A DNA stretch of 64,000 nt from Thuidium tamariscinum (taxonomy: Eukaryota; Streptophyta; Bryopsida; Hypnales; Thuidiaceae): positions 41,569,082 to 41,633,081 of the forward strand of contig OX344751.2 in the NCBI GenBank assembly GCA_947034885.2. Reading direction: 5' to 3'. Shown here piece by piece: positions 1-64,000 of this stretch; position 1 is the first letter of the stretch, and every line of letters begins with the position of its first letter. A model generated the notes under the pieces. It was not told where the DNA came from. It did not search any database and was given only the letters and a program-made list of their open reading frames with translations. The position numbers and the translations under genes were made by a program.

Positions 1-295
1 CAAGTACCTGATCTTTGGGCTCGATACTGGGTCGATCCTTGCAATCTTTCGAGAAGTTTACGTAGCTTCTCCCATCTTGCAAACGCTAATGGTGTCACTG
101 GACAGGACCGCTCTTGGTCGTGTGCTGCCTTAATGTCTTACTGGCAAAGAGGACTCTACAGCCTCATCATCCAACTGGGTCAGGAAACAAAAAGTTTGGA
201 AAGTTACAGGAAAACAGGGCAGTCAAGTACGACAAAGGGGAGGTGTTGTCAGACATCAAAATTATCACTTCATTTCATTACCTGCTTAGGATCCA
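1..295. other. upstream region of polygalacturonase gene
   Basis: No coding region could be supported here. The stretch precedes the polygalacturonase start codon and has ordinary base composition. It probably holds the promoter and 5' leader. An in-frame TAG at 287-289 sits just before the chosen ATG, which limits any coding extension of that frame into this stretch. Confidence 0.4.
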
Positions 296-3033
296 ATGAC
301 AACATTAGACCGTTTCCAGAGCTTACGACTTCTACTACTTCTCTTGAGCTGCGTAGGTTCTGAGAAGTTTTGGCACACATGTTTGGTAGGCCACTCCCTG
401 GCCGACGACTCCTTGGAGTCAGATGGAGTTGTGGATACTTCGAGTCCCATGGGCTATCACAAAAGCATCTTTGGACATGTCAAAGTAAGAAATTACCTGA
501 CCATTCACCCTGCGTTCAGTTCAGTTATCTTCATTTCCGAATATCAGAACCTCCGCTTCCAAATTATTTGGCGTTGTTTCTTGGAGGAAATTGTAACAGA
601 AGAGTGCACTTATATAGTTTGTGCAAACATACACAGCTTGGTAACTTCTTTTTCTGTTCGCATTGCGGCGTGTCTATAGAATTTCGTCTTGCATTATGAG
701 TGTTCGTGTGTATCTTATCGAGCTGCTTTATCATACACTGCTAGTAGTGGTTTGCAATTCTCCTGTTGCTGCTCGACATTTTTATATCTGTATTGTTTCT
801 GAGTCAGTTGTCCTTACTTTTTGGCAGTCAAAAGAGAGCTGTGCTCATACTGTAAATGATTGGGAACAACGTCCACACAGTGTTTCCATCACTGATTTTG
901 GTGCAGTAGGAGATGGCAAGACGTTGAATACACACGCATTCGAGAATGCCTTTTTCTATCTCCGGAGCTACGCTGACAAAGGTGGTGCACAATTGTACAT
1001 TCCTGCGGGACGCTGGCTCACTGGAAGTATCACATTGATTAGTCACCTCACTTTATTCCTGGAGAACGGGGCTATTATTCTTGGCTCCGAGGTAATTGCT
1101 TTGAATACGAAACTTTATGCAAGCGTCTCCATGGAAGAAATTCGGATTTTACTACGCTGCACTCGATTGAATGTGTGCATAAAAGAATCGAAGCTTACTT
1201 GCCAATATATGTGCAGGACTTGAAAGACTACCCCACTGTCCCAGGCTTGCCGTCATATGGTCGGGGTCGTGAGCTGCCAGGTCCAAGATATAGTAGCCTT
1301 ATTAATGGCGATGGCCTTGAAGATGTTATCATCACAGGTACTCTTTAAACCCACCGTCAGTCTGGGAGTGAGCTGCGTAGTTTTAGCCGATTTAGTATCA
1401 CACTTGCAATTTTGAGGTCTGGTAACTAGAGGTATAGAAGCAGAGTGTCAGAATATGTCATTATGTCATCTTTCAATATGCCAATTCTTTTCAAGTTTGA
1501 GCTTGTGAATCTAATTTGTGAATCAAAGTGACAGGGACCTGGGATTGTAAACTCTAAATAAGTGATAGTTCAGGTTCTTATAAGAACTGGCGTTCGATTT
1601 CAGGTGACAATGGAACAATTGATGGCCAAGGAGCGGTGTGGTGGAGCGGATTTCTCAACAAAACTTTGAATTACACTCGGCCTCATTTGGTAGAGCTTAC
1701 CGAGTCACAAGACATCTTAATTTCAAATCTTACTTTCCAGAACTCTCCATTCTGGACCATCCATCCAGTCTATTGCAAGTAACATCCTAAACCCAGACGT
1801 AATTTCCCTGAACTCGTTTTTGTTCTGTTAAGATTCATTTTTCACGATGGCACGCCAGAAATTTCCTTGCTGCATTTTCCCGTTGTTCCTCTTCATCTTC
1901 CACAAGATTAAAACTTACTTGCTGCAGGCTCATTCAGCAAACTAATCTTCACAAATATATTCTTTACGAGAACAGAAGTTTTATTAACGTATTATGGTTG
2001 CTTTGCAGGAATGTCGTGGTGAAACACATGACTATCTTGAACCCAAAAACTGCTAAGAACACAGACGGCATTGACCCCGGTACTCCTCCTGACCTTTGCT
2101 CTAGTTGATCGTCAACTGCATGGACTTTTTACCTCTGTGTCTCAGCTGTCCAGAGTAATTATTTTGCATGCATTTGTAGGCACCTGTCAGTCTGCCCCCC
2201 TAACTACTTACAGATCATGTCTAATTAGTTGCTTGTGTTTCATGGCTACTTTGAAGCTATTTGAGTTAGTTGTTGGACGATAAGTCAAAATGACACGTTT
2301 TTGTTTTTTGGGTTCAATTTGTAGACTCTTGCCAACATGTCTGTATTGAAGACTGCTACATCAGCGTTGGTGATGATGCGATTTCTATCAAGAGTGGATG
2401 GGATCAATATGGAACATCTTTTGGCATGCCTAGCAAACATATTCGAGTTCGCCGCATAGTTGCTTTCCCCCATTCTGCTGGAATTTCGTTTGGCAGTGAA
2501 ATGTCTGGTGGCATTTCCAACGTCCAGGTCAGTTGTGAGCGTCCTTGCTTGCACATAACTGCCTCGTTTTCTTTAGACCCAATTTCATGGCTCTGACTGC
2601 GCTTCTCGTGCAGGTTGACGATATGGTCGTCTCTGGCGGCCGATGGGGTGTGCGCTTTAAAACCTCAGAAGGGCGTGGAGGATATATAAGAAACGTCACG
2701 GTGACAAACGTAGTTATGCATTCTGTCAAGACTGCAATCGCTGTCATGGGCAACTATGGAGAGCATCCTGACGAAGACTGGAATCGTTCTGCGTATCCAG
2801 TTGTAGAGAACATTCTTGTGCACAATGTGGTGGGTGAAAATATCACGCAAGCAGGTCTCCTATTAGGGCTGCCAGAGTCGCCTTTCCGTGACATCCGTCT
2901 TGCCAACATAGCCCTTGAAGTCCGTTCAACGAAGAGTATTTGGAACTGCTCTCTGGTGGCAGGATCCTACTCCTTTGTGCTGCCCAAACCATGTGTGGAG
3001 CTGACACAGGAGAATTTTACTGTACTGCATTGA
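296..3033 (+). CDS. secreted GH28 polygalacturonase-like protein, seven exons
   Basis: Probable pectin-degrading glycoside hydrolase family 28 enzyme of the plant polygalacturonase-like clade, acting in the cell wall. Exons: 296-484, 828-1091, 1217-1337, 1604-1778, 2009-2079, 2325-2527, 2614-3033. All introns are GT-AG with matching phases, giving 480 residues, normal for the clade. The N-terminus has a signal-peptide-like run (about residues 9-21, LRLLLLLLSC). The family hallmarks follow in order: HSVSITDFGAVGDG; an LPSYGRGRELPG stretch; ITGDNGTIDGQG; NTDGID with catalytic Asp269 and Asp272; GDDAISIKSGWD (Asp290/291); GISFGSEMSGG; and RFK at 355-357, equivalent to the RIK substrate motif. 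The His of fungal enzymes just before GxSxGS is not in its usual place; a His lies three residues earlier, and plant homologues also vary here. The start was chosen for its signal peptide, the GTAAGA donor and a pyrimidine-rich acceptor. An alternative start at 696 in one longer exon is less convincing. A hairpin and AATAAA-like sequence lie about 250-310 bases after the stop. Confidence 0.88.
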
Positions 3034-3285
3034 TTTTTCTCTTACAACCTGTACATATTCCGCCTATTTTGTGCAGGACGTCTCCCGAGTCAAACTGTTA
3101 CGTAGAATGTATTTCAGATTTATTGTGTTCAGGCAAGGGATTCGTTTCGAGCACATCCAAATTATTGTTCAAGGTTAGCACGTTGACTTAGTTTTAGATA
3201 CCTCCGCTAATACAAGCGTCGCAATTTTGCATTTTATATCAGGCAACACCAAGATTTTTTGAAGAGCTGTAAACTGACTTGTAGA

Positions 3286-3336
3286 CATTCACTGGTTTTT
3301 TTAGGAATAGTACTGATACCAGTGTACCAGTGAATG
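3286..3336 (+). other. stem-loop in the probable 3' UTR of the polygalacturonase gene
   Basis: Perfect 11-bp inverted arms CATTCACTGGT (3286-3296) and ACCAGTGAATG (3326-3336) enclose a 29-base loop. An AAATAAA-like polyadenylation signal follows at once (about 3338-3344). It may be an RNA hairpin near the polyadenylation site; its function is unknown. Confidence 0.5.
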
Positions 3337-3344
3337 CAAATAAA

Positions 3345-4757
3345 TACCTCAGGGAGGTCGTTTTTAATTCTGGGTTCATCTCCTACTTTCTGTGGTCTGG
3401 CTTCTTTTTCGCTTTTGTAATATTCACCAAGACATTTTCCAATCTCGATACCCACTAAGTTGTGGATTTTCTATCACTATTGACTATTGATCAGAAAGAG
3501 TAACTTGCTATGGTCCCATTCATTCATTGGTTCTCAAAGTTAACTCACTTATTGCGAGATGCACTACAATAATTTCATATATGATATCATTTTATACATT
3601 GATTTTGATTTTGTTCTTCATGTGGCTACTGGGAAGAAACAAGAGAAAGAGTTGTTATTCCTCACAAGGTTTGACCAATTATATATGCATGAAAGTTTGT
3701 CCAAAGTTCTAGCATTCTCACTTGATTCCTAAATTGAACCATTCCACAACTAATGGCACAACAATTTGTCCACCTTCCAAATACATGTTGCAGAATCTGA
3801 GTTAATTGTTCTACCCTTTATGAGACGTTCCCAAACCAGATTCAAGTTAACTGTTTGAGATACTTTTCACCCTGGAGATTGCAGTCATTTCCCACTACAA
3901 GACTCTGAATTCAGCTTTTGATGGATTTCAAGTTTGGTACCGACTTCGTTCCTGTATCTGGCAAGAGTTGGTAGTCTCATCCAGTCTCATCCCCTATTTC
4001 AAATTTCATACCCTCCTCCCACATTCTGAGGACTTAGCGGACATCTCTTACAGCAGACTTCGAGATATTCCCCCAACATTCCTCCAATTGGTAGAATGGC
4101 AACTTCGTAAGTAAGAAAATACTATCAAGAAACTGGAATTCAATGACAGAAGTTGAATAGATGATACTGAAATTGCAAGTACGACAATTTATCAGTAATG
4201 AATGTGAGGAATAGCAACTCGTCAAAAACGTTCGCCTGTTCGCCATGAATTGCCAGTCTGCAAATGACTCCCCCTTAATGAACACACCCATGCTCTCAAC
4301 AAACACATCACCTGCTGATCCATGTACTGTTCATATACTGATTTCAGGAGTTCCAACCAAGTCTCAGGTTCACTACTGAAAAAATGGAAATCGAGTGATG
4401 CTCCCATATAGGTGAAAAAAACAGTGCTCTTAATACACTTCGGAACAAGTATGGACAAAGAAGACCTATAATATATACCTACATTCATCACAACCAGGTC
4501 CCTCCTCTGAACGTGTCCCAAAAACGAAGCCAGTACCTCAGCCCAACAGTGCCCCATCCAGGATGCAGGGCAAGTGGAACCAGCGTCCCCGGAAACCACA
4601 CTTCATTTTGCCACAAGCATTGTCCAGTGTAAATGGAGGGAAACAGAAGAGCTCAAAAGGACACAAATCAACATGGGCAGTATCAGCCTCAGCCTGGTAG
4701 TCCTTCAAACGGACAAGAAGCTCAGGAACGTCCATGCCGTCTCATGCACCTAACAAT
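3345..4757. other. intergenic between polygalacturonase and EMSY-like genes
   Basis: The two genes converge on this stretch. No exon was recognised. The part nearest 4757 is probably the 3' UTR of the minus-strand EMSY-like gene. Short open frames here resemble no known family. Confidence 0.4.
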
Positions 4758-6299
4758 CTAACTGTCGTCTCCATCCCCGTCGTCGTCGGCATTGTCCAAC
4801 TCGGCATCAGAGGCGACTTCCCTCTCAGCACCGCCGTTGTGGCCCTCGGAGCCCTCATCCCTTCGCTCATCTTCTTCGTCACTCTCCTCCAGACGATGCC
4901 CTGTTTCCTGAACACTGTGAGGATCTTTCTCCAAACCCATCGAGTGAACAGGAGAGTCCACGACATCGACTCTCTCATCCTCACTCCCATCGTCGGAATA
5001 CGCTGCCAGGGCCGACAAACCCTTCTGAAGCAACTCCTCGTATTCCTTGGCCGACCGCTTTAGAAGGTCCATCTTTACGACGTCCTTCGCATGTTCCGCT
5101 TCGGAGTACTCTTTCAGAAGGGCGACTATCTCAGCTTCCGGGTACAGGATGTGAGTCGGTCGGCCTATCTCGGCTGTCCCATTTCTGTCTTCTTCTCCAG
5201 GGGCCTCTCCTCTCCACGGTCTAGACTGTGGAGTCGGTGCCAACGCGGTCTTGTCATGTGCAGGTCGTCCTCTTTGACCACTCCCTTTCGGTCTCCCCAC
5301 CACACCTCCGTAACCCCCTCGGCCACGTTTCACACCCCTTCCAGCACCTCGTTCAGGAGGAGTAAGACCAGGAACTTTGCCGTTCAATATGACAGGGTCG
5401 GTTCTGGGCTCGGACAGCCACTGTAAATCGTTTCGGTCCATTGCCTTCAAATCCACCCACTCAATACTCTCATCCAGGGTACCCGCATCATAAGCAAGAC
5501 AATGCAACATCGTATCCTTGTTGTAATCTACAATCACTGCCTCATAGTGAATATTGTCTTCCGGCCACCGAATACGGAGCCGCCGACCCACCCAGTTCTC
5601 AACACGCGAATCCGTAGACGGACCTGCACCCTTGTGATTCCGCCAAGGCGTTGAACCCCTTCCACTGCCCACTCCCCCTCGCCCGGAAGGGGGACCTGGA
5701 GTCCCAACCATCGCGGCGCCGCGGCCAGGGACAATAAGGGTATCAGCAATGCCTTTGCTCCGGGACTTCTTGCCGCTAGACATACCCCGGCCCCCGGAAG
5801 CAGAAGGAAGAGTCTGAGGGGCTGGTTTCAGTAGGGGGGCAGGGGGAGGTAGAATCGGAGCAACATTGCCGACCTTTTGCCTTTTCCGACTTTGAGATAC
5901 AGCAGGACTCGGAGAAGTGTCGCGATGGTGCTGCGGCATGCCAGGGTCCTCGCCCGTTTGTCTCCAGGTACGAATCCGTCGAAGGGTCTCATCAAGGGTA
6001 ACTTTTCCCAGCATCTCTCTATGCAGCTCGTCTTCCACTCTTAGCTCCTTCCTCAAATTGGACATGAGCCCTTCCTTGGTCCAAGTAATAACCTCTGACT
6101 GCGCACTGAACGCCCTAAGCAGAGAGTGATACGCTTCGAGTTCAAGCTGGCGAATCTGCTGATCAATGTGGTAGGAGCTTGATGGTTTTCCATTACCACT
6201 GGGCCGACCCTTTCTAACACTCTGAGACCGAACCAACTGGGTAGGGGGGAGGTCGTCATCGTCCGTTCCATCGCTGTCCGACTGGTTATACACCATCAT
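4758..6299 (-). CDS. EMSY-like protein with ENT and Tudor/Agenet-type domains, intronless
   Basis: Probable chromatin-associated regulator of the plant EMSY-LIKE (EML) family, which binds histone marks and functions in nuclear silencing and immunity in other plants. It is a single open frame of 513 residues from the first ATG at 6299; six more in-frame codons upstream begin with TTG, not ATG. Seen in order: an acidic and basic N-terminus; an ENT domain at about 48-120 (IRQLELEAYHSLLRAFSAQS, followed by the LRKELRVEDELHREML and LRRIRTWRQ helices); a Pro/Gly/Arg-rich linker with RG-type repeats; a Tudor-like Agenet domain at about 230-295 (VGRRLRIRWPEDNIHYEAVI, then an IEWVDL stretch); an RGG-rich segment; a helical coiled-coil-like region near 385-435; and a strongly acidic Asp/Glu tail ending DDDGDGDDS. 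Known EML genes have introns within ENT and Tudor coding sequence. The absence here could mean a retrocopy that kept its frame, or a lineage trait. There is no disabling mutation. Confidence 0.87.
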   Translation of the reverse strand: MMVYNQSDSDGTDDDDLPPTQLVRSQSVRKGRPSGNGKPSSSYHIDQQIRQLELEAYHSLLRAFSAQSEVITWTKEGLMSNLRKELRVEDELHREMLGKVTLDETLRRIRTWRQTGEDPGMPQHHRDTSPSPAVSQSRKRQKVGNVAPILPPPAPLLKPAPQTLPSASGGRGMSSGKKSRSKGIADTLIVPGRGAAMVGTPGPPSGRGGVGSGRGSTPWRNHKGAGPSTDSRVENWVGRRLRIRWPEDNIHYEAVIVDYNKDTMLHCLAYDAGTLDESIEWVDLKAMDRNDLQWLSEPRTDPVILNGKVPGLTPPERGAGRGVKRGRGGYGGVVGRPKGSGQRGRPAHDKTALAPTPQSRPWRGEAPGEEDRNGTAEIGRPTHILYPEAEIVALLKEYSEAEHAKDVVKMDLLKRSAKEYEELLQKGLSALAAYSDDGSEDERVDVVDSPVHSMGLEKDPHSVQETGHRLEESDEEDERRDEGSEGHNGGAEREVASDAELDNADDDGDGDDS

Positions 6300-7139
6300 G
6301 CCAGGCAGGTCCAAAAATGACTATATCCACGGTATTTATTTCCAACTGCACTTCACAATCGCCAACCACTGTTAAAAACAAGAAGAAAAAGAAACATTAC
6401 GAGCGGGACAAAGAGGAGATATGAGTAAGTTGGTGATTGAAACTTTCAAAGCATGGGGGACGGCAACATCCCTCCGTTTGGCTGATTTCCTCACTCGACA
6501 AGAAATACTAGTCAACAATGCTTGATCCTAGCAGGAAGGAGGTTCTGAGAAGAGTAAAATTTAAGAAGTGTGACGTACGACCAGTCCGCTACAAAAACTG
6601 ACGAAAAATCTAATTTCAGTGAAAGAGAGTGCAAGGGGCAGTCATGATGCATTCGACTACTGAAATGCCGAGCACAGACAAGAGCAACAACTTAACCACG
6701 CGTTGCTCAACATTTATGAAAAATAAAAAACTCGGAAATTCCTTTTGAAGGCAATAAGACCTACGAACTCGCTGAACCACCACTGCTTAAAAAATAGTGC
6801 CAACGTCGAAAGGCCCTGTTCTTGCAACCATATTCGAGTAAACAAATTACTAGCCTACAACTTTCAGCCCCAAATGATCACGAATCGCAAGCCTCTTGAC
6901 GGTTCAAATGATCTCAAAAGAGTGGGAAATCCTGTGAAACCTGCCAGCAGCCTAGTAGTCACTCTAGGCGGTGTCAGAATGCTCGACTCTCGTCTTTCTT
7001 CCTATTTCGAGACCGGCCATTACAAGTCCCAAATCCTCGTCAGATATGATACTACCCCTGCTGTAGAGTTTTGCAGTCTCGTTTCAGAATTGTCTCCTCC
7101 TTCAGTCTGGCATCTGACACCTATCCTATGCAACAGTTC

Positions 7140-7870
7140 ATGACATCCCAGGGCCTGTAGAAATGGATGTCGAGCCAAGAGCAGCTCGGAAGCTGTATTC
7201 TACTGAAATTTCCGTGGGTCCATCTCTGATTTAAGTAAGAGTCCACGGGAGCCAAAAAAACTCCTGCGGTACCGAAAAACCTAGACTGTGAAGAGCCTCA
7301 TTTCTGCACTTCTGCGTCCACGATAACTAAATAACTCCGTCGCCAGGGGATCCAAAGAAAATAAAAGAACGCAGAACCTCCGCAAATGCACTTCCTCTCG
7401 CCAGCGAGCCCTTCATGCACATATTAATAAAGCATGCAGCCTAGGGATCCCTACCTCTAAAAGAGAAAAACGCTGCAACCGAAGATTAGGAAATCCGTGG
7501 AAACTGCAAGCAGCCTCGCCACTACTCCCAACTGTAACCAGAGCCAGCAGAAACGAGTGTCGAGCTCGAAAGTCCTCTCGAACTAAATTTCTAGTGCATT
7601 CGTTAAGTCCATCACTGAATAAACCGAAACCCCTTGGCGTCCAAAAAAATTTGCGAAACCATCGTCCTGCGGTACCGACAATCCTGGTGCCATATCCCCG
7701 CACCTCCCGCTTCCATAGAAATCTCCATCGTCGAGGGGGCAAAAAAAAGAAAACTAAAACCTCACAGGTATCAAACTCAGAAGCGACACCCTCTCGCGAA
7801 ACTGCGCTCCATGCACATAATAAATAACACCAAGCCCTAGGGTTTCGTACCTCCAAAAAGAGAAGCCTCC
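7140..7870. repeat. diverged ~400 bp tandem duplication
   Basis: Two copies lie roughly 400 bases apart. Shared landmarks in order: GTCGAGC (7169; 7559), CTGCGGTACCGA (7264; 7667), TCCATCGTCGAGG in copy two versus CCACGATAAC..CCGTCGCCAGG in copy one, CATGCACAT (7414; 7810), and CCTAGGG..TACCTC followed by AAAGAGAA (7441; 7836). The copies are heavily diverged with indels. A possible third partial copy around 6925 shares a GGAAATCC..TGAAACTGC..AGCAGCCT stretch with 7488. Confidence 0.6.
7838..7845 (-). promoter_or_regulatory. telobox-like AAACCCTA motif
   Basis: TAGGGTTT on + reads AAACCCTA on the EMSY-like gene strand. This element is frequent in the 5' leaders and promoters of plant growth and translation genes. 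It lies about 1.5 kb upstream of the start codon, so its role is uncertain. Confidence 0.35.
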
Positions 7871-8478
7871 CTCACGCGCGCGCGCCTCCTTGGACCTCAC
7901 AGCAGCACGAGAAAAATCCGCGAGCGCCTCCTTGCCAATCACGACCACCACAGCACGACGCGCCGCCCAGGAACGGAGCCTTGAAGCACATAACTAGGGT
8001 TACATAGAAGCGCAGCGCCTCCGGGGAACTGAAAAGCAAGTGTCCTTAAGTAGAAAACGAGGAGGAGCGCTGGTCCGGCATCGGGGAGGGGGCGGGGAAC
8101 GGGGACGACAACGACGCCGCAAGCGGGCACTCGCCGCAGAAGAGAAGACGCGTTGCAGCAGCGAGGGCAGTAAGGTCCGCCATAGCTGCTCCGGTTGCGG
8201 TTCTTCCACTTCGCGCTGCGCCGAAGCGGGGTTAGGCCCCTTGTGGCACCAGGTGACCGGGAGAGCCGGTGACCCTTTTCCCGCCGCAAGGACGGACCGG
8301 GCCGGTAAGGTCCTTCTGGATGATCTTTTCCCGCGGTGGATGAGGGCTCAGTCGTGCGCATTTTTCGTGACCTGGATCGCGCCATTCCTTTGATCCTTTC
8401 GAGCGCGTAATAATAATGATAAATTTGCAACACTAATTAAGATCTGCAACACTAAATGTCAACTATTGCAACATGTTA

Positions 8479-8701
8479 ACCCTGAAATGTCTCAATCCTT
8501 TTTTGAATTTTTGTGCATTTTCGCTTATAGCTTTGTATAGATATATCATTTACCATAATTTAATGAATTTGGTCTTTAAGGAAGGTTGTCTTTTCTAGAT
8601 TCAAGTGTTACATTTGATAGATGAGAAGTTAATTGAATGAAATAGTGCCTGGAAGCCCTCTGTTCATCGTCCAAAATATGGACGTCGAAGCGCTTGAGGG
8701 T
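8479..8701. mobile_element. TTAA-flanked MITE, copy 1 (piggyBac-like ends)
   Basis: A ~223-bp element between TTAA duplications (GTTAA at 8475-8479; TTAA at 8701-8704). Its left end starts CCCTGAAATGTCTCAA and its right end finishes CGCTTGAGGG, forming imperfect terminal inverted repeats. A full-length second copy lies at 36712-36940 with about 85% similarity by eye. There is no coding capacity. The TTAA target and CCCT ends fit piggyBac-type elements; Kolobok elements also use TTAA. It sits right at the upstream edge of the EMSY-like 5' region. Confidence 0.75.
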
Positions 8702-8705
8702 TAAC

Positions 8706-11144
8706 ATGCAATGCACTCTAATCCTCATTTAGTGTTGATAAAATTAATCCCAAAAAGACGAGCTATTCATCATAGAAATCAACCTTTTAAGTATTGTATG
8801 AGCTATTTGCTTAAAAAAACAAGAGCACTTATTGGAGGTCAATCTATTATGAAAGACTTTCTATTTTTAAACAAAATTCCAAGGATGAATGTTTGCACTT
8901 CTTTCCTACATAGAAAGATTCTCTATCATCCATCTGCCACTTAATGTTCACTATGTTTTCCTAAAGTTAAACTTGCAAGGATATGACTAGCACCATAGTA
9001 CATCATCAAAAATTATTCAATTTATGAATCAATAGGTACATTCATCATACAATAATCTTGAAAGTCATCTATTTGCCAATTTTTGGCATGATTGACCTTT
9101 CAAGGTTAAATTTTGGTAATGTTCATATTGAAATAAACTTTACTATATCAATGATGATTACTAATACAAAAATATCAAAAAGAACATTATTTGTCAACTA
9201 AATGAGGATTATAGTAAGTCAAATGATTAGACAAGTAATACTAAACATAAGATAATATGAAATATAAGTATTAGAGTAGGTAGACTATATAGTGAAGGTG
9301 TTTTGTACTTTATAATAAAAATCTATTCGTTACATAAGTGTCTATTACTTAAGGAAATTTCTAACAACTATGAATAATTTTTTTATTTTAACTATGCAAA
9401 GGTGTAGCTTAGGGTAGTTTGAAAATAGTTGTTGGAGAAGATTGTGTATAACTATTCCTTGAAAAGAGACAACCTACCTACTCTCCATATTTTTGCACCT
9501 CCCATGACTACTTTATAAAGCATTTTCTTACAACTCTCCTCATATATATCATATACAGTTATACTTTGATATGAATATATGTCCTTTTTGAATGACTATC
9601 CAATCACAAGGCGGATCCTCCTACAATGATGCAATTATACATGATAGTTTGATGTTTGCAAGGTGTATGATTTAGTGTTGTTTATTAAGTTGAAAGATTC
9701 ATGTGTAGATGAATTAACATTTTTGTTGTTATCTAATATAGTAAAGTAGAATAGTCTAAACAACTTGGATATAATCTTTGAGCAAATTTATTATCTTAAG
9801 TGATTAAAAATATGGAAATGAATCACCTTAACTCCGAAAGATTTATGACTATATTTTTACCAAAAAAATACTCTCTACCTTTTTTAGTATTATAATTAAA
9901 TTATTTATTTATTTGTTTATTTACCTATAAGATCTTGTACTAGAGTTGTATGAAAATTTATTAAAGAATTTAAGAACTTTGACCAACTTGATTGTGAGAG
10001 TTGACCACTTAAAGTGAAAAAAATCTATATTTGTACTTTTCAAACTAAACTATAAGACTTTGAATCATCTTAACTTAATTTTTGCACCAAAGATTTTGAT
10101 TTTGTAATTTCTTATATTTCAAGAGTACATTCATAGTAAGAATTTTTATTCTTAAATTGATTTTCATCCTTGTTAAATTTGAATTCAAGAACAAATACAA
10201 TACGTTCTTTTTTTTAAAATGACCAATTTTTTGTAGGATAAGAAGCTCCTTAATTCCTAAAGATCTTTCATGTTTAGAGACCCAAAATTGTTCAAAATAC
10301 TAGTCTCTAAGGCAAAGCTAAAATGTCCATCTATATTTATTTTTTAAGAAAAATAATTATAGGATTCTATAGTTAACTTGTTAGAGTACATCCTTCTAAA
10401 ATTTGAAGATGTCAACCTTACCAATTGCAAGATCATGATGCTTGGATGTCAAAAAGATGTATTTTCAACTCTTTCCATATGGTTAGATATCATCTTTCAA
10501 ACATTTTACCCAAAATGTGTACATCCTACAATTTGCAAGTCTTCATAATATATTGAAGAAATAAGTTGGAAATACATACAATAATCCTAAGCATTGAGAC
10601 TGATTTGCAAAATTGACAATTTCAGAAAAATCATCATATAGTACTATTTGGAAGAATATTTTGGAATTTAGGTGCAAATAAAAAGTATAGAGTTTGAATT
10701 TTAGATTCTATCTATATAGTTAGATTAACCAATATTATCTCTAATATTTTTTTGTAAATTTTGTAGAAATGGATTTGAAAGGAGTTTTTCTTGACATTTT
10801 GATTTTTTTGAATTTTTGTGTCTTTTGATTCTATGACTTCATTTTAGCAATTCCAAGTTTGAACTAGAGTCAATGCAAGTCAATTGCTTGAAAATTTTTC
10901 ACATTTGCAGTTTAAAAAAAAATGTACTTAAACAACTTCAAATCCAACCTTTGGATAGGACAACAACTTGATTAAGTATCTTTAAAAACTATGGAGACTA
11001 TCATCTAAATTTTAATGAAAAAAGAACCTAAATTTCATTATATACATTGTCTAAAAAATAGATGTCGACACGCTCCAAGAATAATTTTCAACAAAACATA
11101 ATTTTTTCCTTCCTAAAAAAGGAGTAAATAGAAAGAAGTAGAAA
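8706..11144. other. AT-rich intergenic DNA, no gene seen
   Basis: Strongly AT-rich, with many stops in all frames. The piece around 10290-10560 is related to 39220-39370 and 40680-40760 (shared AAGCTA..ATC.ATCTATATTTATTT and TTGTAAGATCATGATGCTTG-like text), so it is a dispersed repeat remnant of unknown class. Confidence 0.5.
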
Positions 11145-11874
11145 GGATCATTGCAAGAAACACTTGTACTATTTTGTATCACACGTTGCATGCTAATTTT
11201 TTTTCAGCCATAACTTTTGTGTTTCGATTCCAAATAACTCAAGATTTATAGAAAAGATACTCATAACTATCATACACCTTTTATAATTTTTCTTATTTTT
11301 CAAAAATGTTTTACTATCCAAAAATAGCCCTCAATTGAATGTCACTCTTTGCAATTTAGGGGTTTTGGGTACTATGGAATATCTTTTTTTAATGATTTTG
11401 AGATGAAATTTGGATGAGATGATCTTATAATAGACTTCTAGCTTTCTAGAGAACGATTTTCAAAAATAGTTAATTTTATGTAGTTGGGAGGTCTACAAAG
11501 TGAGCTTCTTTCTGTTTGTATTTTGAAACATATAAAATATGATTTTGGTGGTTTTTTTAGTGATTGACCATCTCCATAAAGTTTTTGCAAATGTTCACTT
11601 TTTATTTTTTGAAAATACTTATTTTTACTATTTTTGCCTAATTTTTGAATCAAAGTACCTATTTTCTTGAGATTTGGCACTTTTCAAGTTCTCCTTCTTA
11701 AAGAATTTTTCTATCAATTTCCTTCAGTGAAAAACTTCATTTTAGAGGTTTATACATTGTTTGTATTTTTAAAATTAAAAAAAATTAGTTTTCTAATTTT
11801 ATAATACTCCTAAAAAAATCATGAATATTGTTGCAAAACACAACAAAATTGACAAGTGTTTCTTGCAATGACCC
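11145..11874. mobile_element. ~730 bp MITE, 4-bp-TSD family, copy A
   Basis: Terminal inverted repeats: the left end is GGATCATTGCAAGAAACACT and the right end is the complement beginning GGGTCATTGCAAGAAACACT. Interior text is shared with copies B-D: a CATAACTTTTG segment near the left end, TTTAGGGGTTTT in the middle and GGCACTTTTCAAGTTCTCC near the right. The flanking 4-mers are GAAA and AAAA, one mismatch. No open frame of note. Confidence 0.8.
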
Positions 11875-13584
11875 AAAATGATTTAAAATACTAAACTATT
11901 AAAATTTTAGTTAAAGAATTGAAAATTGCCAATTTCAATCGTTATAATGTTATTTATAACTTATAATAAAAAATCTACATCCTATGATTTTTTATTGAAC
12001 TTAAGATGAACTTATTTAAAGTAAAGATTCTACAAGTGCTGACACATAAAAAAATCCTCACAAATTTTGTCTCATTAATCAAAATAGAAAAATGATTAAA
12101 AACTTTCTAGTTCCACATGTACATAAATTTAAATAACCATTTTCAAATTTTTGTTTATTGAAAAAATGATTTATATTAGTTGACTAGGCTAATTCATTGA
12201 AGAAAAAAACTACATATCGTATAATATAATAGCTTATTTTGACCATATAGCCAATAGTTGTGAAAATTGCTAAAGGTGAGAATCTTATAGGCTTATAGCT
12301 ATTTCTCACTGACATTTTGTTTGAAAATTTCAAGGAAAAAAATGAAAATTCCATTTCTAGTGAACTACTCAAAAAATTTATGTTGCCAAGAAAACACTTC
12401 TTGGTCTATAAAGATTAATCTCTAAGATAGTATACATCTTAGTAGATAGATGATAAATATTTGTTTAAACTTGCTATATTAGGAACTATTTGGAATGGAT
12501 GAAATACAATGCAAACAACAATTTTTTTTTGGTTTTGAGCTATATAGTTTTTTGTCATTCAATTTATGACAACATTTTTTTGTACAAGGTTCTCAAATGA
12601 GTCATATTAAAATGGAAGAAAAATACAAAATACAAAAATGAAGATATTTCAAATAAATTGTTGTTAAACCATAATTGATTCTTCTACAAAAGCTCAAGAT
12701 CTATACTTTCCCTTATCCAAGTCTTCTTAATCCTGAAAGGACAAAGCATGTCATAAAAATAATAAACCAAAAATGATCCAATTAATAGATAATTAGGTGT
12801 ACTTTGTTTTTTACAATTTATGAAAGTCATTTATGAAATACTCTTAATGCATGGGTACCTACAATGATTAATAATTACAACTAAGCTAATTATTATTATC
12901 AAGATAATTTCTACTTATTGTATCTTATTGGTAATTGAAATAAGATTTCAGCAAACCTAGTATGAAATATTTGGACATTGTACTTAAATAAATCATAAAA
13001 TTTCAAAATACTATCTCTAAATGTACTAATTACCAACACTAGGTCTCTTAAGGTCTCATGCTTTTAAAATGAGTGTATATATAGAGTTATCAATACAAAG
13101 ATTTTTATAGCATTTTAGGTAGTGATCAACTATAGATGTACATGCTTAGTTCTTAGCTTCTTTATTGGATTAAGACTTTTTTGGAAACTTTTCTAGAATT
13201 TTCTTTGGTTCTCTTCAAGTCTTTAGTATAGATGGTAAGATAGATACATTTGTTTCACCTTAACCTTTCAAATGCTACCTTTTCAATGCACATCCATTCC
13301 TAATAATACTTGTATTCAACCCTTCACCTACATTGTTGATGAACTTATTGTCAAGCTCCTTAGAAAATTAAGTCCTTATTCTTGACTTGATTCAACTTTG
13401 AATTCTTCCTTGCAACAAGAGTTTCTCTTTCAAGTATATGAAAGTTGGCAACAAAGTATGCAATTCAATTTATCCTATCCCATATACTCTCAATTAACAA
13501 TAGCTCATTGATTCTTGAATCCAATGATGGACGAAAGTTTGGTGAAGAAGGGCTTTGGTTGAAGAAGAGAGACAAATTAGCATT
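11875..13584. other. AT-rich intergenic DNA upstream of the kinase gene
   Basis: No gene or clear repeat boundary was found. The last few hundred bases must contain the promoter and leader of the kinase gene starting at 13606, although no GC-richer island marks it, unlike the other genes in the window. Confidence 0.4.
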
Positions 13585-13592
13585 TAGGGTTT
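13585..13592 (+). promoter_or_regulatory. telobox-like TAGGGTTT motif just upstream of the kinase start
   Basis: TAGGGTTT on the coding strand ends 13 bases before the ATG at 13606, so it probably lies in the 5' leader. Telobox elements are common in leaders of plant housekeeping genes. Its position supports the chosen start. Confidence 0.4.
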
Positions 13593-13605
13593 GTCAGTCA
13601 CAACT

Positions 13606-16600
13606 ATGGGCACTAGTCCTTCAAAATCTACTTATGTTGATGCAAGAAAAAAACCCATCATTATGGTACTTGGTAGGCAAGACCTCTCTCAATCTATTTC
13701 TCACATTCTTCTATCATTTTGATATGTAGTTTAAATCAAAACCTTCTTTCATCATATATAAATTCTAAGAAAGTACCACAATAGATAGGTTTATTTTTGA
13801 ATTTCAAGAAGCAAGGTTTTTCAGGGAGGGAATTTTTTGAATTTTTTAGTAATTAATGTGTCTAAAGGATTATTTTGAGGAGGCTATTGTTAACATGCTT
13901 GGAATAGAAATATAATTGAATTTTTTATAAAGAATTTGAATAATACTCTTATTTATGGTTTTTGAAGCTTCTATTTGATTTATAAAGATACTAAATTTTT
14001 AGTTGCTATGTAATTTTATAAGAAATTATGTTTTGGAAAAGTGACATGAACGCAAATTCTTTTTGTGAACAATCTTGAGCTCCTACTATGTGTACTATCT
14101 TTGCAAATGTGTAGGATTGTTTTTAAAATATTTGTTTCTATTGTCCTTGGTTGAAATATTTACATGTAGGTTCATCTACTAGTGATTTCTAGTGAAGTAA
14201 TAGAATGATTGCTTCAAAAGTAGGTAAGTTCTAAAAACATCAAATGGCTTCAAATTTTTTTTAGTAGAAAAGGAAAGGGTGCAAAAAGCATAGAAACTTC
14301 TCTCCATTTTTTCATTTAATGAATTATTTAGGGATTCCATCTTGAATACTTTGTCCAAAACTAGCTATTTGTTTTTTGAAATTTTTTTTTGTGAAAGACC
14401 AAAATGAGTTTTTTGGAAATAATTGCAAGAGGTTAAATTTTCTACTATTGTTTCACATATAAAGTTGTGGATACATGAGAGGTTGTGAACACATGTGAGT
14501 GCATTAAGAAGTCCACTTGTCTTTGTCTCAAAGCATTGTTTTCAAGAAGGTCAAGTGTACTAAAGCATCACATTATATTGGCTTTGAACCAAAGAAGAGG
14601 ATGGAAACTTTGTATTGCCAAAGCCTAAAATTACAATGAGGAAGTTTGACCAACTATCCTACTCAAAAAGCAAGTCAATGATACAAAAACAAAGACTCTC
14701 ATAATTTTCTCCTTATTGTTTTTTATGTGAATGTCAAATGTGTGCTTAATTGTTTGGTTTGGTTTGATGGATGTAGGAGGACCTGGCACCGGGAAGGGTA
14801 CTCAATGTGCTCGAATTGTAAGGGAGTTTGGGTTCAAGCACATTTCATTGGGGGACATCCTTCGATTGGAAATGAAAAATGGAACCCAAATTGGAAAACA
14901 CTGTGCAATTGTTATGAAGGAAGGCAAATTAGTGCCTATAAAAGTTGCAATGGAGCTCATAGAGAAGGCCATGAAGCAATTAGGAGATGCTCCTGGTTAT
15001 TTATTGGATGGGTTTCCACGTAAAGTCAATCAAGCTAAAGAGTTTAAGAAACTAGTATGAGCCACCTATTAATATTCTTGAAACCATCTTCAATTTCATT
15101 AAATTGGTGTAATTATTGGTGCCAAAAATTGTAACAGTGTTCTACTAGAAGCTCTCAAAATTAGAATGGGTTTATATATATCCTAGCAATCATTTTTAAT
15201 TTTGTTAAATTGGACTAATTCTAGGTGCCAAGAATTGTGACATTCATCAATAGAGAGTTTTTTAAAATAGAATTAGCTTATAACTTCAAAATATCATTTT
15301 TATTTCTGTTAAACTAGAGTAGTGCAATTCTTTGTGCCAAAAATGGTAACATTCATCAATAGAACATTGGAATGGTAGAGATTTTCATTTTAGATTGTGT
15401 GCTTTGAAATTTAATGTGATGAAGTTGCAAAATTCCGTCTTGCCAATTTAGCAAAATTGATGTTATTCTCTTTTATTCTATAATTAATATTAGTGTATAC
15501 TTAATTTGGTACATGAAATATAAGCTTATGATGTATATAATTGAAATTATGATAAAAATGCCCCAAACGACTTGTGTACCAAAATACCTATTCCTAGTAT
15601 AAGATGAAGACTCCTATTAATATAATATCTTTATTTAAAATTAGAATCTATATCATTGAAAAATTAAAGATTAAACAAAATAAAAACACATTTTATTTTA
15701 TTAAGTTGGAAAATATGGTTGAGGAAGTGATATGAGGCACCCCTTTAAGGTGTCTCATTTGGACTCTTGTTGCATACACTATTATACAATACACTATTTA
15801 TTTGAATGCTAATTGAACAATCCAACACTATGTACTTTTTTTTACTAAGCAAGATAATTTAGCCAAATTTATTAGTGTGAGACAAACTATTTTCCTTGCA
15901 TTGCATTTTTGTAGTATAAATCATTTCGTTTTCATTTTATTTAGTGGCTGTTGAAAAGAATATCTTCTTGAAAGAATGATTGTAGTTTGGAATTAACTTA
16001 GGTAGTTCTTCATTTGTAAATCAATACACATTTTTTATTGATTGATATTTGATTTATCATACATTCACATTTCATTATTAAGCATTTGAATTAAATATGA
16101 TGTCTATCTATTATTATTAGGTGAAGGCACCATCCTTGGTGATATTTTTACATGCACCCAAGCAAGTGCTTATCCATCGGCTCATGCAACGAGGACAAAC
16201 GAGTGGGCGAGCTGACGACAATATGGAAACTGTTAATAAGCGTCTCATCACTTTCAAAAAGGAATCACTTCCTGTAGTTTCTTACTATGAAGGGATTCAT
16301 TCTACTATTGTCAAGAAGGTGTGTTTCTATTGTCTTCAAGTAAACATTACTACAACTTGCAATAAATCTTGTATCCAGAATTGTCTACAAATCTAAGATT
16401 ATTTTTATACCAAAAGTCATGTGGAACTTGTCGTATTGAGTGTCCTATTACACATGTCGTGTCTAGCATGTTATGCAACCTTCTTTAGATATTACCAAAT
16501 CTTTTAGATAAGAATACAACAGCACATTTTAGATGTATTCCAAGGATCTTCCTAAATGATAGAAGGAAAAAGACTTTAAGTGTCTTAGATATGATCATGT

Positions 16601-17976
16601 TTAATTCCATATCACCTTGTTGAGGAGAACAATTTTGTTTGTAAAAAGGTTTAGGTAAGATTCAACTTTGAGTTCCCAAAGCAATCAATTTTAAAGAGAA
16701 CATACAAGTATATTGAAACTTGGTGCTAAAGAGTGTTATTTATGAAGGTCTTAGCTAGAAAAACTTAGAACTACTTTTGGACTAGATTCACATTGCAAAC
16801 AATATCCCCTAACACCAAGTACAAATGTGCTTTAAGTTGTGTAAATTAGCATTTGGAATGTATGATCATAATGGTGAAGATTCTATATGATTATTTGAAA
16901 TGGAAACCTTCTTTTGATATAACCAAACCTTTAGTCACAAACTTTGCACAAGTTCTAAAGTTCTATTCAATTTCACCAAGTAATCTTATCATCATGCAAA
17001 TTAAACCAAAGTGTTGAAATTTATAGGATATTATGTATTCAATTGAATTATTACCTCCATTTGGAAATACTAGTCTATTTAAATTCTCAGTGCAATCACC
17101 ACTGAATATGGATTTCCAAATGGAAGGAGTAGAGGGTGAATGCAAGAAACACTTGTACTATTTTGTGTCACACGACATGTGCTGATCTGTTTTTTAGCCA
17201 TAACTTTTGCATTTTAACTTGAAATGACTTGAAATTCCTAGGAAAGCTACTGATGACTATCATACATTTTATATAATTTTTTCATGATTTTCAAAATTTA
17301 TTTACTATTTAAATAGTATTAGTGAGTGAATGTCACAAATGCCATTTTGGAGGTTTTTAGTACTATTGAGTACCTTTTTTTTAATGATTTTAAACTCAAA
17401 TTTGGATTTGATGGTCTTCTAGTAGTCTTGTAGCTTTAACCCAGAGGAATTCTAAAAAAAGGTATTTTTTTATGGTGTACAAGTCCACAAAAAGAGCCTC
17501 CTTCTACATTTTTTTGGAAACATGTAAAAAGTGATTCTGGTGATTTTTTGGATTAATAACCATCTCTATAAAGTTTTTGCATATGGAAAATTTTTATTTT
17601 TATTTTTAAGTTTTTATTTTTATTTTTTACTAATTAAAACATCAAAGTATGTATTTTCTTGAGGTTTGGCACTTTTCAAGTTCTCCTACTTAGAGATTTT
17701 TCTAAGAAATTTCCTTTAGTGGTTTTCTTTATCTTAAAGGTCTTTACATTAGTCATATTTTTTAAATTTATTAAAAATTATTTTTCTAATTTTAAAGTGC
17801 TCCTGAAAAAATCAGCCAAACGCAACTAATAGTACAAGTGTTTCTTGCATTCACCCTAGAAATCTTTGGGAGCCAAATGACTAAGAAATTTTCTTCTAAT
17901 GAAACAGATCTGTACAGTCACAACACCGGATGATGTGTACGCACAAGTGCGGGAAGTGGTCAAACAAGTGGTATAA
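13606..17976 (+). CDS. adenylate kinase 1-type nucleoside monophosphate kinase, four exons
   Basis: Small P-loop NMP kinase transferring phosphate from ATP to a nucleoside monophosphate. Exons: 13606-13672, 14777-15054, 16121-16318, 17908-17976, all GT-AG with consistent phase, giving 203 residues, the short AK1/UMP-CMP kinase size. Exon 1 encodes MGTSPSKST..IIMVLG. The P-loop GGPGTGKGT (23-31) is split by intron 1. Then follow the NMP-binding segment HISLGDILR, DGFPR, the AK1-like KVNQAKEFKKL, and the LID RGQTSGRADDN. DGFPR-KVNQ..EF and RG.TSGR.DDN match AK1 better than UMP-CMP kinase. Position 39-equivalent is Leu (SLGD), where adenylate kinases have Thr and UMP-CMP kinases Ala, so specificity is open. 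The gene is embedded in AT-rich DNA with introns of 1.1, 1.1 and 1.6 kb, and intron 3 contains a MITE. The frame is intact. The open frame starting near 14731 is intron read-through, not the true start. Confidence 0.85.
17134..17856. mobile_element. 723 bp MITE, 4-bp-TSD family, copy B, inside kinase intron 3
   Basis: The best-preserved copy. Left end GGGTGAATGCAAGAAACACT and right end AGTGTTTCTTGCATTCACCC are perfect complements, extending to about 29 bp. Target duplication TAGA occurs at 17130-17133 and 17857-17860. The interior matches copies A, C and D. The right end is only 51 bases before the AG that starts kinase exon 4. No coding capacity. Confidence 0.9.
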
Positions 17977-18740
17977 ACTCAAACTTTTAATGAGATTTTG
18001 GAAGAGATAGAAGACACATGCATCCTTCTAGAAAACCTTTGGTAGTAATTAAAAATTTGGTCTTTTGCAAACATTGCACAAAAAACTCTTGCTATTCAAA
18101 AACAACTCATTTCTACAAAAATGAGTTGTTATGGATGAGTTATATTCAACAACATTAATTGTAAAAGACCAAATTTCTACCAATGCTTTAGGACTTGGCA
18201 TATTTCATTGACTTAAAGGGAGTCAACTCTCATTGACCATCTTCGGAGACCATGCTTGCTTAACTTGACAAAAACATGTGCCTTGTGACTAATCAAATCT
18301 ACTCAAGTTTAATGGATTCCTTACAAAACTTGGACATGATTTCCATTTGAGAGATATAATTTTAAATAATAATGTAATTACATCTATTTGCAACCTAGTT
18401 GAATTTATTGCAACAATGAGCCAAATGACCTCTATTGTATGTCTTTTGAGTGTGAGAATCCAGGGCTGGTTTTATAGAAGCACATAATTAACACTTAGAA
18501 AATCCATAGTTCTTTCATACAACCTTCTTAAAGTATAGACTACCTCTATTTTAAAATAGTGAAATTATTTCACAAAGCAATAATACTAAAAACGGATACA
18601 CTATTTCCAAACAAAGGTAGTACATTATAAAAATTTGGAATCCTCTTTCAAGATCAAACAAAAACTAAGGCTTTTCAAGACATTTTCCTACTTTCTCATT
18701 TATTTTTTTATTTGTTACCTGAAAAAATTCAACTTCTTAC
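17977..18740. other. AT-rich DNA downstream of the kinase gene
   Basis: Probably the kinase 3' UTR followed by non-coding DNA. A short inverted repeat of about 55 bp arms lies at 18045-18175: TTAAAAATTTGGTCTTTTGC on the left and the near complement GCAAAA..-like TTGTAAAAGACCAAATTTCT on the right. It may be another foldback remnant. Confidence 0.4.
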
Positions 18741-19071
18741 TACTATCTTCTCAAAAGATGCAGCCACCCTGGTTTGCATTTGCCCCCCTCCCTGAAAAAC
18801 TTCACATACTTTGTAGGAAAATATGTGTCATGAAGATCATAGTCAAAATAATTGGAAATTTGCATGGTGGCTGCAGTTGAATTCACCTCATCGCCCATTG
18901 AGAAAGCATGTGAAACACTATCAGAGGATTGTTCACTACAAGACCGTAACAAGGCATCATCATCATAGAAGTCACCGGAAACGGAGGAAGACAGCAAGTA
19001 AGATCATGGAAGAATGTCCTGGACATCCCCTTGGCTCTCCAGTGGCTCCAGCTCAAGGATGTGTTTTGATG
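18741..19071. other. GC-richer segment, possible gene fragment, unidentified
   Basis: About 330 bases less AT-rich than either side, open in part on both strands. On - the frame reads a stretch with SGDFYDDDALLRSCSEQSSD and ends GKCKPGWLHLLRR. I recognise no family. It directly abuts a TA-target MITE at 19074. It could be an exon remnant, transported gene DNA, or a regulatory island. Confidence 0.25.
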
Positions 19072-19073
19072 TA

Positions 19074-19359
19074 AGGTAGGCAAATACCCCCCAAAACTGC
19101 CACTTTTGGTTATGGTGACTAGTTACTATTACTAGACTAGGCTGCTCAAATTTTCTTAAATTTTCTTATTGGCAAGGGAAAGGAGATTTCAATGCACCCA
19201 AGAACATGGCATTGGGATACTGTATGCAAAAGTTAAGAAGGAACAAAGTTAGATTCTATAATTTAGTTTCTTCCACTTAGGTATGTAATTGATTTTGGAG
19301 ATGTACATAGAGTGAAGATGGTGGTTTATCGTCAGTGGTGCATTTGGAGGTGCCCATCT
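19074..19359. mobile_element. TA-target MITE (Tc1/mariner-like), copy 1
   Basis: 286 bp between TA dinucleotides at 19072-19073 and 19360-19361. The left end AGGTAGGCAAATACC and the right end GGTGCCCATCT are diverged versions of the AGGTGGGTACACC terminal repeats of the copies at 28691 and 32014. The interior includes a segment near TTGGCAAGGGAAAGGAG shared with the 32014 copy. No coding capacity. Confidence 0.7.
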
Positions 19360-19361
19360 TA

Positions 19362-21210
19362 ATTAACTTTTGGTTGAGGCCATGAACATCTTGTGTTAAT
19401 AATTTGCTATGTGAGTGTTTGGACAACATTGTTGCGGTATTAGCTAAGTAGGGTATCTTTGATGAGTTTTACTTAGAACTAGGTGAGGGATGAGTATCTT
19501 AAAGCTTTTAGGGTTGTAAATTCAAAATTTTGAAGTTGCAAGAAGTATTATTGGTTCTTTTCTTATTAAAGTAACTACTATAGTTAAATGTGTGAATAAG
19601 CAATTGAGCATTGTTCCTATTATTGTATCGCCTAATTTTTTTTATTAGATCTTGATGAAAGTCAAAGAGAGTATTCTAAATTCTCTTATGCATTTTTGGT
19701 CACATATGAATTAGCTATAAATTTTCAGATTCCTAAAGATAGGTCCTCCCATAAGTGACCCTAGTATAAGTTCTTATAGATAGAGGCAATATATTTTACA
19801 CAAGAATATGTAGGAATTTGTAGGGGTCAATTTTATAAAGGATCTAGAATAATTATGTGCACATCATTTAATCCTTAGGTGCTTTGAAGTATAGAATGAC
19901 TAATTTGATGAAATTGAAGTATATAACATATTTGTATGTAGAGAAATAAGCAAAATATTCCAAAAAAAAACATAATTTAAAAAAATTTGGACAATATAGG
20001 GCTAATCTTGCTAATCCTAATCAAGATTATTTATTCTAAATATTGGGATTATTGGGATTATTTTAAATATACTAACACTACAATTTTTTTCTACTATATG
20101 ATCATTGGATTGATTTGAAATACATAAGCAATCAACAATTTGGTGTGTAATTAGAATTCATACATATGATGTTGTATGAAAAGATAGTCAGAGAATATAG
20201 AAGAATCTTCTTTCAATTGCTAATAAGATTTATAGAAACAATTAGATAAATAGAAATCATACTAAAATAATTATTTGAATACTTTTAGAAGTGACTACTT
20301 TTAGATGTATGTATTTCATCTATTGAAGCATGAAAGCAAGCCTAGAAAACTTCAATCTAATTATGCACATTCCTATACTCTTTGTAATTCAACAATCATA
20401 TATAATATCTTCCTTTTCATATACAATATTCTCCTCATGAGTCTTTTTGATGATCATAGCGAATAAACAAGATGGAACATTACCTCTAAAGTCTTTAAAC
20501 TTCAACATTGATATGGTACCCTACTACTACAGAATTAGGCTTTTTATTACCATGAATCAAGTTGAATATTGCATACTATTGTATCATGTACACCTTGTCC
20601 AAAGCTTCATCTTTACAATTAGAAGTAATTAGAGGCATAGAAGACATATCAGTGAGTCACCACACTTGGATAGGTCCACCAACAAACAAGTAGGTATGCT
20701 ACAAGATTCTCTATCCCTTTAGCACTAGCTTGCATTCCAAGGAAGTACACACAAACTTCCTCATATTTGCTATTCCTCACATTCACCAAAAATGTAGAAT
20801 TTACAAATGTAAGTAGAATTTGTCAAAATGCAAAGCATCCATCCTTGTGGGTCTAGAGCCACAAAAGTCCTCCCTTTTCTCCAGTTTCAAGGACTCGTAA
20901 GCAATAGTGCTCATGAGAACACTTCTTCATTTTTGTGTGCTATACCCACAAAGCATGTCGGAAACTTGGAATGAAAAAAAGAACCAAATATTTCTGACCA
21001 TTTCTTCAGTGTCGTTGCTCAAAGAGCCCTATAACATACTCCACATCATAACCTTAGTTTCTCTAGTTTCCTATTCTGAGCCTCTGTAATCGAACCAGAA
21101 GCTGAACGTGAAAGTCCTTGGAAGCTTAAAAATCAAACTATACATGAAAAAGCCAATTAGGTTTGAAGAGCAAAATAAGCAAAATCTGTACACCACGCGG
21201 AAGTGTCCCT
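19362..21210. other. AT-rich intergenic DNA, no gene seen
   Basis: No coding region or clear element ends were recognised. The last ~300 bases are less AT-rich and probably include the 3' UTR of the minus-strand F-box/PP2 gene ending at 21211. Confidence 0.45.
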
Positions 21211-23290
21211 CTAGCGTCTCCAATTTCTGCCCAGGTTTGGAAAGGTAGTGAAGAATCTACGAAAAGCTTCCGGAAGCTGAAATTGAGGCCCTTCCGGTTG
21301 AAATTCGGGTGTATGAAAGCCAGATTCAGCCCTGGGCGAGGTAATGGACTGAATCTGCCTCACCACCTCTGTAGGTCGGACAACAACGCCGTCCAAGAAC
21401 AGACCAGATTTCCAACCCCCCGACTGAATAGCAGACACTGCGAATTTCAGTTTACAAGATTCCTCTCCTCTTTCAACGACAAACTCCCCAACATCGTATT
21501 CTGTCCAACCGCTTTCTACAACTCGAATTGTTGGCACACTAAAAGGTTCCACTGGCAGCCTGGACACATGCGGTCTTGGGTCTAGGTAGCACTTGCACTC
21601 CATGTTTCCATCATCATTTTTGGAGAAGGTGAAATGTGCAGGTTCAGAATGCCAACCGCGCAAATCGCTCAAATACATTCTCCATGTGAGACTATAAGAT
21701 CCCGGGGGAAGCGAGCATTCGATCTCACCTTTAGCTTCGAACCAGCACACATAGAGCAACCGTGCAACCTCGGGAAACCTGCGAATGAAGCACTATGATA
21801 TTAAGCACAATCATCCTCTGTATTATGCAGATGAAAACAAAGCATCATAAATCCAAGCTACTTCTTAACTATGGCCATAATCCTGCAGTCTCAACTCTCA
21901 AACAGTGTTGATCTTAGAATCAAGTAAAGAAGTAAGAAACAAATGGGCACACTTTGAGAGAGCTCTTTCCAGATTTGGATATGAACTTAGCCATAGCATA
22001 AAGTTAAATACTTTTTCAAGAGAGAACATACATATGCATACACACTACAAGTACACAAACACAACGAAACAGCTTCGAAAAAAGCACTCACAAAGAATTC
22101 TCATCAGGAATCCAATCCCAATAACGATCGTCGTCACCCCAAGTGATATAGAGCCCCCTCGCTGCAATGCTCAAGCACAACCCTCCGCTCTCGCGGTCGA
22201 TCCACAATCCCTACTCACATATCAAAAGTGGCACGGAGTTAGGTTTATGCCAACACTACAGATGCAGCAATTAGAAATTGAATGGCCTTGAAATTGATTA
22301 ACCCTTCAAATAGCGCAGTGCAGCCAGGACAAATACATCGTATTCATAAGTTCAAAAGCCTACATCAACAATGCATGCTTTCTTGAATTATGGAAAAACT
22401 TAAAATCATAGATGTATCCATATTCTATGATTATTCATACATATAGGAAGTCTTAAGACTTTGAACATATTAAATAATAAATGTTGTAGACTTATTATGC
22501 CATGTCGACCACCTCACCAGTTTAGCCTATCATACCAACATTCATATACTAAAACTCGTTCTGGGCGAATTTCTAGATAAAATGCTTCGACGTTGATTTG
22601 ACAAAGATTCAAGATCAATTTTCCAAGTTCCAGGATAATTTCTTAAGATCATGATTAAAATCTTCTTTTTGATCAACTTCGAAGAGGTTGTGGAAGTCAT
22701 GTATTATACCACATGCAAGTTTAATCCAAATAAAGTACGCACTCAGGGATTATCAATAAGATGACCAAGAGAACTACATTGATATGACCTCTCTAAAACA
22801 ACATATTGGAATATCTTGAACACTTGTAAGAATAGATATCAAACTACGTCATAACTTAGTAAGTCATTTTGGGAGACCCCAGGGAGGCAGAAATATTAAA
22901 GAGGTTAGGTTGTACCTGTGTGTTATTCGCAAGAAGCATCGGCTGGCAGAGATGATCGAAGATTTCTCTCTTGCTTGCAGTTTGTACAGGAACAACATCC
23001 GGGTCAAGTGCGAGGATGTCTTTGTACCTAGGAGGCAGCATTCTCTCCCAAACAGAATCGAAATTAGAAGCCGCATAGAAAGAACGGCATACGCACGCCA
23101 GTTTCGCAACCTCTCGTGGAGGCAAACAGGAGAGGATCATAGCGATGCAGACTTCAGGCAAGTCTCCCAGGACACCGTCATTACACTGCTCATTGCTGCT
23201 GCCAAATTCATCATGCTCCTCGCTCTCTGGAGGTTGGTTGCTGTCCATGTCGAGTTTGTTCTTTTCCGTGGCCGTTAACATTCCCTCCAT
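21211..23290 (-). CDS. F-box protein with PP2 (phloem protein 2) lectin-like domain, three exons
   Basis: Probable substrate-recognition subunit of an SCF ubiquitin ligase that binds glycoproteins through a Nictaba/PP2-like domain, as in the plant PP2-A/PP2-B families. Exons on -: 23290-22916, 22210-22092, 21778-21211; GT-AG introns of 705 and 313 bp with matching phases; 353 residues. The F-box spans about 41-88 (LGDLPEVCIAMILSCLPPRE, then VAKLACVCRSFYAAS). The PP2 domain begins in exon 2 with LWIDRESGGLCLSIAARGLY, then ITWGDDDRYWDWIPDE. In exon 3 it continues FPEVARLLYVCWFEAKGEIE, WRMYLSDLRGWHSEPAHF, and W.EYDVGEFVVE. About 45 residues extend beyond the domain (SPRAESGFHTPEFQPEGPQF region), longer than typical ~290-residue relatives. 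The start is the first ATG after an in-frame region with no family similarity; a second Met lies three codons on. The 5' region to about 24.2 kb is GC-richer. Confidence 0.88.
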
Positions 23291-24210
23291 TACGATGTCG
23301 CAGAACTGCAAATTACAGTGCCCTCTAATCTTCCAAAAATCAAAGACAAAAAGGGAAGATACCCAAAAGAGATCAACTCCAAAATGCAACCCCTAGAATT
23401 CGCAACTTCCAAAAGAAACCAATGGACGTTGAGCAGTTCAGTTCTTTGAAGCCACGCAAGGGAGTTGATGCTTCAAAGATGCTCAATTAAAGGTAATCTA
23501 CTGTCAACATTTGGTTCCCTACAATTTCCAACTTGGAAAACCTGTAGAATATGTTGGAGTACTGGAAAAATAAGGAGCTCCAGTCGCCATTCTCTTCCAT
23601 TGACTAAACCCTCATCAAATGGTGGCGTCAGAAAAAAGTGTTGCTCTCAGAATAAGTTCGTCCCCAACCGTGAACTCTCATTTTCCATAAAGCTACGAGG
23701 TACATTTCAATCCGATCAATAGAAACCCATTCATCAGATCGTCAGTAGTTCTCGAATTGAAATTGACAATACCTTTCCGAGAAGGATAGAGTGTCACCGT
23801 GCACCTCCGGCGATAGTCTCACATCCCTAAACACTCAACCCTAAAAGAAAGAAAAACTCGAAAAAGATGAAAATTCAGTATTCTCAAATCTCAACCCGTG
23901 AACTCAAATTTTCGAAACTGGCTGTCGTCTAGGTCAAAAGATCTCGTTCGAGTGACCGTGAGACTGCAAATTTGCAATTGACTTTGGTTGAAATTCACAC
24001 CCTACAACAGAGAAAACGAGACAGGAAACAACTGAATCCGCCGTACCTTGAGATCACTGCCCCTGTGACGCCTGTTGGAAGAGGTAGAGTAGCCGACCCA
24101 TTCCTGATCAGCATAGGGTGCTCTATTTCCGTGCACGTACAGATAGTTACGGTGCACATATGGCACACTGTGATTGGCTACTTGACTAATTGAATGTTGA
24201 TTTTGCAACT
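23291..24210 (-). promoter_or_regulatory. 5' leader/promoter region of the F-box/PP2 gene
   Basis: A GC-richer stretch upstream of the start codon with no convincing coding region. A CAACCCTAAAAG motif (about 23837-23848) is telobox-like. Composition becomes AT-rich beyond about 24.2 kb, marking the likely edge of the gene. Confidence 0.4.
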
Positions 24211-25780
24211 AGCCTTTGGTCAGTTGGTCGGAAGTAGGGTGACCAGGATGATCAATATGGGACCAATAGAATCTTCATCTAAGAAATTTACGGGATTTTG
24301 TTTGGTAAGATAAAATTGTGATCAAATATGGAAGCCCTCTCAAATCTATTTTTGTATATAGGAAAAAATTTCTACTCAATACACTTGCACTCCATATTTG
24401 TTTGATTATGTAAGTGGTCAAAATGGGTCAACTACCTATATGAGGGCAATGAAAAATATGCCATCATTGTAACCTTTTAACCTCAACCTTGCTAGCGAAG
24501 CTAATATTGATTGATTCTTTATAGTCCTGGTCTTTATTGTATTTGGATAGATGGGTAGATGAGAATGTAGGGGATCTGATAATAGAAACTTTAGAAGGTT
24601 TTCAAAGGTTGAACAAACTTACAAGAATTTGGAATGTGAGATAATGTGAATTGAAAATAAAATTAAGACAACCTATTATAATATGTAAAGAATTTATGCT
24701 CACAATAACCAAAAGATAATCCACTTGAAAATTGACAGTATTGTAGGAAGTTAGAACAATTAAATTACACCCTCTGAAAATTAAATTAATTATATGTACA
24801 TGTATACACACATACAAACAACAAGGTTGTATTGATTCAATATTGACTATTGATTTGTCAAGTGACCTTATATAATTCCAAAGTAAAAAACTTGATTGGC
24901 CAAATGTATTTAGATGCTAAAGATTTGTGGGTTGAAAAGATTGTCTTAGAGATTGTTAAGATTTTTTTTTTCTTTTTGATAAAATTGTAGTTGAATATGG
25001 AATCATTATTCTTTATTTTAAGGTCAATAAAGGTAAGTAGATGGAATCTTATGTGAGATTAATGAACACAATTGATCTCAAATGAGTCTAATTGAGACAA
25101 AGCAACTAGGATAAGACCAATGGAAGTGATAAAGCCTACTTGACTAAAATATTATCCTACAAAAGCCCTAATGGTTTGACATGGGTTGGAGTGATCTAAA
25201 CCAAAGTATATCCAATTCCACATCCAACTCCATTTAGACCATCCAAATACATCAAACTTGGATAAGCTAATGTATCATTTTAAATAAGTTCTTTTTAAAT
25301 AAATCCACAAAACCTAAACAAATGCCAAAGACTATTAAAAAAAATTGTTCAAACTTCTTGAATCCCATTCTATCCCATTCAAATCAATCTTAAATCAAGT
25401 GATATATATTTTAGTAGTATTTTACTAATATTACATCAAAAATAATTTACAAAAACATAATTACAATACAAAACAAAGCAAATTGCCAATATACATTTAG
25501 TGTAGAATCATTTCTAATATATTTCCATGCCTATTTCAAATAAATGTTGATAAAGACATTGGAGAAGACATTGGAGAAGAGAGGTCAATGGTCAAATTGC
25601 AAGCCCTATATCAATAGAATTTTTTGGCAATTTGTTGTCAATTTACACCAAAACAATGGGCTCAACACCAATCCATTAGAACATAAATAGTAAAATTGTA
25701 GATGAAATTTCCATATTGTAAAGAAAAATAAAATTATGAATATGTATAATGGGGTACCAATCAAAATGTCGTTTTTGAAT
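24211..25780. other. AT-rich intergenic DNA, no gene seen
   Basis: No coding region, RNA gene or element end was recognised. Confidence 0.45.
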
Positions 25781-25792
25781 TTGCAGTAAGAA

Positions 25793-26335
25793 AAATTTCA
25801 ATACTGCCAACTTTGAAAGCCTCCCGAGAGCTCAAAAATTGGTATTTTATCACGAAATTCTTACCACAACATTATCTTTAAGTTAATTATATTTATGCAA
25901 AATTTCGAGGCCAAAAGACTCACCAAAACAAAGTTATTCAAAATCTAGCAACATGGATTGTGGTGAGAAACATTTCACTACTTTCAACTTTGACACCTTC
26001 TTAAGGATTGAGTTTTTTTTCTTTTGCCATGAAATTTTTGTCATGAAACAATCTCTATGTTTTTAATATGTATAAAGAATTTCAAGGTAAAAAAATGTTT
26101 TTAAGAAGATATTTGAAATCTCCCAACAGGTGTAGTTTTGAGAAAATTTTCACAATTGCCAACTTTGACACCCTCCCAAGGTCTGAAAAATTGTTTTCTT
26201 ACCATGAATTTGTTTTTGTGAAGTCATCTCTATGTTGATAATATGTGCTACAAATTTCCAGTTCAAATGAATTACCAAAAAAAAAAATATACAAATTCTC
26301 CCAACATGTGTAGTTGTGAGGAGGAGTTTTTGAGC
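25793..26335. repeat. three diverged ~175 bp tandem repeat units
   Basis: Units begin near 25806, 25985 and 26157 with (G)CCAACTTTGA(CACC), followed in each by a CC(A)TGAAATTTTTGT-like piece, a TCTCTATGTT..AATATGT piece, and then CAAAATCT..CAACATG or TCTCCCAACAGGTGTAG. Spacing is about 175 bp. Copies are strongly diverged. Confidence 0.6.
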
Positions 26336-26460
26336 CCTTAGTATAGTGTTATTTTGTGGAGCAAAGTTTGACACGAATGTAAGAACTCAACCTCACAACT
26401 ACACATGTTGAGAGATTTTGAATATCTTCTTAAAAACATTTTTTTTACCTTGAAAATGAA
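26083..26460. repeat. inverted repeat (foldback) with ~65 bp arms
   Basis: The left arm at about 26083-26145 contains AAGGTAAAAAAATGTTTTTA, then AGAAGATATTTGAAATCTCC, then CAACAGGTGTAG. The right arm at about 26390-26460 is its near-complement, reading CTACACATGTTGAGAGATTT then TTAAAAACATTTTTTTTACCTT. The spacer is about 245 bp. It may be a foldback element or an inverted unit of the neighbouring tandem array. Confidence 0.6.
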
Positions 26461-27625
26461 AGATAAAAACCTATACAATATTATATTTTTTGAATAATAT
26501 GTGGCCTTGATGCAAAAGTTGGTCATTCTGTTTGATATGTCTATGAAACGAGAGCTTCAATGACCTTAACCTCTAAATGCCTAGGACCTTTTTTGAGCTT
26601 CTAAGAATTTGTTCTAAATTGAACATAAAGTCAACATTTTGATAAACTTTATCAATTAAAAAAAAAATGAAACCATATAAATTCAAACTACACACATTAG
26701 TAATCACTTTTGAAAAGGAAAAAAAAATACAATATCACATATGGATTGAAAGATTATAATGTTTGATCATGAGGGTATTAAAATTGCAAAAGTGACTTGA
26801 AATCTTTTGATCTTCTTTTCACATGTCAAATCTAAAAAGTTGGTCACCAAAAAAATATGAAGTTAAAGGGCCTAATATGCATAATCCCAATCAATTTATG
26901 GCTTTGCAAAATTTATTCTACAATTTTAAAATCAATGTCTAATGTGTTTTTTCCTCCAAGATCTAGTGTATTTGAGGCTCATTTCTAATAGTCTTCAACA
27001 CTATGGAAAGTCAAGATTGCAATGGACACCTTGCACAAAATCTTATATAGGAAAATCATAATTAATCATTTTTAAGATCAGGTTTTTGATGCTTAAATCA
27101 CACTTTAAAAAGATGTTTTCAAAAATATAAATTACTAAAAATAGCAACTTATTTAGGTTTAATTCAACTTCAAAGTTTTTCAAACACTAAATTTTGGTGC
27201 CTAGCTTGGACATTTAGGAGTTAAGATATTCTTGAAAGCTTCTTCTTGAAGTAACAAAGTGCTTTATAATTATTAATATTCAAATTCTAGCCTTTGGTGA
27301 ATAATAGGGTTATCTATATTGTATGTCATCTTTATGATTTTTAGTTGTAATGAGATTGATGGAGTTACCATTTGATTCATGTTTTGTGGTTCCATCCACT
27401 TTGTGTTTGAATATTTTTTGTATTAGTTTTAGTAGATGTGATTTACAAATCAAACATTTCTATACCAAAGGATATTAATTATTTTAATATTGTAATAAAT
27501 AAGGAATCTTGAATGGATAAAATATAATTTTATTGATTTTTGTAACATAAGTTTGGCACATATTAATTGGTAATTTGATATTCGATTTCCTTGCCATTTC
27601 ATTTCCATTTAGTCTTTGACTTTTA

Positions 27626-28593
27626 CCCCTGAACGTCACAGCGGATGTTTTTCATACCCTCTTGAAATGCTGTAACTTCAAAGTGTTGTAACTTTTGCAA
27701 ACAAGGTCCAAATTTGATAAAAATTGTTGGGAAAGTTGCGCCTTGTCTTCTAGTTTGTGTGGTAAACTTTTCAGATCAATCCACAACATAATGAGTTTTT
27801 AGCAGCCAATCAAAGTTTGCAGGTTCTATTTGAGTTCACAAACTGCATTTTAGGGCTGCAACTTTGGGGGCTTGTATCTCTTTCATCCAAGGTCCAAATT
27901 CAATAAAATTTGTTGGGTTTTCTTCCCCTTGAAGTTTAGTTATTGTGGTAAAAATTTAATGTCAATCCAAGTTGTTTTGAATTTTTGGGAGCAATTCGAA
28001 GTTCAAATCCCTACCTTTTCTGGAGAACAATAAACTTCGGCGACTTGTATCTTCTTCATACAAAGTCCATTTTCAATAATTTATGTTGGAAAAGTTGCGC
28101 ATAATAGTCTAGTTTGTGTGGCTAAAATTTTATGTCAATCAAAGAAGTTATGAGTGACTGAGAAGCATTCTAGTAGAAGGAGTTTCAACCATAGATGTGT
28201 TTTTTGAAGTTTTTTTTGCTCTTTTCAAGGTATTTCAAAGCCAATTTGTAACCACAATGAGTCAATTCAATGAAGTTTTTTTTACCAATGTGTTTGTTTA
28301 CTAATTTTGAATCATTCTATAGTATAAAGTTTTTTCATTTGAGTAGGTTTAGAAATCAAATTTCACCTCCAAATGTGTTTTTGTGGAAATTTCAGCATTC
28401 ATTTTTAGCACTAAAACATTATAATCTTTAAATCTATGCGGTCAAATGACTCCAAATTTGATACACATCATCTACAACATGTTTACTAAAAGATTGTATG
28501 GTTAAGATCTTAATAACTAAGTGATATTTCGATCTATGACTCTTCAAATGGAATGACGCTTTAGAACCTATTTGGACTTCAGTCCTTTAGGGG
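27626..28593. mobile_element. candidate TTAA-target element of ~970 bp with internal ~180 bp repeats
   Basis: The left end CCCCTGAACGTC (after TTTTA) and right end GACTTCAGTCCTTTAGGGG (before TTAA) are loosely inverted. Inside are three diverged direct repeats of about 175-190 bp, recognised by CTAGTTTGTGTGGTAAA-like text at about 27750, 27937 and 28110 preceded by GTTGGGAAAGTTGCGC-like text. The left target copy is TTTA, not TTAA, so the boundaries are tentative. Confidence 0.4.
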
Positions 28594-28620
28594 TTAAAAA
28601 TGATTGTCAAATAGGCCACT

Positions 28621-29121
28621 ATGGTCAATTTTGTTAAAATGGTGGTATTCTGAGTGCCATTTTGACAAATTCCAATACCATTTTGACATAAGGTAGGTAC
28701 ACCCAAAAGTGCCACGTTTCTAAAAGCGCCATCTACAGAGTGCATACATTTCCAAAATCAGTCATGTTCACAGACTGTAGATGGCACTTTCAGAAACAGA
28801 CTTTGATCGTTAATAACTTTTGCATACAGTATCCAAATCCTACGTTCATTGATGCGTTGGAATCTACTTTCACTTGCCAACAAGACTGTATGAAAATCTG
28901 AACAGCCTAATCATAGTAAGTAGGTGCAGTATGAATAAGTGGCGCTTTTAGGTGTACCCACCTTATTCCATGTGCCATTTCAACATATTTCGTGTACCAT
29001 TTTGACATAGAGGCCTAGAAGTAGAGGAAGAAAATGTGCCATTTTAACATAATGTTGTGCCATTTTAACGGAATATCATGCCATTTTATTGGAATACTTC
29101 CATTTTAACAAAATTGACCAT
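28621..29121. mobile_element. ~500 bp element with perfect 22-bp TIRs, host of a nested MITE
   Basis: The left end ATGGTCAATTTTGTTAAAAT(GG) and the right end (CC)ATTTTAACAAAATTGACCAT are perfect complements over 22 bp. Flanking 4-mer CACT (28617-28620 and 29122-29125) is a likely target duplication. Subterminal DNA consists of repeated GCCATTTT(G/A)ACA units about 20-25 bp apart. A TA-target MITE is inserted at 28691-28963. Fragments with similar ends (ATGGTGGTATTC..GCCATTTT) occur near 59535 and 60545. Confidence 0.78.
28691..28963. mobile_element. TA-target MITE (Tc1/mariner-like), copy 2, nested
   Basis: 273 bp, TA on both sides (28689-28690; 28964-28965). The ends AGGTAGGTACACCCAAAAGT and the complement of TTTTAGGTGTACCCACCT form near-perfect terminal repeats. 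It is inverted relative to the copy at 32014 (shared TTCACTTGCCA..GACTGTATGAAAAT segment on opposite strands). Deleting it with one TA restores a GACATATTCCATGTGCCATT reading that fits the host repeat unit. Confidence 0.85.
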
Positions 29122-30734
29122 CACTAAACAACTAGGCTCAACTTTTGTATTAAAAAGTTACGATATATCTTATTCCACTAATCTTAGAGAATTTGAAATC
29201 CAAAATTATAAGTATAATTTTTTCAAAATTAGAAAAAATTCAAATTATTTTCAAATTTTAAGAAATTTCTATTTTTTAGCAACAAAAGTAATTTTGATTT
29301 ACAAATTTTATTCCTTACTTAGGTATCCCCACTCCTTGCTCTATATTCAATGCTCTATACATGCATACTACTTTCATTATGCCATCTATCAAAAGAGTTT
29401 TCTAATAGCTATTGGACTATTTGTCAAAGGTCATTTCCATTTTCCAATAGCATGGTTGGATTGGTTGCTTATCTATAAGAAGTCATTTCCTATTTGACTT
29501 AATGAAGTCTTCTTATCCACAAATGCCATTTTTTCAATTACAAGTAGTTGCCATTTTGCCAAAATAGATCTATAGCATACTTGAAGCACTCAACATTCAC
29601 TACATCTAGATCGACATCATTCACTACAAGTAGTTTTCATTTTGTCAAAAATAGATCTATAGCATACTTAAAGCTCCTAACATTCACTACATCCAAATCA
29701 ACATCTTTCAAATGTAATTTGCCTTAAGAAGTTCATATCAAAAACCTTTGTGTTATGTAACCAAGCCACTACACATGAGGCTTACTAGTGTAAACTTCTT
29801 GACTATGCAATTCTTTATGCAAAACTACACATCAATTTGTTCATGTATAATTGTTGATTTCAATGTTGTGGAAGGTTCCTTTGTTGGGTACAAATTGATT
29901 GTTGCAACTTCATACTAGCAAGTCTAACAAGTTTTTCTTTAGTTAGAATTCTTATTAGATGGTATGTAACCTCAATTTAGCTAAAAGATGTTTTTATCCA
30001 AAGACACTTCTGTATTTCCACAATGGCAAACTTGTAAACTCCCAATGTTGTTTTCATTGATTTCTAATGCAACTTTAAGTTGTCAAATCAATTCCTTTCT
30101 ATTAAATAAGTATTCTTTCCTTCCCTATCTTCTCACAACTTGGAAATATGAGCAATAAATTTGTTTTACACTTCATAAGTTTCAATAGTTCTCACTTATT
30201 GAGTTTGTGGTGGTGGAGAGGATTGGAAGGCTACCTTTGTTGTTTCTTAAGTTCACTTGTGCAAAATGAAAGAATAATTTAATGTGAAGCCAACTATTGT
30301 TAGTGCCAAATGTAAGGATTTTTTTGGTGCAATAGTTCATTGTAAAGTCTTATCTTTAAATGATTGTTTGAAAATGGACAATTGCAACATGAGTTTCCAT
30401 TGAATCATTTTCTTTTCAAATATTTTTGCTTGAAATTAGTTCAAAAAATTAATGTAAATTTCCACTAAATATTATGTTATTTAAACACCTTTTATTGAAT
30501 ACAAACTTGTAAAAAGTTGAAGATGCCGTATAAGACTAGATTTTTTCAAATCCTCAAGCATTAATTTGTTATAATATAAGACACATTCAAGCATTTAGGG
30601 GGTTGTAATATAAATAATACTATATATTGTTTCAATATGTAAATTTCATAAACACTACTTGCAATTTATAAAGGCTCATTCAATATTTCCTAAATTTAAA
30701 TTGAAGAGTGTTTTTGAGTTTTTATTGCAACAAT
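29122..30734. other. AT-rich intergenic DNA with a small tandem duplication
   Basis: No gene recognised; a long AT-rich open frame at 29078-29497 has no family resemblance and starts inside the transposon. An 87-bp tandem duplication lies at about 29541-29715 (ATAGATCTATAGCATACTT repeated, with CATTCACTACATC). Confidence 0.45.
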
Positions 30735-31469
30735 GGGTGATTGCAAGAAAGACCAATACTATTTTGCGTCACACTTTGAATGACAAGAGTTGTTATTGAC
30801 TATAACTCTTAAAGTATGAACCATATAAACTTGAAATTTTGATTGAAGATGTATGGTATGACAAAAATCAAAGACCTTATTTTTCAAAAAAAATTCAAAA
30901 ATCATTTTATAATTAAATTTCAATTAAGCTAATTTGTTACACTTTGCGGTTTAGGGATTTTTAGTATTGGAGAGAATCCAAAATTAATGATCTAAAGCTG
31001 AAATTTTTGTGGTATATTACCATACTAGGTAGGCATGTTTCTACCAAAGGAAATTTCAAAAATCATTATTCTCTTTCCTCTACATGTGTGCTAACAAGCC
31101 TCCCTTGTGCATGTACTTTTGAACATTTAAGATGGTTTTGAGATCAACCTTTTGGTGAAATCTCTTCATCATGAAGTTCTCCCAAATTGACAACCTTTAG
31201 TTTAAAAAAAAATTCTTTTCCCTATTTTTTACAAATTAAAATGTCAAAGTACCTGTTTTCATGAAAATTTGCACTTTTTTTAGTTCTCCTACTTAGAGAA
31301 TTTTTCTACACTTTCCTTCCTAGGGTACCTTCTTCTCATAGGTATATACATAAAACATATTTTTTACATTTTAAAAAAATTGTTTTTCTAATTATACAAT
31401 ACTCCCAAAAATTTGAGTAGTATTGTGGAAAACGCTACCAAAATCGGTCGGGCTTTCTTGCAATGACCC
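30735..31469. mobile_element. 735 bp MITE, 4-bp-TSD family, copy C (diverged)
   Basis: The left end is GGGTGATTGCAAGAAAGACC and the right end is the complement beginning GGGTCATTGCAAGAAAGCCC. Target duplication CAAT occurs at 30731-30734 and 31470-31473. The interior retains landmarks of the family (TTTAGGGATTTTTAG; GCACTTTTTTTAGTTCTCCT) but is the most diverged copy, with a variant left subterminal region. No coding capacity. Confidence 0.82.
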
Positions 31470-32013
31470 CAATATTAGAAATTATGAGTCACATTAACAT
31501 CCATAAAGATAAAAAAAAAAGTAGTCTCCACCTAGGACAACAATCAAAGTTGTACATTTTTGCTGAGACCATCTATAATGTGTATGTGTTTTCAAAAATG
31601 AATTGACGATAATGCACAAGAAATATTCTTCTTCTATTGCAAGTATATGTTTGAAAATGTAATAAATATGGATGATGATGAAAGAGACAACAATAGATCA
31701 TCCTACTTTAGAATAGTTTGTGATAGAATTTGTACCAAAGAAAAAAGATGACAAAAAATTGAAGCATCTCAAATAACTTACATACTCTTAAAATTAAAAG
31801 GTATTGACCCCAAAGTACTTACAATTTTGTTCAAAAATTATATAGTAAATGAGTCAAGTCAACTTCTTTAGAAGTAAGCAACCAAATAGGCAATACAATA
31901 AGCACTTAGGAATTAATGAAGCATGCAATCTTACAAATCATCCAAGATGTAATAAACTACCAAAAAAATTCAAAATTGTTCCACCATTGGTACAACGACA
32001 TTGTTGTGCACTA

Positions 32014-32284
32014 AGGTGGGTACATACAAAAGCACCACTTATTGGTACAATCCCTAGTTACTATGATTAGGCTAATCATATTTTCATAGTCTTACTGGCA
32101 AGTGAAAGCATGTTCCAATGCACCAAAGAATACAACATTTGGATACAATATGCTAAAGTTATTAAGGGTCAAAGTTTGTTTTTGAAAGTACCATCTACAC
32201 CATGTGTACATAAGTGGTTTTGGAAATGTACACCTAATGTAGATGGCACTTTAAGGTCAGTTACACTTTTGGGTGTACCCACAT
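32014..32284. mobile_element. TA-target MITE (Tc1/mariner-like), copy 3, with preserved empty site
   Basis: 271 bp between TA at 32012-32013 and 32285-32286. The left end is AGGTGGGTACATACAAAAGC and the right end TTTTGGGTGTACCCACAT. The paralogous sequence at 41560-41585 reads TTGTTGTGCACTAGTACATT with a single TA, exactly the unoccupied site, which fixes both ends and the TA duplication. Confidence 0.92.
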
Positions 32285-33706
32285 TAGTACAACATCTAGA
32301 AACTATTTCTAAATTAACCATGGAAAGGTGTTATCCTATCACCAAGTAATCAACAAAAAATTATTAGATTCAAGATGAAGAGGTGCAATTTTTGTTTCTA
32401 CAATTTTCTTGAAGCCTCTTGTCAAACATTTCTTAGTCCTCAATGATCTAATGGTAATCTTATAGTACTAGGTTAAAATATGTTGTCTTCTATCGTTTTG
32501 AATACCAATTGTAAGACAAACTCATCCACTACATTTTCAATGATTCAAAAACTTTCACTCTCTTCTTTCTAACCAACCAAAGATTCAATAGTTAACCTTG
32601 GAACACCAGCGATGCCATTTCATGGCTCTTGGATGACTTAAAAATAGTCTTTGGGGAGATTGATAGCCATTTTTCATTTGTTTCTTGTTGCTTGACATTT
32701 CACAAAGGATTATGAAGAGTACTTAATTCACTTTATAGTTAGAGTCTTATAATTGTATTCTCTTCACATCACTAAGAAATTAGAAAAAAATGGATCATAA
32801 AATATGCTATTTTTAGTGTATTTTGGAAAGACGTTGATCCTTCTGCTAAACTTGAAATTTCTTCAAAAGAAAGATAATTTTTGAATTTGAGCCCAACTAA
32901 CAAAATGAAGGTCTTCTATTATTTCTAGTTTCTTCTCAAATTGAAATTTTGAAATCATAATTTTAAATATTTAATTACAATTTGAACTTTGAATGTATTT
33001 TCAAAGTCTTCTAGATTGTAATTATAGAATGATACAAGAGCTTACACCATGATATTTTTCACTAAAATGTACACATATGGTGAAATTCTCAGATTTTTTG
33101 AGATAATTTTCTATTTGATTTGAATTTTCTTCACTTTTTCTTCAAAAATTCTCAGAAAAATCAATTTTCCTAAAAAGAAAAAAAACAACTAATTTCTTTA
33201 GGAAGTACAGAAGAAATGTAACTTCATCTCTGAAAAAAAAAAAAATTTTAATTTCATACACATCTGGTGCTGAAATGGCAGCAAACTGAGAGTTGGGCAC
33301 AACCGCACAAGGGCATGAAATCACTGGTTATAGGCCCGGCATTGAAGGGTCAAGCTATATTCTCAGCTGATGTTAACAGTAGTGATACGTTGGGTCCAAG
33401 GAATGACTGTAGACAGAACACTACATTGAATTCGCTTTGGTAACACCACCGTAACGACAAGTAAAAACATACGTTCAATACTTCAAAAAACAAAATAGAC
33501 ATACGTTCAATGGACAACAGCTTCGAGAGGCAAGACGTTGTCGCATGAACTTTGTACCTGAAAGAATAAGGAATCTTGTCCACAACAAGATGATTAGATT
33601 CACAAAGTCACGGACGCTACATCGTCTTGAAATCGCTCACTTGGCATTGAAGGTAAGCAGATTGTGACCTTTGATCCACCTTCACATCACTCTGCACTGC
33701 TACATT

Positions 33707-33793
33707 TTAAGCAATGGAAAGTACGGAACGAGGGAACTCGGTGTCTACAGCTTGTAAGAGAATTTCGTCCACTTCACTGTTGCTGCTAAACCC
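33707..33793 (-). pseudogene. duplicated 3' coding end of the 42-46 kb gene
   Basis: On -, the frame ends SSNSEVDEILLQAVDTEFPR followed by SVLSIA and a stop. It aligns with the C-terminus of the gene at 42219 (SGSNSKVDDILLRAVETEFP, GSIFSTA). Upstream of about 33793 the similarity stops abruptly, so only the last exon end and downstream DNA were copied. It lies downstream of, and on the same strand as, the F-box gene ending at 34320 and may serve as part of its 3' UTR or terminator. Confidence 0.85.
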
Positions 33794-34319
33794 ATGGAGA
33801 GATTCAATCACAGAGCAAGCAAGGAAACAATGCAAAGAAAACAATGGAAAGACAGGTAAGTGAAACTTGTTGACAAAAGGTGACACTAAAATTGGCTCAG
33901 ACAAAAGCTCTGTAGCACAAGGTTTATAGCGCTGAGCTAAACTACTTGAGACAACTTGTATGCCCACCATTGAGCATTGACTTCTGCAGCAAAGTGCTTT
34001 GAAAAGACCTAAATGTGCTACAAGCCAGAGAAAGTCACTGAAACCTTCTGTCAGACAAACCATGAGCGGGACCACATGGAGATTTAGAGGGATTCAAGTA
34101 GAGCTCATTGGGTGGATGAAAAATTCATTATCCACACTTGCATTTTCAAGCTGCAAATGGAGAGAGAAAGAGAGATTACAGAGCCGCACATACACTAGGC
34201 TATGTACACCACTACACCAGGCTATGTACACTGTACCTAAGATGAAGCAAAACTAGGAACACCAAATTAGAATAAGGAATACCAAATTCCTCAGTGCATT
34301 TGAACATACACTGAATCCA

Positions 34320-35723
34320 CTATGGGACAACATTCCAAAAAGCCCGACTAATCGAAGGTCCATACTTATGCTCCTCGAAGCAGTTTGGAAGGCTACTCCA
34401 CTCTCCCGTCGACAAGTCCAGAAGCCAAAAATTTTCAGAAGTGTACCTTGACACTATCAAAAAGCCTTCACATGGTTTTAGAGACATAAAGCTACCCTCC
34501 AGCTCCAAATAGTCTTCAAGAGGAGAGCACAAGTATGACCTCTCTTGTACCCAATCCTTGAAATTATCATGGATACGATATTTGGTGACGCAATGACCCC
34601 CCGCCTGTAAAATTTCACCATTCGAGGTGTTCCTCCTGTGCAGCACAAACATGCAGTCCTGATGACGCGCATACGTCACCACTGGTGCTCCTCGAGAAGG
34701 ACCCCTTTCATCACAACGCTTTACTTTTCCTTCAGCAATGTCATACACGCTTCGAGTTATGCTTGTGCTTCTGAAAGTCCTGTCATGGTAATAGTACTTC
34801 CATCTGGAGTAAGCGTCACCAAAAATCAAACCAAGTGGCGGTTGAGCTTTGGTCCATTGCCTTGCACCAGAATGATAAATCTCTACTGTGGCACGGCCAT
34901 TCCTGTTTTTGCCAATGACCACCACCTTGTAACACTTGGTTTCAGGGTCCACTTCGATGTGCATCATTTTGGGCGGGGATAAGTAAACATACTGCAGAGG
35001 TGGGAGTTTACGCCGAACTTGGGTCAAGAGATTTACCACAACAATGTGCAGGGGCTTGGCTTGGCTGGGCTCCCGTGTGGAAACGAAACATACCAATCCA
35101 CCATCACATGCACCCATGTTATCCCATCGACCCCTACTGGATTTTCCCGGATGCAGACGATAGGAATATGGCGGCCTGTGATTGCTCAGATCACATATTG
35201 TTACGATATATTCTGAATTAGAATAAAAATCAGTGAACGAAAGACCTGCAACCATGGTGGGACTAGCTTCGTCAAGTGCTCGGTTGATTTCCGAGTTCGC
35301 AGTAGCCATGTCCCGGTTCCATTCCTTCGAGAGACTACGCAGCCGAGTGATATCAGGCAAGGGCAAACGTGTTAACACAAGTAACAGCAACTCCTTGGGA
35401 AGAGTACTCCAAAGAACAGGACTCATCTTCTTTGAATCCACGGAAACAATCTTGCGTGAAGCAACCAGCTCGAGTACGCTTCGTAACGCCAATCCTGGTG
35501 GTCCTCCCTTCCCACCTTCGACAAAGTCAGTCAGCTTCTCTCGCAAGAGCCATGCCACTTCAAGGTAATCCAGCTGTTCACCATCTTCGTCCAAGTCAAC
35601 AACACTTGTTCCGTCGTGATCCATCGTCACCATCTCTCCCACTCCTACGGCATCGTTACGAGGAACGGTATGGTTCGAGTTTGTGGCCCGACCACCACTA
35701 GCTTTGCGTTTTTTCCTGTTCAT
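34320..35723 (-). CDS. F-box protein with F-box-associated/kelch-like C-terminal domain, intronless
   Basis: Probable SCF E3 ligase substrate receptor. One open frame, 467 residues from the ATG at 35723; two further in-frame upstream codons start GTG/TTG and are unlikely starts. The N-terminus is basic (MNRKKRKASGG), possibly a nuclear signal, followed by a ~90-residue acidic and helical region. The F-box is at about 104-140 (LWSTLPKELLLLVLTRLPLP, DITRLRSLSKEWN). The remainder resembles an F-box-associated beta-propeller-like domain (GACDGGLVCFVS, LLTQVRRKLPP, YKVVVIGKNR, VEIYHSGARQWTKAQPPLG, and a final WLLDLSTGEWSSLP). This arrangement is common in large plant F-box families; the target is unknown. 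Downstream lies a duplicated 3' end of the 42-kb gene. Upstream is a GC-richer leader and then a TTAA MITE at 36712. Confidence 0.85.
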   Translation of the reverse strand: MNRKKRKASGGRATNSNHTVPRNDAVGVGEMVTMDHDGTSVVDLDEDGEQLDYLEVAWLLREKLTDFVEGGKGGPPGLALRSVLELVASRKIVSVDSKKMSPVLWSTLPKELLLLVLTRLPLPDITRLRSLSKEWNRDMATANSEINRALDEASPTMVAGLSFTDFYSNSEYIVTICDLSNHRPPYSYRLHPGKSSRGRWDNMGACDGGLVCFVSTREPSQAKPLHIVVVNLLTQVRRKLPPLQYVYLSPPKMMHIEVDPETKCYKVVVIGKNRNGRATVEIYHSGARQWTKAQPPLGLIFGDAYSRWKYYYHDRTFRSTSITRSVYDIAEGKVKRCDERGPSRGAPVVTYARHQDCMFVLHRRNTSNGEILQAGGHCVTKYRIHDNFKDWVQERSYLCSPLEDYLELEGSFMSLKPCEGFLIVSRYTSENFWLLDLSTGEWSSLPNCFEEHKYGPSISRAFWNVVP

Positions 35724-36710
35724 TTTCAACACCTTCTCTGGCCTCTTGCAACTGTGCAGTAACCTCTCAGATATGGTTGATGATTGTTGGATAATTGATC
35801 AAATTGTCGCTGACCTAGAAAACAAAAACATTCTCAAACACCCTTCCCACAAACTAGGCTCCATGGCCATTTCCAGTTCTGAATTGACAGAAAAATAATC
35901 AAAGAATGAGATTCGAATGCATACCGATAAATAAACATCAAGAACGTGGGGCTTGGGATCAAAGTACCTGAACAAAATCTTCAGCTATGAGCTCGGCATT
36001 GGCATTGAGGTCCAGCCAGCACTACGCAATGCCCACATTGATTCACTTCAGCAACACCCTCTGCCACCTTCCAGACAGCACCCAATCCATCCCACACAAA
36101 TGAAAAGCGTCGCACAAATCAAACCTTCACGACATACCCTAAAGCAACACCACTTCGACCTAAATGCATCGAACCTCACAAGTCGGCATGCTCGCCACCC
36201 TAACCCACAAAAGCTGTGTGCATTTCATCTCTGAATTGAAAGACGTCTCCAAGAAGGATTCATACATGCTATCATCTATAGTTGTCAAGCACTTCAATTC
36301 TCAGTAAAACATCTTCTGATCCATCAACAAAACCTCAGAAGAAGATTAATTCAAAAGCACTAACTTACATGATTCTCGGGGTACTGATATCAGATCTGCA
36401 AAAACTTCCAGTACATTCACAACCTCGATCAATAGCTGCGAGGTGCGACTCCGCCGTAGCTTCAAAGAATTCCAGCCCTTCCTCGAGCTCTCAGCATCAG
36501 AGCTCCCACTCTTTGACAAGCACACAGGAAGAGCTGGTGAAGCAAATAAGGTTTGAGAATTATAAGCTTTCACCTCGACTAGCGTGGCGATGACGCCATT
36601 TCCTAATTCGGCGCTCTTAATGAATGGCTGCAAATGGAACTGTGTAATCAGGGCTTGTGTGGCAACACCTCACATCAATTCCTCACTTTCATCAATGAAA
36701 GAGCAATGGA
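35724..36710 (-). promoter_or_regulatory. 5' leader/promoter region of the intronless F-box gene
   Basis: GC-richer than the AT-rich DNA beyond 36710, with no recognisable coding sequence on either strand. It likely contains the transcription start and perhaps a leader intron. Its upstream edge coincides with a TTAA MITE. Confidence 0.4.
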
Positions 36711-36711
36711 G

Positions 36712-36940
36712 TTAACCCTGAAACGTCTCAATCCTTTTTGGAATTTTTGCACATTTTCGCTTATAGTTTTGTACAAATATATCATTTACCATAATTTAAT
36801 GAATTTGGTCATTAAGGAAGGTTGTCTTCTTTAGATTCAAGTGTTATATTTGATAAATTAGAAGTTAATTGGATGAAACATTGCCTTGAAGGCCTCTGTT
36901 CATTGTTCAAAATATGAATGTCAAAGCGCTTCAAGGTTAA
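36712..36940. mobile_element. TTAA-flanked MITE, copy 2 (piggyBac-like ends)
   Basis: Full-length relative of 8479-8701. The left end, after TTAA, is CCCTGAAACGTCTCAATCC; the right end is CAAAGCGCTTCAAGG before TTAA at 36937-36940. Similarity continues through the interior (TTTTCGCTTATAG, ATATATCATTTACCATAATT, AAGGAAGGTTGTCTT). One G of the right terminal GGG is lost. It lies just upstream of the F-box gene leader. No coding capacity. Confidence 0.75.
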
Positions 36941-37626
36941 GTAACCCTTGGATTGGAGGACGTTAAATCCTAGCCCAGGGATAAATGCTGAAGTTTTTTA
37001 TTTTTTGCACAATTTAAAAATAAAAAAATTTGAATTCATATTTGCAATCAAAGACCCCAAACTACATAAGTTGAGTGAAGAACATATTCGAGAACATAGC
37101 CCAAAATAGGGGACTTTTTTACTTTTATCCCCGAGTATTACAAGTTTTATCCTGTTGGGTCTACCTTCAATGGTAGGATTTAACATCTTGCAAGTCCATA
37201 AGGTAGAATCACCTATTTATGACCAAAGACCATATCCAAATAGCCATTTCCAATCAAAGTTGGAACAGATGTCCTACTAAAGCTTGAAATGTGTTTTTTC
37301 CTCCTTTTCAAAGTTGGGCACTGTAAGATCATGACACATGTCCCAAAATAGTAAGCAAGAAATTAGGAAGTAGTGAATAGGATAGTACTTAGTCTATGAT
37401 CAAAATTGGAAGAAATTATACATTGGCTATTAGTTTGGACAACTATCTAGCTCCCGAAAATCACAATATATTTCAATTTTACATATGAAATTTTGTAAAA
37501 TTTGCAATCTCCATATTCCCTATCTTCCTATATAGCAAAAATTTTACTTGCCTCATATTGCTTACAACTTGCCTGAAAATTGCTTAAGTGATCAACTATA
37601 GGTACCTCTACCTTAAAGGTAGTCAA
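36941..37626. other. AT-rich intergenic DNA, no gene seen
   Basis: Nothing recognised between the TTAA element and the next MITE. Confidence 0.45.
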
Positions 37627-38351
37627 GGGTGATTGCAAGAAACACCTGTCCTATTTTGTGTCACACGTCGCATTCTGATTTGTTTTTTGGCCATAACTTT
37701 TGTGTTTTAGCTCCTATTGACTCAAGATTTGGAGGGAAGGTGCTCATAACTATCATAAACCTTCCATAATTTTTTCATAATTTTCAAAAATATTTTACTA
37801 TCCATAAATAGACCCCGATTGGATGTCACACTTGGCAGTTTAGGGGTTTTCTATACCTGAGCTATACCTTTTTTTAATGATTTTAACATGAAATTTGGAT
37901 GAGATGGTATTCTAATAGACTTCTAGCTATCTAGGGAAGGATTTTTAAAAAAAGTTAATTTTGTGAGGTGTGGAGGTCTACAAAGTGAGCTCCCTTCTGC
38001 TTGTATTTTGAAACATATAAAATATTATTTTGGTGGGTTTCTTAGTGAATGACCATCTCTACAAAGTTGTCGCAAATGGCCACTTTTTATTTTTTGAAAA
38101 TATCTATTTTTACTATTTTTCCCTAATTAAAACATGAAGGTATGTATTTTCTGGAGGTTTGGCACTTTTCAAGTTCTCCTACTTAGAGAATTTTTCTATC
38201 CATTTCCTTCGGTCAAAACCTTCATCTTAGAGGTATATACACTATTTATATTTTTCAAATTTTTTTCAAATTAATTTTCTAATTTTAAAGTACTCCCGAA
38301 AAAATCAGCCAAACGCAACAAATAGGACAAGCGTTTCTTGCAATCAATGCC
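37627..38351. mobile_element. 725 bp MITE, 4-bp-TSD family, copy D
   Basis: The left end is GGGTGATTGCAAGAAACACC and the right end reads GACAAGCGTTTCTTGCAATC followed by a slightly altered AATGCC. The flanks TCAA (37623-37626; 38352-38355) fit a 4-bp target duplication. The interior is very close to copies A and B. No coding capacity. Confidence 0.85.
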
Positions 38352-41000
38352 TCAATGCCTTTTCAATCATTATATATTTTTCATTTTTCATTTACCAAAA
38401 AAAGACGCCGTGGTAGTTTTTTTGTTTAATGAATAATAGAGAATGTGCGTCTATGTAGGATAAAAAAGTAAAAATCAATCTTAAGAAAAAAATTGTGAAA
38501 AGGGAAAGTCTTGTATAGTAATTTGACCTCTAATGAGTATTTTTGTATTTGTTTTTCAATTCAATGATGCACATAATACCTAAAGAAATGATTTCTATAG
38601 TTATGAAGAGGTCTTTTAAGGATTAATAGTCTTTTAAGAATATAATTGAGGCTACCAATTCTAGTATATATTGCCTAATATTTTTGTAGCTAAAATGTTT
38701 GAATTTCTTGAAATTAAAGTGGCAACAAATATGTGTTGAATTTTGGTCAAAGAGAATACATTGTTAATTTCACAATTCTTAGAGGCTTGTAGTGTGTAGT
38801 GAGACTTGTAATTTGTACTCAAATAGAGTAGGTGGGTTTGTTAGTTAGCATCTTTGATCCACATTCAACTCTCATGTCAATTTACTTCCAACATTGTTTT
38901 CATTTTGAATTCTTCTCAACTTTGACCAATTTTCAAATGCAATATCTATACTTGATGGTGTTAGTGTCTACTAGTTTCTTCTCTAATTTCTTCAAATATT
39001 AATGCTACATTTGCATCTCTACGCCCAAAAAGGGACAAAAAGACTTTTATTACCTATGTAGATGTTGAATTATATTTTGTTTAGAGCTTATTAGTAGTTT
39101 GGGTTTTGCAAATGATTGTTTGGTATAAATATAATTAATCTTGACTCTATTAGGTAATTACACCAAAATTTATATTAAACTTCCAAAAGTCTATGGTGTT
39201 TTTAGACCTATAATTGCTTAAAAATACTTGTATCCAAAGCAAAGCTACAATCTTCATCTATATTTATTTGCTTACAAATCAAATTGTAGTTAACTTGTTA
39301 GAATATATCCTTTTAAAATTTTAGACTAAGAAACTTTGTCAATTGTAAGATCATGATGCTTGAATATAAAATAGAATCATCTTCAACTCCTTTCAAAAGA
39401 TCATGTTACAAACCTCCTACAAAATGTAACTTCAAATCACAATGAATTCCAAATATAAATACAATATACACTTATCAACAATAATATTTCAAGGGATCAC
39501 AAACCACCAAACTATAAAGAGAGATCAATTTCCAAAGAGAATCTCTTCAATCTTCACCCCCAAATTCAATCTTATATAATGGAGACTATCTATAAAAACT
39601 ATCAGTTCTTCAAATAGAATAGAACTACTTTTCTATCTCTATCTTTCTATTATAAAATACTTTTAGGATTCTAGAAGACTGTTTCAAGACTATTCTTTAG
39701 TAGTGTTCTTTGTATTCAATTAGTCATTGCTAGTCTAAAATTTTTAATTAAAAAAATTAGAATTATTTTTTTCAAAATTTTTAGAAAGTATAAATAAAGA
39801 TAAATTTTGTAATAAAATACTTAACTAAAAAAATAATTAATAATTAATTTTGAAAATTAATTAATAACTATTTTATAACGTGGCAATCTCTCAGTTACAT
39901 TAGATTGCTTACATGGCAAAGTTCCTTGCATTCTTGATGCATTCCCATAGTCCAAGAGACTACAATCTTCTAAAGACTCTAAAAAAATTTAGTACTTTAG
40001 TTCTATCTAGAACCATCTAATGAAATAAAAGTCCTAGTTACACTTCTTCAATTATATCATATTGAAATCATATCTTATCCCAATCATCACTTTCACAAAT
40101 CTTAATCTTCTACTTTGAGTTATCTAACTCCAAGTTCCGTAGATAACTATATCATAGGCGTTTATGTTATAAGCATTTTCTATAGTTGTATTATACATGT
40201 ACTCATGACTCACATGCTCACATACTAGCACCGTTGGTCATTCAAGTAGAGTTGTCTAACTTCATTACATTAATTCATTGTTTGCAGATATCTATCCCTA
40301 TGTACTCTAATGCCTTTGTCATCCAATTGGAGTTGTTTAATTCTAATGCATAATCCATAGTCAAAAGGTATCTATCTCTTGAAAATCTTTGCTTATCCAC
40401 TAGTGCACATTTCATCACAAATTAGTCTATGATCATCCATCAAAAGTTATACTAGAAGTCATAACAAATTCATTCTATAATGATGCCATAGACTAGAATT
40501 CTCCAATAGATGATGGAGACCTACTATATAAGAAAGAAGTGTACATTATATAAAAAAGAAAGATCTTGCACTATAGTTTGACCTCTAATAAATGAGCGTT
40601 TTTGGAATTTCTTCAATTGTTAATTTACATTGTATCCAAAAGGATGATTTTTTTGTATTCATAGCTAGTCTTTATTGGATTAAGTTTCATTTAAAAAAAA
40701 ATTTCATCCAAAAATGTATATGTCCTACAACTTTCATTTCTCCATTACACATTGAGGAAATAATTGAATATATATATATTAAAATTTAAAAATCATATTT
40801 ATACTTGAAAACAATAGTAAGTAGAAAAAAAATGAAGTATGATTAAAAACACAAAATTGGTAAGAATTAAATTGTTTTAATGAAAAAATCCAATAATGAA
40901 AGGTATAATGTTGTAGTAACAAAAGTACATCATATATATTATTCCATAATTTTTTTCAAAAACATTGAAAACTGAATTCAAATTAAGATTTCTAAGTTTA
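38352..41000. other. AT-rich intergenic DNA with dispersed repeat remnants
   Basis: No gene. Segments at 39220-39370 and 40680-40760 resemble 10290-10560. The segment 40140-40260 resembles the complement of 52490-52660 (shared ACGGTGCTAGTATG.GAGCAT text). These suggest an uncharacterised dispersed repeat present several times in the window. Confidence 0.45.
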
Positions 41001-41004
41001 CAAT

Positions 41005-41140
41005 GGAATAGAAATTCCAAAACTACTAGCAAATTCTATGGAAGTTGTACATTTTTACTTAGACCACATGTGGAATAGAAATTCCAAAGCTACTAGCAAA
41101 TTCTATGGAAAGTTGTACATTTTTACTTAGACCACCTATA
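41005..41140. repeat. 67-bp tandem duplication
   Basis: GGAATAGAAATTCCAAA(A/G)C followed by TACTAGCAAATTCTATGG and AGTTGTACATTTTTACTTAG occurs at 41005 and again at 41072, nearly identical. It is recent, and lies at the left edge of the segment duplicated at 31530. Confidence 0.85.
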
Positions 41141-42303
41141 TTGTAAGAATATTTTCAAAAATGAACTCAACTATAATGGCAGTGAAATATTCCCTTTCTC
41201 TTGCAAATAAGTATTTGTAAATTTATTAAGTCTGAACATGTGCAATGATCAAAGAAGTGACAATGGATCATCTTACCTCTTAAGAGTTTGTAATAGAATT
41301 TATGCAAAAGAAAGAAATGCCACAAAATTGAAGCATCTTAAGTAACCTACTCTCAAATTAGCATAAAGCTCAAAGAATTTGGGACTCCATTCAAGAATTT
41401 TATTGTGACTCAATTCAACTTATATAGAATGGAGCAACAACTCCAAATAGGCTTCACAATAAGCACTTACGGATTAATCAATCTTGCATTCTCAAAAATC
41501 ATCTAAGACATAAAAAATTATCAAAAAAATTCAAAATTGTTCCACCATTGGTACTATAACATTGTTGTGCACTAGTACATTTAGAAACTACTCCTAGATT
41601 AATTGTAGAAAGGTGTAATCCTATGACCAAGTAATCAACCAAGTATTATTAGATTCCAAGATGAACAGGTGCATACTTTGTTTATACAAGTTTCTTGAGT
41701 GCCATTCATCAACACTTTGAATCCTCAATGTCCTTACTGGGTTAATGTCAACTTGAATACCACTTCTAGGACCAACTAACACACTCCATTTTGTTAATAA
41801 TCACATATTGTTCGATACTTACAAATCGAAAAAAAACTTTCAGCCCTTCGTTCTAGCTAACCAAAGATTCAACAATTAAGCTACGTTCTCACTTAGCTTG
41901 GTGTTAACAGTGGTGCTACATTGGGTCCAAGGAATGAATTTAGACAGAACATTGCATTGACTTCAATTTGGTAACACCACCGTAACGCCAAGTAAAAACA
42001 CACCTTCAACGCACGCGGCGAACAACAGTTTCCAGTGGCAAGACGTTGTCACATACACTTTGCACCTGAAAGAATAAGGAGTCTCGTCCACAAAAAGATG
42101 ATTATATTCACAGAATCACGAACGCTACATGTCTCGAATCGCCCACTGGGCATTAAGGGCAAGCAGAATGTGACAGTTTCCTTTGATCCACCTTCACATC
42201 ACTCTGCACTGCTATATTTTAAGCTGTGGAAAAAATGGAACCCGGGAACTCGGTCTCTACAGCTCGTAAAAGAATGTCGTCCACTTTGCTATTGCTGCCA
42301 GAC
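41095..42303. repeat. segmental duplication, copy 2 (paralogous to 31530-33793)
   Basis: Contains the 3' flank and last ~27 codons of the gene ending at 42219, plus about 1.1 kb downstream. It lacks the MITE present in copy 1 and has the single TA empty site at 41573-41574. This is the likely source copy, since it is contiguous with the intact gene. Confidence 0.85.
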
Positions 42304-45300
42304 CCATCGTCACCTATATTCCACTGTTCCTGATCGTTGCTCTCAGTGACCACTTTTGTGACCTCAACCTCTGCTGCCGTTGGCATGGACTCTTCCTCCG
42401 GTTGTGGTTTGAGCTCCTGCTGTGCACTTGATGGAGGAGGCGGCAGCATGAAGGGCGAGAAAACATATGGAGGCGGAAAAAATGGAGGGGGACTGGGAGA
42501 CCCCGGTTGTGAGTTTGCAGGAAATATGGGAAAGGGGAATGGAAACGGACCTGGAGGGGGAAAGCCCTGTCCTGGTCGCCAACCTGGAGGTGGCATAGGA
42601 GGGAAACCCATCGGAGGGTAATGTGGAAAGGGTCCAAAAGGAAGAGGCCCTAGTGGAGTTTGTTTCGGCTTTTCGGCATTCTTGGGCTTCCGACCTCGCT
42701 TTGGGGGTTTCATCAGGTGAAAAGGAATTGGAGGGATGCGTCTGTACGGACGGTCAGCAGATGGTTTGGGCTTCGCAGAAATCAGCACCGGCATAGTTGC
42801 AGGATCCTTGCGAACAAGAAGAGGAGGGGGCTTCTTGATCGGCACCAGCGCTGTTTGAGAGAGTGCCGTTGGCGTGAGTGCCTGAGAAGGTGCTGCGACT
42901 GTCATTACCTGCAACATGTAACACAATCAATAAACCACTCCAGACAATACTGATATAACGTAGACGGCACTAAAACTGTAAGGAACCTTATCCTGCTTCC
43001 TGCACTGACCGTATACTAAAACTTCTATATTCTTACACTTGATTGGACTATTTAGCAAGTGGTGCAAGCACGACTTGGCCAAATGTCTAAAGCCACTGAT
43101 CTTTGAACGAAATTGGGAATTTGTGTCAATTAGTTCAATCTACAACCGGAAGAGAATCAGTGAATTGTAAAAAACACATCAGAGAAGAGGCATGATTGTG
43201 CACACCGGCAAGGATACGACATAAAGAATCTCACCTGAGGTGCGGAAGAAAGCTGCGGGGTTGGCGGAAAAAAGGTCGGAAAGGGATGGAATAACTGTTC
43301 TGCTTTGGCCGACTCGTCAGACCTGGAGGAATTCAGAACCACCGTTCAGATGCAAAATAACTTTCAGGCAACTCGGCTTTGTTTCCAAACTGTTTCGTCA
43401 AGCCTGGAGGGCCCTACGTTGGTGTCTAGTACTAAGATGCAAAACCACACGCACCTCCGCAAATATAGCTATCAAACTGTATCATAAAAGAACCAACAAA
43501 GAATAATCCTGAAGAATAACAAGGCAGTAAGAAACTGGAGTAATTTGAAACACTCACCGGTAATATTTCCGCAGCAAAGCCAGATTACGGTACTTCGTTT
43601 CCTTCCGCACTTGATCATCGGAGAACCCAGCCATGAAGAAAAGGGTGATTCCAAGGGCTTTGAAGAAAAAACTCCCCGTGCGGACGTGAACCAGCAGCGC
43701 CATTTGACACATAAGCGGCCCAAAGGATTTCAATTTGTTACGTCCCATTCTCTGCCGCACGTACCTGGACACCCGAGCCCCACTGCTCTATAACCTCGGT
43801 TTACTCCTTTATCTTCCACAAAGGTATGGTATAAAACATACATTTCAACTAGTCTACAGACTAGGGAGGTAACAAACGGACACTCTGCTAGAATCTCAAA
43901 TGGAACAAGTTCACACAGCGGAACATAGAGAGGCTCACTCCGCGGCCTTGATTTTCATCAACACATCTGAAACATAGTGATAAAAGGGCCATCTGCATGA
44001 TATCCCCTTCCATACCTTGAGGACCACAAAATTCTAGGTTAAATAAGAGGAAAGGAAAGCACATACTGATTTTGAGGTAAATTGCGAGTCCGTCCTCCAT
44101 ATTTTATACAAAGAAAAAGGCAGGAAGGTGTGCTAGCACCAGCTGGTCGCATCTCCTTTTCTTCATCAATTATCCGTATGGGACACAAAATAGGGTTTTG
44201 ACGATTTGGTATAAAAACTTTCGTTCGCCCGCTGGGGTGAGAGTATAATAGGTGTTCCTACACGCCAAAGACGAAGTACCGCACCATCAAAATTATTCAC
44301 ATCGATTAAGGCTGTCGCACAGTCTTCGTGACAATTAAAAACAGGAGAAATATGATAAGATTCTACATCAAGTTGAATGCCCAAAACGCAAGGATTGCGT
44401 ACGGAGAGTAGTTTTCGATCACCATACCCCAGGCTCCTTTGTGGACTTGTAAGGCTGCCCCCGACTGAGGATCTGAAAATGGTTGAAATCAAGCTCATAG
44501 AAGTCTTCACAGCCGTGGCGAATGCATAGACAAGAAAATACAATGATCTTACGCATTGTATGCGACTGTGCATTTTTCAGGGCCAACACTCCAGATTCCA
44601 ATATTCTTTTCATCTCCATTGGGCAAAGCGCAATCTTAGGAGTCTTCTTGTATGAAGACAAGATACCAGCCCCTCGATATCCCACGGGGTAAGGCCCGTA
44701 GCCATACCTTTTGCTCCAATATATCCTCTTCCCTAGTGGAGTCATCCGACCTTCACCCCTTCTTTGATCTTCCGGGCTTATTTCCTCACCATCACTATCA
44801 TCAGAATCGAGTACTCGAGCAGATACCTCTTTGCCGTGCTCGTCTGACTTGTCCTGCAGACCCACAAAATCCTAGTTCAATAGAGTGAACTTCAAAAGTG
44901 ACAACAATGCTTTAGAATTCCAGAGAGAATCATAATATTAATCGAAAACGTCATAATGTTAGATATGTCATCAACTGAGTATCGAACTCCTGTATCACCT
45001 TCTCTCTTTGCCTGCGACCATTGTCCCCATGCTCACTGTTGTCATCGTCGTCGTCGTCATCGTCATCGTCATCGTCCCCACTACCCGCATCATTCAACTT
45101 TTCTATGTCAGCCCTACTTACATCTTCTCTGCACATCCAGTTGACCATTGACTCATAGCATGCAGGACCAATTCTGATACTGCCCCAAGAATCATCCCCT
45201 GTTGCTGAGCTGGCATCTGCTTTCTGTGAGAGTATGTGACTTCCGTTTAATACAGCACTGGCATCCTGTTTATCCTCCCCTGCGCTCTTTCTTAATTCCA

Positions 45301-46005
45301 CTCCACTTTTGAGAGCATGTTCAGCATCAATCTAGAGCACATACACATCAGTATTACTCAACAGAAGAGTGATAATCCTAAAGTCTAATTGTCAGGTCCA
45401 TTTCGGGTAAAGTACCTAAAGTCTACATTAACAGCAGATTTACTGCAGTCAGTAATTCTCAGACTAATCCGAAAAGATTCAAATGCCTAAAACAGAATAT
45501 CCGTAGAAACGAGCTCCAGACAGAATGTAACTTCTAGATAAATGAGACAGTAATGTGTAACGATAGACACCAACTATGAAAGACAGGACACCCAGCACCA
45601 AAGTTCACGAGTAGATGGAGAATTTTAGTTTCCTCTAAGACCATCTACTCCTTGGTGATATACTGCGACTTGTATACGCACATAGGGCCAGAATTACACT
45701 TCACATACCTCCACATCCATAGGTTCCAGGATCGGTCCAGAACAACTATCTTCACAACCTAGCTTTGCTTCCAAAGATGAAACTCGACCCGAAAGCTCAA
45801 CATTCTTGCGTCGCTCTTTCTCGAGCTCGGCCATCACGTCAGCCACGTTTAGATCTCCTTTCATCGCCTGTTCACTTGAATGCACCTCGGGTAACTCTCC
45901 AGACAGAATCTCCTCAATAAAGTCGGAGCGCAAAGCACCCATAACGAGATTGGAATCATCGAGACTATGTAGGATTGTTTCATCCACAGGAGAGGTTTGA
46001 TGCAT
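42219..46005 (-). CDS. multi-exon nuclear-type protein with coiled coil, poly-Asp, AT-hook-like and Pro-rich regions
   Basis: I do not recognise the family with confidence. Exons supported by splice sites and phase on -: 46005-45709 (MHQTSPVDETILHSLDDSNL; a coiled-coil-like segment near MAELEKERRKNVELSGRV), 45331-44999 (a run of 12 Asp), 44853-44553 (GKRIYWSKRYGYGPYPVGYR, reminiscent of an FYRN motif of chromatin proteins), a possible exon from 44464 to about 44263, an exon ending at 43558 (RKETKYRNLALLRKYYR; start near 43793 uncertain), 43322-43235, and 42908-42219. The last exon has PPKRGRKPKN (AT-hook-like), then a long Pro/Phe/Gly-rich tract, and ends DDILLRAVETEFPGSIFSTA. Phases agree between 46005 and 44464 and from 43558 to the stop; the middle is unresolved. 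A further coding-like stretch at about 46171-46094 (GVGDSITFRRLTEILKLFSA) may be an upstream exon. A nuclear, possibly chromatin-related role is inference only. Confidence 0.6.
45036..45078. repeat. trinucleotide repeat encoding poly-Asp
   Basis: GTC/ATC repeats on + read GAC/GAT on the coding strand and encode the 12-Asp run in the exon 45331-44999. It is likely length-variable by slippage while staying in frame. Confidence 0.85.
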
Positions 46006-46171
46006 CTTGACATCTGCAATGGAAGCCTTTCAAGGCTGTAGTTTCACAGCCTCAGTTGCCCCTCTTGATGCTATATCAGCTTTGTGACCAAGGGCTGAAA
46101 ATAGTTTCAAAATCTCTGTGAGTCTTCGGAACGTAATCGAGTCACCCACTCCGCTGACACTCTGTTGTAGT

Positions 46172-48500
46172 CAAAACACACGTACAATATCAGCAACCAA
46201 AGACAACTAGAAAGCGAAAATCACGTATATCCAAGACAGTCAGCTAATCCGAGAGCATACTATATGCAATTGACTTCCAGGTCTTCAAAGCCACGCCAGA
46301 TCACCGTCGCTCTGTGGAGTGCAGAAATGGTGAGGCTTCATGCACTCTCGCCATAGTAGAATTTGAAACTCGAGCACAGAAAAACAAAAGTCTGCCGGAT
46401 ACGGAACGCAAGAAAGAAATTCTCCACCATTAGGTCATCAGCTTTGCAGGGCTGATTTGTAAGATGAGAGGGGATAGCAAAGAACACACCTACAGAGGAT
46501 ATTGTACAGGAAGATGATCGAAACGCTTAGGCCCTGGAATTAAAGGTTGTTGCTCATCGAGCATCATTGGTATCATATCTGCTACATGCTTCCCCCAGCA
46601 AAATGAGAAAAAAACCGTCCGTCAAGAGCCCCTAATAATAAACTTCTCCCAAGGTGCCTTAAGATTCCCAGCAGACGCTTTTTCTGCGATGCCCGCATCG
46701 ATTAGCCAGGGGAATGAAAGGTGCACTCTAAAAGTCTTGATCTGCCGCATCTAACCTTAGTCCCATAACCTTTCAGGCAGATAATTGTATGTACTGCTGA
46801 TTGAAGCATTCTCCTCGTATCCAGCAAGAGAAGACGCCTGCATACCAAGACAAGGTTTACCACAACGTTACACACTATGCAATGAGCCACAAAAAAGATT
46901 ACAAATAGGTCATTAAAAACGAAGAGTAACACTATTTCATTTACTTTGATAAAAACCGGTTATTCAAGAATGTATCTTATCACCTTAACTGACGCAACAA
47001 GCAAGTTCCTTCGCACCGACTCACACTACTAACCTCGTCAAGAGAGACGACAAAACATATTAAAGACACATTGATATCCACAACATGAGAGTGGAAAGTG
47101 AGGACGAACGATATCAACAGGTTGAAACAATTTCCCAAACAAGCTCAACCTCAGTAAATGTGCATAATCACCCCCTAAGTTTGAATTTCATATCCGAATG
47201 TGAGGCAAGATGTTCACGTACTCCCTCGTGCACTTTAACAACAAGTCTAATCATGACCAGACCGGACCATAGTAAAGAGGTCCTGTGAAGTCTCATGCAA
47301 AGAATCATAGACCGAAGTGATTAAAGTGATTATAGAAACCGTCTCTCGTCCGGTTCACATAACCTTAAGGAAGCATTAATAGCTCAGCAAAAGTACCACG
47401 ATTTCAAATGCAATCATCTGTCTTCCAACCACTGCCTTTTCCAGCCTATTCCTATGACAAGAGAAGCCCTTACATCAGAAAAAGTATTCTCACACCTGTC
47501 CAGGAACCTTAGCGTTTCTAAACCCTAATAGCTTCTTGACTCTCAAACCTAAGTCCGAACCAACTAAAACTCATCTGTATGTAAGAGGTATAACTTTATT
47601 GAATCTCGAAAAGGCTGCACCATTTCAGAAAATCACTTATCGTGTGCAATTATCTGACCTAAGTAGATGACAAATTTCTTATAATAATGAAGCTGCTAAA
47701 TAAGGGCGGTTAATAACCATTCCAAGAGAACTCTACAGTCAATCGACTGCCGCTCTTCAAACGCATGCTCCGACTTCCTAAAGGCACCCAACAAACCTCA
47801 ATCGACAGGGTAAAGCGGCACTGCAACAACATCAGAAAACTCTCCATGAACCAAATTATTTCCAAAAGAGCTTTTCAAGAAAACACACTACACACTCTTG
47901 AACGGACCAATGAAATTCCGACCGCGAACCGTACTACTCACAACAATAAAACTCGTGTCCACTGTGTCGAAAATCTCATGTCTCTCAAACGCAAGAAAAT
48001 CTCAAGAAAAAAACAGATATCAGCACACTAAAAAAAATCCACTCCAGCAACCACTTCCAAGAAAAATGCAGGATCCTCATATGCGACTAAGAAGATCCAA
48101 GAACCACGATGCAAACGAAACTGAAGTTTAATTCCAAAATTCTCACCGAAAGCAAGTTCAAACCTCGCCAGCGGCATCATTCCCCTCCCTACTTCCCCGA
48201 AATCTCCATTGCCATTCCGTCTTCGACCTCCACCAAATCACGACGTCGCGACTCTTACATTGTCCAGGAATATCTGTTGCCCTAAACCTCGAACTCTGTC
48301 AGATCACCTTGCACATGAGATCACCCCTGCACATGAGATCTTCGTCGACCGTGTACGAAATTTAACAGCACCAAAATTGACAAAAATTCTCCGGTCATAG
48401 CTTAGGGTTTGGAAACGTCCAAGCAGACGATGTATAGGAGTAAAATTCTGGAAGAGAATCACCAAGAGAGGAATGAGTTGGTTGAGAGCGGGGTGGAGAA
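46172..48500 (-). promoter_or_regulatory. probable 5' leader introns and promoter of the 42-46 kb gene
   Basis: About 2.3 kb of moderately GC-rich DNA without a convincing open frame on either strand. A telobox-like motif near 48403 and the phased CTCGTCC array beyond it suggest that transcription starts near 48.4 kb on - and that leader exons are separated by introns here. A second AAACCCTAA motif occurs near 47518. Confidence 0.35.
48403..48410 (-). promoter_or_regulatory. telobox-like AAACCCTA motif
   Basis: TAGGGTTT on +, AAACCCTA on the strand of the 42-46 kb gene, near the presumed transcription start. Confidence 0.35.
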
Positions 48501-48700
48501 GAAGAATGGATTGATTCCAGTGGATTAATTATTCAAGGAAACTGGAGGGAGGCATTTGAGGAAAAGAGCGAGCCAGTGGAGGACGGCAGAGCGTCACGAA
48601 GAAGGGGAGTTGGCACAACAGTGGTGAAGAAGCAAAGTGGTGCCGTGGGAATGGGGTAGAAGGATGAATGGGAGGCTTAGTGAGATGCCACCGCACCCTT

Positions 48701-48816
48701 CTCGTCCAAGCCACGTCCACACCTCGTTCAGATTTCGTTTCACTCTCGTCCGGACCTCGTCCAGTCGCGTCATGACCGCGTCCTGGTCTCGTCCTTAACT
48801 CGTCCTCAAACTCGAA
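48701..48816. repeat. 11-bp phased array of CTCGTCC cores
   Basis: Ten consecutive units of about 11 bp, each a CTCGTCC core or one- to three-base variant plus a variable 4-bp linker. Exact CGTCC cores start at 48703, 48714, 48747, 48758, 48779, 48790 and 48801; degenerate cores (CGTTC, CGTTT, CGTCA) fill positions 48725, 48736 and 48768. All units point the same way. The array lies upstream of the presumed start of the minus-strand gene. Confidence 0.8.
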
Positions 48817-48999
48817 GCTAATTAGGGTCAGCCACGTGGCTTTCAATGTTGCAATTGCCAAATCTGTGCGAGGTCTGTGCACCCATAATCCAAACAAAGG
48901 TACAATATACTCCGTACTAAAGATTGAGGTGAAATTAAAATGTTTTAGTTGCTCAATGCAAATCAAAATGATTTATTTCAATTGTATAAGGACAAAGAT

Positions 49000-51660
49000 C
49001 TTCAAAATCTATTCAAAGTAAATGCAACAATATAGGAGGTCCATAAATCGACCACATTACATTCAATAGCAAACTATCATACTGCCTCCTAGCGGATGAA
49101 ATGGTGTAGAATATTTCACACCATTCCATCCAGTACCAATGGTATTCCACTCCAATCAATAACTAAAGTTGCAACTCCAAGAAATGTCAGATGAAATTAT
49201 GTGATGGGGACTTCACCAAGGGGAAGGCAGTCCTTCCTTGGGCTACTGAATGTTATGCATGTAAGGGTTGGAACAAAATTTTGGGCATGTGAAACATCTT
49301 GAAATATTTTTTAGTGAATTTTTCTTGAAAGACATCTTGAATAGGCATCTAACTCAAGTTGTTTCATATTTTTTGGAGCTCTGTAGAATTATTTATGAAT
49401 TTCTGAAGTCAATATGGCATAGGGCTCTTAAACTGCCCACCCCTTCAAATGTTCACTTTTTGTACATTACTGTTCAGAAGGTGAGTGGTTTTGGAGCCTG
49501 AACGGTTTTGGAGCCTCCTCCCCTACTTCAAATTGCAATATATATATAAGTTTATCATTCATGATAATAAATGAAATCTCAAGTTGTTGATATCTTCAAA
49601 TTTTATTCAAACTAATTGAGTTATTTGTAAAGTCCCCCCCCTTTTGGGCATGACTTTTTTTGAAGTTAAAAAGGCAACTATAGTTGAAGCGTCAAACTTT
49701 TTTGCAAGATACTTATGTCACATGATTTCAAAAGTGGGGATCAAACTTTTTAGGCACCATTTTGATGGAAAAATAAGTTTCATACCCACTTTTATTTCAA
49801 CTTTTTAAACTCAACCAGCTTTTTCACAAAACTCATAGGTTTAAACCCGGTTTAGTGTACTTTAATCTTACATGATGTACAACAACATAAAATATTATAA
49901 TAGTGGTGGCTTTAAGGACCACATTTTTGTGATGTTAGAAAACAATAAGCTCTAGTTGAACATGTTTTATTATTTTTTTAATATGATTTTGGCCCTTCCA
50001 TTATAACAAATTTAAGGTGACATTTGCAATGATTATTTTTGTATAAAAATAGACACCTTAATACGTTTTTTAGATGTCTAAGAAAATTCCATTTTCTTAT
50101 AATATCTATTGAAGATTTTGTAGAAGAATGTCCATTGCAAATCTTGATTCTTCAATGTGAAAGGCATGCAAAGACTATAAGCCTCAAATACATTGAACCT
50201 TGAGGGAAAAATTACATTGAAATTTCATTAAACAAAGTGTAGTAAATTTTGAAAAGTAGAACTTATGGTTATTCATGTTATATCTTTTAGCCTACATGTT
50301 TTTCATGTTCTCAATTTTAGATTTGGCATATAATAAAAAGTGAATTATAAGACTTCAATTTATGTTAACAATTGTAGTACCCTTTTTATGAAGTGTAATA
50401 ATTTTTCAATCTATAAGTGATATTATTGTATTTTTTTTCTCATGTGATTCAAAATACATCTAGTTTGAATACATTTGGTTACAATTTTAAAACATTGTAT
50501 CCTAATATTTTAAAGATTAACATCCTACATTGAATTCTATTTTCAATTAAGTTTTTATTTCTAATTTTGAAGTATTCTTGAAAAAATCACTAGTATTAGC
50601 AAAAAAATACAACAAATAACTTACTACAATCATCTTTGGTTGCAATTATTCTTTGTTCACTTTGAAATGTTATTTCAAGGGTGTTTACAACTTGTAGTGT
50701 GCTTTCAAAGGCAGTTGTGATTTGTTGTCTCAAAGTTACATTTTTGAAAACTTATAGTTTATTTTTTGTAAAAGATAATAAAAACAAACTAAACTTTCAA
50801 TTGTACTTCATTGATGACAACATGTAAAAAATTTGAATTTATAGTTATTAGCATTAGAAGTTGCATTAAATGATTTTAGGGCCTCTAAAAGATTGTGGGT
50901 TCCCAGATTGCCACAATTTTGCCATATTAGCAATTTGACATGGTCAAGAGGGTGACATGTTGGATAAAATTAATTAATTAATTTCAAAATCAATCATCAA
51001 GTATTAGTTTCAAAAATATTAATTTATTTTTTTAATACTTTTTGAAATCTTTTTTGAATTCAAAACAAATTTGAATATTTGTACCAACAATGGCTAGTTT
51101 ACAATATAGGGAACAACTTCAAAAAAAAAAAAACTTCTTGAGGCTTGGAAAACATCTCATGTGGCTCATGATATCTCTTGGAATTTTTTTTCAATGCATA
51201 CTTTGTTTCCTTTCACAGCTTGATGAAGTGCCTTGAGATAATTGCACACTATGATAAACAAAAATCCATTTTTATAGGCTAGGTGCATAGAAATGGTTGA
51301 TTATGTAGCACTAGTCTTGTATCAAAATTTTGATACTTGCACAAAAGAGTACATTAGCAAATCCATTCCTTTTTGCCATAAATAATCCATTACTTTCAAA
51401 AAAAACAAAGACAAATCTACCCTCACAATTTATATGGAATCTACGTTAAAAAACAAAAGTATAAAATATGCATTTTAAGACTTCAAATTCCAATCTAAGG
51501 CTCTGAACTTTAAAAATCCAATAAATAATTCAAAAATCCAATTTTTTTTATTATTCAATAGAAAATCAATAGATAATACAAAAAATAAAAAATAGTAGGA
51601 ATATAGTATGTAATTTTTACAATCGTAATGACATATCCTATGTACTTCATTATACTTTGA
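49000..51660. other. AT-rich intergenic DNA, no gene seen
   Basis: No coding region or element ends recognised. A poly-C run occurs at 49634-49641. Sequence around GTAAAGTCCCC recurs near 55245. Confidence 0.45.
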
Positions 51661-51664
51661 AATT

Positions 51665-51665
51665 C

Positions 51666-51710
<45 letters not shown>
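51665..51710. repeat. compound (TA)n(TG)n microsatellite
   Basis: About 22 bases of TA repeats run directly into about 24 bases of TG repeats. Confidence 0.95.
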
Positions 51711-54414
51711 CATTTTTATTTATTATAGGGGCTATATAGTTATTATTTCACAATTAGTATATCCCTATTTTTTTCTACTTCTACTTTTCATACATTTTTC
51801 TACCTCCTATAGTATTTAAAATTGAAATTTGAGGCATTTAAACATGTCCCTACTATGATTCAAAAATTTGTACGTGGTTTTATATAATATTTCTAAACTA
51901 AGTATTGTTGACGTATACCTCAAATTTTTTTACATATATAGACTTTATATATTTAACAATTCCTACAAATGAATCATATATATACAATAAGAAAAAAATC
52001 ACAAAGATTGAAAAAAATATAAATAATATAATATTAGATGCTACAATAGCTACACCTTGCATCCTGTGTGAATTCAATGCATTTTTTAAATTTGCTTGCC
52101 ACAAATTTGACTTAAAGTAAACAAACAAATAACAACCCAATTCAAATTGAGATGTTGATAATTATTTTGTCTATTTGCAAATGAAAAGTGGAAGCCCCTT
52201 ATGCAAGTTCCTATCTTCTTTGTTAGACTATGACTTCTATAGATTTACAAATTATGTACTATGGATCCGTACAATGTATTGTATACAGTTTTAAATAATG
52301 CAATACTCTTACTTCCCAAAAATAAAGTATTAGTAACTTGAATATTTTTTAAGTTAGAGTATCTTGAATATTAGCTCCAACATTTAAAAAAGAATCCTAT
52401 AATAGGTTTCATATTGCTTTTAAAGTAACCATTAGTGAAAAGCAAATTTCAATAAACTTCAATGAAGTCTTTCAAGTTAATGTGTGCTATCCCAACGGTG
52501 CTAGTATGGGAGCATGAAAATGTGAGCATATGAGCCTTGAACCTATATAAAAGTGCATATACTTTAACCATTGAAGGTGCTTATGACATAAATACCTATA
52601 ATATAGAGATTTATAATATAAATATACTATAATCATAGAAGTTTTTTTTAGAAAAAACAATTATACTATAGGTGTATGGTCTTTAGGCTCATAGGCTCAC
52701 TTTCTTAAGCTCACATAATAGCATTGAACCTCTGTGCCATCCATGGTGAAAAAATACTTTTGGGTGTAAATTTGTCAACTATATTAGGCATTTAAAGATT
52801 TATTTTTTGAGTGGTGGTCATTTAGTCTGGATAGTCCCTCTTCTTAAAAATTTCCACTTCTAATTCAATGTGCATTTATTATAGATGTTTTTTAAGTTTA
52901 TCAAAACATTCTCATATTTTGCGTTGTAAGAAAACAACTTATTATCCCTACACTAGTGTGTAAACACCATGTTACAGGAAGTTTCACTTAGTGGTAATCT
53001 TGACTTAATGATGTTGGAAATTGCAATTACTTCGGCAATTTGGAAGTCATTGAACTTGATGCTTGGGGGTTCACACTCCTTATCATTTAGTAACTACATG
53101 TGATAATGGGGTATTTAATGAAAGGATATTTATGTCCTTCCCATTTTTTTCCCTCTCTATTAGTAGAAATAAAGCTACTGGAGTGTATTTTAGAGAAACC
53201 TATTGTTTTTTTTGTAAATTCCTTGAAGGACTAATTTTGAAGACCCTATTTTTTTTCTAAATTTTATAATTACAAAATACTGAAAAGACCAAAAACATTG
53301 TATACAAAAAACATGTCAGCTTCAAGGATTTTGATGAATTAAAAACATGGTGAAATGCACCACACATGCTATCTATGTGCCACTAAAGAGTTTGAAAATC
53401 AAAAACCAAAGCTACAACTATGTATTTTTCACCATTCATAAGAAAACAAAGGACACCATAGAGAAATTAAGCTACAGCAGACAATCCTGATGCAATATCT
53501 AAAATCGCTTTCAAGGCACAAGAGCATATTTACATTCATTTATATAATAGGAAAACTTAGGAGATTTAATAAGCCGGTTGTGTTTAAAAACACAAGTATC
53601 AATAAGTTTGCAAACCCATTCTAACATCTAAAATGAAGTAGTTCAAGGACCTCCTACTCTCAGATCATCTACTATGTACACTTGGTGATACACTTGTGAC
53701 AATCCTGAATCCCAAAAATTGTAAAAAAAAATAACAAGTTGTGAATGTTGACTCAATGAGCTGTAGTGAGAGTTACAGTATACAAGTATTGCACTAGCAA
53801 CCCTCACCCTAATTGAAATTCAACTACCTTACAAGTTACAACCTAATGAATTCCAGCTACCTAATTGGATACTAGTTGTCTAATTGGATTTCAACTGCAT
53901 AATTGGATTCTAGCTGCCTAATTGAAATCCAGGGTGCCTATTGTATCCACTCACCAAAGCAACTAATTCACAAATTGAACCTACTAATTACTTTTAGGGG
54001 CATCCCATATTTGCCATCCTATTTTTTTTCTATGGCTCAAAAAAAGGTAGAATTCTTCACCACCCCATTTTATATATAAAGACAACCAAGATATTTTACC
54101 TATGCTACGGTAGATGTACGGAAAGTATAAATTTTTCCTTCCATGAATTAAATTGACCCTATTTTTTATCTCACGATACTTTCTACTGCATCAGTAGTAT
54201 TCCCTCTAGACTTGATATTGAAGTAGACAAAAAAGAAATCCCAAATTGTTGTAATTGTAAAGTTCTACAAGTAGTAAAAAGATGTTTGTTAGACTAAGAA
54301 AAAAATCAATTTTTAAAATTTGTCCTAATACTCAACCACTTTATTCATTTGGCCTCGCATTTGGCTTGTTCTCTTGTTGATATATACACACTTACATAGC
54401 AAGTGTTGAAAAGT
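51711..54414. other. AT-rich intergenic DNA with minisatellite and dispersed repeat
   Basis: No gene. The piece 52490-52660 is an inverted relative of 40140-40260. A ~19-bp minisatellite (CTAATTGGATNCNAGCTGC type, about five units) lies at 53842-53938. The open frames in this stretch are AT-biased and family-less. Confidence 0.45.
53842..53938. repeat. ~19-bp minisatellite
   Basis: Five units: CTAATGAATTCCAGCTAC, CTAATTGGATACTAGTTGT, CTAATTGGATTTCAACTGC, ATAATTGGATTCTAGCTGC, and CTAATTGAAATCCAGGGTGC, one after another. Confidence 0.85.
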
Positions 54415-54826
54415 TTCTTTTAACCCTTACATTATTGCTTGCTACTATAAAATAATGAAAAGTTTTGTAAGAACCTTTCAACAATCAGCAAAGTTTTGCA
54501 AAATTGCCTTTTTAGTTACAATCAAATAAGTTACTAGAATTAAACCAAAGATACCTACATTTGCAATATTTAGTAGATTCTTAAGGTGTCTTTCTACCAC
54601 CCTTTTAACTCTTATATTATATACAAGGGTGTGTCAATATTAAAATGTCTTAGTAGACAATGTTTGTAAACAATTTATCAAAATAATTAAAAAGACCAAA
54701 TTTAAGTAAAGACCAAATTATATAAAATGGTATGTAGAAAATGTTGGATTGGATATTTTTAAACTCACAATATATGTGAAGAATTGAAATATTATGCATA
54801 ATTTTCAAAAATCCATACAAGAGGTT
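54415..54826. repeat. ~410 bp dispersed direct repeat, copy 1
   Basis: Nearly colinear with 58815-59222, about 85% similar by eye. Landmarks: CTACTATAAAATAATG, AAGTTTTGT.A.AACCTTTCAA, ATTTGCAATATTTAGTAGAT, TCTTAAGGTGTCTTTCTACC, and GCATAATTTTCAAAAATCCA. No coding sequence. Class unknown. Confidence 0.85.
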
Positions 54827-54862
54827 CCATCGATTAAAAATAAAAAGGCATTTATAATGTTT

Positions 54863-54867
<5 letters not shown>

Positions 54868-54958
<91 letters not shown>
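54868..54958. repeat. (AT)n microsatellite, ~90 bp
   Basis: Uninterrupted alternating AT over roughly 90 bases. It encodes the spurious Ile-Tyr run of a short open frame. Confidence 0.98.
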
Positions 54959-54961
<3 letters not shown>

Positions 54962-55706
54962 TTAAAAAAACCTCAAAGTTGGGCATCTTGTTCCATGATA
55001 CATATTTTAAAAAAGCTCTTATAATTAGTTCTTTTTAATACTACAACCCGTGCTACTATTATCCTCAAAACATATTTGTGTCATGTATATGATTTCATTT
55101 TTGGATCCCTTAAAAAAACAAATATAGGAATTTTCTATGTTAAAAAAAAGTAATTCACTTAACATAGGACTAAATGTATTATAAGTGATTATAATAAGGG
55201 CCATATGATATGGGAGTTGGGTACCTTGGCTATTGATAAAAACTTGTAAAGTCCCCAATTTGTCAACTAAAGAGATGTCTTAAAAATGAAGAAAGAGTTA
55301 ATCCACGTAATAATTCAAAATATCTCTCATGAAACACAACTAAATAGAGATTTGTGAATTAATCTAATAGAGTTTACCATTAGAATAATTTTTGTTAATT
55401 TAATGGAGTTTTATGAGTTCAATACTCTTATTAATACCATCATGGTCATCTAAATAATGGTATTTACCGTTGAAAGTTAGTAGGTGAAAAGGTAGTCTAC
55501 TCATAAAGCAACCATTTAAACCTACCCAACTCATCATTTATAGTAGCACATATTTCAAGCAACATGTCACTTGTTCCTAGATAGGGGTGACATTTAGAAC
55601 ATAGTCTCTTTTAAAGCAAACTACCTTAAATAATGGTTTAATTGGCATGATAAATTCCTAGTAGATTTAAAAAAAATTCCCTCTCAAATCGAATTTAGCA
55701 TTTTAA

Positions 55707-56627
55707 TCCCTAGAGGCCCAAGGCCATTTTTTGTCAAAAAACACTCAAAACTATTACTTCATTGCATTTGCCCAAGAGAACAAAAAAAAACATTTTTTGA
55801 AGTCTAATAATAGAATTTTGTACTTTATTTGTTTTAGATCATGTGGTAAAAATTTCATGAAGTTTGATTGTAGAGATTGAAAAATATTTACATTCAAAGT
55901 TAGAAAAAAGAAATTATTTGAATACTATCTTGCAATTTTTAGTGTAACTTTGACTGCCATTTGTTAAAAAAATTTGCACTATAGACTTTGAATTAAAAAA
56001 AAATCAGTGTTGAAGAATTGAGTTGAAAGTCTAGGATAAATATTTCAAAAAACAGATTGTTGATTTTCATCCTTTAGATAATTATTTAGTAGAAGTAGAT
56101 TGAAGATTGAGAGAAAAACAAAATTGTTCATAGCTCTCAGATGGGATTGAAACACAATAATTCCAATGGTGAGATTGTTCTATCAAGTAAATTTAACCTT
56201 GTCAAGCAATTTTTTTTGAAAAATTGTGAAAAATGAATTTAGAAATGAATCCTACAAGTTATTTTTTCAAGAAGATGCTCAAATTGTCTAAAAAACAAGG
56301 TTGTTTATAACTTTCACATAACCAATTTAAATGAAATGAATCAAAACTTCACATGTAGTGAAAAACATAATCTATAAGATTAATTAAAAAAAATTCAATC
56401 TCAACTTTTTATGGATTAATTTTTTTGCCTACTCATTTGAAATTTGGACTTTTTATGGTATAGCTTTTGCTTTTGGGCATTAATTGAAATAAAAATTATA
56501 TTCCCATGAAATTTATCAATTTTCCTATCTTACAAAAAAGTTTAGAAAGGTTTCACTTAAAATTGAGGTCATTAAAACTTGCCCAAACTCCAAATTGTCT
56601 CTTGAGGGGACAATGAGCTTTTAGGGG
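55707..56627. mobile_element. candidate TTAA-target element, ~920 bp
   Basis: The left end TCCCTAGAGGCCCA follows TTAA (55703-55706); the right end GAGCTTTTAGGGG precedes TTAA (56628-56631), shared with the foldback element that starts next. The ends match loosely (about 10 of 14 bases inverted). The interior has quasi-repeated pieces resembling 27.7-28.1 kb (TGTGGTAAAAATTT). Boundaries are tentative. Confidence 0.4.
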
Positions 56628-56631
56628 TTAA

Positions 56632-56927
56632 CCCCTAAAGCCTTGAACAACGTTTTTTGAGATTATGAATTTTTTGGGCAGCTCACTTCCAATGGAGTTT
56701 TTATTTTTTTTCTTTGAAATTTTGATACAATGTGTGCCTGAGGAGTAGCTTTAAGGCCCAACAATTTTCATAACTTTTGACTTCACGGTTAAAAAGTTAT
56801 GGCAGGATATGTTGTTTTCTTTACTTGGCGGGCACACATTGCATCAAAATTTCAAAGAAAACAAAAACAAACTCCATCCATAGTGAAAATTTATAGTCTC
56901 AAAAAACACTATTCAGGGCTTTAGGGG
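56632..56927. mobile_element. 296 bp TTAA-flanked foldback MITE
   Basis: TTAA lies on both sides (56628-56631; 56928-56931). The left arm begins CCCCTAAAGCCTTGAACAAC and continues to about 56736; the right arm is its near-complement (end GTTTTTTGAGA..GGGCTTTAGGGG type). Each arm is about 100 bp, with a ~90-base centre that itself contains CATAACTTTT..AAAAGTTATG. The transcript would fold as one long hairpin. Confidence 0.82.
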
Positions 56928-57137
56928 TTAAAAAAATAAAAGTCATAAAACCAATTGAAGAGAATTAATTCATCACTTGCTTTTGCTTTGTTCACTCAAA
57001 CACCGACCTCTCTATATAAACTCAATATTACAAAGTTCCCAACAAAAATCTTTTTATTTTACGTCTCATTAGGGTAGTGAAAGTAACAATAAAATATTCA
57101 TTGAAAAAAATTTCAAAATATCTGAAAGAGAACGATA

Positions 57138-58800
57138 CTGCAAAGGTCTGATCGATTCATTCAAACGTGAGCTTGAGAATCTTTTGTTTAATAAAAGTAA
57201 GATAAAAGTAAGATAACAGTAGTAAAATGACTTGTTGAATGTGTGCGAAAAATAAATAATAAGAAAACAAAACTTTGTAAAATTTAATGGATACTAGTGT
57301 GCCGATGCCACAGCCAGATCTAAAGTAAAAGATATTTTCTAATTTTAGAATTCACTAAAATTTTGAAATTCAATAACTTTTTCAATGTAAGTCGGAATGC
57401 TACAAAACCAAGCCTGTGCATTTGTCCTCACCGAGAGCTTTCCAATGGTACCAAGCACATGGGTGGGGGATGCAAGCTCAAGTCTCAACGTGACAAACAA
57501 AACAAACTACCTATCTTAAGGTATAGACTAGTGTGTCCTATGTCATTGCCATACACTAATTAAAGGCTAAAGTAAAAGTAATTTTAAATTTTTTTCAAAA
57601 CCAAAAATACTCAAAAATCCATAACTTTCTCATCGTAGGTCAAAATGTTACAAAATCCACCCTTCTTGCTAAGTGCCTTCCGATGGTACCAAGCATGCAA
57701 TTTGGGGATGGACAAGCTAGGAGATTTGGTTGTGACAAACAAACAAACAAAACAAAAACAAAACAAAACAAACTACATGTCTTGAGGTATGAATTACTCT
57801 TCGGTGCTCTCATTTGATGTCAAGTTGGTCAGCACCTAACTAATCAATTCCACAAGACCAAGATGACTAAGACTTGGAACCGATCATGAGAGAGTGACTC
57901 AAAGTGATTTGAGGGACTTGAAGACCATTTTTTTCATTTTTTATGAAGTGCCAAAGTGGCTATATGAAATGTTAGGGTGGTACTCCAGTTTTTAACATTC
58001 ATCCACATTCATCCAAATATCATATTAGCACATGTTATGTATCTATAATTTTGTTTTCAACCATTATGTAGTGATTCCATTCAAATTTTTTTATTTGAAG
58101 TTTTTTGGCAATTTCATCCACAAATTGATTGTTTATGTTCTATGGGCTTGGTACATGGTCTATTATTTTGGTGAAATTTGACAACTAATTGCCCCTCAAA
58201 AAACACTATTGAAGACCTAAAGCAATTTTCTTATTCAATTAAATTGGCAATTTTTGCTTTCCGAATTTGCTCAAGTAGTTCTGCCTCATATATTATTAAC
58301 CCCTAAAGGACCAAATGTCTGTTTAGTGTACACTTACACAAAGCTTAGTTGGTCATAAATCTTAGGTAGGCTCCTACAAAGTCATTTTAGGTAAGACTTT
58401 CATGAAATTTATACACAATATATGAATATACAGTTCTATATTGAAAACCTATTTTTTTTCCCAATCAGATGCAAAAATCAAAAGTTATCCTACCCCAAAC
58501 TTTAGAGGCAATTTGGGCAAACTTGGGCAACATGTTCAATTTAACTCCTCCTATAATTTTGAAATTTGGTAGACTTGTATGTAATTTTCAAAATACAAGA
58601 TGTGAATGTCAAAAAAATTAACCATATGTAGTGTAAAAAACTCACCCTAGAAGGAGTTAAAATTTTTAGGCCTTGTATAGCAAGGTTGGAAAAAAAATTC
58701 TCCTTTAGACTTTCAAATGTTACAATCTTTCAATCTATATAGTCAAAGTTTCTAAAAAAATTTCTAAAAATTTTCAATGATATCTAGTACAAATTTGTTC
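57138..58800. repeat. ~1.6 kb direct duplication, copy 1 (paralogous to 59285-60945)
   Basis: Shared landmarks: CTGCAAAGGTCTGATCGAT, GAGCTTGAGAATCTTTTGTT, ATTACTCTTCGGT, GAGAGTGACTCAAAGTGA, ATGAAGTGCCAAAGTGGCTA, TCTATGGGCTTGGT, TGCTCAAGTAGTTCT, and CTAAAGGACCAA. It contains an additional internal tandem duplication of about 250 bp (CAATGGTACCAAGCA at ~57440 versus CGATGGTACCAAGCA at ~57680). No coding sequence. Confidence 0.85.
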
Positions 58801-58814
58801 AAGAGATTCTTAAA

Positions 58815-59222
58815 ACTCTTTTATTATTGCCTACTATTATAAAATAATGGAAAGTTTTGTGAAAACCTTTCAACAATCAATAAAGTTCCACAAAATTGCC
58901 TTCATAGTTACAACCAAACAAGTTCATAGAATCAAACCAAAGTTACCAACATTTGCAATATTTAGTAGATTCTTAAGGTGTCTTTCTACCACCCTTTCAA
59001 CTCTTATATTATACACAAGGGTGCATCAACATTCAAACGTTTTAGAAGAAAATGTTTGTAAAAATTATATCAAATTGAAAAGACCAAAAATTTAGGAAAA
59101 GACCAAACTAAATAAAATGAGATGTACAAAGTGCTGGATCATTGCATATTTATTGAATTTTGAACATGTGATATATGTGAAGAATTGAAATACATATGCA
59201 TAATTTTCAAAAATCCATATTT
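58815..59222. repeat. ~410 bp dispersed direct repeat, copy 2
   Basis: Partner of 54415-54826, sandwiched between the two copies of the 1.6 kb duplication. Confidence 0.85.
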
Positions 59223-59284
59223 TATGTCTGATTTAAAGTAGAACCACCCGTAACCTGTGACCGGGTATCAACTTACGCCGCAGA

Positions 59285-60945
59285 CTGCAAAGGTCTGATC
59301 GATGCATTCCAACGGGAGCTTGAGAATCTTTTGTTTAATAAAAGGAAGATAACTGTAGTAAAATAACTTCTTTTTTAAATTTATTTATTTTAAAACAAAT
59401 GAAGTAGTAAAATAACTTGATCAATGTGAGAAAAAAAAACACAAGAAAACAAAGCTTAGTGAAATGTATCGTTTGAACTAGCTTAATTGAATTAAAATTG
59501 CTAGTTTAATGGAACAAATATTTTGTTAAACATTTGGCGGTATTCGTACGCCATTTTTCAGTTCATTTTCTAGGATAGGGATAGATTTCAGATTTTAGGG
59601 TCTTGAAATCTAGGACAAGTGTATAGTTTAGACCGTAGGTCTAAACTTGAAAATGTTAAGTTTGTGACATACCATCATTTTAACAAAATATGTTATGGAT
59701 ATTACTCTTCGGTCAGCACATACCTAATCAATTCTACAAGACCAGGAAGATTGAGACTTGGAACCGATTGTAAGAGAGTGACTCAAAGTGAACCGAGGGA
59801 CTTGAAGATTAGTTTTATTTTTATTTTTGATGAAGTGCCAAAGTGGCTATATAAAATGTTATAGTGGTGCTCTAATTTTCAACATTCATTCATATATTGG
59901 ATAGAAAATAGCACGCGGTTAGCACATATCACGTATCTATAATTTTGTTTTCATTCATTAACTAGCAATTCCACTCGATAGTTCTTTTTATTTGAAGTTT
60001 TTTGGACATTTCATCCAATTTTTTAATATTTGCGTTCTATGGGCTTGGTGCACGGCCTATTATTTTGATGTCAAAGTCCTCTCTACCCAAAAAAACATTT
60101 GTTGTTAAAGACCTTAAGCAATTAATATCCTTATTCAATTAAGTTGGCAATTTTTGGTTCCCAAATTTGCTCAAGTAGTTCTTTTTTGCATATTATTAAC
60201 CTCTAAAGGACCAAGTCTCCATTCAATGTACACAAGAAATCTTGGGTAGGCTCCTAGTATAAAGTTTTTTTAGATAAGTTGTTCATGAAATTTGTACACA
60301 ATGTGTGAACTTACACTTCTTTGTTGAAAATCTATTTTTTTTCCAATCATCGGTACCATGTGCAAAAGTCCTCTTATAATTTTGAAATTTGGCAAGCATA
60401 TAATTTACTTAATACAAGATACAAATGCTAAAAAATAACCAAATGTAGTGTAAGAAACTCACTCTCAAAGGAGTTAAAGTTTTCAAGCCTTATCGGGCAA
60501 GGTTGAAAAAACCTTTTTTCTCCTATGGCAAATTTTATGAAAATGGTGGTATTCCATATGCCATTTTTCAGGCCTCATGGTCTCAACTAAATACCAACAT
60601 CTATGCCAAGTATAGATTTTTAGACATCAAGGACATATAAAGATCTCTAAGATCTATGACAAATTTAGATGCTTTTAGACTATGTAGTCTAAAACATCTT
60701 GGATAGGTATCCAAATGTTAGACATCTATGATAGATGTAGATTTAAAAAAATCAATGACTGGTTTAGATTTTAGACTATATAATGTGAGTTGTAAAAAGT
60801 GTAAAAGTAATAGAATGTCACCAATTTTATGAAATTTGCCATTCCTTCAATACTTTAAATGTTATTTAATCTTTCAATATGTATAGTCAAACTTTCAAAT
60901 TTTTTTTCCATAGATTCTCAATGAAGTCTAGTACAGATTTGTGTA
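59285..60945. repeat. ~1.6 kb direct duplication, copy 2
   Basis: Colinear with 57138-58800 with several indels. This copy has about 300 extra bases (about 60560-60870) beginning with AAAATGGTGGTATTCCATAT, similar to an end of the 22-bp-TIR element at 28621. No coding sequence. Confidence 0.8.
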
Positions 60946-61177
60946 ATTGAATTCCAAAAAAGAAATTCATTTTTTTCTTACTAGATTTTATAATTTCTAC
61001 CTAAAATGTGCTTCAATCCTTTAGGAATAAACTAGATAAGCCACAACTTTTTTGATTCTAATAAAATTGACCTAAACCACTTGAAAAGTTTCAACTTATT
61101 GAAATTCCACTTCTACAATGCATAATAAAGAAGGTTAACCATTGGTCAATTTCTTAAAATTGATATTATTTCACAAG
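60946..61177. other. AT-rich flank immediately before the hAT element
   Basis: No gene. The last eight bases, TTCACAAG (61170-61177), are the presumptive left copy of the hAT target-site duplication. Confidence 0.5.
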
Positions 61178-61347
61178 CAGGGTTGTCTATCCTGACGTGA
61201 CGTGGGCTTTTCCCGTCGGGATGTCATGACGCGGCAGGACGCGTCAGAGGCCGTCCCGAATGCTGACGGCGTCGTCGACAGCGCGGATGAAGTCCGTCGA
61301 CAGCGCGCAGACGGCCTGTCGGCCGCCTCGACGACTGGCCGTCGCGT

Positions 61348-61876
61348 GGACGGACAGAGCGTCCGCGGCTTTAGGGTTTAGGCGCGACGGCCAGGCCGTC
61401 GCCTCGACAGTTTTCTGTTCAGCGGACGGTCACGGCGTCCAGAGTCCGTCCACGCAGCGGGGACGGCCAGAGCGTCCGCGGCTTGTGCACTTCGACGGGA
61501 CGGCCAGGTCATCGCCTCGACAGTTTTCCGTTCAGCGGACGGTCACGGCGTCCAGAGTCCGTCCACGCAGCGGGGACGGCCAGAGCGTCCGCGGCTTGTG
61601 CACTTCGACGGGACGGCCAGGCCGTCGCCTCGACAGTTTTCTGTTCAGCGGACGGTCACGGCGTCCAGAGTCCGTCCACGCAGCGGGGACGGCCAGAGCG
61701 TCCGCGGCTTGTGCACTTCGACGGGACGGCCAGGCCGTCGCCTCGACAGTTTTCCGTTCAGCGGACGGTCACGGCGTCCAGAGTCCGTCCACGCTGCGGG
61801 GACGGCCAGGCCGTCGTCTGGACAGCGGGACGTCTGCTGGACGGCCAGAGCGTCTGCGGGGACGGCCACGACGTCC
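61348..61876. repeat. 113-bp tandem repeats and GGACG-N7-CGTCC palindromes in the hAT leader
   Basis: About 3.7 units of exactly 113 bp begin at 61389, 61502, 61615 and 61728 and are nearly identical; degenerate related DNA lies on both sides. Each unit carries two inverted sites GGACG-7 bases-CGTCC. Exact sites start at 61348, 61424, 61461, 61537, 61574, 61650, 61687, 61763 and 61860. Because 113 is not a multiple of three, the same peptide pieces recur in shifted frames, so the open frames across it are not genes. Confidence 0.92.
61370..61382 (+). repeat. telomere-type motif TTTAGGGTTTAGG inside the hAT leader
   Basis: Nearly two units of the plant telomere repeat TTTAGGG, just before the first 113-bp unit. 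It may act as a telobox in the transposase promoter. Confidence 0.6.
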
Positions 61877-62166
61877 CGTCCGCGGCTGTCCACAGTGCGC
61901 CAACGGACAGGCCGTCGACTGGACGACTGCTGCCAGGCCTTCACAGTATATAGCACAAGCCGTGTATTTGAAGGTCACTTTTCCTTGCTGATCTCTGCTC
62001 TTATGACCTGGTTGGCACACAGCCATTGCACTAGAGTGAAGTCCAAGAAGAGTGTGTGGGAGGAACACTTGCTGTGAAAGCAGTAAATGTTATTTCCACA
62101 TCACATCCAAACTGAATACTAACCTGTTTTGTTTGTGCAGTTTCAAGTGAAGAACCAGTGGGAGCA

Positions 62167-64000
62167 ATGGGAGGGGGGAGGACACAATGGGAACCCTGGT
62201 ACAGGCTACAAGAGGATGGGAAAGTGGAATGCAAGTTCTGCAAAGCGAAGATTAGTTACCGCAAGGATCGCTTGCTTTTCCACTTGGGTTATAGACGAAA
62301 TGACACCCTCCCCGGAGTGAGAATGTGCAACAAGGCCAGTGCAGCAGTGAAGGCTATGTTTTTCAATTGTGGGGGGAATGTTCCTACGGTCTCCGAAGAC
62401 GAAGAGGAACATGATGTGGAAGTGACATCACCGTCATCGAATCCAACGAGGGTGGTACGTGATCAAGAATTACCCAATGCTTCAATCTCAATTAGTGGAG
62501 GGGGAGGAAATACTTTGGGCCAAAATTCTCAAGTTCGATCATCAGAGGCGCCTGTCCCTTCTTCGACCCATAGTCGACCGCTGAGGCAATTATCCGTACA
62601 AGAAGGGATGGACACATCCAAAAAGCAAGTACTAGACAAGAAGTGGGCAAAGTTTTTCTACGAAGCAAATATCCCATTCAATGTGGTGAGACACCCCGCT
62701 TTTGTGGATGCCGTGAAATCAACCTCCGAGTCCAGAGTTCTTTACAAACCTCCACCTTACAATGCCATACGTACGAAGCTCATGACATCAACAAAGGAGG
62801 AAGTGGCTGCACTGGTAGCGGAGAAGACAAAGGGGCCTATCCACAAGTACGGTGTCACTATATGTTCTGACGGATGGGACAATGTCAGCCATCGGCCATT
62901 GATCAATGTAATGTTGTCGTGCACGAGTGGAGAAGTATTTTTGGGATCGGTGGACACTACAGGCGAAAGCAAAGACACTGTTTATGTGGCTAATCGCATG
63001 ATCGATTACATTGACGCGGTGGGGGGACAGAATGTGGTGCAAGTTTGTACGGACAATGCGCCAAACATGCGTTTGGCTGGTACTCAAATTACTCGCGAAT
63101 TCCCTCACCTATATTTCCAAGGTTGTTCCGCGCATGCACTTGACCTTCTACTTGAAGATTGGGGCAAGCAACTTTGGGTGGTCAAAATAGTGAAGAAAGC
63201 AAAATCAATCGTGAAATTCATTCGCACGCATCACATGCCACTCGCCATTTTCCGACGACATTCTCCTAACCTCATGTTGAAGAATCCCATTGAGACACGT
63301 TTTGCGACCATGTTCCTCATGATCGAGCGTTTGGCCGAGGTCAAGGAAGCCGTAGAATCTACAGTCCATGATCCGCAGTGGAACGAATATGTGAGGTCCT
63401 CGAACGCTGCAATACACAATAAGGCAGAAAAGGTTCGACGTAGGGTTCGAAAGGACGAGTTCTGGAGGAGGTGTCTCAACTTTGTGCATATGGTAGAGCC
63501 TGTGTTGGTGGCTCTTCGAGAGTTTGATGGAAAACATCCGGTCATGGGCAAAGCATGGATCGTGATGAAGAAGCTAGAAAAGCATGTTTTGGCTTTGAGG
63601 AATCGACCATTTTCATTGGAGGCAAATTATGCGGACCGTGTTGAATACGCGTTTTACGAACGATGGGATTTGATGAAGACTGATTTGCACTACGCAGCTG
63701 CCCTGCTCAATCCATTCCTCCTTGATGAAATTATACTAATAGACGATAACGAGGCAAAGGAGGCCATTCTTAGAGTACTACGCAAATTGGCAGTTGGAGG
63801 GTTGGGATATGCAGCCGCTTTGTTTGAGTACCAATCCTTTCGAGACCGCCGAGGCATGTTCGCTGGACTTCCCGATGTGAATACTTTGAATTTGGAGCCG
63901 CATGAATGGTGGGATCTTCTCGGAGCCGCTGCTCATACGCTTGCACCTATTGCAAGAAGGATCCTCGCACAAGTATGTTCCGCATCATCATGCGAACGCA
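62167..64000 (+). CDS. hAT transposase with BED-type zinc finger and DUF659-like domain (3' end outside window)
   Basis: DNA transposase of a plant hAT element; 611 residues lie in the window in one frame with no stop. The first ATG after the in-frame TGA at 62113 is at 62167. A good acceptor (TTTGTTTGTGCAG, ending 62140) suggests a leader intron, so a further upstream exon is possible. Seen in order: a BED-like zinc finger at about 10-55 (WYRLQEDGKVECKFCKAKIS, then a His and GVRMC); a Ser-rich linker; a DUF659-like core with FFYEANIPFNVVRHPAF, KYGVTICSDGWDNVSHRPLI, and VCTDNAPNMRLAG (Asp296, a probable catalytic Asp); CSAHALDLLLEDWGK; NPIETRFAT; and the start of the C-terminal hAT dimerisation motif (SASSCER) at the window edge. 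The frame is intact, so the protein may be functional. Confidence 0.9.
   Translation, partial: MGGGRTQWEPWYRLQEDGKVECKFCKAKISYRKDRLLFHLGYRRNDTLPGVRMCNKASAAVKAMFFNCGGNVPTVSEDEEEHDVEVTSPSSNPTRVVRDQELPNASISISGGGGNTLGQNSQVRSSEAPVPSSTHSRPLRQLSVQEGMDTSKKQVLDKKWAKFFYEANIPFNVVRHPAFVDAVKSTSESRVLYKPPPYNAIRTKLMTSTKEEVAALVAEKTKGPIHKYGVTICSDGWDNVSHRPLINVMLSCTSGEVFLGSVDTTGESKDTVYVANRMIDYIDAVGGQNVVQVCTDNAPNMRLAGTQITREFPHLYFQGCSAHALDLLLEDWGKQLWVVKIVKKAKSIVKFIRTHHMPLAIFRRHSPNLMLKNPIETRFATMFLMIERLAEVKEAVESTVHDPQWNEYVRSSNAAIHNKAEKVRRRVRKDEFWRRCLNFVHMVEPVLVALREFDGKHPVMGKAWIVMKKLEKHVLALRNRPFSLEANYADRVEYAFYERWDLMKTDLHYAAALLNPFLLDEIILIDDNEAKEAILRVLRKLAVGGLGYAAALFEYQSFRDRRGMFAGLPDVNTLNLEPHEWWDLLGAAAHTLAPIARRILAQVCSASSCER

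Follow-up and report, generated by a model that had tools for sequence, protein, structure and literature searches.

The window analysed here, a stretch of 64,000 nucleotides from the moss Thuidium tamariscinum, carries near its end, in the leader of a transposase gene, nine copies of the palindrome GGACG-N7-CGTCC. The question raised by this locus is what the palindromes are for: docking sites used by the transposase at the ends of its element, control sites of the promoters of element genes, or simply a product of the tandem repeat in which most of them lie.

Palindromes at the left end of the element

All nine palindromes were recovered at the positions given by a first-pass annotation of the sequence (Table 1), and no other exact copy occurs in the window (0.01 expected; none of 100 shuffles reached nine). 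The 12 bp spacing of the halves, measured from half-start to half-start, and the presence of two sites in each 113-bp unit were confirmed as well. Sites had also been placed in non-unit DNA on both flanks of the repeat; the one at 61860 lies clearly outside the array, whereas that at 61348 proved to be just inside it.

Table 1. Features of the element copy W and of its left flank, in element and window coordinates
Feature	Element position	Window position	Strand	Remarks
Left target-site duplication TTCACAAG		61170..61177		right copy follows immediately on element position 17,074
Left terminal inverted repeat CAGGGTTG	1	61178..61185	+	
Island I1 (left subterminal DNA, leader of the transposase gene)	1-760	61178..61937		34 CCGTC/GACGG
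113-bp tandem repeat		61344..61809	+	4.1 units (Tandem Repeats Finder); unit number differs between copies
Site 1, GGACG-GACAGAG-CGTCC		61348..61364		
Site 2, GGACG-GTCACGG-CGTCC		61424..61440		
Site 3, GGACG-GCCAGAG-CGTCC		61461..61477		
Site 4, repeat of site 2		61537..61553		
Site 5, repeat of site 3		61574..61590		
Site 6, repeat of site 2		61650..61666		
Site 7, repeat of site 3		61687..61703		
Site 8, repeat of site 2		61763..61779		
Site 9, GGACG-GCCACGA-CGTCC		61860..61876		not part of the tandem array; TATA box about 70 bp downstream
TATATA, likely transposase promoter	770	61947..61952	+	in 8/8 copies aligned there
Transposase gene	981-4121	62167..64000 (window part)	+	first ATG at 62167; open frame from GTG at 62158
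Protein kinase gene	5648-7348		-	553 residues from first ATG; Pkinase 35.5 bits (cut-off 31.7)
Island I2	7481-7990			upstream of the kinase gene
Kinase TATA box	near 7503		-	kept in 6/6 copies with sequence
Island I3	11421-12290			upstream of the RING gene
RING TATAAA	near 12261			kept in 5/5 copies with sequence
RING protein gene	12322-14829		+	787 residues from first ATG
Island I4 (right end)	16541-17074			22 CCGTC/GACGG; without a gene

The tandem repeat yields seven of the nine sites (spacer GTCACGG four times, GCCAGAG three times), in keeping with the idea that they are a by-product of GC-rich tandem-repeat growth, in which duplication of a GACGG-rich unit gave rise to functionless pairs of half-sites. 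Collapsing island I1 to one unit, however, left four sites with four different spacers (GACAGAG, GTCACGG, GCCAGAG and GCCACGA), and when an equal number of half-sites was randomly re-placed in 5000 trials, with spacings of 0-24 considered, four exact sites at any one spacing were never obtained (0/5000). This upholds the view, already taken in the annotation, that the sites are more than a by-product of the repeat.

Its contrast between invariant halves and a variable spacer stood in part. The four spacers do differ, but the constancy of the halves follows partly from the search for exact halves, and sites deviating at the outer base are present too (GGACGGCCAGGCCGTCG, three times, and GGACGGCCAGAGCGTCT). 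Conservation of the half-sites across 28-29 copies of the family was not clearly above that of the rest of the island, a point on the side of the by-product explanation; purifying selection on the halves within the family was considered and left no clear signal in these copies.

Exact sites numbered from 0 to 13 in 30 left ends, with 1-13 in 29 of them; a recognisable terminal inverted repeat (TIR) is missing from three of these pieces (the one with 0 sites, the one with 13 and one of several with 2). In a set of 20 leaders (L036-L055), the 12 copies with the closest transposase held 4-13 exact sites and the eight more distant ones 0-6, which may reflect array growth in a recently spreading lineage, shared ancestry being uncontrolled in this comparison. 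Genome-wide, GGACG-N7-CGTCC was reported 1116 times, a figure that counts each site on both strands, the pattern being self-complementary, and the backwards-read pattern 189 times; many of the listed sites repeat the spacers of the present family and are thus not independent.

Extent, copies and age of the element

The element copy of the window, here termed W, is 17,074 bp long, starts at window position 61178 and extends far beyond the window (element position = window position - 61177). The 8-bp TIR CAGGGTTG is present at both ends, the right end reading ...CAACCCTG. Three other complete copies measured 16,970, 16,781 and 18,968 bp, and the 8-bp target-site duplication is perfect in three of the four complete copies (W, A8 and A18), with a single mismatch in A7. 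Members of the hAT superfamily have a short TIR starting with CAGGG and a C-terminal dimerisation region, and DUF659 is usual in those of plants. The whole transposase, the gene of which continues beyond the window, matched both DUF659 (125.0 bits, cut-off 34.7) and Dimer_Tnp_hAT (38.3 bits, cut-off 21.4), the latter scoring 16.5 bits, under its cut-off, in the window part alone. W is a hAT element.

In the genome searched (363 Mb, 19 contigs), 72 transposase copies were scored out of 708 first-look candidates with the window part as query, all at 98-100% identity; the 1061-codon frame was kept in 52 of them, and 18 had at least one stop inside the match. A 25-mer of the left TIR found 354 matches and a 26-mer of the right TIR 303 (both with up to 2 mismatches; control 0 in either case). 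Given so many near-identical transposase copies and TIR matches, the family is therefore young and numerous, as had been annotated. Nested-element relics were considered as the origin of the internal islands described below and ruled out, no TIR-like sequence (up to 3 mismatches) being present within the element.

Along the element, a 918-bp stretch between the transposase and kinase genes (element 4511-5428; L005 5770-6687) is absent at the identical place in A11, A14 and L009 (the alignment jumps from L005 5769 to 6688) and present in A13 (L012); judged from the alignment, it is a gain or loss that divides the older copies.

Three genes and the zinc finger of the transposase

Besides the transposase gene, W carries a protein kinase gene and a gene for a RING protein (Table 1); the latter scored 27.0 bits for zf-RING_2, slightly under the cut-off of 27.3, over the 807 codons of frame scanned. 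A 17-kb hAT element with a constrained kinase and RING protein seems unusual for the superfamily. Among the top-ranked papers on large hAT elements with kinase or RING genes, on hAT elements of moss genomes and on bryophyte hAT MITEs, none was recognised as dealing with the W element, and in the review PMC6431247 the terms hAT, kinase and largest are absent as whole words.

Uncorrected pN/pS values were obtained by comparing W with the older copies: 0.43-0.49 (transposase) and 0.38-0.48 (kinase) with A14, A11 and A13, and 0.48-0.55 (RING protein) with A14 and A11 only, since the piece read of A13 has no RING sequence. Against the young copies (A7, A8, A17 and A18) they were 0.30-0.66, 0.18-0.61 and 0.50-1.18, respectively, the value of 1.18 coming from a partial RING gene of A17, and among the old copies themselves 0.65-0.85, 0.69-0.87 and 0.47 (one pair). 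Stop codons were present in the transposase gene of 5/7 copies, in the kinase gene of 4/7 and in the RING gene of 3/6 copies with sequence. These values and counts together argue for a similar, moderate constraint on all three genes along the lineage leading to W, and many copies are evidently decayed.

The annotation had given the transposase a BED zinc finger. Such a finger is likely, in a C-C-H-C arrangement, but the match is weak: zf-BED scored 12.4 bits in the whole transposase and 15.9 bits in its N-terminal part, under the Pfam cut-off of 20.6, and was matched by four of eight family members (best E 1.4e-4). Eight aligned N-terminal domains share the invariant residues M1, W11, C22, C25, H39, G41, C54, F65, C68, G70 and P73, which include the C-C-H-C arrangement at the transposase N end. 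The finger was modelled with a mean pLDDT of 63, rising to 79-88 for 10-residue blocks across residues 11-40. A structural search with this model returned no significant match, the BED domain of ZBED1 (2ct5) standing at rank 5 with E 1.7, and the finger profile gave a single weak and irrelevant match against PDB sequences. By analogy with Hermes, a BED-like CCHC finger would make the transposase the first candidate for binding the sites.

Half-site islands at both ends and upstream of the TATA boxes

The half-site pentamers CCGTC/GACGG occur 114 times in W, and 100 of them are inside four islands totalling 2674 bp (Table 1), compared with 26 in the 61,177 bp of the window outside the element. 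The islands coincide with both ends of the element and with the region upstream of each TATA box, the left end doubling as the upstream region of the transposase gene; neither TATATA nor TATAAA was found in I4 on the strand scanned. As in Ac, one short repeat is thus present in several copies at both ends.

The inverted pair of half-sites, for which GAC-N9-GTC is the wider rule, is distributed differently, with 14 pairs in I1, five in I2, one in I3 and none in I4. Collapsed to one unit, I1 retained seven; with every gap from 0 to 24 considered, 41 of 5000 re-placements gave as many. I2 holds a local duplication (88% alike), and its three pairs after collapse were reached in 64/5000 trials at the gap pre-set from I1 and in 1363/5000 over all gaps; in I3, with its single pair, and in I4, GAC-N9-GTC was not above chance. 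Two exact palindromes are located in I2, far from both ends of the element, and the I2 site adjoining the TATA box, GGACGGCCGATCCGTCC, is unchanged in all six copies with sequence, other I2 sites varying in some. Beyond position 1000 of W there are eight pairs, two of which (10498 and 13084) are in no island.

A test of the 3' subterminal DNA on the full element had been proposed in the first-pass annotation, and the outcome was divided. The right-most 534 bp share the half-sites (17-23 pentamers) in all four complete copies, but no pair and no exact palindrome was found in any of them. The annotation had taken the lack of similar sites at the 3' end or in other copies as evidence against its model, and half of this is what we observed: the palindrome is missing from the right ends and present in nearly all left ends.

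An asymmetry of this kind is known from Hermes, in which, according to excerpts of PMC10368747, the transposase has a CCHC finger, two BED domains bind the left-end quasi-palindrome STR1-STR2 and the right end is contacted by none. The palindromes of W, likewise exact at the left end only of the two (4/4 complete copies), could accordingly be left-end docking sites used in transposition, the right end making do with single sites, and at I1, where gene and left end coincide, promoter and end functions are inseparable. The two palindromes of I2, at the putative kinase promoter, do not fit this explanation well; moreover, the first exact site of W is 170 bp from the tip, whereas in the same excerpts Hermes has one palindrome, with AAGT/AAGC repeats, within 27 bp of it. 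W further differs from Hermes in its GAC-N9-GTC pair, placed from 170 bp inwards, repeated at an internal promoter and absent from the three derivatives described next, on account of which we regard left-end docking as unlikely.

Ends-only derivatives

When the perfect TIR matches listed, 67 at left ends (C1 to C4 at 21.46 Mb) and 100 at right ends, were paired, two size classes emerged: 14 left ends pair at 841-929 bp and 32 at 15.5-20.7 kb, with none between and 21 unpaired. A 29-base unit from the arrays of the short class was located at 232 places in the genome and, compared by eye, occurs at least once in all 14 short pairs. Three of these 14 were read (L065, L066 and L067); each has a perfect 8-bp target-site duplication and resembles W only in its outermost 124 bp on the left (86-87%) and 140 bp on the right (96%). 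They contain no GGACG-N7-CGTCC and no GAC-N9-GTC, nor any TATATA or TATAAA on the strand scanned. Half-sites, on the other hand, number 41-50 per derivative (33, 30 and 39 CCGTC in L065, L066 and L067, respectively, and 11 GACGG in each). The CCGTC are direct repeats, mostly 12 bp apart (17/32, 15/29 and 20/38 intervals), and since CCGTC is mainly in the left part of L065 and L066 and GACGG in the right, the half-sites point alike relative to each end.

If the derivatives depend on the same transposase, as their shared ends suggest, they would have moved without palindromes, which speaks against left-end docking as far as the mover can be read from these ends. The claim that the palindrome is a general transposase-dimer site for both ends was not supported, no palindrome being present in the right ends (4/4) or in any of the three derivatives read. 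It is therefore the array of CCGTC half-sites that constitutes the shared feature of the ends. Among the copies read, pairs occur almost only before genes and therefore resemble a control switch more than a mobility signal; the palindrome appears to go mainly with promoters.

By eye, the middle of L065 and L066, between the left array and the right end, holds a long internal inverted repeat, one arm of which begins CCGATTAGGGCTGGCCGGCTG; its hairpin could feed small-RNA silencing.

Other hAT families

A genome search with DUF659 gave 150 scored matches, and nine further leaders were read (L056-L064). The annotation had suggested scanning related elements for the halves and their spacing; the GAC-N9-GTC core was indeed found in a related family, but, as noted above, copies of the W family show no clear excess of conservation in the halves. 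In this second family the transposases of L057 and L058 are 61-62% identical to that of W over residues 1-258, with CGACGGTCACGGAGTCC-type sites in their leaders, and the DNA of L062 is 89-93% identical to that of L057 and L058. GAC-N9-GTC occurs five times in L062, six in L058 and once in L057, in repeat units of 28 or 55-56 bp as opposed to the 113-bp unit of W, and still recurs in L062, the units of which are only 69-84% alike. With the repeats collapsed, three pairs were left in L058 (139/5000 at the pre-set gap) and two in L062 (256/5000), and neither number was exceptional once all gaps were considered; the second family thus gives modest evidence for the spacing. Because W and L058 have the spacer GTCACGG in common, descent from one site explains part of their likeness, and the two sets may simply be so descended. 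No TATATA or TATAAA follows the island in L057, L058 or L062, so that pairs and such TATA boxes are not always together.

These results also bear on the by-product explanation. Its case is helped by collapsed I2 and the second-family leaders, which are not outstanding over all gaps, and is weakened by the kinase island, where the exact spacing returns, and by a second family that has it within different repeat units; added to the one-unit test of I1, this leads us to consider functionless repeat growth quite unlikely.

Further leaders carry other arrangements. GTC-N8-GAC and GAC-N5-GTC repeats (GAAGTCCGCGCCCTGACTTC) were found in L056, the transposase of which is 37.5% identical to that of W over residues 1-265, and in L060 and L063, and GAC-N5-GTC repeats (GACCGCGGGTC) in L059 and L064. 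In all five the leader repeats end just before a TATA box; no repeat was seen in the leader of L061. Several families thus have inverted words arrayed ahead of the transposase, with word and spacing differing. The use of GAC/GTC words in the leaders of several families, and the position of the sites upstream of TATA boxes, would suit a host transcription factor recognising inverted GAC/GTC and recruited to drive the element genes. The spacings, however, change from family to family (N9; N8 and N5; N5), a better fit to element-specific proteins, and we give recruitment of a host factor little credence.

CpG decay in the islands

Motif arrays upstream of genes are also known from the Arabidopsis VANDAL elements, which belong to the Mutator-like superfamily. 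Excerpts of PMC5735166 describe the targets of VANC as arrays arising by tandem repetition of a motif in non-coding parts, with copy number changing between copies and the motif between families. The W family resembles them in having a short motif in tandem arrays upstream of genes, gain and loss of units between copies and motif change between families, so that an element protein might bind the islands and keep the element unmethylated. Against such anti-silencing, CpG sites decayed 2.9 times as much as other C/G in I2 and 3.9 times in I3, compared with 2.0-2.3 in gene bodies. Changes of the C-to-T type are in excess in the gene bodies, which is what a methylated element should show, and I2 and I3 do not depart from this. 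I1, with 69% GC and a CpG observed/expected ratio of 1.29, gave a low value of 1.2, resting on 23 changes; for I4 the aligned copies were too few. Hypomethylation of the islands, judged in this way, is not supported. W belongs to another superfamily than VANDAL. Its extra genes encode a kinase and a RING protein, and protection of the VANC kind is, in our estimation, improbable.

A proposed cis-regulatory system of the element

The reading we tentatively favour, with a little less than an even chance of being right, combines half-site binding at the ends with palindromic control of promoters in a three-protein, 17-kb hAT element. Its basic unit would be the CCGTC/GACGG half-site, present about 100 times in four islands. 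The element's transposase would recognise the ends by their arrays of single half-sites, much as AAACGG serves in Ac. At the putative transposase and kinase promoters half-sites are additionally paired as inverted GAC-N9-GTC, with an offset of 12 bp, roughly a helical turn, and a dimer, most likely of the transposase acting through its BED-like finger, would bind the pairs and set the expression of the element genes. Near a TATA box the pair would be the tighter dimer site, and could thereby govern the amount of transposase, of kinase and perhaps of RING protein, repression at high dose being as possible as activation. More speculatively, the targets of the kinase and the RING protein could be the transposase or host silencing.

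A bolder form of this proposal, which we find doubtful, is that of a self-contained regulon, in which one element protein reads one half-site in two grammars: direct arrays of single sites would mark the ends for mobility, and inverted pairs, with halves a helical turn apart, the promoters of the transposase, the kinase and perhaps the RING protein, the output of which they would set. Divergence between families would then consist of joint changes in the zinc finger and in the word and spacing of the pair.

Comparison with Ac and CACTA elements

In Ac, multiple short subterminal repeats (AAACGG) are bound cooperatively by the transposase, and gene-less Ac/Ds derivatives keep the ends and the repeats, as described in excerpts of PMC3260210. 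The W family too has subterminal repeats and gene-less derivatives that keep ends and half-sites, and the Ac hexamer ends in the ACGG of GGACGG. Ac, however, is 4565 bp long and encodes a transposase, whereas W has 17 kb and three genes, as well as GC-rich islands, inverted pairs at fixed spacing and internal promoter islands.

Large size and asymmetric subterminal repeats able to pair are shared with CACTA elements (En/Spm and soybean Tgmt*), the palindrome-forming repeats of which are bound by an element-encoded protein according to excerpts of PMC2613891. These belong to another superfamily with another TIR and use a separate DNA-binding protein, TnpA, and the excerpts mention no kinase or RING gene.

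At the left ends of transposons promoter and end signal overlap, and the purposes of repeats are hard to tell apart. In the W family the two presumed roles are separated: I2 has pairs away from any end, the right end has half-sites with neither pairs nor a gene, and the derivatives have half-sites only. Both roles are therefore testable in one system with more than 300 recognisable ends, and the several families with differing pair spacings in one genome could serve to trace the joint change of a transposase and its binding sites.

Other features of the element and the window

AT-rich repeats lie at element positions 15284-16430, in the 3' third, and self-matches revealed related inverted copies at 9499-9816. 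Elsewhere in the window, the frames at 663-3033 resemble what we take to be a plant polygalacturonase-like gene, and a perfect TA run of 45.5 copies is located at 54868-54958.
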